Virus record (IMG/VR): IMGVR_UViG_3300021373_001379
Location: 1-39,377 of that record
Origin: a virus
Direction: 5' to 3' (one strand)
Length of the DNA stretch: 39,377 nt
Shown: in pieces, positions 1 to 39,377 of the stretch
Position numbering within the stretch: position 1 is the stretch's first letter
How the letters are laid out: each line of letters opens with the position of its first letter
The notes under the pieces: model-generated
What the model was told of the DNA's origin: nothing
Database searches by the model: none
Seen by the model: only the letters and a program-made list of their open reading frames with translations
Made by a program: the position numbers and the translations under genes

Positions 1-3000
1 TTTATTTAAATTAGCTTCAGAAAATATGGCATCTACATTTTCTTGCCATTGCTGTAAGTATTTAGGTCTTTTAACACCATTGATACCTTCTAATATATCA
101 GTAGTAATAGTTCCAACAACCCAACCTGCTCCTGGTTTTGCGTATTCATCACCTTTGTGTATAGCAATTAATTGATCAGCAAACAATTGTAGTTCTGAAT
201 TTTTTTCTACATACTCTGTTAGTGATTGCAAGTCTGATTTGCTAAGACCAGGAACATCCATACCTTGTTTATTCCATATATAAACTCTTATAGCTTGCTC
301 TTTACTAAAAGCTTCACCTGGAACCTTTGCTCTAAGATCTTTAGGTACTACACCTAGTTGCTTTTTAATAGCTCTATAGTCTTGCATAACAGCAAGTCTA
401 GCGTTATCAATATCATTCATTGCTCTGGCAAAAGGATCAATAACATGCTTTTTATACCATGCCATTTGAGCGTCACCTAATTTACCTTTACCTATAGTTT
501 CATATAATAAACCTACAAAGTCTTGTGCTGAGTAAGGTATACCTCTAAACACTCTACCACGTACAGCTCCTACTACTTGAGCTTTAGCTCTGCTATATTC
601 TTTTTCAGCAGCAACACCAGTTGTTTGTTCTAGTATTTTATTAAAGTCATTATTTAGTTTAGAAGGTTTACTAGTTGCTACATAGGCTTGTCTTACTTTT
701 GATTTAACGTCTAATACATTAAGAGCATCTTGTACTGCTTTAACATTTTTATACGCGTCGTCTGCAAAGTAAAAATCATTATAACCTTCAGCAGCTTTAC
801 CTACAACCCACTGTGCTTTTGCTTCAGGAGTACTATTACCTAAACCAATTATATTTTGCAAAGGTATATCTAAACCTATTGCTTTTAAAAACTGATGTAT
901 AGGTTCTGCGGCTGCTTGTGTTCTAGCTGTAAGAATAAATACATTATCATTACCGAATTTTCTATTACGAGCTACGGCCTTTTCAAACATAGGACCTTTA
1001 GCGCCTTTAGTAACTTTTTCAAATTCACTAAAATCAAACTGAGCTCCTTCATTTAATAAGTCTTCACCACGTTTTGCAAACTGCTCTGCATTTAAAATGC
1101 CTTCAGTTCCGTCAGGCATTGTGTATAACACATTGGATTTTGTAGTAGCAAGTGTATCGTCAAAATCCCAAACGCTTATACCCTTATTTGGAGCATTTAC
1201 GTTACGAGCGTTATCAACAGCTTGATCGGCTTGATCCATTAAGTTGATAACTTTAGTATTTTGTTTTAATCTACTAGCCTTACTAAAGTACGGACTTTTA
1301 GCAGGGTTAATACCTTCTTCAGTAACTTGTAAACCTGGTAGTTCTTTTAGCACGCTAATCTTTTCATCAACAGTAAGACTTTCGTATGGATATAAATCAA
1401 ACTGAGTACGTGGGTACATAGTTCTTGTAACTACATCTACCATATCAAACCTATCAAATCTTGCAGGATCATCTAAAGCTATACCGCTAGGTAATTTAGT
1501 ATTGCTAACTTTAGACGCTTTAGTTATAGATTTAATTTCAACATAATCATTTAAATAACCTTGTGCTTCAACTTTACTTTTAGTTCCAGCTAAAACCTCC
1601 ATAAGCAATTGATTTTGCTTGGTTACATTGTTATCGTTTATGTTTACTTTATCTAATGTAACTCCAAGCTCTTGAGCTAATGTTTCGCCTGTAATAGGAT
1701 TTACTAAACTATTTGTATCTATGCCTGCCGCTATAATTCTAGCAGCAGAGTTATTTAATATGCTGTGACCAACAGGCATTACCTTGTCTAAATCAGCTTC
1801 GTCAATTTTTTGATCATCAGCTTTTGAAAGTTGTGTTTGGTAATAGTTTTTTCTAATAGCAGGGAATATAACACCCATATTGTTATTAGCTATACCATAA
1901 ATTAAATTTGCGCCTATAACAGAAGCTGGCGGGTTATGTTCCTCTCTAAACTTTTCACCTTGACTTTGATTACGCGCAGTACCATACTTCATCACTTTAG
2001 ACTTGTATTTAAACGGCGCTGCAATTTTTACAATACCATTGCTAGATTGGTATCCTGAAGCTACGAACAAAGCTGCTATTTCCACAGGCATTTCGTTATT
2101 AGCTACAGCTTCTGTAAGTCTATTAGCCATAAACTCTAAAGCATCCATATTAACTTGACCTTGCTCTTGACCTTTTTCTGTAAAAGCTTTATTTACAGTA
2201 ACTCTTTGAGCAGGTTTAACGTCATATAAATTATCATTTTTTCTAGCTAAAGCTAATGCAGCTTGGTAAGCAGGATCTTGATTGTTATAATACAAAGCGT
2301 TTCTACCTGCTTTAAAATAACCGGGATATTTTGCGTATAACTTTTTTCTTTCTGTTGAAGTTGTAGGTCTTTTTAAATAAAGTTTACCGTTTATAGGCTT
2401 TGTTAATATAAAATATTTTTCTTTACTTTTACTATCTTTTACAAACTTACCATCTACTATTTTACCTGGTTCATATGCAGTACCAAAATTTCCAAACCTA
2501 GATTGTTCAAACATAGAGCTAGGAATTTTAGCGTTAATAACAGCTTGCTCCATTTCAGCTTGCTTCTGCTCTCTGTTGTCGTCATTAACAGTTACTTTAC
2601 CTTTTATGCCAGCAAGTTTTGCTGCCTCATTAATATCAACTGCTCGTGATACTGCATCAAGTTTTTCTTGTAGCTCTGGACTAGGTTTTTTAGGCATTGG
2701 TTTCGATGCGGCTGTTTTAGCTTTACCAGCACCAGTGTCTGCTTTCTCTTGTTTAGTAGTTTGCTTACCTCTACCAGCCGCGTTAATAGCGTTAGCTAAA
2801 TACATTTTAGCAAAGCCAGTTAGTGTAGTGCCGTACTTACTTCTATTTTCTGCAGATATTTTTTGATTTGGCACGCCACTTTCAGTAACACCTACATCAT
2901 CTTGTACCTGCTTTATCATTTCGTTTGTAACTCTACCTGTGTATTCTGGTTTTAGTTCGTACACTTGACCTTGAGTTGTAACACCTAAACTTCTACCACT

Positions 3001-6000
3001 TTTATTTGATATGCCCGGTATAGCTCTTTTAACAGGTTGATAATATTTTTTAAGAAATTTTTTTGATAAACCTATAGATTTACCCTTAATATCTCTTGAA
3101 ACATCTATAATTTCACCTTGCTCGTTTATAACTGTTTCACTACCAGCTACGTTATAAGGTGGCATTGTTCTTATAAGCTGTCTAACATTGTTAGGATTTA
3201 CAAATAATCTTTGTAATGATTTAGCTTCAGCATCTGTAAGAGTTGCTTTACCTCGTATTTTATTACCAGGCACATCAAACACTAACGTAGAAACTTCATC
3301 TAAGTTTTGTTCAGCAAGCTCTCTAAACGAAGGCCTCGCGCCTTTCTCCACAACAACTACGTCATCTATGTTTACATTAGCAGCTGGACCAAATTTTCTT
3401 GAATCAATTAGTTTAGTAGTTGTTGGCTCATCTTTAAGCGTTGGTTCTGCTACATCTTCTGCAGCAATTTGTCTAGCTTCAGGAGCGTCAGTGCTTTCAG
3501 TTATAAATTTATTAGGATCAAGACCTGCAGCTTTATATATCTCAGCTCTACGCTGACCTATTCTACCTAAAAAAGTACTTACTTCACCATCAGACTCTTT
3601 GTATTCTTCTACTAAAGATTTTTTTCTACCAGGAAAAGTTAAATCAACCATGCCAGGCGTAGCCATATCAGTTACAGCTTGCAATAACTTGTCTGATTCG
3701 ATATCACCTATCTCTTTATTAAAACCTAAAAGACGTAATATAAGACCAGAGTTTTCTTGAATTAAATCATTTGCAGCTAGTATGTCACCACCTTTTGCTT
3801 TCTGCATTAACTCTTTATTTCGCAAGGGTTGCGAAGCTTGTGAAGTAGTTTCCTGTGTTGGTTCTGCAGTCTCTACAACTTCTCTGATTGTTTCGTCTTC
3901 TATAGTAGGTGTAGTATCTTCAGTAGCAACAGCCAGCAAACCTTGAGCACCTTCAGTAGCTACTTTTCTTTGCGCTCTACTCAATGCTTTACCTTTGCCA
4001 AGAGTTTCATTGTAACCTTTTATAAAGTTTAAAACATCTTTACCAGTATTAAACTTAATGTTAACAAGTCCTACGTTTTGTAGAAGCTTTGTAATAGTGT
4101 TACCTATTCTTTTTAATACGTTTTCCTGTACAACTATATTACCATTTGTTAAAGCTTCACTTGTAAAATTCATTACTTCTTCTAAAGCTTCTACGGTAGG
4201 AACACCATCTGTTATGTATTGTATTAATCTAGCTTGAACTTCTGGACTATTTATTTTAACATTTTTATTATTACCAAGTTCGTTTAATAAAGATATACCA
4301 AACGCAGCTGCAGCTTGTGGGTTTTTACTAAATGTATTTCTAAATATAGGGTGAAGAAGTTCATGCTGATCAGTAGTGTAGACATTGTCTTCTTTAGCTT
4401 TCTGATCGTTAATTAATATAACCTCTTCAAGAGTTCCGTCTTCATTTTGCTTAACTAAAGATTCTCCATAAACAACTGACTTTTGAACTTTAAAACCTTC
4501 ATCTTCAAGCTGTTTAGCTCTAGCGTCGTATTGCTCTTGAGTTTCTTGAGGCTCAAATTTATAGTCTAATTTTTCAGAAGTTTTTTCAACACCTTTGCGT
4601 ATTTTTTCTGCAGCTTTTCTAGGCGCCTGTTCTCTTGCTATAGTTTTTAACTCTTCATTAATAGTTGCAATTTGACTAACTTCGTCTTCAACTAAAGTTG
4701 AATCTGACTCGTTAACTTGCCTTTGCAAAGCATCTCGCTGTATCATCAAATCAAAAGACTGCTGCTTTGCTTCATCGTCAAAGTATTGAGGTATTTTAGC
4801 TCCAGTGTTTTTAGCATTAGCTAAAGCTTGAGACTCACTTCTATATTCATCTTCTGTTATCTCACCTCTTTCTTTTCTACTTTTTAAATTAGTTTCTGCA
4901 GTTTCAAAAAAAGTATCTATAGCTCTATACTGCTGAGCGTTTTTAGTATTAAATCTAAGTGCTACATCACGCGCTGCAGCTCTAAGTTCAACTTGAGCTT
5001 GACTAGCTGTCGCGCCAGCAAACGGCAAGAAAAAACCTAAAGTACCACCTTGAAAAGCAGACTGCTTTATTTCTTCAGCATCGTAATAAGTGGATATAGG
5101 TTTATCTAGTTGTATAGCTGTACTAGCTTGACCTATTAAACTTTGACCAGCCTCAGTAAGAGCCTCACCACCACCACCTATAGCCATTCGTTTTACCGAA
5201 GATGGTGCGTATTTAATAAGATCTTTTACTTCACCTTTATATAAAGACCTTAAATTTTTTTGTAAATCAGTTCCAAGACCTATACTTTTAGTGAAGTTTT
5301 TCATTACAGTAGTAGCACCAACTCTTTCTAAAGCTGTTTGTACAGCTCCACCTGCTAGTGCTTCTGCTCTGTTAGCATACAAGCCTTCGTTTATAGCAGT
5401 TATAATATTTTCAGGTGTAGCTCCCTCTGGAAATCTTTCTTTGTCTTCTTCGATGCCTTGCGTTAGTGCACTGTAATAATTATTACCATACTCTTGAGCA
5501 TATATAAGGGCAAGTCCAGCACCTGCAGAAACTAAACCACTTCCAGCCGCTGCTGCTATTTGAGGCAAACCTTCACCAATAGATAGAAATATATTTTCTA
5601 AACTAAGACTTTGATCGGGTTGTCTAAACACCTCTAGTCTTTCTTCTAACTCTCCTACTCTTCCAACTTTTTTAACTAACCTTTTAGCTAATTCATCATT
5701 GTCCTTTTCAAGTATATCGATTCTTTCTTGAACCGTACCTTTCTTTGTGCCATAGGATGTGAGTTCACCCCTGTTGTTTATGTAGCTTTGCGTGCCCCAA
5801 GAAGTTTCAGCGTTAGGATCTTCATTGTATAATCTTTGTAACTCCTCAGTGTTCTCGCCTATTTCACCGTGGAACCTAGATATATCAGCTTGCTTAAAAC
5901 CTGTTTTCATTTGAAGCCAGCCTTTAACTAAACCTTCTGTAAAAGCATAAGGATCATCTTGTAAAAACGTATCTTTTGCTCTTCTAAAATTTATATTTTT

Positions 6001-6975
6001 TTCAGCAAAAACATCTTGTCCGGCTTTTTTATAAACATTTGAAACATCTTGAAACAATTGAGTTTGTTCAAATGGCACTAACACCTCTTTTGTTATATAG
6101 TCGTTAAGATCTTTATTGGCAGCTTCATAACCTTCAGGTGTGCTTATATCGTATTTTTCTTGTAACTCTGCTTGATAACTTTTTAAATCAGTAGATTTAT
6201 TTTTCATTATAGCTTCAAGCGTACTATTTAGTATAGGATCGTTTTTTAAAGCTTGATCTTGAGCTCTATTTAAAGCTTGGTTATATTCTTGTTCTGTATT
6301 ATATAAATCATATTGATCTGGAAAAAAAGTTTCAACGTAGTCGTAAACCTCTGGACTAATAACCATACCGTATCTACCACTTGAATCACTTTTTAATACA
6401 GGTGTTTCTGAATCTTCTATATCTAGCTTTCCAAACTTTTTATATATTTGATCTCGCTCTATATATTTAAGCATGCCATCAGTTGTAGGAGTTTCACCGG
6501 TTTGGTTCATGAAACTATATATACCATTACCACTAAAATAGTCTTGGACTTTTTTCTGGTAATCATCTACCTTTTCATTAAACGGTCTGTTTTGCGGAGT
6601 AACTAAACCTAAACTACCAAACTCAGGTTCTGGCTCATCATCAAGACCAGTTACGTTAAATGGATCAGCTGCTCTTATCCTTGCGTCTAACGAAGCCGAA
6701 GAACCATCTACCAACTCTGATTCCGTACTCTCGGGTGCTTCCCCGGTTGGTGTTACAGCTGCACCCATTTCCGCAACACCTATTGGCTTTCCCACTCCTA
6801 GAAGAGCAGAATAATCTTCTACCGTACCATTATACCCACCAGAGGTAAAAAGCTGATACGATGTGTTTAAAGCCTCTTGATTAGAGCCTAACAAGGCTTT
6901 ATAGTCATCTATAGTTCCATTGTAACCGTTGTTTGAAAACAGGTTAAACGAATATACTAAAGCTTCTTCGTTCAT
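1..6975 (-). CDS. Giant polyvalent virion protein with HELLH peptidase and HAD phosphatase motifs (3' end outside window)
   Basis: One uninterrupted frame runs from an ATG at 6975 to the left edge, at least 2324 codons, with no stop seen, so the C-terminus is missing. The start is followed by two tandem copies of a ~30-residue unit (LFxxxGYNGTxxDYxALLG, residues ~7-60). A zinc-peptidase-type HELLH lies at residues 871-875. Near the C-terminal side are HAD motifs: DFDDTL at 1937-1942, ILTAR with Thr at about 2016, and an acidic FADDA with Asp 2072-2073, so the phosphatase core looks intact. After it comes a conserved helical region containing QAIRVYIWNKQGMDVPGLSK. Such 'large polyvalent proteins' of phages combine many enzymatic and structural modules and are thought to be packaged and injected with DNA. 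Injection is inferred here from size, position at the end of the tail/internal-protein block and domain content. Start is 11 nt downstream of the preceding gene. Substrates are unknown. Confidence 0.88.
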   Translation of the reverse strand, partial: MNEEALVYSFNLFSNNGYNGTIDDYKALLGSNQEALNTSYQLFTSGGYNGTVEDYSALLGVGKPIGVAEMGAAVTPTGEAPESTESELVDGSSASLDARIRAADPFNVTGLDDEPEPEFGSLGLVTPQNRPFNEKVDDYQKKVQDYFSGNGIYSFMNQTGETPTTDGMLKYIERDQIYKKFGKLDIEDSETPVLKSDSSGRYGMVISPEVYDYVETFFPDQYDLYNTEQEYNQALNRAQDQALKNDPILNSTLEAIMKNKSTDLKSYQAELQEKYDISTPEGYEAANKDLNDYITKEVLVPFEQTQLFQDVSNVYKKAGQDVFAEKNINFRRAKDTFLQDDPYAFTEGLVKGWLQMKTGFKQADISRFHGEIGENTEELQRLYNEDPNAETSWGTQSYINNRGELTSYGTKKGTVQERIDILEKDNDELAKRLVKKVGRVGELEERLEVFRQPDQSLSLENIFLSIGEGLPQIAAAAGSGLVSAGAGLALIYAQEYGNNYYSALTQGIEEDKERFPEGATPENIITAINEGLYANRAEALAGGAVQTALERVGATTVMKNFTKSIGLGTDLQKNLRSLYKGEVKDLIKYAPSSVKRMAIGGGGEALTEAGQSLIGQASTAIQLDKPISTYYDAEEIKQSAFQGGTLGFFLPFAGATASQAQVELRAAARDVALRFNTKNAQQYRAIDTFFETAETNLKSRKERGEITEDEYRSESQALANAKNTGAKIPQYFDDEAKQQSFDLMIQRDALQRQVNESDSTLVEDEVSQIATINEELKTIAREQAPRKAAEKIRKGVEKTSEKLDYKFEPQETQEQYDARAKQLEDEGFKVQKSVVYGESLVKQNEDGTLEEVILINDQKAKEDNVYTTDQHELLHPIFRNTFSKNPQAAAAFGISLLNELGNNKNVKINSPEVQARLIQYITDGVPTVEALEEVMNFTSEALTNGNIVVQENVLKRIGNTITKLLQNVGLVNIKFNTGKDVLNFIKGYNETLGKGKALSRAQRKVATEGAQGLLAVATEDTTPTIEDETIREVVETAEPTQETTSQASQPLRNKELMQKAKGGDILAANDLIQENSGLILRLLGFNKEIGDIESDKLLQAVTDMATPGMVDLTFPGRKKSLVEEYKESDGEVSTFLGRIGQRRAEIYKAAGLDPNKFITESTDAPEARQIAAEDVAEPTLKDEPTTTKLIDSRKFGPAANVNIDDVVVVEKGARPSFRELAEQNLDEVSTLVFDVPGNKIRGKATLTDAEAKSLQRLFVNPNNVRQLIRTMPPYNVAGSETVINEQGEIIDVSRDIKGKSIGLSKKFLKKYYQPVKRAIPGISNKSGRSLGVTTQGQVYELKPEYTGRVTNEMIKQVQDDVGVTESGVPNQKISAENRSKYGTTLTGFAKMYLANAINAAGRGKQTTKQEKADTGAGKAKTAASKPMPKKPSPELQEKLDAVSRAVDINEAAKLAGIKGKVTVNDDNREQKQAEMEQAVINAKIPSSMFEQSRFGNFGTAYEPGKIVDGKFVKDSKSKEKYFILTKPINGKLYLKRPTTSTERKKLYAKYPGYFKAGRNALYYNNQDPAYQAALALARKNDNLYDVKPAQRVTVNKAFTEKGQEQGQVNMDALEFMANRLTEAVANNEMPVEIAALFVASGYQSSNGIVKIAAPFKYKSKVMKYGTARNQSQGEKFREEHNPPASVIGANLIYGIANNNMGVIFPAIRKNYYQTQLSKADDQKIDEADLDKVMPVGHSILNNSAARIIAAGIDTNSLVNPITGETLAQELGVTLDKVNINDNNVTKQNQLLMEVLAGTKSKVEAQGYLNDYVEIKSITKASKVSNTKLPSGIALDDPARFDRFDMVDVVTRTMYPRTQFDLYPYESLTVDEKISVLKELPGLQVTEEGINPAKSPYFSKASRLKQNTKVINLMDQADQAVDNARNVNAPNKGISVWDFDDTLATTKSNVLYTMPDGTEGILNAEQFAKRGEDLLNEGAQFDFSEFEKVTKGAKGPMFEKAVARNRKFGNDNVFILTARTQAAAEPIHQFLKAIGLDIPLQNIIGLGNSTPEAKAQWVVGKAAEGYNDFYFADDAYKNVKAVQDALNVLDVKSKVRQAYVATSKPSKLNNDFNKILEQTTGVAAEKEYSRAKAQVVGAVRGRVFRGIPYSAQDFVGLLYETIGKGKLGDAQMAWYKKHVIDPFARAMNDIDNARLAVMQDYRAIKKQLGVVPKDLRAKVPGEAFSKEQAIRVYIWNKQGMDVPGLSKSDLQSLTEYVEKNSELQLFADQLIAIHKGDEYAKPGAGWVVGTITTDILEGINGVKRPKYLQQWQENVDAIFSEANLNK
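6840..6960 (-). repeat. Tandem ~30-residue repeat coding for the N-terminus of the giant protein
   Basis: Two adjacent coding repeats give SFNLFSNNGYNGTIDDYKAL and SYQLFTSGGYNGTVEDYSAL, each followed by LG. Identity is high at the protein level but lower in DNA, so the duplication is old and kept by selection. The position at the extreme N-terminus suggests a small docking or packaging module; that is inference. Confidence 0.75.
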
Positions 6976-6986
6976 ATTATTTTATT

Positions 6987-8573
6987 TTAATCTGTGTTAG
7001 ATCTGCCTACTATGTTGTTTACAGGTCCTGGTTGTTTATTAAACTTAGATGTGTCTAACGTGGCGTTAGCTGGAGTTTCTGTAGTTGGTTGACCTGTAAG
7101 TAAAAACTTTAAAGATTCTTTAACTTTACTAGGTGACATAGTTTCACCTATTTGTACAGTGCTGTCTGCGCCTGGGATATTTGTGGTAATTGATAAAACA
7201 GGTTCACCTTTAACAGTTTCTGATTTTTTAACAGTATAAAAATTATCTCTAAGTAATCTTTCAAGTAAAGTCATATTTAAAACATTTTCACCTGGACCTA
7301 CAGCAGGACCTTCAGCGACAGGTATAGCAAGAGTGTCTATAATTTTTAATCTTTCTTGTAGATTAGGAACGTTAGCTCCAGTGCCAGTACCATTAGAAGG
7401 CTTTGGTATAGCTGTAGGTTTACTTTGTTTTTCAGGCAATAAACCTACGTTTTGACCATACAGCATTCTGTTTCTAAGTTGTTCTTTAAATTCTTTTTGA
7501 TCTTTGTCGCTAATAAAAGAACCTGTAACTCTACCTGTATCTGTTACGTTTGATGAAGTAAGATCTCTATCATTCCCTAAAACTTGTTTCCATATAACGT
7601 TAGCAACTTTAGAGTCTTCTAAATAACTGTTAACTAACGCGTCAAAGTTTCTTGAAGTTACATTTGTTATTTTTTTATAATCAGTTGCAAAACTATTGTA
7701 TTGTAAAGTTTTATCATTATTAAATCTTACAACAGTTTCACCCATGTTCAAATAACCATCTGTAACATTACCATCTTTACCAACAACTCCAGATTCAGTT
7801 AATATTTTGTTTAAAGCTTTATCAACTTCAGGCACTCTCAAAGGATCAAAATTTAAAAACTCTGCAGCATTAACATTAAAAGATCCTTCTGGAAATAATA
7901 AATTACCTTTGTCGTCAGTTGTATTTTTTATATGATCACTACTAATATTTATTCTAAACTGATTATTTTCATCTAAATAAAATTTAGCGTTACCACCAGC
8001 TGTTAACCCGTTTATAGCAGGCATACCCATGTTATACTTATTGTACATTTCTATATTTTCACCAACAGTAGCAACACCACCTTGTGAAGCTACTTGGGTA
8101 GGGTTTGTGTAATCATCAGCTACATAAGTTTCGTTAGAAGATTTAAAAGTATTTATTAAACCTAAATACTCTGCTAATTTTCTTTTTATACCAGACTGCT
8201 CAGTTATTAATTCCTGTCTCTTTTTTTGGTCTTGTTCTGTTTTAATAGCTAACTGCAATCTTGAATTAGCGCCAATTAAATCGTAACCTAATTCATACAA
8301 AGAATCATTTCTAACACCAGCGCTTTCTAAATTAGTAACGAGTTGATCACTCATTGTTTGCTGGTAGAGAATATTTTCTTCTTGAAGTTTTCTAAATCTT
8401 TCAGCTTCTTTACTTTTTCTTAGGTTTTGCTGTTTTATTACGTCAGCAAATATTTTACCAGACTGCTCTATAGTTTTAGCAGTGTAAAATCCAGCTTGAT
8501 CCAAAACTGTTTTTGGATTTTCATATTCTCCTGGCGTGGTGTATTTTCCTGTAAACTGTGGTAATGCTGCCAT
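6987..8573 (-). CDS. Probable internal or tail-associated virion protein (528 aa)
   Basis: I do not recognise a named family. The protein begins MAALPQFTGKYTTPGEYENP, has a charged, helical, coiled-coil-like stretch over roughly residues 25-150 (rich in Lys, Glu and Gln), then a mostly beta-like, Asn/Thr-rich remainder. An upstream TTG start at 8597 would extend it by 8 residues (MQVNNNIN) and overlap the previous gene; the ATG at 8573 leaves a 10-nt gap and is preferred. It lies between a small glycine- and alanine-rich protein and the giant polyvalent protein, in the place where podoviruses encode internal core or ejection proteins. Role in ejection is inference from position only. Confidence 0.75.
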   Translation of the reverse strand: MAALPQFTGKYTTPGEYENPKTVLDQAGFYTAKTIEQSGKIFADVIKQQNLRKSKEAERFRKLQEENILYQQTMSDQLVTNLESAGVRNDSLYELGYDLIGANSRLQLAIKTEQDQKKRQELITEQSGIKRKLAEYLGLINTFKSSNETYVADDYTNPTQVASQGGVATVGENIEMYNKYNMGMPAINGLTAGGNAKFYLDENNQFRINISSDHIKNTTDDKGNLLFPEGSFNVNAAEFLNFDPLRVPEVDKALNKILTESGVVGKDGNVTDGYLNMGETVVRFNNDKTLQYNSFATDYKKITNVTSRNFDALVNSYLEDSKVANVIWKQVLGNDRDLTSSNVTDTGRVTGSFISDKDQKEFKEQLRNRMLYGQNVGLLPEKQSKPTAIPKPSNGTGTGANVPNLQERLKIIDTLAIPVAEGPAVGPGENVLNMTLLERLLRDNFYTVKKSETVKGEPVLSITTNIPGADSTVQIGETMSPSKVKESLKFLLTGQPTTETPANATLDTSKFNKQPGPVNNIVGRSNTD

Positions 8574-8583
8574 ATTTATATTA

Positions 8584-9321
8584 TTATTGACTTGCAACTG
8601 CCGCTCCTACTTGACCAAACGCGCTAGCTATAGCGGCGCCTTGTTGAGCAGCTTGAGCTTCGTAATTAGCTTGTTGTTGAGCTGCACCTGTTATTTGAGA
8701 TTGCAACCTATTCATTCTTTCTGTTTCTCTTCGTTCTTTCTGACCATATACAAACTCTCTACCAAGAACATCAGCTTGTTGAATTCTCTGCGCTTCAGCC
8801 ATACGCTGTTGTTGCGCTGCTTTTTCACCTTCAGCTGCTAGCTTTTGGTTATTAACCTCTTGTTGTTCTATACTAGCTGATATACCTTTTTTACTTCTAA
8901 GAGCTGCTTGAGCTAAAGCTGTAGCTCCACCTGCACCAGCACCTGTAGCAAGCAAAGTATCTAATGTATTTGCTAAAGCAATGTCTGCTTCTTCCGCTTG
9001 CATTTCAGCTGCTTCTGTAGCAACAGCTAAATTATCCATTGGGTTAGATATCATACCACTAAGATCTTCAACTCCTTCGTATGGATTTATAATTGGTTGC
9101 CTATCGTTTTCTAAATTTCTTAATTCGTTTTGTAATCTCTTTTTTTCTGCAGCTGCTCGATTAGCTGCTTTTCTTTTTTTACTACCACCGAATAATCCAC
9201 CTAATATACTTCCGCCCGCAGATATTAACGCTCCACCAATTATAGGATCTAACGCGTAAGTTAGACCTAACTCTGGATCTCCAAAAAACAGGATTTGTAG
9301 TTGTTCTAATATTTGTTCCAT
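8584..9321 (-). CDS. Probable internal core/ejection protein with glycine-zipper segment (245 aa)
   Basis: The sequence has a hydrophobic Gly/Ala segment at about residues 26-46 (IIGGALISAGGSILGGLFGG), then a basic patch (SKKRKAANR), a charged helical region, a second Gly/Ala-rich stretch (about 105-125) and a long Gln/Ala/Glu-rich coiled coil to the end. This composition, a membrane-active glycine zipper plus long helices, is typical of small internal virion proteins of podoviruses such as the T7 gp14 class, though no direct homology is claimed. It starts 5 nt after the 574-aa tail protein gene stops and is followed by the 528-aa protein and the giant protein, together a plausible set of injected proteins. 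Confidence 0.72.
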   Translation of the reverse strand: MEQILEQLQILFFGDPELGLTYALDPIIGGALISAGGSILGGLFGGSKKRKAANRAAAEKKRLQNELRNLENDRQPIINPYEGVEDLSGMISNPMDNLAVATEAAEMQAEEADIALANTLDTLLATGAGAGGATALAQAALRSKKGISASIEQQEVNNQKLAAEGEKAAQQQRMAEAQRIQQADVLGREFVYGQKERRETERMNRLQSQITGAAQQQANYEAQAAQQGAAIASAFGQVGAAVASQ

Positions 9322-9326
9322 AATTT

Positions 9327-11051
9327 TTAGTATGATGATTCTACATAGTCGGATGACACCGCAAATAATTCTTTTATTCCTCCTATATCTGTTCCTGATA
9401 CCGCTTGATGTGTGTTAGCGTCTATTGTCATATCAGTAGAAACTTGAACAGTTGTAAAAAATCCTTTAATACCTGTCATTTCGCCTCCAAATCTAACCTC
9501 ACCAATAGTAGCCGCACTGTTGTTTATTAAATTAGCAAAGTATTTATTTTCTTTTCTATCAAAACCAGCATGAAATCTATCATAAGGAGGGTTGTTGGTT
9601 CCAAAAGCAGTAGTATAATCCGATCGTAATACTTGTGTTGTAAATGTTAATTGTGTTCTTCTGATAGCGTTGACGTTTTGATTTAAAGTTACAACTAGTG
9701 TAGAAGGATTCCAAGCTTGCACTGTGGTGTTTGGTATAATTCCAGGACCAATAACCGGAGCACCTACTATTATCTGACCAATTACATTTACAAGTTTTAT
9801 TTGATCAAGCGCAACGTTAAAGTCAACTTCGCCACTTGCTTCAACGATAACATATTCACCTTCAAAATAACTTCTAACAGAATTTGTAGTATCATTGTTA
9901 GTTATATATTGAACTCCAGAGCCTGGATCAAACTCGTTATCTGTAGAATCAGAAACAAATGAATTAACTCTCCAACCACTACTTCCTTCGTAGTTAATTG
10001 TTTTAAAGTTTTTTACTAAACTTACGTTAGGATTAAATACAAATGTTATAGTTGAATTATTATCTTTACCATAAAATCTACCTCTATTTACAGGAGAACC
10101 ACTAACATCTGTTTCGCTGTAGTGCTCATATAGCTTGTTATCTTTTAATGAATAAAATATATTACGTAAACTAAATATTTTGTCTGGATCGTAAGAATAA
10201 AAACTTGTCCAGCCTAATACTGACTCATCAAAAGAAAGAGTTTTAAATGTATTAACAGAAGCGTTTACGTTTGGTCTAGTTGAAACTACATACTGTTTAC
10301 TATGCATGTCCCAACCACCTATAATTCTTCCAGGCCCTGATATATCTATAGAGTTAAACTCATCTCTAAAGTAATCACGCATCCCATAGTTAGATAGCTC
10401 TGTTATACCATCTCTTGATAATCTTAAAACAACATTTCTTCTTTTGTCACTAAAGTATTTTCTATAACCATATACAGCAAAGCTTTCCGGGTTTTGGCTT
10501 ATACCATATTCACCTGCGTAAGGTACAATTTGACCTATAACTAAATTAAGCTGACTAACTGGTGTGCCTCCACCTTCGGCAGTATATATAGCGTCTTTAT
10601 CTATTAAAGCTCTATTAACCTTATTTTCTTGGAATATAATTAAGTTAGTATCTTCAGCATATAGTTTTTGTATAGTTCCTTTAGCTGGATCAACCGCTTT
10701 AGTTATTTCCTCTCCAACTGGAAACTCATTAGTGTTATTTATACCTGTTCTAGAATTAAATATGCCAGAGTAAATAAGCGAGTTGCCTCTAATATAACCA
10801 GCTGGATCAGGTTCAACGGCATAAGCTTTTACACCATAGTCTACGTTAGTATTATTAAAACCACCTCGTATTCTAGCTTCTTCAATAATCCATGAATGAT
10901 CAGGGTCATAACTTGATATTTGATTATAACCACCAACGCTTTGAGGTATACCTCTAGAACCATCATAAGCTGGAACATTAGCGCCCGAATCATCATTTAT
11001 CTTTTTTAAAAGAAATGAGTTAAAAAATTTAACTTCAACTATTGCACCCAT
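9327..11051 (-). CDS. Tail protein, C-terminal-type part of the crAss-like stabilisation/muzzle family (574 aa)
   Basis: The N-terminal half carries strings I recognise from large tail proteins of crAss-like and marine phages: EEARIRGGFNNTNVDYGVKA (about 57-76), NSLIYSGIFNSRTGINNTNE, IQKLYAEDTNLIIFQENKV, ALIDKDAIYTAEGGG, YGISQNPESFAVYGYRKYF and SRDGITELSNYGMRDYFRDE. These resemble segments found toward the C-terminus of long tail 'stabilisation' or muzzle proteins. The C-terminal half is beta-rich and less conserved. In this phage the family seems to be in two pieces: the 1306-aa gene upstream carries the N-terminal type, and a nucleotidyltransferase-like gene sits between them. Location at the tail tip is inferred from family knowledge. 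The split is an inference, because single-gene versions are recalled rather than aligned. Confidence 0.8.
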   Translation of the reverse strand: MGAIVEVKFFNSFLLKKINDDSGANVPAYDGSRGIPQSVGGYNQISSYDPDHSWIIEEARIRGGFNNTNVDYGVKAYAVEPDPAGYIRGNSLIYSGIFNSRTGINNTNEFPVGEEITKAVDPAKGTIQKLYAEDTNLIIFQENKVNRALIDKDAIYTAEGGGTPVSQLNLVIGQIVPYAGEYGISQNPESFAVYGYRKYFSDKRRNVVLRLSRDGITELSNYGMRDYFRDEFNSIDISGPGRIIGGWDMHSKQYVVSTRPNVNASVNTFKTLSFDESVLGWTSFYSYDPDKIFSLRNIFYSLKDNKLYEHYSETDVSGSPVNRGRFYGKDNNSTITFVFNPNVSLVKNFKTINYEGSSGWRVNSFVSDSTDNEFDPGSGVQYITNNDTTNSVRSYFEGEYVIVEASGEVDFNVALDQIKLVNVIGQIIVGAPVIGPGIIPNTTVQAWNPSTLVVTLNQNVNAIRRTQLTFTTQVLRSDYTTAFGTNNPPYDRFHAGFDRKENKYFANLINNSAATIGEVRFGGEMTGIKGFFTTVQVSTDMTIDANTHQAVSGTDIGGIKELFAVSSDYVESSY

Positions 11052-11077
11052 TTATAATCACCTATTTATTAAAGTTG

Positions 11078-11488
11078 TTACACTCCATTATATATTAATA
11101 TAGCGTTTTGTAATATTTTTTTGTTTTTCCAATTTTTTATCCAAAACAAACCGTCGTCTTCCCACTTTCCTCTAAATTTTCTTCTACCTCGAGCTGTTGG
11201 TATTTCACTATTTATTTTACCAAAAGATATTTTTTTTTGATCACCTGGTTTAAGAGGGGCATTAGTTTTAAAATATTGCATATCTAATAAATAATCACTT
11301 AATTTTTCGCATTTTTTCATGTTGTTTTTTACTTGCTCTGTTAAGTTACCAAATATAGCTATATCAATATCTTTTGATTTTGTTTCTTTATTTAAAACTC
11401 CACCTATTACATATAGCTTGCAATTACCCCAATTAAAAGATTTTACAATATCTATATTGTGTTTTACAATATCATCGTCAATATACAT
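11078..11488 (-). CDS. Nucleotidyltransferase-fold protein inserted in the tail operon (136 aa)
   Basis: The motif LYVIGG (residues 25-30) followed by SKDIDIAIFG (38-47) matches the signature of the DNA polymerase beta-like nucleotidyltransferase superfamily, hG[G/S] followed by Dh[D/E]h, with candidate metal-binding Asp40 and Asp42. The rest is short and basic (KNWKNKK near the end), so this is a minimal version of the fold. Families with this layout include minimal nucleotidyltransferases of toxin-antitoxin systems, antibiotic nucleotidyltransferases and RNA-modifying enzymes; I cannot pick one. The ATG lies 1 nt after the stop of the 1306-aa tail gene, and the next tail gene begins 26 nt after its stop. 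It is therefore expressed with late virion genes, in a place where no enzyme is expected: a probable accessory gene. Confidence 0.7.
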   Translation of the reverse strand: MYIDDDIVKHNIDIVKSFNWGNCKLYVIGGVLNKETKSKDIDIAIFGNLTEQVKNNMKKCEKLSDYLLDMQYFKTNAPLKPGDQKKISFGKINSEIPTARGRRKFRGKWEDDGLFWIKNWKNKKILQNAILIYNGV

Positions 11489-11489
11489 A

Positions 11490-14400
11490 TTAAAAGTTTA
11501 TAGCAAATGCGTAGCCTGATGTGTTAATGTTTGTAGAACTACTTTGATCAAAACGTTGACCACCAGCCGCACAATCGTCCCATATTGTTTCTGTAGCTTG
11601 TAGTTGTGATACAGAAGAATAATGCCATTCTCTAGGCGTACTTCCACATGATGTTATAGTAGAAGCGTTTAAATAATCTATAGTTATAACGCCGCCTACA
11701 GCTGAGTTTTGTAAATCATTCCAGGTACCATCATAAACATACCAACCGTTAGTTCCGTTTGCTGCAGGTTGATCGTTTATATATATAACAGTAATGTCGA
11801 TTGTGAGAACTCCATAACCATCTGGTTCGTCAAAATCCATTTCAACGTTTTTTACGTAAGAAGGCACAGTTCCATATTTAACATTACACTCATATGTTTC
11901 TACAGCACCACCACCGTCTGAACATTCAATTGTTATGTCGTAACCTAAGTTAGGAGCAGCTGGAACTGTGTTTATAACTTCTAAATCACAAGAAGATATA
12001 CTTGCTGTAGAGCTAGTTACCAATCTAAAATAGTTTTGACTTGTAACATTAAAAGTATCATTAAATACGCTAACTAAAGTCCAAGTTAATTCTCTACCTG
12101 AGTTATTAGAATTAGCTCCGTTTTTTGATTTCATTTCTTTCACTACGCCATAAGAACTAGTAGGTATAGGTTGTACACCTAAATTTTCTGTAGCTGGCAA
12201 AGGAGTAGTGCCATCATTTTCAAACAAAGAAACTCCAATGTTTCCTAAGCTAGCGCTTTTAACTATTGTTGTGGTAATAGGTACAAAACTAGGATCTGTA
12301 GTATCATCTAGCGTTACAAGAAAAGTAAATGAAAAGTTTCTAACATTAGCATTTGATCCATAATAACCTACAGCACTAATAAAACCAGCGTTAACCTCAA
12401 CATTAAACTCTTTATTAAGTGGAGTACTAACAGGGTTTGTAAGATCAAAAAAAGCAGTAACATCAGTACCAGCTCCATTAGTAACAGAACTTAAACTTAC
12501 AGTAATATCATAAATGCTTGGATCATATTCTACTCCAAAATTATCTACTATTTCAAAATTACTAGAAAGTATTTCATCACCTGCTACTATATCTTCTTCA
12601 AAACCAGAAGTATTAAAGCTATCGAAGTTTGCAGTAGCTGAGCCGGGAGCATTTGATACCGCATTATTTAAATCTGATATAATACCCGCTGTAGATGTTT
12701 CCCAATATATATCCAACCTAGATACAGTTGGTGCTGTTTCAAGTATAGCTAAATTTTCTATTTTATTATAATCCTGACCTGATTTAGTATTAAAAACACC
12801 AAATTGAAAATTAGGATCTTGCGACGTAACAAACTCACCTATAAAAGGGTTTGAGTCTGCTTTGTAAAAAGCGCTAAATGGACTTGTAGTGTCTGTTATA
12901 GGAACAACATTACCGCCTTGCTGAAACTGCAGCACGTCAAACAAATCAAATAAATCCTCAATAGCATTAGTTGTAAATGATTGTCTTTGCGGGTAAAATT
13001 GCTCGTTACCTGTGTTACTGTAGTTAGCCGTGTTGTTAACAACTCTACCAAATAATACAACTGAACTTCTAAAGGTTTTATCTTGAGGGCCAACTTCGGT
13101 TAAATCTCTGGGTACTTTATTAATGTTATCATTAATTAATGTTACAAACGATGTATTTGCGTTTATTGGAAGAGCGGCTGTTGGTGGCGATGTTGTTGAA
13201 TAATCATAAGGATTATCTTGCATTACACCAGCCGTGTATACATTGTAATACTCTTGTTCAGTTTGTTTTACAACTATTTTATACGTATACCAACCAAGCG
13301 GATTGTAATCAGGACTTGTTACGTCACCATTGTATATGCCAGGCCAAAATTCTCCGCTGCCGTCAATAGTGCTATTGAACGACATTTTAAGTGAGTTACC
13401 CGGCCACTCAACTATACCGCTAGAAAGATTACTATCATCAGGATATGGAGAATATACAGTGTCGCCTGAATAAGATATATCATTTATTGTTATAACATCT
13501 TTGTTGTTAGAAAGTATAACACTAGACTGTCTGCCGTATCTATCAGAAAGAACAACACCAACTTGATATGTTCTATTGGTTTTAACAGAGCTACTAGGAT
13601 ATTCTATAATTCCAGTAGTATTAGTGTCTTCGCCTATAACTTCAAAACTTAATGTAGTTCCAGATGCTACACCTGTTTGGTCTTCACTTAATGTAAGAAG
13701 AGGAGCTATATAATCTACGACTAAAGTGTTAGCTGCTATGTTTGTACCTGTAACTACCTGACCAACTGCAGGAACAAAATTAGCAGATAAGTTTGTAATG
13801 TTAACTGTTGTAGCGGTAATAAACGCTCCATCAGTATCAGCTGTACCGTTGTTTAAATTAAAGTCTGCTTTTTCTCCAACACTTACGTAATAGTCTATAG
13901 ACTCTGGTGGTGTGTGTTTATTTTGATAATTACCATAAACAACCCTATTACTTATAATTTCTTGCGACAAAGCTTTTACAGGAGCTTTATCGTAAACTCT
14001 AATTAAATCAGCCTCAGGTAAAGTTTTAAAAGGTTCTTTGTTTATATATGTATATGTATACATGCTTGATCCCGCAGCTTCAGAAGCAATTTCACTAACT
14101 GGAACAGTCTCAACAACTTGTAATGCTAAACTATCAGACTCTTTAAATATTATTTCTATTTCTTTTACTTTGTATTCGCTATTAAGTAAATCTCCATCGC
14201 AAGGTAGTGGAATATTTAAACTTATTTCACTAACTTTATTTTCCATAAAGTCAACAATAGTAGATCCAAATGTACTCTGTTGATCGCCAAGTTCTTGCTC
14301 TGTATTTAAAAAATAACCATCTTGTTTAGGTATAAAACAAGGCTGTGTAAACGGAGCTAATATAGAATACTCATTGTCATCATATTTAAAGCGATAACTA

Positions 14401-15410
14401 AATCTAACAAACTTATCTTCTAAAAATCTAGAGTCACCCGCGTATTGATTGTCGTAATATGGATTAAAGTTAAAGACAAGCTGATCATCTTGAGCTAAAG
14501 TTATGGGCCCACTTAAAGTTATATCAGGAGATGTATAACTATCAACAGTAAGACCTGTATCTGTTATAACACCTCTGTATTGGCTTGCAACGGTTATAAC
14601 ACCAACACGCATACCAGCTTGCGGTTCATTTGGATTTGTTGAACTTTGCAGCGCGGGATAAAAAGGTATTTCTATGTCTTTTATCGCAAACGTGGCGGAG
14701 TTTGAAACTACATTAGTAGATAAAGCAGTTCCTCCGTTTGGTAAAAATTTACTTACAACATCTTTCATTGTTGTTTCGTAATCACCAACAGAAACAGTAG
14801 ACTCTTGGTACAGTTGAGCTGGTGACCAAGGGTTATATTTAGCTACCGATATTTGATCTTCAGTTGCATAGTATTGATTATCATTAGCAGCTGTTACTAC
14901 GTTAATTTTTCTAGGTTGATTGAAGTTGTCTGTAAAAAATAATAAATTTTCTATTAAGTTTATACCGTATATAGGAAAATTTTTAGAAAAATTTAAAAAA
15001 GCACCGCTAACTAACTTTGTTGTTTGATTGCTAGCTGCATCATATTTATATATAAAATGATTAGAACCACTGCTAGGACTTGCTACAAAAGGATCTGTGT
15101 TAGATTCACGTGTGCCATCTGTTAAAAAAATATAAATGCAGTCAGTTCTTTCATCTACAATATAACCTATAGCAGTTAAATCGCCAGCATAAGATTCACC
15201 TTCTTCAAACTGTACTTCACCTGATATAATATTGTTTTCATCTTTAGCTATACTATTACCTAATATATTTTCAAGAGCACCAACATCATCGCCTTCAGAC
15301 CTACTAATCTGAGCATTGAAAGCTTCACGATATTCACCACTTGGAATCAGCCTAGCATCTAGGTCACGATTCATTTTGGATTTAATGAAAGCGTTTTTAA
15401 CTTCAGCCAT
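11490..15410 (-). CDS. Large tail protein, N-terminal-type crAss-like stabilisation/muzzle protein (1306 aa)
   Basis: The N-terminus, FIKSKMNRDLDARLIPSGEY followed by REAFNAQISRSEGDDVGALE, is the recognisable opening of very large tail proteins of crAss-like and related marine phages (usual form: MNKDLDERLxPxGEYxxAxN...SEG..VGxxxN). It continues with beta-propeller-like strings such as DCIYIFLTDG, FIYKYD and NLLFFTDNFNQPRKINV. The remainder is long, beta-rich and Asn/Thr/Ser-rich, ending in immunoglobulin-like or carbohydrate-exposed looking sequence. The gene lies 6 nt after the 413-aa protein gene. It probably forms the outer tail structure with the 574-aa product; location is inferred from the family, not shown here. 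Confidence 0.82.
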   Translation of the reverse strand: MAEVKNAFIKSKMNRDLDARLIPSGEYREAFNAQISRSEGDDVGALENILGNSIAKDENNIISGEVQFEEGESYAGDLTAIGYIVDERTDCIYIFLTDGTRESNTDPFVASPSSGSNHFIYKYDAASNQTTKLVSGAFLNFSKNFPIYGINLIENLLFFTDNFNQPRKINVVTAANDNQYYATEDQISVAKYNPWSPAQLYQESTVSVGDYETTMKDVVSKFLPNGGTALSTNVVSNSATFAIKDIEIPFYPALQSSTNPNEPQAGMRVGVITVASQYRGVITDTGLTVDSYTSPDITLSGPITLAQDDQLVFNFNPYYDNQYAGDSRFLEDKFVRFSYRFKYDDNEYSILAPFTQPCFIPKQDGYFLNTEQELGDQQSTFGSTIVDFMENKVSEISLNIPLPCDGDLLNSEYKVKEIEIIFKESDSLALQVVETVPVSEIASEAAGSSMYTYTYINKEPFKTLPEADLIRVYDKAPVKALSQEIISNRVVYGNYQNKHTPPESIDYYVSVGEKADFNLNNGTADTDGAFITATTVNITNLSANFVPAVGQVVTGTNIAANTLVVDYIAPLLTLSEDQTGVASGTTLSFEVIGEDTNTTGIIEYPSSSVKTNRTYQVGVVLSDRYGRQSSVILSNNKDVITINDISYSGDTVYSPYPDDSNLSSGIVEWPGNSLKMSFNSTIDGSGEFWPGIYNGDVTSPDYNPLGWYTYKIVVKQTEQEYYNVYTAGVMQDNPYDYSTTSPPTAALPINANTSFVTLINDNINKVPRDLTEVGPQDKTFRSSVVLFGRVVNNTANYSNTGNEQFYPQRQSFTTNAIEDLFDLFDVLQFQQGGNVVPITDTTSPFSAFYKADSNPFIGEFVTSQDPNFQFGVFNTKSGQDYNKIENLAILETAPTVSRLDIYWETSTAGIISDLNNAVSNAPGSATANFDSFNTSGFEEDIVAGDEILSSNFEIVDNFGVEYDPSIYDITVSLSSVTNGAGTDVTAFFDLTNPVSTPLNKEFNVEVNAGFISAVGYYGSNANVRNFSFTFLVTLDDTTDPSFVPITTTIVKSASLGNIGVSLFENDGTTPLPATENLGVQPIPTSSYGVVKEMKSKNGANSNNSGRELTWTLVSVFNDTFNVTSQNYFRLVTSSTASISSCDLEVINTVPAAPNLGYDITIECSDGGGAVETYECNVKYGTVPSYVKNVEMDFDEPDGYGVLTIDITVIYINDQPAANGTNGWYVYDGTWNDLQNSAVGGVITIDYLNASTITSCGSTPREWHYSSVSQLQATETIWDDCAAGGQRFDQSSSTNINTSGYAFAINF

Positions 15411-15416
15411 TTAATT

Positions 15417-16658
15417 TTAGTGTTTTATCCATTTAGATTTTCCACGCATAACTTGTACGATTTGATCTAACTTAATGTTAGACAAACGTATTTTTGCATT
15501 TCTTAGTTGAGCACTAGCTTCTCTTTTAAGTCTTTGTACTAAATATTCCGGTTGATTTATTCTACTAGCTAATATAGCATGCTTTATGTAAGCATAGAGA
15601 GCTTCTTCTGCCATCTTAGGTATCTTAGTATCTAAGTTAGTAGAAAGCCCATCAGAGATGTATTCTATAACTACAATTTTATCTACTAAGTTTGCTGAAA
15701 ATGAAAATTTATTTTCTCTTTCGTTGATAGTATAATAGCCACTAGAGTTAGCAAACTGTGGGTCTAAACCATAGAGTTGTCCATAACCAAACTCAGGCCA
15801 ACCATAATAATATTCCCAACCTAATATAGTATCGTCTATAAAATCAGGATTAGTTCTTTCTTTTAATATGTTGTTTTTCCAACGATCTTCTGTTACAGAT
15901 GTAGTGTCAATGTTATCGTTAAATTGATCTTGCACCGGAACACCTTTAGTATCTTGTAAATACATATCAGTTGGATTTGTAGTAAGCATATTGCCCGGCA
16001 TAATAACTCTTTTAACTCCAGAGTTATCTATCCAATATAAACTAACATAATTAACATAATCTTCAGGTAAAGGTATACTAAGATTATGAGGCACGCTAAC
16101 TTCTAGTTTGTTTACGCTTTTTAATGTGTCATAGCTAAACTCTTGTAAACCTCTTTTAGCGTGAAATATAACATCTGTTCTCTTTACATCTTGTATAATT
16201 TTTCCAGCACCTACGTAAGCAACTAAAAAGTTTTCTATAACTTCATCTAGTTTAGTGTAAGCGTACGATCCCCAGTTTTTTTCTACTTCATTTCCATAAG
16301 CTTTATCGTTTGGCGTGCTACCATAATTACCACCATCTAATTTTTTAAGCTGCACAACAATGTGTAACCCATCTGCTGGAGTGTTATTGATAAAGTCTAA
16401 AACATTTTTTGTACCATCACCAGTTGAGTCTTGAGCTACACTATAACCAGACGTTATTTCAGACCAACTACCTGGGGCACCAGTTGTGCTAGAATAAATT
16501 TTAAAGTTATTTAAAGGATATTTAGGATTATTTGGGTCTGAACTGTACCAAACTAAATCAGTGTTAAAGGTACATTGAAACTTAAATGTTGTACCATCAC
16601 CTCTAAAGCTCTGTACGCCTTCGTAATATTGCCGATTGTTTTCTGTTATTAAACCCAT
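15417..16658 (-). CDS. Conserved tail/connector protein (413 aa)
   Basis: It begins MGLITENNRQYYEGVQSFRG and contains a charged helical C-terminus (RLKREASAQLRNAKIRLSNI). Proteins with this arrangement lie between the head-tail connector and the large tail protein in marine and crAss-like phages and are usually annotated as ring, tail tubular or structural proteins. The segment DDTILGWEYYYGWPEFGYGQ is rich in aromatic residues. Start is 3 nt after the 335-aa gene stop, so translation is probably coupled. The exact ring position in the tail cannot be decided from sequence alone. Confidence 0.75.
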   Translation of the reverse strand: MGLITENNRQYYEGVQSFRGDGTTFKFQCTFNTDLVWYSSDPNNPKYPLNNFKIYSSTTGAPGSWSEITSGYSVAQDSTGDGTKNVLDFINNTPADGLHIVVQLKKLDGGNYGSTPNDKAYGNEVEKNWGSYAYTKLDEVIENFLVAYVGAGKIIQDVKRTDVIFHAKRGLQEFSYDTLKSVNKLEVSVPHNLSIPLPEDYVNYVSLYWIDNSGVKRVIMPGNMLTTNPTDMYLQDTKGVPVQDQFNDNIDTTSVTEDRWKNNILKERTNPDFIDDTILGWEYYYGWPEFGYGQLYGLDPQFANSSGYYTINERENKFSFSANLVDKIVVIEYISDGLSTNLDTKIPKMAEEALYAYIKHAILASRINQPEYLVQRLKREASAQLRNAKIRLSNIKLDQIVQVMRGKSKWIKH

Positions 16659-16661
16659 TTA

Positions 16662-17669
16662 TTAACTTTTTGAATTTACTTCTTCTGCTTGAATTCCTTG
16701 AGATGCAGCTTGTACAATTTGAGGATCTTTTATAACTACACCAGCGTAAGCTAATATTCTTAATATAACCTCTGTTTGTTCTGTAGCGTCTAGTTCAAAT
16801 TGAATTGATGTTGTAGGATCATATATGTAATTACCTAAAGTTTGATTAACACTAAAGCCCCATTGAACATTGTTGGGTTTTCTTATATAACTAATTGTGA
16901 AAAAAGCGTTTGCGTTAAACTCTTGGTAAAGGTTTTTAGGATATACATAAACGTGAGGTTGACCTGTGTTAGCTCCGTTGGAACCCGCGGTAGATTGCTC
17001 GTATAAATACACAGGATATGTAATGGTAGGTTTAGTATACTTGGATAAGTTTAGATGTAAAAGTTCGTCTCTTTGAACTCTTTGAAGTTCTTTAGTGCTA
17101 TTGTATATGACACTTCCTATTCTATGAACGTCAGTTGGTCCGGTAAAATAATCTTCAGGGTTAACACTTAATATATTTATTTCACAGTCTGTTCCGCCAC
17201 CTGGAGATGTTAAAGTTACAGGACTACTTGTAATATAGTTAGCGCCTGGAAATCCCAAAGATAAGTTTGTTATAGCTCCTGTTACTGCGTCTACGCTGTT
17301 TACAGTAAATCTAGAAGTTGAATTTGAAGTAGGAAACGACTGAAAGCCTTGATAATTACCTGGAGTAAATTGGGTTCCAAAATTATCCACTATAAAAGAA
17401 ACTATAGCACCTTCTGATGTTCTAGTAAGTCCACCTATAGTTTTAAATATAGATATTAAGTTATCTATATTTTTTTGACGATTAGCATACGTATTATCTG
17501 TTTGAGGTACACGCAGCTGTTGATTTAGATCTTCAAAATAATTTTCAAAAATATCTAGTTGAACCTGTGTTGCTAACTTATTAAACTCATCTGGCGTTAT
17601 ATAACCACGTTGCTCTTTGTTTAATATAGACAACACTGTAGTGTAAACAGTATTTACGTTTATTGCCAT
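16662..17669 (-). CDS. Probable head-tail connector / ring protein (335 aa)
   Basis: The N-terminus, VYTTVLSILNKEQRGYITPD followed by EFNKLATQVQLDIFENYFED, is a helical opening seen in connector or adaptor proteins of crAss-like and marine podo-like phages. A Ser/Thr/Gly-rich beta section follows, and a short helical C-terminus rich in Ala and Gln. It is the first gene after a hairpin that follows the 256-aa gene, and it begins a tight group with the 413-aa and 1306-aa genes. Assignment to a connector is from position and the opening helix; confidence in it as a virion gene is higher than in the exact role. Confidence 0.72.
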   Translation of the reverse strand: MAINVNTVYTTVLSILNKEQRGYITPDEFNKLATQVQLDIFENYFEDLNQQLRVPQTDNTYANRQKNIDNLISIFKTIGGLTRTSEGAIVSFIVDNFGTQFTPGNYQGFQSFPTSNSTSRFTVNSVDAVTGAITNLSLGFPGANYITSSPVTLTSPGGGTDCEINILSVNPEDYFTGPTDVHRIGSVIYNSTKELQRVQRDELLHLNLSKYTKPTITYPVYLYEQSTAGSNGANTGQPHVYVYPKNLYQEFNANAFFTISYIRKPNNVQWGFSVNQTLGNYIYDPTTSIQFELDATEQTEVILRILAYAGVVIKDPQIVQAASQGIQAEEVNSKS

Positions 17670-17689
17670 TTATATTTTTTTTAAATATA

Positions 17690-17711
17690 AGGGCCCGAGT
17701 GAACGAGCCCT
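17690..17711 (-). terminator. Hairpin after the 256-aa gene (terminator or attenuator)
   Basis: On the minus strand AGGGCTCG, a 6-nt loop TTCACT and CGGGCCCT form an 8-bp stem with one G-T pair, followed by TTATATTT. It lies in the 58-nt gap between the 256-aa and 335-aa genes. The T tract is interrupted, so partial termination or RNA-end protection is as likely as a full stop. Confidence 0.6.
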
Positions 17712-17727
17712 ATACTATTGTTACATG

Positions 17728-18498
17728 TTATTTTAGCTTTTTCTCGATAGACTTGAAGACTTCTACACCTTCGTCAGTCTTAAAGAAAGCTGCCATAGCA
17801 GAGTAAGGATTTTCTTCAAACGGTACGCTCATTAATTTTTTACCATTTGATGCCCATGTAAATGATCTTTGGTCGTCTGCTAGTTTTATAATTTTAGCCT
17901 CTGTAGCTAATATAGCAAAGTTTCTAAGTTGTACATTTTCATCTTTAGCGAGGTCAATAAACAAAGCTGGATTTTGTCTAGCAAACATAAGCGCATCTCG
18001 TTTTAATTCTTTAGATGACATTTGGTTTACTTTACTTCCAACTTCAACACGCATAATAGCTTCTAAATGATCTATATCCATACTTCTTGCAGCGTTGAGT
18101 GCGTCAATTTGCAACTCCATAATATCTAATTCGTCGTGAGCTTCAACGACTGAATCATATTCTTTATAACGTTTTCCTCTATAAGGGTGGTATAGTGATA
18201 ACAATTTTTGTAAAGCTTGAAATTGTTTGGGCACAACTAACGCACCATCTTTAAACAATATAGTTCCAATAGTGGCTTCACCTTCTTGTTCGTCTCTAAA
18301 TGGACTATCCATGTTAGTTGCATATCGCAACTCCCTTTGAGTGTTTGTTTCTTCGTCATACCACAACATAGGTACTTTTGTACTATGCTTAGATGGTATT
18401 CTTAATGTTAACGGTTTGTACCTTCCGGTTACAAAATACGTTCTATCTTTAATTTCCCAGCCTTTTTCCGCAGCTGGTTTTTCTTTTGTTTTTGCCAT
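17728..18498 (-). CDS. Conserved virion-associated protein after the capsid gene (256 aa)
   Basis: The protein starts MAKTKEKPAAEKGWEIKDRT, has a short beta-like front (TYFVTGRYKPLTLRIPSKHS) and a long helical middle with HDELDIMELQIDALNAARSM and NPALFIDLAKDENVQLRNFA. I have seen this protein type directly downstream of the major capsid gene in marine phages but know no established function. A role as head-completion, decoration or connector protein would suit the position between capsid and tail genes. It is bracketed by two strong hairpins, so its transcript level may be set separately from capsid and tail genes. Confidence 0.72.
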   Translation of the reverse strand: MAKTKEKPAAEKGWEIKDRTYFVTGRYKPLTLRIPSKHSTKVPMLWYDEETNTQRELRYATNMDSPFRDEQEGEATIGTILFKDGALVVPKQFQALQKLLSLYHPYRGKRYKEYDSVVEAHDELDIMELQIDALNAARSMDIDHLEAIMRVEVGSKVNQMSSKELKRDALMFARQNPALFIDLAKDENVQLRNFAILATEAKIIKLADDQRSFTWASNGKKLMSVPFEENPYSAMAAFFKTDEGVEVFKSIEKKLK

Positions 18499-18524
18499 GA
18501 TATAATATAATATAATTGTTAAAT

Positions 18525-18558
18525 AAAGGCTCTGGGCGCCGAAGCGCCCGTTACCTTT
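18525..18558 (-). terminator. UUCG-capped hairpin just after the major capsid gene
   Basis: On the minus strand GGGCGC-TTCG-GCGCCC (18534-18549) is a perfect 6-bp GC stem with an extra-stable UUCG tetraloop. Outer AAAGG and CCTTT arms extend it across a 4-nt internal loop, followed by ATTT. It is 9 nt beyond the capsid stop. The best reading is a partial terminator or 3'-end stabiliser that keeps capsid mRNA abundant. Confidence 0.72.
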
Positions 18559-18567
18559 AAAATAATC

Positions 18568-20031
18568 TTACTTAGTAAATAATACAAAGTTGTTAGCACC
18601 TTGTACACAAAGACATCTTTCAGATAGGAAGTTTACTTCCATCGCATCAAGATCACTTGTGAAAGCACCACCAACAGATCCAGTCAACCAAGACTTCATA
18701 CGACGATCGTCAGTTTGTGACGCTCTATATCGTACGTGCAAGAATGGACGACGGATGTTAGTACCAAGAATTTGATCGTATACAGTTGATGTACCTGCAG
18801 GAATTAATACTCCATCAATAGCGCTAACGCCATAGCTTGGAGGAATTAATCCGTCTTCGATAGCACCTCTTGTAGAAGCATCGTTTAGATATTTCCAGTC
18901 AGTTTTGTAGAAGTCATAAGAACCTCTGCGGAAACCGCTAAATCCTAAATTCAATGCCATATCTTCTGAATTTTCGAAGATACCATAAGAAGTACCACCA
19001 GAGTAAGCAGCATTTACTGCAGCTAGCATATCATCAAAACCTAGTGAAGTTTCGCGATTCAAGAAAAGCATGTTTTCCTCAATAGCTCCCTGTGTATCTA
19101 AGTTTCTTAGAATATTATCAAACTCAGTTAGTTGCGCAGCAGCGGCGTTAAAGCCAGACTCTACGTTACCACGAGATTGAATAGCAGCAAATAAACCTTC
19201 TGTACCTTTAAAACCAGCCGCAAACGCAGAACCAGCACCTAGACTAGTGTCAGCTTTTTCGCCTTCTACTACCGCCATTTCTAGATAATCTTCGAAACGT
19301 AAGCGAGTTTCAGACTCAGCTTTTAGATACCATAGATATCCAGATGTTCCGTCTTCTGTGGCAACTTCAACCCAACCGATCTGAGCAGTGTCAGAACCAG
19401 AAACTACATATTTGTTTCTGATAATAATTGGTGAGTTAGAAAACTGAGTAAACGCAGGGTCTACACTTACATAACCATCAGCAACAGTAGCTGAAGTATT
19501 GTTTGGTGTAGATGAACCTTTTGCATATTCAGATCCATAAACGAAAATCTTAACACCTGTAGTAGCAAGAGCTGCAGTAGTTGTAGCATCGTAAGGAGCT
19601 ACAGTTAAAGCACCAGTTGTTAGGTTTGAAGCAGTTACAACACCTGTAAGCTCGTTACCAGCTCCATCCAAAGCAACGATAGTTGAGTTTGGAGAAACTA
19701 CGTTTTTAACGTCAGCTGCAACAGGAATAGTAATTGTGTTAGTCTGGTCGTTTGTACAGTCTTCATAAGCGATGTGCAAACGATTTTGCTCAGACCAGAT
19801 GACTTGATCAGAAGTCATAGGCATTTCAGCACCTACCATACGCAAGAATCCAGAAAGCGTACGGTTTCCGTACCGCTCTACTTCTTGCTCATAAATCTCA
19901 GGTAGATACTGCTGTGCAAATGTATCAGAATCGCCAGGGTTAGAACCTCCGTTAAAAGACAGGAAGTTCGTGTCTAGCAATTGTTGTTGTTGACTTGGAA
20001 CAATAGTTCCAAATAAAGGACTTATAGCCAT
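18568..20031 (-). CDS. Major capsid protein (487 aa)
   Basis: Position, size and composition point to the major head protein. It follows portal and a scaffold-like gene, is mid-sized (487 aa), and has a more even, higher-GC codon use than its neighbours, as expected for a very highly expressed gene. The N-terminus MAISPLFGTIVPSQQQQLLD is followed by QQYLPEIYEQEVERYGNRTL, a helical N-arm as seen in capsid proteins of marine and crAss-like phages. A loop near LYGSEYAKGSS-like sequence and the C-terminal LSERCLCVQGANNFVLFTK complete it. The HK97 fold is inferred from the role, as no catalytic motif exists to read. A strong hairpin follows its stop. Confidence 0.85.
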   Translation of the reverse strand: MAISPLFGTIVPSQQQQLLDTNFLSFNGGSNPGDSDTFAQQYLPEIYEQEVERYGNRTLSGFLRMVGAEMPMTSDQVIWSEQNRLHIAYEDCTNDQTNTITIPVAADVKNVVSPNSTIVALDGAGNELTGVVTASNLTTGALTVAPYDATTTAALATTGVKIFVYGSEYAKGSSTPNNTSATVADGYVSVDPAFTQFSNSPIIIRNKYVVSGSDTAQIGWVEVATEDGTSGYLWYLKAESETRLRFEDYLEMAVVEGEKADTSLGAGSAFAAGFKGTEGLFAAIQSRGNVESGFNAAAAQLTEFDNILRNLDTQGAIEENMLFLNRETSLGFDDMLAAVNAAYSGGTSYGIFENSEDMALNLGFSGFRRGSYDFYKTDWKYLNDASTRGAIEDGLIPPSYGVSAIDGVLIPAGTSTVYDQILGTNIRRPFLHVRYRASQTDDRRMKSWLTGSVGGAFTSDLDAMEVNFLSERCLCVQGANNFVLFTK

Positions 20032-20042
20032 GATTAATTAAT

Positions 20043-21251
20043 TTAGTTTTTTAATGTTACTTTTTTAACTTTAAGTTTTGAAGAATCAACACCGCTAATA
20101 GCTTTAACCTTTAATCCATTTACAAATACTTCACCTTGTGCTGTTTGTCTTGGTTCTGTCGAAATGTTTTTCGACTTAGCCATAACATCTTTAACAGCAT
20201 CAGCTTTTCCTTGTTCATAAAAATGGTTAGCGATAGTATCAGCGTTTTTTGCAGCGTAAATAGCTTTGTGATATCCTGGAGTATCAATAACTTCTCCTTT
20301 ATCATTTAAGAACATCTTAATGAAATTGCTAATATCGTTTTGCTCTTTTGCAACTTGATCAGGATTTTTTACATTATACCTAAATTTCTTTTCACCTACA
20401 CTGAAATCAAAACCTTTGAAATCATTTGAAAAATAATTAGATGTTTTATTTAAAAAATCTTGATTAATTTGCTTTGCTTGTTGTTGCTCTTCATTATATC
20501 GATTGAAAAAATCTACAGCTTTTTGTTGCTCTTGGGTTACGCCCGGTCTCAACTTGATCTCGTCGTAGTATTTACCTTTTAAGTTTTCCAAAAAGTTTTT
20601 AGCTTTTCCAACTTCTTCTTTAAACGCAATTTTCTTTTTGCGTATTTCTTTTTCGTCGTCTAACTCTTCATCATAACTAAAGTCTTCTAGTAAAAGACTT
20701 ACATCATCATGATCAAGATGCGGTCGTGTTTGTTTATAATATTCTTTTACTAACGTGTTGTTATCTACATTAGTATAGTCTGCGTTTAGTCGAACATAAT
20801 CTTCGACTGTGCCACCAGTTTCTTCCATAAAAGAAACTAACTTTTCAATATTTTCAGGTAGTTGTTTTTGTTCTACAACTTCTTTTTGAACTGTTTCATT
20901 TTTTGCAACAGTTGGTTCTTTTACTTCTTCGTCTGATACTTCTTCAATAACAGAGATAGGGGACTCTTCATTTGAGTCGGTGGCCCGTACTTCTTCAACC
21001 ACTTCTTCGCTGTTGCTACTGTCTTCGGGTTGTCCGACAGTATCATCGCTTGCATTTGTTGTATCGAGTCGAATGGCATCTTCTTCAGTTTTAATTTCTA
21101 CTTTAGTTACTTCAGGTACTACTTCACCTTGAGCTTCTGTAGCTGTACTAGGTATTTCAATTTTAGTTACCTCATTTGTTTTACCTAAATTTTTAGGTTT
21201 AGAAGGTTTTTTAGCTTTAAACTCACCTTCTTGTTTTACTTCTTCTGACAT
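20043..21251 (-). CDS. Probable scaffolding protein (402 aa)
   Basis: The product is strongly charged: an acidic, low-complexity, Val/Thr/Glu-rich N-terminal half (about 1-150, with many EEV and EVTK strings) followed by a helical, Lys/Glu/Gln-rich second half (YNEEQQQAKQINQDFLNKTS) and a basic end (SKLKVKKVTLKN). This highly charged, coiled-coil character and the place between portal and major capsid protein, 11 nt before the capsid start, fit an assembly scaffold. No protease motif is visible in it. The basic C-terminus could be the capsid-binding helix-turn-helix end common in scaffolds; that is inference. Confidence 0.7.
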   Translation of the reverse strand: MSEEVKQEGEFKAKKPSKPKNLGKTNEVTKIEIPSTATEAQGEVVPEVTKVEIKTEEDAIRLDTTNASDDTVGQPEDSSNSEEVVEEVRATDSNEESPISVIEEVSDEEVKEPTVAKNETVQKEVVEQKQLPENIEKLVSFMEETGGTVEDYVRLNADYTNVDNNTLVKEYYKQTRPHLDHDDVSLLLEDFSYDEELDDEKEIRKKKIAFKEEVGKAKNFLENLKGKYYDEIKLRPGVTQEQQKAVDFFNRYNEEQQQAKQINQDFLNKTSNYFSNDFKGFDFSVGEKKFRYNVKNPDQVAKEQNDISNFIKMFLNDKGEVIDTPGYHKAIYAAKNADTIANHFYEQGKADAVKDVMAKSKNISTEPRQTAQGEVFVNGLKVKAISGVDSSKLKVKKVTLKN

Positions 21252-21283
21252 AATATAATATAATTAAATAATTAAAAGTTTTT

Positions 21284-23701
21284 TTATCTAGGAGTAAACT
21301 GTTCTAATCCAAAACCTCCTAATGCATCATTGCCTGCTGATTCAAAATCCTTTGGCAACTCATCATTTTGTCTTTGAGATATCATTTGAGATTGTTGCGT
21401 GCCAATAATTTTAGCCCGTTTATCTTTACGATCTTCTATTTCTTTCTCTCTTAATGTCTCTGCACCAGCTTTAGCTTGGGCTAATTGTATATTATAGCCA
21501 AACTCTTGTTCCATTAACTGACGCTTTATATTAGCTTCCATCTCCATTTTTTGTATTTCAAACTGAGATTTAGCTTGTTCTAACTGCATTTTTTGCTCTG
21601 TAAGAACTTGTTGTTTTTGAGTTTCAGCTAACGCTGTTTGTTCTGCAGCTTGAGCTTGTGCTTGAGCTTGAGCAACAATATTAGCTTGCTGCGCAGCTTG
21701 TTGTTCTTTAGCTCTTTCTTTTTGTCTGTACTTTAAGTACTGATTAGCTAATTTTATATTCTTAATTTCTCTAATATCAATAGCATCTTCAAGACCTATG
21801 GTTTGAGTTTGTAAAGCTATTTGTATGTTTTTCTCTAAAAACTCTTTATCTTCTTGTTCAGGTTCTAATTCTAAAAATATACCAAACTCATGCATGTTTA
21901 GCTTTTCAATTTCTTCAAGTGTCGATGTGTTAAATTGATTTATTGAATTTAACAGAGCTTGTTTTGTTAGTGGGAAACCTAGCATATCTGCAACTCTTAA
22001 ACTTATATTTTCCGCTACTCTTACACTTAAATACATTAATGACTGTAACACGTGTTTTGTTGCGGTATTTGATGCAGCTGCAGCTAGTTTCTGTAACCCT
22101 ACTAAAGCGTTTTTATCTGGTTGACTACCATCGCGGGCTTCATTAAGACCCGTCACGTCACGTATCATTTGTAAATAATACTGATACGTTTGTATTAATG
22201 CTTGTACTTTTTGTATACCTGATGATGATTGTAATTCTTGTATAGGTACTTTACCTGGGTTTAAATCACCATCTATTGTTTTTGATCTACCAACAATACT
22301 ACCAGTTTGGAAATACATGTTTAAAGCTTCCTGAGGATTGTAATTAGTACCATTACCTAAATCAACTTCTGATAAACCGTCAACATCTACAAACACACCG
22401 TCTGGCACCATTCTTGCTAGAACTTGTTGTATTTTTAAGTGAGTTAACTGTATCATATCTGCAAACCCAATACACTTACTTACTAAGCTTTCTATTCTAC
22501 CTTTATACATTCGAGGAGCAGATATAGCATAATTCATTTTGACTTTAGTTTGATCGCTATACGGCCTTGTCATGTTTTCAGAAAGTTGCCATTTAAGCAT
22601 TTTTTCTTGCCCAAGTATTTTAGCTCCACTATATAAAACTTCTATAGCTCTATGTACTCTTTCAAAGTTTTCATTTTCAGGTGGATTAAAATCACCTGGT
22701 TTTTCTAATGCTTTTTCTAAACCTTTATCTGTTTGTTTTATTTTAAATACTTGATTATTGTATGTCTTGTATTCAAAATATAAAACTTGTACATTATTGT
22801 AATTGTCGTCTTGACCCCAATAATTTCTAGTGTAATTAGAATCACCTGGATATTTTTGTATTTCTTCTAACTCAGCGTCAGTTAAATATGGAAATTGTTT
22901 TTTAACTTCTTCTAAGCTTACACTTTTAACTTCGCCTACGTAATATATATCCTCAAAGTTAGGATCTTCTGTGTAAGAATAAACTAAATTAGCAGGATCT
23001 ACATAATTTACTTTTACTCCATTAGCTAAATTAAAATCAGTTTTAACACAGCTTATACCTAACACAACTAAATCATAAGCTAGTTGTTTTTTAATTTCAT
23101 CATACCTGTTATATTCTAAAACATTTGATATAACTTCTTCTTCTGCTATTTCTATAGATTGTTTATAATTTAACTGAAGATAAAGATCTAGTTCTTCTTG
23201 ACTTTCCGGTAAACTAGCGGGATCTGGTGTAGCATAAAAATTATGACCAGTAGCTTCGTTTAATTGATCTATCATTGTTCTGTTTTCGATATCACGTATA
23301 GCATTAAAAGCAAAGTCAGTTCTTTGTTTAATAGCGTAAGGATCAGAAGCAAATGATTTTATAATATAACCTTTGTCGGTCATACCGTTTACTACAATAT
23401 CTACAAATTTAGATAATACAGCTACTGGTTTCCAGTCTAAATTTAAATAAGACAAATCACCATTGATTGATAATTCATCTTTATACTTTGCCACAGACTG
23501 CTCGCCTCTAGCATATAATCTTAATCTATGAAAATCTTGCCAGTTGTTTCCAAAACGACCACCAGCACCTAAGCCACGATCACCTCTAAACCATTCGTTT
23601 TCAATAGCTCTACCTACTTGATAACCGTAGTCTAAAGTATTCTTTTCTGCATCCGGTACCACCTGACTTGGAAAGGAACTATTTACATTAGTATAAACCA
23701 T
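21284..23701 (-). CDS. Portal protein (805 aa)
   Basis: Placed directly after the large terminase, with only the terminase TAA between the two frames. The 805-aa length is near that of crAss-like and marine portal proteins. Strings such as LSKFVDIVVNGMTDKGYIIK (about 93-112), ISCVKTDFNLANGVKVNYVD and IRDVTGLNEARDGSQPDKNA resemble the portal clip, wing and stem region; GLNEARDG is a typical portal motif. The last ~130 residues form a Gln/Ala-rich coiled coil (QAQAQAQAAEQTALAETQKQ), matching a C-terminal barrel that protrudes into the capsid. It forms the DNA-entry dodecamer at one vertex and binds the terminase. Confidence 0.85.
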   Translation of the reverse strand: MVYTNVNSSFPSQVVPDAEKNTLDYGYQVGRAIENEWFRGDRGLGAGGRFGNNWQDFHRLRLYARGEQSVAKYKDELSINGDLSYLNLDWKPVAVLSKFVDIVVNGMTDKGYIIKSFASDPYAIKQRTDFAFNAIRDIENRTMIDQLNEATGHNFYATPDPASLPESQEELDLYLQLNYKQSIEIAEEEVISNVLEYNRYDEIKKQLAYDLVVLGISCVKTDFNLANGVKVNYVDPANLVYSYTEDPNFEDIYYVGEVKSVSLEEVKKQFPYLTDAELEEIQKYPGDSNYTRNYWGQDDNYNNVQVLYFEYKTYNNQVFKIKQTDKGLEKALEKPGDFNPPENENFERVHRAIEVLYSGAKILGQEKMLKWQLSENMTRPYSDQTKVKMNYAISAPRMYKGRIESLVSKCIGFADMIQLTHLKIQQVLARMVPDGVFVDVDGLSEVDLGNGTNYNPQEALNMYFQTGSIVGRSKTIDGDLNPGKVPIQELQSSSGIQKVQALIQTYQYYLQMIRDVTGLNEARDGSQPDKNALVGLQKLAAAASNTATKHVLQSLMYLSVRVAENISLRVADMLGFPLTKQALLNSINQFNTSTLEEIEKLNMHEFGIFLELEPEQEDKEFLEKNIQIALQTQTIGLEDAIDIREIKNIKLANQYLKYRQKERAKEQQAAQQANIVAQAQAQAQAAEQTALAETQKQQVLTEQKMQLEQAKSQFEIQKMEMEANIKRQLMEQEFGYNIQLAQAKAGAETLREKEIEDRKDKRAKIIGTQQSQMISQRQNDELPKDFESAGNDALGGFGLEQFTPR

Positions 23702-25927
23702 TTATTGTATTATTTTTGAAATGTAACCTGTGTTATCATATTTTTTAAATGATATGTTAACTGGATCTCGTTGTTGTATGTTTACTGGTGTGTATTTATT
23801 TTTATTACAAGCCATTATAGCTAAACCAGAACTAATTGTTGCGTCAAATTTTGTTCTGTTGTTTATATTAAATTTAGCCCAGTCTTCTAATGTTCTTTGA
23901 AAATACATATCACCATATCCATTTTCACTCAAGCCCACGTGATCTTCTATATATGATTCTATAGCAGCAGCATGAGCTTGCTTAATATCTTCGCTTGAAT
24001 TAGGTATACCACCTATTTCTCTTTCTGCAACAGACAGTTTATTATATATTTTATCTGGCCTGTTCATTGAAAATTTTCTATAACCTCTACGTTTTAAATA
24101 ATATAAAAGTCTAGGTTTGTTATTCTCTGCAAGTATAGGCATGCCATAAAAATGCAATGCCATTAAAACATCTTCAAAGAATATTTCGGCTGTTGGAGGT
24201 CTTGATATATATTCTAAAAAGAACATATTAAAAGGAGCTTGCTCCATACTAAATTTAGTTAAACCGTGTAGTGATCCTTTTGAGCCACGTTTGTCTACTG
24301 TTCCAGATATATCGTAACTATCACAACCAAAAGCTCCTACGTGATCATTACCTGGAAACTTCACTCCATTTTTTATTATTACACGATTTTGTAGATTTAT
24401 AGGTGGAATCCATGAAACTAAAAATCTACCGTTGTTGTCAGGTACAAAATTTACACTTGTATCTTTAATACCACCAGCCCACTGAAAATTACCTTGTGTG
24501 ACTGATGTTTTGTTTTTCATATCTTCATTGTGGTCTATTTGCTCATAAATCTTAGTTAGATTAAATAAAGATAACTTTGCTTCGTCTCTAAATGCGTGTT
24601 TCTCTGTACGAGGAAACTGACGATAATATTCATTTAAACTATCCTGATCATTTCTAAGACCATCAACTTCGTTTTCCCAATGTTCTATAACACCGGTTGT
24701 AATTAAATCACCCTGCGCGTCTTTAACTGCGTCTTTCGGTGAGTCGAATACAGGTATGCCATAAGAATCGATGAATCCTTCGTAGTTCCATTCCATAGGT
24801 ATGAACAAACTATATAATCCCGAGCTAGTCTGTCCATTGCGGTTTCTTTGTGTGACGTCTGATGCATAATATAATTTTTTAAAGTTATCACCACCTTTGT
24901 CTAAAGCATTGCTTGTAGATCCCATCATACACTTACCAACAACTTTGCTACCTAATCTTAATGTTGTTTTTGTAACTCGCCAGTTGTTCAAAATGTTATC
25001 CGGACGCTCCCACTTACCTGATTCGTCGTGGGCGAGAAGTTTTAGTTTCTCACCGTCATACGAGTTGTCACCCGTGTTCTTCCAGTCGATTGTCGTGTCG
25101 AGACCGTCGAGTTCCTCTGGCGTTTCGCCTTGGTCGAGTTTACGCCTTGTGAGTTTTGACGCTGGTACCCTGTAGGCGAGCTCCGTCTTTGGTCTGTCCA
25201 TACCGTCTTGTATGGGTTTGAAAAAAAATGGATAGTTGACTGATATGGGTACAACTTTGTCGGTAAACATTTTTTTAGCATCAGCCCCTGATTTTGATAA
25301 TATCCCAAAGCGTGAATCGGAAGATATTGTTGCTTGATGCACAAGTTCTGATGATGCCATGAATGAAAAACCAGAGCGTCTGTTTTTGAGGTAGCACATA
25401 CCATAACATCGCCGATCGGCTTTACACGCTTCCCAAAAGATAAAGAAAAGCCTATTTGACTCTCTGTAATCTGCGGCGCCAACGTCAATTTTGCTCCACT
25501 GCAAGAACATATAATGAGAACCAGTAATGTAAGTAGCCAGACCTCTATTATAGAACCAATATCCTTCTTCACGTCTTTTAAATTCTTCGTCTATATAGTC
25601 GTACCATTTTTCTTTAAAGTCAACTGGATATCTTTCCCAGTCAAATACACTTTTTATTTTAGTTAATGGTTTAGGGTATTCTGATTTAGCCCAGCGTTGA
25701 TCTTCTATTTTATCAGACGCAGCATGAACATTATCAGGTGTAGCTGGTAAAGCTATTTTAAGGTTTTGTATTTCAATAACATCACCTATTGTACCGTCTT
25801 TACTTATAACTACAACATCATTTTCAACATCGTAGCCATACTCCCATTTTTTATACCTATTATTTCTTTTTAAAACTTTAGGTTTAATGTGGTCTTGTAT
25901 TACTCTTACTAAAGACTGTTCGTACAT
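23702..25927 (-). CDS. terL: Terminase large subunit (741 aa)
   Basis: ATPase and nuclease motor for DNA packaging. The N-terminal ATPase shows a variant Walker A, KNRRSGFS (181-188), a Walker B LKLLAHDESGKW (about 295-306, Asp301/Glu302) and a coupling motif KCMMGSTSNA (about 332-341). A C-terminal RNase H-like nuclease motif appears at GAFGCDSYD (531-539, Asp536 a likely metal ligand). The string YWFYNRGLATYITGSHYMFL (about 123-142) and the RRSG-type Walker A resemble the terminases of crAss-like phages. The start codon overlaps the TAA of the 91-aa gene by one base (TAATG). The 741-aa length suits that group and is longer than many siphoviral TerL proteins. Confidence 0.92.
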   Translation of the reverse strand: MYEQSLVRVIQDHIKPKVLKRNNRYKKWEYGYDVENDVVVISKDGTIGDVIEIQNLKIALPATPDNVHAASDKIEDQRWAKSEYPKPLTKIKSVFDWERYPVDFKEKWYDYIDEEFKRREEGYWFYNRGLATYITGSHYMFLQWSKIDVGAADYRESNRLFFIFWEACKADRRCYGMCYLKNRRSGFSFMASSELVHQATISSDSRFGILSKSGADAKKMFTDKVVPISVNYPFFFKPIQDGMDRPKTELAYRVPASKLTRRKLDQGETPEELDGLDTTIDWKNTGDNSYDGEKLKLLAHDESGKWERPDNILNNWRVTKTTLRLGSKVVGKCMMGSTSNALDKGGDNFKKLYYASDVTQRNRNGQTSSGLYSLFIPMEWNYEGFIDSYGIPVFDSPKDAVKDAQGDLITTGVIEHWENEVDGLRNDQDSLNEYYRQFPRTEKHAFRDEAKLSLFNLTKIYEQIDHNEDMKNKTSVTQGNFQWAGGIKDTSVNFVPDNNGRFLVSWIPPINLQNRVIIKNGVKFPGNDHVGAFGCDSYDISGTVDKRGSKGSLHGLTKFSMEQAPFNMFFLEYISRPPTAEIFFEDVLMALHFYGMPILAENNKPRLLYYLKRRGYRKFSMNRPDKIYNKLSVAEREIGGIPNSSEDIKQAHAAAIESYIEDHVGLSENGYGDMYFQRTLEDWAKFNINNRTKFDATISSGLAIMACNKNKYTPVNIQQRDPVNISFKKYDNTGYISKIIQ

Positions 25928-26202
25928 TATCTTGATCTGCCTTCAGCAAAACCTTTAAAACTTTTTTCCTTAGTGTTTTGAGGTTTATCTTCAAGCATTG
26001 TTTTTTCTTCTTCTATTCTAGCTAATATTTCAAACGCATCGAATATAGCAAGCTTTTTAGTTGCAGCAGCGTTTTTAAGTCTATCTGCAGAAACATCATC
26101 TTCAGTGTTAGTGATAATTTTTTCTTCAGCTACTTTAATTAACTCCTCAACTGCTTTTCGCCCAGCTTGGATTATACTCTTCCTCGTTTCCTTTGAACTC
26201 AT
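25927..26202 (-). CDS. Small protein before terL, possible small terminase subunit (91 aa)
   Basis: A helical, charged 91-aa protein (SIIQAGRKAVEELIKVAEEK; KNAAATKKLAIFDAFEILAR). It immediately precedes the large terminase with a TAATG joint, the usual place of a small terminase subunit, and its size and helical character would allow that. No DNA-binding motif can be named, so the call is by position. The start overlaps the end of the previous gene by 56 nt, and no later ATG exists in the first 60 residues. Confidence 0.6.
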   Translation of the reverse strand: MSSKETRKSIIQAGRKAVEELIKVAEEKIITNTEDDVSADRLKNAAATKKLAIFDAFEILARIEEEKTMLEDKPQNTKEKSFKGFAEGRSR

Positions 26203-26752
26203 ACTTAACTAAAATATCATTTGATTGCATACAATATAGTCTTTGTTTATCTATAATAAACTCAAACTCTCTATTTGATTTAAAACCAACTAAATCACCT
26301 TCGTATATACCAAGTGACTCTAGGGTTTTATTACTTATTTTTACTATACCTTTATTCTTTTGCTCTGACTCTTGAGACCAAGCATCATTATTTTTTATCG
26401 GTATAATAAAACAATGATCACGAACTGGTAACCATTTTACCATACGTTTGTAAAGATATATTTGATCGTATTGACATAAGTACCTATTATCGTCAAACGT
26501 TTTACTACTATCAACTTCTTTACCTTGATGGTTATAATATCTTCTAAATACATTGTGGTGTATAATTACTTTATCACCTTCTTGTATCGGCGTTTCAAAA
26601 GCGGTTGGCACAGTAAGTACCGTTGCTGTTCTGTTTATTAACTTAAAGTTTTCTATACTAGAATTAACTATAAGTTTATCGCCGTCTATATCAACTTCAT
26701 TGTTATACCTTTTTCCATCTGGTATAACTATAAAATCAAAAACGCTTTTCAT
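26147..26752 (-). CDS. Two-domain GroES-like (chaperonin-10 fold) protein beside terminase (201 aa)
   Basis: The protein contains two units that each follow the GroES pattern. Unit A (about 4-102) has VFDFIVIPDGKRYNN, INRTATVLTVP, EGDKVIIHHNVFR and YLCQYDQIYLYK. Unit B (about 110-185) has VRDHCFIIPIK, KGIVKIS, EGDLVGFKSN and LYCMQSNDILVKYE. These match GroES positions LHDRVIVK, GEVLAVG, VGDIVIF and VLIMSESDILAIVE in order. The usual mobile loop (GGIVLTG) is not recognisable in either unit, so binding to GroEL is uncertain. It lies just ahead of the terminase genes, far from the phage groES, and is joined TAATG to the 75-aa gene. It could be a second co-chaperonin for head assembly or a structural protein that reuses the fold. 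Confidence 0.72.
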   Translation of the reverse strand: MKSVFDFIVIPDGKRYNNEVDIDGDKLIVNSSIENFKLINRTATVLTVPTAFETPIQEGDKVIIHHNVFRRYYNHQGKEVDSSKTFDDNRYLCQYDQIYLYKRMVKWLPVRDHCFIIPIKNNDAWSQESEQKNKGIVKISNKTLESLGIYEGDLVGFKSNREFEFIIDKQRLYCMQSNDILVKYEFKGNEEEYNPSWAKSS

Positions 26753-26979
26753 TAATATTCTAAATCATATTCAACGGATATAGCCATGTTAGAATTAAAT
26801 TTCTTCCATGGCAATACCTCATTGTTTTTCTTTATGAATATGTTATAAGAAGCGTCTTCGTCTTCAAACAGAATATGTGATATCTCATGACCACCGTAGA
26901 CTTGTTGGCCTAACGCGTAGTGCATAGCATCATTCTTATAATCAGAACCAATACTAATTTTTCTTATAACAGTACTCAT
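26752..26979 (-). CDS. Conserved small marine-phage protein (75 aa)
   Basis: It opens MSTVIRKISIGSDYKNDAMH and ends WKKFNSNMAISVEYDLEY. I recognise this as a small protein recurring near terminase genes in uncultured marine phages, but no function is known to me. Both joints are TAATG overlaps with the 89-aa gene before and the GroES-like gene after, so it belongs to a translationally coupled group. An HEISH string at about residues 31-35 looks like a zinc-peptidase motif but is not trusted (see rejected items). Confidence 0.7.
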   Translation of the reverse strand: MSTVIRKISIGSDYKNDAMHYALGQQVYGGHEISHILFEDEDASYNIFIKKNNEVLPWKKFNSNMAISVEYDLEY

Positions 26980-27248
26980 TAGTCTTCTGATTTAACAACA
27001 CTTAACTCACTGTCATCTTCTTTTTCGATTTCAGTGTAAATGCCAGTATCTAAATCAATATTAATAGATCCGTATTTTTCTTCTAACTGCTTTTTAGTAT
27101 CTTCAATAATTTCATTGATACCAGCAATCTTGTGAAGCAAAGCGTGTTTGTTAGCTTCTAGTTGACCTATTTGATTTACTACTTGACCTAACTCCGTTTG
27201 TTGATCTTTAATTTGTTTAAGCTCTTCAGCTGTAATTGATTTTGACAT
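26979..27248 (-). CDS. Coiled-coil protein (89 aa)
   Basis: The N-terminal two thirds form a heptad-like helix (EELKQIKDQQTELGQVVNQI, then KHALLHKIAGINEIIEDTKK), followed by a short acidic tail (EKEDDSELSVVKSED). No known domain. It lies 11 nt after the holin gene and is coupled (TAATG) to the 75-aa gene. Small coiled-coil proteins of this type are common next to marine-phage holin and terminase genes; the role is unknown. Confidence 0.7.
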   Translation of the reverse strand: MSKSITAEELKQIKDQQTELGQVVNQIGQLEANKHALLHKIAGINEIIEDTKKQLEEKYGSINIDLDTGIYTEIEKEDDSELSVVKSED

Positions 27249-27259
27249 TTAATTTAATT

Positions 27260-27655
27260 TTATTCTTGTTTACTTTTTTTTGACTTTTCCCAAGTACGAC
27301 CTACAAAATAAGCGCCGTACACTGTTATTAATAATGACTGAAATATTGGGATATATTCTTCAGCCACTTTAAACCCACCAATGTTACCATCGAAAAATGC
27401 TAATGCCGTAAATATAACAGTAAGATATATTAACACTAGCGGGCGGATATTCTTTGATAAAAATGAATCTGATTGCATATCAAGTTTCCAGCGCTCAGTA
27501 ATTTGAGTTTGCGCGTCTTGATCTGCTTTCTCTAATAACTCTTGAATCTTTTGTTTAGCAGCTAATCTTTCCTCGTCTGTAGTTGTAAGTTTATCAATTA
27601 CATTACCTACGTCTTTAATTAAACCACCAGTTAAAAGACTTAAAAGCTTTTTCAT
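27260..27655 (-). CDS. Holin, 3TM-type (131 aa)
   Basis: Two clear hydrophobic segments lie in the C-terminal half: about 70-90 (IRPLVLIYLTVIFTALAFFD) and about 104-122 (YIPIFQSLLITVYGAYFVGR), with a weaker amphipathic N-terminal segment (LLSLLTGGLIKDVGNVIDKL). The basic tail KSKKSKQE and the charged linker ITERWKLDMQSDSFLSKNIR match the 'holin of 3TMs' family found in gene-transfer agents and phages. It would form membrane lesions that release an endolysin and time lysis. No endolysin gene is visible in this window. Coupled to the 149-aa gene through TAATG. Confidence 0.8.
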   Translation of the reverse strand: MKKLLSLLTGGLIKDVGNVIDKLTTTDEERLAAKQKIQELLEKADQDAQTQITERWKLDMQSDSFLSKNIRPLVLIYLTVIFTALAFFDGNIGGFKVAEEYIPIFQSLLITVYGAYFVGRTWEKSKKSKQE

Positions 27656-28104
27656 TATTTATATAAACCTTTTTTAGTTGTGTTTTCAACAGTATAACCT
27701 TTGTTATTTTCAGGTTTTGGTTTTAGCGTGTCTTTAGCCATAGGATTTGATAACACTTGTTCTTTAGCTTTTTTAGCTTGTTTTTTTGTTATTTTCTTTT
27801 CACCGAAAAGTAAATTAGCCATGTCGCTAAGATCAGGATCACCTTCTTGATGTAAAGCTGAACCTCCGCTCATACCAGTAAATTCTGCTGGTGACTCATG
27901 ACCCATTTTATATGGAGACATTTCCATAGCTGACGCTTTGTCTTGTACTGGCGTGTCATCGAAATCGTTTTCTGTTTCTTGTTTTTCTGTCTCCTTGTGG
28001 AGCATTGACATGTGCATTGCAGAACCTTCCATCATAAGCCCGGTAGTTTTACCCTTATGATCTTTCATTTGGATGCAATGTTTGTGCATTGGTGAATACG
28101 GCAT
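27655..28104 (-). CDS. Met/His-rich small protein of unknown function (149 aa)
   Basis: The first 85 residues hold many Met and His (MPYSPMHKHCIQMKDHKGKT, GLMMEGSAMHMSMLHKETEK), which could bind metal. The middle contains MSPYKMGHESPAEFTGMSGG, with an SPA element also seen in neighbouring proteins, and the end is Lys-rich (KKITKKQAKKAKEQ). Similar SPxK/SPA-containing proteins are common in marine phages near the structural genes. No function can be assigned. It lies 4 nt after the secreted-protein gene stops. Confidence 0.65.
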   Translation of the reverse strand: MPYSPMHKHCIQMKDHKGKTTGLMMEGSAMHMSMLHKETEKQETENDFDDTPVQDKASAMEMSPYKMGHESPAEFTGMSGGSALHQEGDPDLSDMANLLFGEKKITKKQAKKAKEQVLSNPMAKDTLKPKPENNKGYTVENTTKKGLYK

Positions 28105-28108
28105 TGTT

Positions 28109-28480
28109 TTATGTTTTTAGTTTATTATTTAAATCAAACTTATATCTAGTAAGATGTACTGTTCTTTTTAAATCACCAGTAAACTTACATATTAAGTTAT
28201 TTTTATCTTTTAGTTTGTACTTTACTTTTACTGAATAACCATTACGCTTGTTAAATAAGTGTGTTACAAATGTATGTTTGTTTCTTTTGATTATTCTTTC
28301 TTCTATAACATCTTCATTCCAGGGGTTGTAGTTAATAACCTGTGATACACCGTAGTCTCCTACGTAAATCATTGTAATGTATTTAGAAGTTTTGCTTTCC
28401 CACCAACCTGAAAAATCATCTTGGCCAAAAGCTGTTAATGTAATTAAATTAAATAATAGTGCTAAAAATAGTTTTTTCAT
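28109..28480 (-). CDS. Secreted accessory (moron-like) protein with signal peptide (123 aa)
   Basis: A textbook signal peptide, MKKLFLALLFNLITLTAFGQ, ends at a likely AFG|QDD cleavage site, the style common in Flavobacteriia. The mature part is small, basic and beta-rich with several aromatic residues (DDFSGWWESKTSKYITMIYV), resembling small periplasmic proteins of that group. It is not a virion protein by composition. It may alter the infected cell's envelope or block superinfection; that is inference. It has its own upstream gap with a perfect 10-bp inverted repeat touching its start codon, which suggests separate regulation and recent acquisition. Confidence 0.72.
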   Translation of the reverse strand: MKKLFLALLFNLITLTAFGQDDFSGWWESKTSKYITMIYVGDYGVSQVINYNPWNEDVIEERIIKRNKHTFVTHLFNKRNGYSVKVKYKLKDKNNLICKFTGDLKRTVHLTRYKFDLNNKLKT

Positions 28481-28512
28481 AATATTAGATTAAATTGTTA
28501 TACTAATATTAT
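28479..28512. promoter_or_regulatory. Perfect 10-bp inverted repeat over the start of the secreted-protein gene
   Basis: ATAATATTAG (28479-28488) and CTAATATTAT (28503-28512) are exact reverse complements separated by 14 nt. One arm covers the first two bases of the start codon. It could be an operator, or an mRNA hairpin that hides the start codon. Confidence 0.6.
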
Positions 28513-28531
28513 CACTTATTTTTTGTTTTTT

Positions 28532-29407
28532 TTAGGCAGGAGGTAAAAACCAGTTTCTTGAATTTTCTAAAGCTTCTTCTTGCTTTAATCTTACTTTAGC
28601 TTTACCTTGCTCTATAACGTCTTCATATACGTTTATTTGTTCATTAGTTAGGATTGTAGGCAAGGTGTCTTGTTTAAAAACTCCAGAATTAGTAAAGTCG
28701 TCTCTAACAACATTAACCGTTTCTTCAAATTCATCTGGAGTTATTTCCTCTCTAACTAAAGAACCATAAGCTTCATCTAAAGTATTAGATAATTTACTAG
28801 ACCTTCTAGCTTGTTTTTCTTCATCTGCATACCCGTCCGCAGAAGGTGTTAAAACGTACGTAAGATCAAATCTATTTCGCTCTAATTGTTCTGGTGTGTA
28901 AAAACGCTTACCAGGTCCATAAGTTATTTCACCTTTTTCTTGATATGGTACTCTTATTGTTTCACCTGTATTAGAATCTGTTTCAAGACGATAACGTGTA
29001 TAATATTGTTGGGTCGGTTGTCCTTCAATTTCTGTTTTTGGTTCAACTCTAAAACCTCTGTTTTTAATGTATTTTTCGTGCTTTTTATATTCTTCTTCAG
29101 TTAAAGCGTCGCCAGCACCAAGTAGTCTAGCTCTACTTTTCATATAAGGAAAGTCTAGATTAGTGTCATAGTTGAAAAGATTTAAGTTCTGAAATGTTAA
29201 ACCAAAAGGATCTGGATTTTCTGCTTTTTGACCTATCACAGAACTTGTAAATTGTTTAGTGCGACCTAGTGGATCTCTGCTTATAAGATCATAATCTATT
29301 TCACTAAATCTTTTACCAGATCTTTCATCAACTACTTGTTTAACAGGTGACGAACTAGCTTTAGTGCCGTAATTTTTTACTTTAATACCTGGTAATTTAA
29401 ATCCCAT
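28532..29407 (-). CDS. Conserved virion-associated protein with SPVKQVVDER motif (291 aa)
   Basis: It begins MGFKLPGIKVKNYGTKASSS and carries SPVKQVVDER at residues 20-29, closely matching SPAKQVDER in the 251-aa protein. The rest is hydrophilic, rich in Arg, Glu, Tyr and Thr, with mixed helical stretches (QARRSSKLSNTLDEAYGSLV) and no membrane segment. I know no family name. Its place among small virion-like genes, just ahead of the secreted-protein gene, suggests a minor structural or packaged protein. Start codon follows the 68-aa gene stop by 4 nt. Confidence 0.68.
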   Translation of the reverse strand: MGFKLPGIKVKNYGTKASSSPVKQVVDERSGKRFSEIDYDLISRDPLGRTKQFTSSVIGQKAENPDPFGLTFQNLNLFNYDTNLDFPYMKSRARLLGAGDALTEEEYKKHEKYIKNRGFRVEPKTEIEGQPTQQYYTRYRLETDSNTGETIRVPYQEKGEITYGPGKRFYTPEQLERNRFDLTYVLTPSADGYADEEKQARRSSKLSNTLDEAYGSLVREEITPDEFEETVNVVRDDFTNSGVFKQDTLPTILTNEQINVYEDVIEQGKAKVRLKQEEALENSRNWFLPPA

Positions 29408-29411
29408 AATT

Positions 29412-29618
29412 TTATTTTAAACGTTTTTCTATAACGTGTTTAGCGCCAGGAAATGTATAGTCATAACCTGGGTACATAATCTTAGTGTAACCTCTATCGT
29501 CAGTACCTAATACTTTGAAGTCAACTCCTTTCATTGTTATCTTATTACCTAGTATCTTATTTACTGGCTTGTTAACATCAGGGCTGTTTCTTAAATATCC
29601 TTTCTTAGATGGTTTCAT
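29412..29618 (-). CDS. Conserved small marine-phage protein YLRNSPDVN type (68 aa)
   Basis: The opening MKPSKKGYLRNSPDVNKPVN and the ending YPGYDYTFPGAKHVIEKRLK match a small protein that recurs in uncultured marine phages. No function is known to me. The start overlaps the stop of the 101-aa gene (TAATG), so it is coupled to it. Confidence 0.75.
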   Translation of the reverse strand: MKPSKKGYLRNSPDVNKPVNKILGNKITMKGVDFKVLGTDDRGYTKIMYPGYDYTFPGAKHVIEKRLK

Positions 29619-29923
29619 TATGCGTTTCTATATGCTTCAGCTTCCCACGGTAAATCTTTTGCTCCTTCTTTTATACTCGATCTTGGTATTACTTTATCTT
29701 TCCAATAAACGTTTTTATCATCATAGTCAAGATCACCACGTTTCATTTGAGCGATGTGTACTTTCTCGTGAGCAATAACTTCATCTATTCTATCTGGTCC
29801 TACTTTATCGTTTATAATAATAGTACCATTATTGTTAGCTTTGCCTAACACGCCATCTTCCATATCAACTTGATATATTGGAGTGTTGTCTATTGGAAAC
29901 GGAGGTGTTAGTTTAAATGCCAT
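29618..29923 (-). CDS. Small HExxH peptidase-like protein (101 aa)
   Basis: A zinc-peptidase-like motif IAHEKVHIAQ (HEKVH) is followed about 30 residues later by LPWEAEAYRNA, giving a possible third ligand Glu in WEAEAY. This arrangement resembles minimal gluzincin-type peptidase domains. The same protein type recurs in marine phages next to the 51-aa and 68-aa genes. It could be a virion or maturation peptidase, or a catalytically idle structural protein. TAATG joints on both sides show tight coupling. Confidence 0.7.
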   Translation of the reverse strand: MAFKLTPPFPIDNTPIYQVDMEDGVLGKANNNGTIIINDKVGPDRIDEVIAHEKVHIAQMKRGDLDYDDKNVYWKDKVIPRSSIKEGAKDLPWEAEAYRNA

Positions 29924-30078
29924 TAGTGTCTATATGGAAATTTTTCGTTAAACCACTCTTGTCGGTTGTTGCAACCACAGTTTATGTTTAGACCTTCAGA
30001 TACTTTATCTACTATAGTTTTAATACCAGTAGCCTTAGTAAACTTAGCTATGTCGTCACCTAAACCTTTTGATTTCAT
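29923..30078 (-). CDS. Small conserved Cys-containing protein (51 aa)
   Basis: A short but clear gene: MKSKGLGDDIAKFTKATGIK, then a CGC pair (residues 34-36) and an aromatic, basic end (EWFNEKFPYRH). I recognise this protein type from marine phages; CGC could hold a metal, with no further support. The start overlaps the stop of the 251-aa gene (ATGA) and its stop overlaps the next start (TAATG), which strongly supports it as real. Confidence 0.82.
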   Translation of the reverse strand: MKSKGLGDDIAKFTKATGIKTIVDKVSEGLNINCGCNNRQEWFNEKFPYRH

Positions 30079-30830
30079 TGTCTTTCTAAACTAGTTCTAC
30101 CTTTTATGTTAGAAAATCTAGAATCTTGTTTATCGCCTTTTCTATAGTGTCTTGATTGACCATACATACTCGCGTCTGCATATGTACCTGTAGGGTCTAT
30201 TTGTTTTGCAACATCCATTGCCGCATCGCTTCCAGAGCTTGAAATGTTTCTATTTATTCTTTCCAACACACCGCGTGGATTCGAATCAACTAGACTTCTT
30301 AAGTTTTGTATTCTTGTTGGGTAGTTGTTGTATGAAGTTGGTCCTCCTGTTAAAACATCTAATGCTCCACCAGTAGTATATCCAAATCCACTAGTTCCCT
30401 TGTCGTATACGTTTTGCAAAATATTTACAGCTTTATCAGCTTTTCTAACATCGTCAAAAAACATACGAGACGCTTCTTCTTCGTCATAATTTTCACCCAT
30501 ACTGCTTTCAAATCCTGGAGGAGCCTTTGGATCCATAAATGGTTTTACTTTTACTCCTTCTCTTTCGTCTACTTGTTTAGCTGGAGACCCGTGATGTTTT
30601 TTATCATACTTCATATCACCAGCTAACTTAGATATATGCTTTTCATCTGCAGTCATATTTTCATCACTATGGCCATGTTTAGCGTCATAGTTGATATCTT
30701 CCTTTAAATAATGAATATGCGCAGCATCGTCTGCTACAGAAGCTCTATAGTTACGTTTTGTAACCGGGGTACGTGAGTGTCTTGCGTTGCCAGTGTACTG
30801 GCCAAAGTGTCCTTTTTCCATAATTACCAT
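30075..30830 (-). CDS. His-rich repeat protein with SPAKQVDER motif (251 aa)
   Basis: The N-terminal part has two related ~24-residue units: AAHIHYLKEDINYDAKHGHS (about 36-55) and EKHISKLAGDMKYDKKHHGS (about 63-82), giving a pattern HIxxLxxDxxYDxKHxxS. SPAKQVDER follows at 82-90. The rest is Gly/Ser/Arg-rich with no known domain. The first ATG (30830) overlaps the previous gene by 7 nt; an in-frame ATG at 30821 (MEKGHFGQYTG) would begin after that stop and is equally possible. Similar His-rich, SPAKQ-type proteins occur in marine phages; the role is unknown. Confidence 0.7.
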   Translation of the reverse strand: MVIMEKGHFGQYTGNARHSRTPVTKRNYRASVADDAAHIHYLKEDINYDAKHGHSDENMTADEKHISKLAGDMKYDKKHHGSPAKQVDEREGVKVKPFMDPKAPPGFESSMGENYDEEEASRMFFDDVRKADKAVNILQNVYDKGTSGFGYTTGGALDVLTGGPTSYNNYPTRIQNLRSLVDSNPRGVLERINRNISSSGSDAAMDVAKQIDPTGTYADASMYGQSRHYRKGDKQDSRFSNIKGRTSLERQ

Positions 30831-31087
30831 TTTACTTTGTCAGCCCAGTAAGCGGCAGACATTTTACCTTTTTTAATATTTTTCGCATGACGAGCTTTAA
30901 AGCTAGCTCTCCTTGCTTTTGATTTTTTATCTTGCTTCTTACCGGCAGTACTTACACCTTGCTGTCCAAACCTAATTATTTTTTCTTTACCATTTTCACA
31001 AGCTTTAACAATATGTGATTTAGTCTTGTGTCCTGGTGTTTTTCTAGGTTTGTTGCACTTTAAGGTTTTTTTGTTTACTTCAGGCAC
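30824..31087 (-). CDS. Conserved very basic small protein (87 aa)
   Basis: Lys/Arg-rich throughout, with conserved strings VKACENGKEKIIRFGQQGVS, then KARRASFKARHAKNIKKGKM and an aromatic end YWADKVKW. The family, found in marine phages (possibly DUF5872-like), usually carries a KACxxGKEKIxRFG core and RRxSFxARH. Strong basicity suggests nucleic-acid binding, possibly DNA-associated in the virion; not shown. The start is a GTG at 31087, overlapping the stop of the 67-aa gene by 8 nt; no in-frame ATG exists before the conserved core. Confidence 0.75.
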   Translation of the reverse strand: MPEVNKKTLKCNKPRKTPGHKTKSHIVKACENGKEKIIRFGQQGVSTAGKKQDKKSKARRASFKARHAKNIKKGKMSAAYWADKVKW

Positions 31088-31283
31088 CTTGAGCTTTTTT
31101 AGTTATTGGTCCTGGCGTGTAGCTACACTTAGCCATTTTAAGTTTCATTCCAGTAATACCAGAACTACTACCATCAGCCATTGGAAATCCACTAGTATCT
31201 AATGGACCGTCCCAAACGTGTGACTCGCCTACTTGCCCTTCAAGAACAGGTTTTCTAATTAATTTTTCTATATTATGATCCAT
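31080..31283 (-). CDS. Small hypothetical protein (67 aa)
   Basis: It reads MDHNIEKLIRKPVLEGQVGE, then a Gly/Ser-rich middle (DTSGFPMADGSSSGITGMKL) and a short basic end. No family recognised. The gene starts 5 nt after the 278-aa gene and overlaps the basic 87-aa gene, so it is part of the same coupled run. Confidence 0.62.
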   Translation of the reverse strand: MDHNIEKLIRKPVLEGQVGESHVWDGPLDTSGFPMADGSSSGITGMKLKMAKCSYTPGPITKKAQGA

Positions 31284-31288
31284 AGTTT

Positions 31289-32125
31289 TTATTTTAAGTT
31301 TTTATACAAACCTGGGTTTTCAGAATGACCACCTGGTCCAAATGCATCTTCTTGAGCTTGGGTCATTTGAAAAGCTGCTCCAACAGAAGCTTGTCTCATT
31401 GCTGGCGTTCCAAATGCAGCTTCAGCCATACCTTTAGTATTCATATTAAATACAGATTTTTTACCTCCTTTTTCATTTGCTTGTAATGGTGGATCGTATG
31501 ACATAGCAACAGGTGTTAATTGAAATTTACCACCACCAGCAGGCATCACACTACCGCCCATGGGGTTTTGACCCTCAGTTCCCATTATTCCTCCTGCAAT
31601 AGAGCTAGCAGCAGCAGCTTGTCGAGCTTGTGTTGATAGATCAGTTTTAACGCCAACCGTGTTACCACCCATTGCACTACCCACACCAGCCAAAGCGTTT
31701 CCTAAACCTAAAAAAGTAGCTGGTGATCCTTCGCCGACATTTGGTTCTTCTTGTTTATCTTCCCTTTGTTTATCTTCCCATTTTTTTTTACGCTTTTCTA
31801 CTCTTGCTGCTTGCTTTAGGTTTCTAAGTTCGAGTCTTTTTCGAACTCTTTCAGCTCGCATTTGATCTCTTACTTTCTGCGTTTCACTTTGATAGCCACG
31901 ACTAATTCCCGGTGATATACCATCTACTGAAGTAGATACGCCGCTACCTTCCGGCATTGATGGAAGATTAATTCTCATGTCTTGAATACCAGCACTAGTC
32001 CCGTAATCTCCAGTAAATCTTTTAAGTCCTTGGGAACCTTGGTTAAGGCTGTAATCTTTACCAGCAGTTGGATCTGTAAATGAAAAAGACTGTCTTGTTG
32101 GAGTCTTTGAATTATTTTTTGGCAT
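31289..32125 (-). CDS. Probable minor virion protein with basic coiled coil (278 aa)
   Basis: A highly charged helix lies at about residues 78-130 (RDQMRAERVRKRLELRNLKQ, then ARVEKRKKKWEDKQREDKQE). It is followed by GEGSPATFLGLGNALAGVGS and a Gly/Ala-rich second half with helical, small-residue character. The composition resembles internal or packaged virion proteins of podovirus-like phages. An SPA element shared with its neighbours appears in GEGSPATF. No catalytic motif. The start lies 2 nt after the winged-helix gene stop. Confidence 0.65.
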   Translation of the reverse strand: MPKNNSKTPTRQSFSFTDPTAGKDYSLNQGSQGLKRFTGDYGTSAGIQDMRINLPSMPEGSGVSTSVDGISPGISRGYQSETQKVRDQMRAERVRKRLELRNLKQAARVEKRKKKWEDKQREDKQEEPNVGEGSPATFLGLGNALAGVGSAMGGNTVGVKTDLSTQARQAAAASSIAGGIMGTEGQNPMGGSVMPAGGGKFQLTPVAMSYDPPLQANEKGGKKSVFNMNTKGMAEAAFGTPAMRQASVGAAFQMTQAQEDAFGPGGHSENPGLYKNLK

Positions 32126-32127
32126 AA

Positions 32128-32571
32128 TTATCTATTTTTATCTTTGTTAACTTTATTAATAGCAAACGATAAAACCTTATCACTGTAGGTTTTACCTTTC
32201 ATTATGCTATTACGTCTGGTGCTGGTAGGTATATCTTCTTCACCTAGCATAATTCTATACATGCGTGATATTAACTGTTTACCTTTAAATGATACTTTGT
32301 ATATGTTATACTTCTGTGTAGTTCTATTATACTTTCTCCAAAGTGTAATCCAGTCGTTTTGTAAAAGCTTGTTCCAACGCCTATTATCCCAACTAAAAGA
32401 ATATGTACCGTCTTCAAAATCTTTACGTGTAAACATATCCATGCAGTCTAAGTATATTAATAACTCTAGCTCTGCATCGTTAAGATCGTTGTTTTTGCAA
32501 GCCCACTTACGTATTATACGATAGTGTTTAAGAAGATTTAAATCCCTAATGTCACTAGCGTCTAACTTCAT
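32128..32571 (-). CDS. Winged-helix (MarR-like) protein (147 aa)
   Basis: Pattern of a winged helix-turn-helix: LLKHYRIIRKWACKNNDLND and AELELLIYLDCMDMFTRKDF (helices), WDNRRWNKLLQNDWITLWRK (recognition-type helix), and NRTTQKYNIYKVSFKGKQLI (wing). The ending is basic. The same protein recurs in marine phages, where it is annotated as a MarR-like regulator. It may control the late operon it sits in or bind the phage genome. The start overlaps the groES stop (ATGA), so it is coupled to groES. Confidence 0.75.
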   Translation of the reverse strand: MKLDASDIRDLNLLKHYRIIRKWACKNNDLNDAELELLIYLDCMDMFTRKDFEDGTYSFSWDNRRWNKLLQNDWITLWRKYNRTTQKYNIYKVSFKGKQLISRMYRIMLGEEDIPTSTRRNSIMKGKTYSDKVLSFAINKVNKDKNR

Positions 32572-32831
32572 AATATAACAACTACATCAATATCACGTAT
32601 AACATGGAAAACTTCTTTATCAACTTCAAGACGGTGACTTGCGTTTTTATCATAGAATATAGTTTTACCTTCTTCTATACCTTTAACATCATCACCACAG
32701 TGAAGCACAGTTGCTTCTTTGTAACGTACATCAACTCGCTGTTTGCCAGTTAACATAAGACCACCGTCTGTTTTTTTGACGGTATCTTCTTTTTTCTTTT
32801 TTATAATTATATTTCTACCTATTGCTTTCAT
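32568..32831 (-). CDS. groES: Phage co-chaperonin GroES (87 aa)
   Basis: The GroES core is clear: MKAIGRNIIIKKKK, the mobile loop GGLMLTGK (about 23-30; E. coli has GGIVLTG), ATVLHCGDDVKG and EEGKTIFYDKN, ending in a short hydrophobic VVVIL. The LML tripeptide suits binding to the GroEL apical domain. The ATG at 32831 is preferred over an in-frame TTG at 32837 (two residues longer). The start overlaps the end of groEL by 17 nt and the stop overlaps the winged-helix gene. It would pair with the adjacent phage GroEL as cap. Order groEL then groES is the reverse of the usual bacterial operon. Confidence 0.9.
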   Translation of the reverse strand: MKAIGRNIIIKKKKEDTVKKTDGGLMLTGKQRVDVRYKEATVLHCGDDVKGIEEGKTIFYDKNASHRLEVDKEVFHVIRDIDVVVIL

Positions 32832-34371
32832 CACCAACTCTTAAATTATTGATTACACAATCTGTAGATAATATAGTGGTAGCCACTGAAGCCGCGTGTT
32901 TGAGTGCACTTTTAGTTACAAGCAAAGGATCAATAATACCTTTATCGATCATATTCACAATATCGCCTGTAATTACATTAACACCCATACCTTCTTCGGG
33001 CGTACCAACCTCTTCCAGTCCAGCATTATTTAGTATAGTTTTAAACGGTGCTTTAATAGCTTCAAGAAGAATCTTTTCACCAACGCTTTTGGCTTTGGTT
33101 TTATTAGATGCATCGAGCAAGGCTATACCACCTCCTGACACTATACCTTCTTTTACCGCGGCTTTAGTAGCACAGATAGCATCTTCGACCCTATCCGATT
33201 TTTCTTTTAATTCAATCTCTGAATTTGCTCCAACTTTTACAACCGACACTTTACCTGAAAGTCTAGCTAAACGTTTTTCAAGACGTATAACTTCACCCGG
33301 CGCTTTAGCTTTAGCTATTAAATCTTTTACTGAACTAATTAATTCTTTTATTTCATCAGTAGATGTATCTACTTGTAGTATAGTTTCTGTGTCATTGGTA
33401 ATACTTTTATAGCATGTACCTAAAAAATCTGGGTTAATAACATCTAAGTCATCACCAAGATCTTCGTTAACAACAGTGGCGCCAGTAAGTGTAGCTAAAT
33501 CAGAAAGCATATCTTTCTTGTTTATACCGTATGTAGGCGCGTTTACTACATTAACTTTTATATTACCTTTAACTCTATTCATTGCTAGCGTTGCTAACAC
33601 TTCGGTTTCTAAATCACCTATTATAAGTAAAGGTTTTTTGTTTTTAATTACATACTCTAGTACCGACTGTATTTTACGTACAGACTCTACAGGTGACTCT
33701 AGTAGTAATACCAATGGATTGTCAAGCTCAGCTACTCGCTTATCTTTGCTTGTTACAAAATGTGAGTTAGTTAAACCTTTCTCATATTGAACACCGTCAA
33801 CTAACTCAAGCTCTGTAGTATCTTCGGTTGTTGGCTCCATTACAACAACACCGTTTTCACCAGCAGCTTTAAACGCTTCCCCGATTATTTTACCTAGTTC
33901 CTTATCATTGTTACAACTAATAGTAGCAACATCATCAAGCATAGTACCTTCAACTGGTATTGCTTTTTTCTCTAGGTATTTAACAACATTATCAACGGCT
34001 TTATTTATACCTTCTTTAATGTTACGGGTATTATCTTTATCTAAATTTTTATATGCCTCTGTTAAAATTGAGTGCGCTAGTACTGTAGCTGTTGTCGTTC
34101 CATCGCCAGCTTCTTGCACAGTTTTTCTAGCAGCTTCTTTTAAAAGCGTAGCACCCATATTTTCTACTGGGTCTAGCAGTATAATACTGTTTGCAACAGT
34201 TACACCATCTTTTGTGATGACAGGTTTACCCTGATCATCTTCTAGTATAACACATTGGCCGCTAGCTCCGAGTGTGGAGCTAACAGCTTTTGTGAGTTTT
34301 TCTATACCTTTAAACACCTTGTTCTTTGCATCTTTCCCAAAGTTAAGGTTTTTGACAATTTTGTCTGACAT
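32815..34371 (-). CDS. groEL: Phage chaperonin GroEL (518 aa)
   Basis: Nearly full-length GroEL with intact ATPase residues: KDGVTVA (Asp55, E. coli Asp52), AGDGTTTATVLA (Asp90, E. coli Asp87) and RVEDAICATKAAVKEGIVSG (Asp397, E. coli Asp398). The apical region KPLLIIGDLETEVLATLAMN is recognisable. Two differences are notable: the sequence GLTNSHF replaces E. coli GYLSPYF, so Tyr199 and Tyr203 appear as Leu200 and His204, and the GGM-rich C-terminal tail is missing (ends GDESNR). It would fold phage structural proteins, most plausibly capsid or the large tail proteins. GroEL-bearing phages are known but few. Confidence 0.95.
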   Translation of the reverse strand: MSDKIVKNLNFGKDAKNKVFKGIEKLTKAVSSTLGASGQCVILEDDQGKPVITKDGVTVANSIILLDPVENMGATLLKEAARKTVQEAGDGTTTATVLAHSILTEAYKNLDKDNTRNIKEGINKAVDNVVKYLEKKAIPVEGTMLDDVATISCNNDKELGKIIGEAFKAAGENGVVVMEPTTEDTTELELVDGVQYEKGLTNSHFVTSKDKRVAELDNPLVLLLESPVESVRKIQSVLEYVIKNKKPLLIIGDLETEVLATLAMNRVKGNIKVNVVNAPTYGINKKDMLSDLATLTGATVVNEDLGDDLDVINPDFLGTCYKSITNDTETILQVDTSTDEIKELISSVKDLIAKAKAPGEVIRLEKRLARLSGKVSVVKVGANSEIELKEKSDRVEDAICATKAAVKEGIVSGGGIALLDASNKTKAKSVGEKILLEAIKAPFKTILNNAGLEEVGTPEEGMGVNVITGDIVNMIDKGIIDPLLVTKSALKHAASVATTILSTDCVINNLRVGDESNR

Positions 34372-34403
34372 GATTTAATTAAATTTAATTTGATTATATA
34401 ATA

Positions 34404-34688
34404 TTATTCAAAGGTTTTTACTACCTTAGGACCTTTTACAAATTCAAGCTTTTTAGTGTAGTGCTCAATGCTACCATCTATAGCCGCTTCAGCGCCATCC
34501 ATAGTTTCTCTACGAGTAACATCTTGCCACACACCATCTTTATCTTTATATTCGGTTTGAAAATATCCATTTGGTAGTTGTACTATTCGCCAATTTGTTT
34601 TATCAGCGATATGCTTCCAAAAGTTTATTTGGTCTTCGGATATTTGTGGTTGACTACTCCACGTACTAGTCTTGTAATATAGTGTCAT
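34404..34688 (-). CDS. Conserved small phage protein (94 aa)
   Basis: The sequence STWSSQPQISEDQINFWKHI, then WRIVQLPNGYFQTEYKDKDG and TRRETMDGAEAAIDGSIEHY resembles small proteins found in many marine phages. No function known to me. It lies 32 nt upstream of groEL. The 82-nt gap before it carries two small hairpins. Confidence 0.68.
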   Translation of the reverse strand: MTLYYKTSTWSSQPQISEDQINFWKHIADKTNWRIVQLPNGYFQTEYKDKDGVWQDVTRRETMDGAEAAIDGSIEHYTKKLEFVKGPKVVKTFE

Positions 34689-34749
34689 TGGTTTTGGTTT
34701 TATGTTAGTTTATTTGGTTGCTCTAACCCGAGCAGGGTATACTTTATAT

Positions 34750-34768
34750 ATCACTTGGTTTAAGTGAT
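34750..34768. other. 7-bp perfect hairpin between two small genes
   Basis: ATCACTT, GGTTT, AAGTGAT form a perfect stem directly after the stop of the 102-aa gene. Read on the plus strand it is followed by TTTTT, the form of a terminator for antisense transcription. On the minus strand the T tract is missing, so minus-strand termination is doubtful. A second weak hairpin (ACCC/GGGT, about 34727-34739) is close by. Confidence 0.45.
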
Positions 34769-34770
34769 TT

Positions 34771-35079
34771 TTACTCCCACGGTAACCCGTCTTCTACAAT
34801 AGGATTTTCTATTTCTGATTTTTTAGCAGCAGCTAAAGTATTAACTTCTGTTTCTACTTCTGCTACTTTATCAGCACCCAATGAATCTTTTACCCATCCG
34901 ATAACTATTTCTTGAGTTAAGTCTTCGTAAGGTATAAATTCAGGACCAACTGTTCCTGTGAATTCATTTACAAACAACTCGCTTGCATAACCTGGGTTAT
35001 CTTGCTTTTCGTAAGCAGATGTAACTTCGACAACAAAACCATCTGAGGTTTTATGAATCATGTTTAATACTTTCCACAT
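34771..35079 (-). CDS. Conserved small phage protein, DUF7936-like (102 aa)
   Basis: It contains IPYEDLTQEIVIGWVKDSLG (about 52-71) and ends DGLPWE, features of a small protein widely seen in marine phages next to tail-fibre genes, where YxDLTEATVVGWVK and a GxPW ending are typical. No function established. The start lies 1 nt after the tail-fibre stop, so translation is probably coupled. Confidence 0.72.
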   Translation of the reverse strand: MWKVLNMIHKTSDGFVVEVTSAYEKQDNPGYASELFVNEFTGTVGPEFIPYEDLTQEIVIGWVKDSLGADKVAEVETEVNTLAAAKKSEIENPIVEDGLPWE

Positions 35080-35080
35080 A

Positions 35081-37510
35081 TTATGATATTCTAATTTGTA
35101 CTACACTTCCATTTCTATATAATTCTCCTAATTCTACACCTCCAGCTGCTGCCGCTACATCATCCGCGTAACTCGTAGAGCTTCGCAGTACTTCCATTAT
35201 AATAGCACCACCTTCTTTTACCGCTATTGGAGTTTGAGTAGTTGTTGGAGTTCCAGTAGTTCCACTACCAGATCCAACCGCAAATACAGTACCTCCTGAA
35301 AGAGTAGCGTTATATTGACCAACTAAAACTGTAACTTGACCTTGCGCTAAAGCAGTCAAACCTTCACCGATTAATAATTTTTTAGCAAAGCTAGCTCCAT
35401 CATTATAAGCACCAACTGCAAAAGAATTTGCGCCTATATTAGAGTTATTATTTCCTGCTACTATTGAATTATTACCAGCTACAGTATTGTTAAAGCCAGT
35501 CGCAAAAGTAGAAGTACCACTTACGGTATTACTACTACCTGACGCAAGAGCTCTATTACCACTAACTATGTTAGCTTGTCCAAAACTAGCGGCGTTCTGA
35601 CCTGTAACATTTAAAGCGTTTCCATAAGCAAAAGCCGTGGTTCCATTTAAACTTGGGTTAGCTGTAGAATTTAAACCACCTGCAAAAGCTAAACTTGTCG
35701 CCGCAGTAGTTCCGTTACCTATAGCAAAACAATTTGACCCAGATGCTATAGTGTTTTGACCAAACGCAGCAGATCTAGATCCTGATGCAGTTGTGCCTTC
35801 GTTAAATGAAGCTGCATGTAAACCAGATGCTGTAGTTTGAAAACCTGTTGAAAGTGAAGATGCGCCTGATGAAGTTGTTTCGTACCCAATAGCTACTGAA
35901 TTTCTTATTCCACTAGCAACAGAACCACCTCCAAATTTTAAACTATAAGGATTAGCGGCTCCAGGAGAAACTTCTGTCATTATTAAAGTAGAATCACCTA
36001 TTACTCTATTAGCGCCATCTGTCCAAAATGTTAAAGTGTAATCAGTTCCAGCTACAGCTGAAGTTACATTTGTACTTGGGTTTTCACCTACTTTAATCTC
36101 ACCATCATTTCCTATCAATAAATACTTTTCTACAGAAAACGAACCATTGTCTTTCCAAAGTTCTGTTAAATGTACTTTGTTTGAAGCTGGTATTCTTATT
36201 GCTTCTGCACTAGCGGTTGGCGTTATTGATGGATTAGCTACTTCACCTTCAGCTGCTGCTAAACCAATAACAAGACCTTCGCTTCCTGTAACAGGGCCAG
36301 CACTACCTGTATTGAATCTTATAGTTGCATAAGGTGACTCTGTGCGAGCAGTAGCTCCAAGTGTTAAATAACTAGCTTGAGTTGTATCAATTAAAACACC
36401 GCCTCCAGTACCGGGTTTTACAGTAAGTTTTTGAGTTGGGGTGGTAGTTCCTATACCTATAAAATCACTTGGATCGTGATATATAATACTGTCACCAAGA
36501 ACTTGGCTATCTGTCCATTTAGGAATATAGTTAGTTATACCTGTCCCTTCTACGTTGTCACTTTCTATTGTAGACCAGTCGTTAACTGTTGAACTATCAG
36601 CCGCAGCATCAGCAACAGCTATAATAGAATCACCAACATTAAGTAAATCACCTGAGCAATAAAATTGACCACCTGTGTTTGCCACGATGTAGTAATCGCC
36701 AGTTATAACAGATACTCTTGTACCAGCACCACCTGGGCAATTGTAGAGATAAGATCCAGTGTTTATACCTGAAAGTATTTCGCCAGTATCAGCTCTAAAG
36801 GAACCTCTAAAAGATAAACCACCAGAAACTAAACTGTCAACATATGCTTTAGTAGCTGCGTCTTGAGCTTGAACAGGGTTTAAAAGATTTATAATATTGC
36901 CATTTAAAGTCATGTCAATATTATCTTCCATTGTTAATACACCACCAACGGTAGCACCTCCATCTACTTGAAGTGATGTCAATGTGTTAAGAGTAGAAGG
37001 TGTTGATCCTGTTACTACTAAATGATCTGTTACAGTTAATTTACCGTTATGTGTTGTGTTACCGTTTACTGTCAATGTGTTAGTTGTACCAAAAGGCGTA
37101 GCTCCTAGTAGTCTTACATTGCCATTTGAAATAAAAAAATCTTCAACAGTTAAACCAATGTCCATTGTTACATTGCTGTCGAAGTTTGCTGTCCCTACAA
37201 CTTGCATAGTACCTGGAACTACAAGTGTACTTGGTAAACTTACTGTCAATGTTTGTGCTGAAGCTACAGTGTCAATCTGATTTGCTGTGCCTGAAAGCGT
37301 AAGATTTTGTGTATCTAAGTTTACAATACCTGTGCCAGTGTCTCCTAAGAAGTTTAAGTTTACACGCGCTGTCACATACGATGCTAAATCGTCTGCAGTA
37401 AGGCTTTTAGTTAAAAACCCGTTGTCTGCTGTAGTATCTGACACGCTTATTACTAGTGTATCTGAGTTATTTACCGTGCTTACGTACGGGTATGAATAAA
37501 TAATAGCCAT
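35081..37510 (-). CDS. Tail fibre/spike with YadA-head-like repeats (809 aa)
   Basis: The N-terminal region is beta-rich and Thr/Asn-rich with repeated TLTVNGNTTHNGKLTVTDHL-like units. NPVQAQDAATKAYVDSLVSG (about 205-225) is a common phage tail-fibre signature. Residues about 525-705 contain many copies of an A(S/A)FG/AxGxxNxxSG pattern (for example SVAIGYETTSSGASSLSTGF, AASFGQANIVSGNRALASGS), as in the head domain of trimeric adhesin YadA, which forms a beta-roll. The product is probably a trimeric receptor-binding fibre. It is the first gene of the leftward block, a few tens of bases below the divergent region. No chaperone domain is visible at the C-terminus. Confidence 0.82.
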   Translation of the reverse strand: MAIIYSYPYVSTVNNSDTLVISVSDTTADNGFLTKSLTADDLASYVTARVNLNFLGDTGTGIVNLDTQNLTLSGTANQIDTVASAQTLTVSLPSTLVVPGTMQVVGTANFDSNVTMDIGLTVEDFFISNGNVRLLGATPFGTTNTLTVNGNTTHNGKLTVTDHLVVTGSTPSTLNTLTSLQVDGGATVGGVLTMEDNIDMTLNGNIINLLNPVQAQDAATKAYVDSLVSGGLSFRGSFRADTGEILSGINTGSYLYNCPGGAGTRVSVITGDYYIVANTGGQFYCSGDLLNVGDSIIAVADAAADSSTVNDWSTIESDNVEGTGITNYIPKWTDSQVLGDSIIYHDPSDFIGIGTTTPTQKLTVKPGTGGGVLIDTTQASYLTLGATARTESPYATIRFNTGSAGPVTGSEGLVIGLAAAEGEVANPSITPTASAEAIRIPASNKVHLTELWKDNGSFSVEKYLLIGNDGEIKVGENPSTNVTSAVAGTDYTLTFWTDGANRVIGDSTLIMTEVSPGAANPYSLKFGGGSVASGIRNSVAIGYETTSSGASSLSTGFQTTASGLHAASFNEGTTASGSRSAAFGQNTIASGSNCFAIGNGTTAATSLAFAGGLNSTANPSLNGTTAFAYGNALNVTGQNAASFGQANIVSGNRALASGSSNTVSGTSTFATGFNNTVAGNNSIVAGNNNSNIGANSFAVGAYNDGASFAKKLLIGEGLTALAQGQVTVLVGQYNATLSGGTVFAVGSGSGTTGTPTTTQTPIAVKEGGAIIMEVLRSSTSYADDVAAAAGGVELGELYRNGSVVQIRIS

Positions 37511-37576
37511 ATACTTATTTTTAAAATTCGTTTATAATATATATACTTACAGATTTCACTAGTTTTTTACCTAAGG

Positions 37577-37621
37577 GTGACATAAGCCTGTTACTAATAC
37601 TACTTATAAGGCTAGTGTCAC
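37577..37621. other. 13-bp imperfect inverted repeat in the divergent region
   Basis: GTGACATAAGCCT (37577-37589) and AGGCTAGTGTCAC (37609-37621) pair over 13 positions with one G-T and one mismatch, with a 19-nt loop. No T-run follows on either strand, so it is not a simple terminator; an operator or structured DNA/RNA element is possible. Confidence 0.55.
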
Positions 37622-37782
37622 AAAAAAGTTGTTAGAAATATAGGAGTATAGTGTTACCCCCTATCGTACTGATTATCAACGTTTTACAAAAACGATTTTA
37701 GTTTTACGGGCCCCACCTATTTTCCCAGATTTTTACGTATATATCCTTGATTTTCAGTATATTACGCCCTACCTTTTGACTT

Positions 37783-37815
37783 TTTACAGAGAAACTACTA
37801 ACTAACCTGGATAAT
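37783..37815 (+). promoter_or_regulatory. Repeated promoter-like element, copy 1
   Basis: TTTACA, 21 nt, GATAAT (preceded by CTG). It lies 23 nt before the ATG of a 26-aa ORF. Same spacing and similar internal bases as the four other copies. Confidence 0.65.
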
Positions 37816-37838
37816 ATATATGTAATCACTTAAACAAT

Positions 37839-37919
37839 ATGACTATGCACTATCTAACTATGTTCACAACCGATCAACTAATCAATATGTACAATACTGT
37901 AAGTAATAATACTAAATAA
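37839..37919 (+). CDS. Possible tiny protein (26 aa)
   Basis: ATG preceded by ACAAT, reading MTMHYLTMFTTDQLINMYNT and six further residues. The support is positional: it follows copy 1 of the promoter-like element and is succeeded at once by copy 2. It is too short to judge by composition. Confidence 0.4.
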   Translation: MTMHYLTMFTTDQLINMYNTVSNNTK

Positions 37920-37952
37920 TTTACAGATAAAACACTAATGAATCTGGATAAT
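37920..37952 (+). promoter_or_regulatory. Repeated promoter-like element, copy 2
   Basis: TTTACA, 21 nt, GATAAT, beginning directly after the preceding tiny ORF's stop codon. It shares TTTACAGA-AAAA-AC-AAT-AAT-TGGATAATAAT with copy 3. 16 nt before the next ATG. Confidence 0.68.
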
Positions 37953-37968
37953 AATATCAAATAACAAT

Positions 37969-38205
37969 ATGAATTACAATACTTTACAATCACTAATCCC
38001 AAATGATGAAATACATTACATTGATGACTGTGACCAGTTCTTCGCTGATAACAACCTAGATCAATCTAGCTTTTCAGATCATACATTTATACTGTTTGAA
38101 TACACTATCGAATGCCTGCCTGAAACTATCTCAGCTCTTACAGCTAACAACATTAAATTCACTCAACTAACTGACGAATTTGACTTAGACTATATAATTA
38201 TATAA
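37969..38205 (+). CDS. Small acidic protein of unknown function (78 aa)
   Basis: An acidic protein (IHYIDDCDQFFADNNLDQSS, ending DEFDLDYIII) with few basic residues. Its charge resembles DNA-mimic or early host-takeover proteins, but this is only an impression. It has its own promoter-like element 16 nt upstream, and a third copy starts 7 nt after its stop. No homologue recognised. Confidence 0.68.
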   Translation: MNYNTLQSLIPNDEIHYIDDCDQFFADNNLDQSSFSDHTFILFEYTIECLPETISALTANNIKFTQLTDEFDLDYIII

Positions 38206-38211
38206 ATAATT

Positions 38212-38244
38212 TTTACAGACAAAATACAAATCAATATGGATAAT
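38212..38244 (+). promoter_or_regulatory. Repeated promoter-like element, copy 3
   Basis: TTTACA, 21 nt, GATAAT, 30 nt before the ATG of a 43-aa gene. It matches copy 2 at about three quarters of the positions across 37 nt. Confidence 0.68.
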
Positions 38245-38274
38245 AATAATGTAACTAATTTAAATAATAACAAT

Positions 38275-38406
38275 ATGAACTTAATACAATACATTGACTT
38301 CACTTCACTATGCGAAGATTACAATTTAACAACTGGCGACATTACACCAATGCAAACATTTGAAATTGAATATGTATTGAAGCAATTTATAAAACAAAAT
38401 AAATAA
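38275..38406 (+). CDS. Small conserved marine-phage protein (43 aa)
   Basis: MNLIQYIDFTSLCEDYNLTT, then GDITPMQTFEIEYVLKQFIK and the end QNK. The pattern SLCEDYNLxTGDI...EIxxxLxxFIKQNK matches a small protein often seen in marine phages, which makes this the best supported of the tiny plus-strand genes. Function unknown. Confidence 0.75.
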   Translation: MNLIQYIDFTSLCEDYNLTTGDITPMQTFEIEYVLKQFIKQNK

Positions 38407-38468
38407 TTCACACAATGAAGTCAAGTGTTATACTTCTAACTAATTTTTAAATACTAAACAAATATACA

Positions 38469-38501
38469 CTTACAAACTAATTACAAACTAAACTGGATAA
38501 T
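38469..38501 (+). promoter_or_regulatory. Repeated promoter-like element, copy 4
   Basis: CTTACA, 21 nt, GATAAT (in ACTGGATAATATAATAAAC). It lies 36 nt before the ATG of the 76-aa gene, within a 131-nt gap that otherwise holds only AT-rich sequence. Confidence 0.65.
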
Positions 38502-38537
38502 ATAATAAACAAATACTAATACTTAAATATAATAACT

Positions 38538-38768
38538 ATGCAAAATTCAATTCAATCAAAAAGATTTGTCATTCGCAAATCACTAATCGGTCAAAACTCT
38601 ATCATTGAAGTTACTTTCAAAAGTGGCAAAACATTCAAATACAATCATGATAAAGCTTTTGAACTAATGAAAGACAATTTAACTAAACTAAATTGCTGGG
38701 AAAAATATAAGTCATACACTTCTTCGACTTCAATTCCTAAAGTTCTACAAAATGTTGAAGTTATTTAA
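38538..38768 (+). CDS. Small basic protein of unknown function (76 aa)
   Basis: Begins MQNSIQSKRFVIRKSLIGQN; beta-like front (IIEVTFKSGKTFKYNHDKAF) then a helix. Basic, with no known domain. The preceding copy of the promoter-like element and a clean ATG after TATAATAACT support it. Confidence 0.68.
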   Translation: MQNSIQSKRFVIRKSLIGQNSIIEVTFKSGKTFKYNHDKAFELMKDNLTKLNCWEKYKSYTSSTSIPKVLQNVEVI

Positions 38769-38953
38769 TTAACTTCTTCATTTGAACTCACTGGCGCGTT
38801 CCGACTAGTACCATCACCAGTCTAAATAATGTTGAACTAGCACTAACAGTCGCAATGGTTTCAAGTGACAACGATAGTACGAATAACAACTCTATCACTT
38901 GTACAAGTTCAATTCTTGTAGCGACTACTACTAACTTTTTAAAATATATAACT
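38769..38953 (+). other. 185-nt gap with palindromes
   Basis: Higher GC than the surroundings at the left part (CTGGCGCGTTCCGACTAGTA). It contains CAAGTGA...CTATCACTTG arms of a bulged hairpin and a perfect 12-bp palindrome ACTTGTACAAGT at 38897-38908. No copy of the repeated promoter-like element. An ORF frame open from 38855 is judged non-coding until the ATG at 38954. Confidence 0.5.
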
Positions 38954-39073
38954 ATGGCTACATACTCTTACACACTACTGAAAATAAGCTGGAGAATGTT
39001 CAACAAACATTTTACTAAACTAACTAAAGATCAACAAGAAAAAGTAATACAACGATACTATGACTACTACTAA
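38954..39073 (+). CDS. Small basic protein (39 aa)
   Basis: MATYSYTLLKISWRMFNKHF, a helical, basic protein ending RYYDYY. The longer frame from 38855 would add 33 Ser/Thr/Asn-rich residues that look like translated non-coding DNA, so this ATG, after AAAATATATAACT, is preferred. The next ORF begins inside its last codons. Confidence 0.6.
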   Translation: MATYSYTLLKISWRMFNKHFTKLTKDQQEKVIQRYYDYY

Positions 39074-39200
39074 AATCTTTAACGAACTACAATTGATAAA
39101 TGAGTTTGAAGCAAACTTCAATATCACTCCACAGTCTAAAGCTAGACGTGAAGAACTTACAAACAAATTACAACAACTAATGGATAATAATATAAAATAA
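39060..39200 (+). CDS. Small helical protein (46 aa) overlapping its neighbour
   Basis: MTTTKIFNELQLINEFEANF, then TPQSKARREELTNKLQQLMD and the end NNIK. Charged helix with no known domain. It overlaps the 39-aa gene by 14 nt in another frame. Copy 5 of the promoter-like element lies inside its last codons (NKLQQLMDNNIK), an unusual overlap of coding and control sequence. Confidence 0.6.
   Translation: MTTTKIFNELQLINEFEANFNITPQSKARREELTNKLQQLMDNNIK
39156..39188 (+). promoter_or_regulatory. Repeated promoter-like element, copy 5 (inside a coding end)
   Basis: CTTACA, 21 nt, GATAAT. It is within the 3' end of the 46-aa gene and 14 nt before the ATG of the membrane protein gene that follows. 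Confidence 0.6.
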
Positions 39201-39202
39201 TT

Positions 39203-39337
39203 ATGCGAAAATTCAATCACTACACAATTCTAAAACTAGTCGTTTATGGCTATATAACCTTAGCATCACTTGGCATCATTGGCTTAATTATCAATTTTGC
39301 ACAAGGTGATTTAAACGCTGACTTTGGAATGTTTTAA
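39203..39337 (+). CDS. Small single-pass membrane protein (44 aa)
   Basis: A hydrophobic segment (LVVYGYITLASLGIIGLIIN, about 12-31) flanked by basic N-terminal residues (MRKFNHYTILK) and an acidic C-terminus predicts one membrane helix with the N-terminus inside. No homologue recognised. The gene follows promoter-like copy 5 by 14 nt. Early-expressed membrane peptides of phages often act on the host envelope; this is not shown here. Confidence 0.65.
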   Translation: MRKFNHYTILKLVVYGYITLASLGIIGLIINFAQGDLNADFGMF

Positions 39338-39348
39338 AATAACTAACT

Positions 39349-39377
39349 ATGCAATACAGAAATATACCTTACGACTA
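39349..39377 (+). CDS. Start of another small gene cut by the right edge
   Basis: An ATG after AACTAACT opens MQYRNIPYD and is still open at the window end, 11 nt after the membrane protein stop. Too little sequence to judge. Confidence 0.35.

Follow-up and report, generated by a model that had tools for sequence, protein, structure and literature searches.

Five short repeats near the right end of a 39,377-nt phage fragment (the window) are, judged from the sequence comparisons described here, almost certainly phage-specific early promoters, and we infer early expression of the genes downstream of them. As the most direct explanation, the first-pass annotation named a family of early promoters specific to the phage or to a sigma factor, and the related phages support this proposal. 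In the relatives, 161 of 161 sites lie on one strand before early genes; the element keeps a constant register over 35 bp, the base at the expected +1 is always a purine, and there is little conservation beyond it. The element is absent from host genomes, and the relatives encode a sigma factor in the same arm.

Genome context and the five elements

The best explanation for the source of the window is a ~60–70 kb podovirus-like phage of marine Bacteroidota. The 39-kb fragment has a leftward arm encoding the portal, the terminase large subunit, GroEL, a GroES-like protein, and virion genes, and a rightward arm of tiny genes that starts at ~37.8 kb and continues past the contig end. The terminase shares 63% identity with that of the uncultured podovirus MW202828 (Podoviridae sp. 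ctfjg026) and 46% with those of the Flavobacterium elemo phages, and is also related to that of Cellulophaga phi38:1. Pervagoviridae (phi38:1), Elemovirus, and MW202828 have homologous terminases and portals and a similar two-arm genome plan, but they lack the GATAAT motif and a close relative of the sigma factor encoded by the window's clade. No DNA similarity was found between the early region of the window and cultured phages.

All five elements are located in the last 1.6 kb of the window, in the rightward arm. As annotated, the pattern YTTACA-N21-GATAAT has exactly five exact copies in the window, all on the plus strand and none on the minus strand. Each of the five GATAAT boxes follows a TG, and a search with TTACA-N19-TGGATAAT likewise gives five exact matches. 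The elements and the small early genes that they are predicted to serve are as follows.

37783..37822, + strand: predicted early promoter 1 (TTTACA...TGGATAAT); GATAAT at 37810, predicted +1 G37822; before a 26-aa ORF at 37839
37920..37959, + strand: predicted early promoter 2; GATAAT at 37947, predicted +1 A37959; before a 78-aa ORF at 37969
37969..38205, + strand: small early ORF, 78 aa, putatively served by promoter 2
38212..38251, + strand: predicted early promoter 3; GATAAT at 38239, predicted +1 G38251; before a 43-aa ORF at 38275
38469..38508, + strand: predicted early promoter 4; GATAAT at 38496, predicted +1 A38508; before a 76-aa ORF at 38538
38538..38768, + strand: small early gene (76-aa ORF), putatively served by promoter 4; family present in 18 of 22 related records, at times in more than one copy
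39156..39195, + strand: predicted early promoter 5; GATAAT at 39183, predicted +1 A39195; before a 44-aa ORF at 39203
39203..39337, + strand: small early ORF, 44 aa, putatively served by promoter 5

The end of GATAAT lies 23, 16, 30, 36, and 14 nt before the next usable ATG, in agreement with the annotated range of 14–36 nt, and the predicted leaders are short, at about 8–30 nt. There is overlap between promoter 5 and the 3′ end of the tiny ORF upstream of it (39060–39200).

The region is 69% A+T, and loose matches to the pattern are common (28 at two or fewer mismatches), as might be expected if the repeats were due to chance or were a decayed repeat private to this contig. This explanation is virtually impossible. 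It is refuted by 5000 order-2 shuffles of 37511–39377, in which the pattern matched 0.003 times on average and once at most, and by the recurrence of the element in many related contigs that are independent of one another. The 21-nt spacers had been described as related to one another; this holds, and the relatives refine it by revealing a conserved second block, TAAATACGA, in fixed register.

Conservation and anatomy of the element

A weight-matrix search of related phages, which the first-pass annotation had recommended, was performed with a matrix built from the window and contig G006, and further copies were found in related contigs, in a variant that disclosed the general form TAAATACGA-N9-GATAATATAATAAA. 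Related contigs have up to 14 copies each, on the early-gene strand. The logo of 113 sites gave a full element of TTACAAAnTAAATACGA-N9-GATAATATAA, spanning ~35 bp with fixed spacing. Positions −25 to −15 were conserved, although the search pattern left them unconstrained for most sites. After rescoring, the PWM scan yielded 161 sites in 21 genomes, each genome carrying its sites on one strand only, and the PWM threshold was never reached in order-2 Markov sequences. At loci selected by the sigma factor, 349 sites lay on the sigma strand and 2 on the opposite strand. The same motif ranked first in a de novo dyad search (44/204; null maximum of 12). Among 48 records chosen by the motif alone, 46 carry the terminase family of the window (71–89% identity). 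The sites in these records lie on one strand within each record, and the reversed control pattern gave none.

As in a sigma70-type promoter, the element has two parts at constant spacing, on the same strand as the gene that follows. GATAAT would correspond to a −10 box at −12 to −7, and the block TTACAAAnTAAATACGA, at about −38 to −22, to an upstream recognition element. A purine occupies position 12, counted from the G of GATAAT, at 160 of 160 sites, and transcription would start at this purine, ~7 nt after the −10 hexamer, as in sigma70-type promoters. The predicted "−35" region is a 16-base block rather than a hexamer; it exceeds the usual −35 box and may contain an activator site. The base immediately before GATAAT (−13) is constant within many genomes and differs between genomes (MI z = 25).

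The elements sit just before the start codons of tiny genes, a placement that would also suit leader-RNA or translation elements copied before small genes. A repeated leader RNA, the alternative raised in the first-pass annotation, fails because the conserved bases sit upstream of the predicted start. In the logo, conservation fades once the predicted +1 is passed and is slight over the transcribed part. Furthermore, the distance from the element to the ATG varies widely, and the upstream block and GATAAT keep a fixed, promoter-like register. We therefore consider leader elements highly improbable, and we favor promoters because the invariant purine puts +1 where a sigma70-type −10 box would put it.

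In the mapped genomes, the sites are distributed over the first several kb of the early arm, from its very start, and precede ligase, HTH, sigma, ERF, exonuclease, and primase genes. Six of the 161 sites overlap an upstream ORF. A literature search, mostly outside subscription journals, found no description of this motif or clade.

Host-type promoters in the clade, its sister group, and hosts

The sigma-A promoter consensus of Bacteroidota is TTTG / TAnnTTTG (PMC6847099). Consistent with the first-pass annotation, these elements are absent from all five sites in the window. For comparison, we selected a sister group by its MW202828-type exonuclease and counted promoters over non-redundant upstream regions. 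In the sister group, TTG-N17–23-TAnnTTTG was seen 49 times versus 2.7 expected, while GATAAT elements numbered 0. Conversely, the sigma-bearing clade showed 1 host-type promoter versus 3.8 expected and 89 GATAAT elements versus 0.3 expected. The same trend was apparent genome by genome when MW202828, elemo, phi38:1, and Gundel_1 were compared with the clade. Thus, the promoter type of the likely hosts is used by the sister phages and shows no excess in the window's clade. Neither the sigma nor the motif was detected in the sister loci (0/80 for each). The motif was less frequent than its reversed control in 299 Flavobacteriaceae genomes, with the exception of one phage-looking contig.

That contig, L373 (PANU01000065.1, from a Flavobacteriaceae MAG), carries four copies and provided the only strict motif match among the bacterial genomes. 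It is most likely a co-binned phage and offers a hint at the host. Separately, many early genes of the sister group (L091, L450–L529) are preceded by perfect 16-bp palindromes, GTGTCGTTAACGACAC or GTGTCTTTAAAGACAC.

A sigma factor gene in the early arm

The first-pass annotation had also advised looking for a sigma-like gene elsewhere in the genome. The window ends before the relevant region, and such a gene was found in the relatives: those whose contig reaches the replication module encode a sigma factor of ~250 aa. It is present in 35 of the 48 motif-chosen records, and nearly all of the remaining 13 end within a few kb downstream of the last listed promoter. The genome G046, whose terminase is 89% identical to that of the window, contains both the sigma and the motif, and the window's own copy would lie beyond its contig end. 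The gene is located in the early arm, a few kb downstream of the promoters, and adjoins a conserved helix-turn-helix gene.

Within the family, Sigma70_r2 was detected by Pfam in 24 of 27 members and Sigma70_r4 in 16 of 27; the promoter-bearing relatives thus encode a sigma factor with regions 2 and 4. The protein matched a PHROG sigma factor at 2e-25, and its best PDB match was FliA, aligned over regions 2–4 and most of its length. A structure model (pLDDT 77) also gave sigma factors as the top fold matches. Region 2.4 reads RIKGAI, as in FliA of 1rp3, and the start of region 3 reads RIPEH, like the housekeeping sigmas. No close relative of this sigma was found in cultured phages.

The neighboring HTH protein (~206 aa, with a C-terminal helix-turn-helix) lies close upstream of the sigma in 15 genomes (L274:6116–6751, − strand, and homologues), and no convincing structural relative was found for it in the PDB. 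G043 contains two copies of the HTH–sigma gene pair (L234:3078–4447 and L237:4292–5661).

Candidate readers of the early promoters

It is reasonably likely, from gene content and motif distribution, that the early promoters are read by this phage sigma. The reader would be host core RNA polymerase equipped with the ~250-aa sigma that the phage itself encodes on the early arm, and the clade has given up the host signal TTTG/TAnnTTTG, which the sister group still uses. The sigma and the motif co-occur across the clade, which may reflect a single evolutionary event.

A genome-specific −13 base would be expected of a co-evolving phage factor. However, the residues of sigma regions 2.4–3.0 showed no covariation with this base above control genes: nearly identical 2.4–3.0 regions go with G or C at −13, and no column stands out. 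The −13 base does not follow the sigma residues; therefore, the base is set either by a different protein or by a determinant dispersed over the sigma. The first round of transcription also counts against this reading: the gene for the sigma is itself downstream of the promoters, and we found no host-type promoter to start it; none occurs at a consistent position before the sigma operon. A sigma or equivalent specificity factor carried in the virion, with even the first early transcripts ignoring host sigma-A and the entire genome using a private promoter language that is species-specific at −13, is unlikely.

The sigma could serve late promoters instead, since a separate single element, GTAAA-N14-TGTAAGTATATA, is present on the late side.

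37535..37571, − strand: divergent late-side element, GTAAA-N14-TGTAAGTATATA / TTGTAAA-N14-CTGTAAGTATATA; before the structural ORF 35081–37510

This element is conserved at about one per related genome (also in the L293–L372 loci) and is probably a late promoter or activator site. In the corresponding scheme, host RNA polymerase with sigma-A would transcribe the early genes together with a phage activator bound to the TTACAAAnTAAATACGA block, as with MotA/AsiA at T4 middle promoters, and the phage sigma would be late-only. We regard this scheme as unlikely. It would account for the long upstream block, placed where an activator could bind, for a −13 base that does not track the sigma, for the conserved HTH protein adjoining the sigma gene, and for the distinct late-side element. 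It also agrees with what phage sigma factors usually do: those of phiEco32 and 7-11, for example, act on middle or late genes (PMC8948821). Nevertheless, Bacteroidota sigma-A recognizes TAnnTTTG, which is absent here, and not TATAAT-like boxes (PMC6847099). The activator itself would first have to be made or injected, and no MotA-like or AsiA-like protein was identified.

An RNA polymerase of the phage's own, virion-carried or early (crAss-like, N4-like, or tail-tape-fused type), is very unlikely to read the elements. A reader is needed for the early genes as soon as the DNA has been injected, the virion RNA polymerases known so far are giant proteins, and the relatives have giant virion genes of 2300–3860 aa. 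Yet the geometry from −10 to +1 and the ~35-bp span are of the sigma type. A virion RNA polymerase within the giant structural proteins was considered and rejected: no catalytic DxDxD triplet is conserved in them, and searches of Pfam, PHROGs, and the PDB gave no RNA polymerase match.

Comparison with known systems

The proposed recognition by the phage sigma resembles that in phiEco32 and 7-11, where a phage sigma redirects host core polymerase to a non-host promoter consensus, as it would do here. In those phages, host sigma70 is used for the early genes and the phage sigma for middle or late ones (PMC8948821). In contrast, the present motif occurs in the early arm, and neither arm has host-type promoters. 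In addition, the phiEco32 sigma has no homology to region 4, and what it recognizes is one short element.

Sigma28 (FliA) promoters have the form TAAAGTTT-n11-GCCGATAA, with GCCGATAA as the −10 element (PMC2859248). GATAA at −10 is common to these promoters and the phage element, and the sigmas share RIKGAI in region 2.4. However, neither the sequence nor the spacing of the upstream block agrees, and the phage −13 base varies by genome. The TAAA −35 octamer 11 nt before GCCGATAA was not found, and we do not class the element as a sigma28 promoter, because its upstream element is not shared with FliA promoters.

T4 middle promoters, which depend on sigma appropriation by MotA/AsiA, likewise combine an upstream block with a −10 box on phage genes (PMC6755090). 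They differ from the present case, in which the phage encodes a sigma factor and no MotA or AsiA relative was found.

To our knowledge, few phage promoters are known for Bacteroidota, bacteria with an unusual promoter signal for their housekeeping sigma. The analysis yields a precise promoter consensus, predicted start sites, and a candidate sigma for a widespread marine phage clade. With the sister group on the host signal, a switch of promoter language in phage evolution becomes directly testable. It also raises the question of how infection starts when the genome seems to be without a host-type promoter. If confirmed, the sigma and the promoter would constitute an orthogonal expression pair for Bacteroidota.

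Other elements on the structural strand

Two further patterns on the structural strand, GATTGTGTAAT and TTATATAT, are conserved at single orthologous places and were rejected as a multi-copy family. A home-made EM motif search of this strand returned compositional motifs only. A 22-nt leader, ATAATTnTATnATATTATATY, abuts the ATG of two structural genes in the window (18499–18520 and 21252–21273, both − strand). It is absent from MW202828, where TAnnTTTG stands instead. The leader occurs in nearly all clade genomes, and all 39 ATG-adjoining matches fall at those two gene families.
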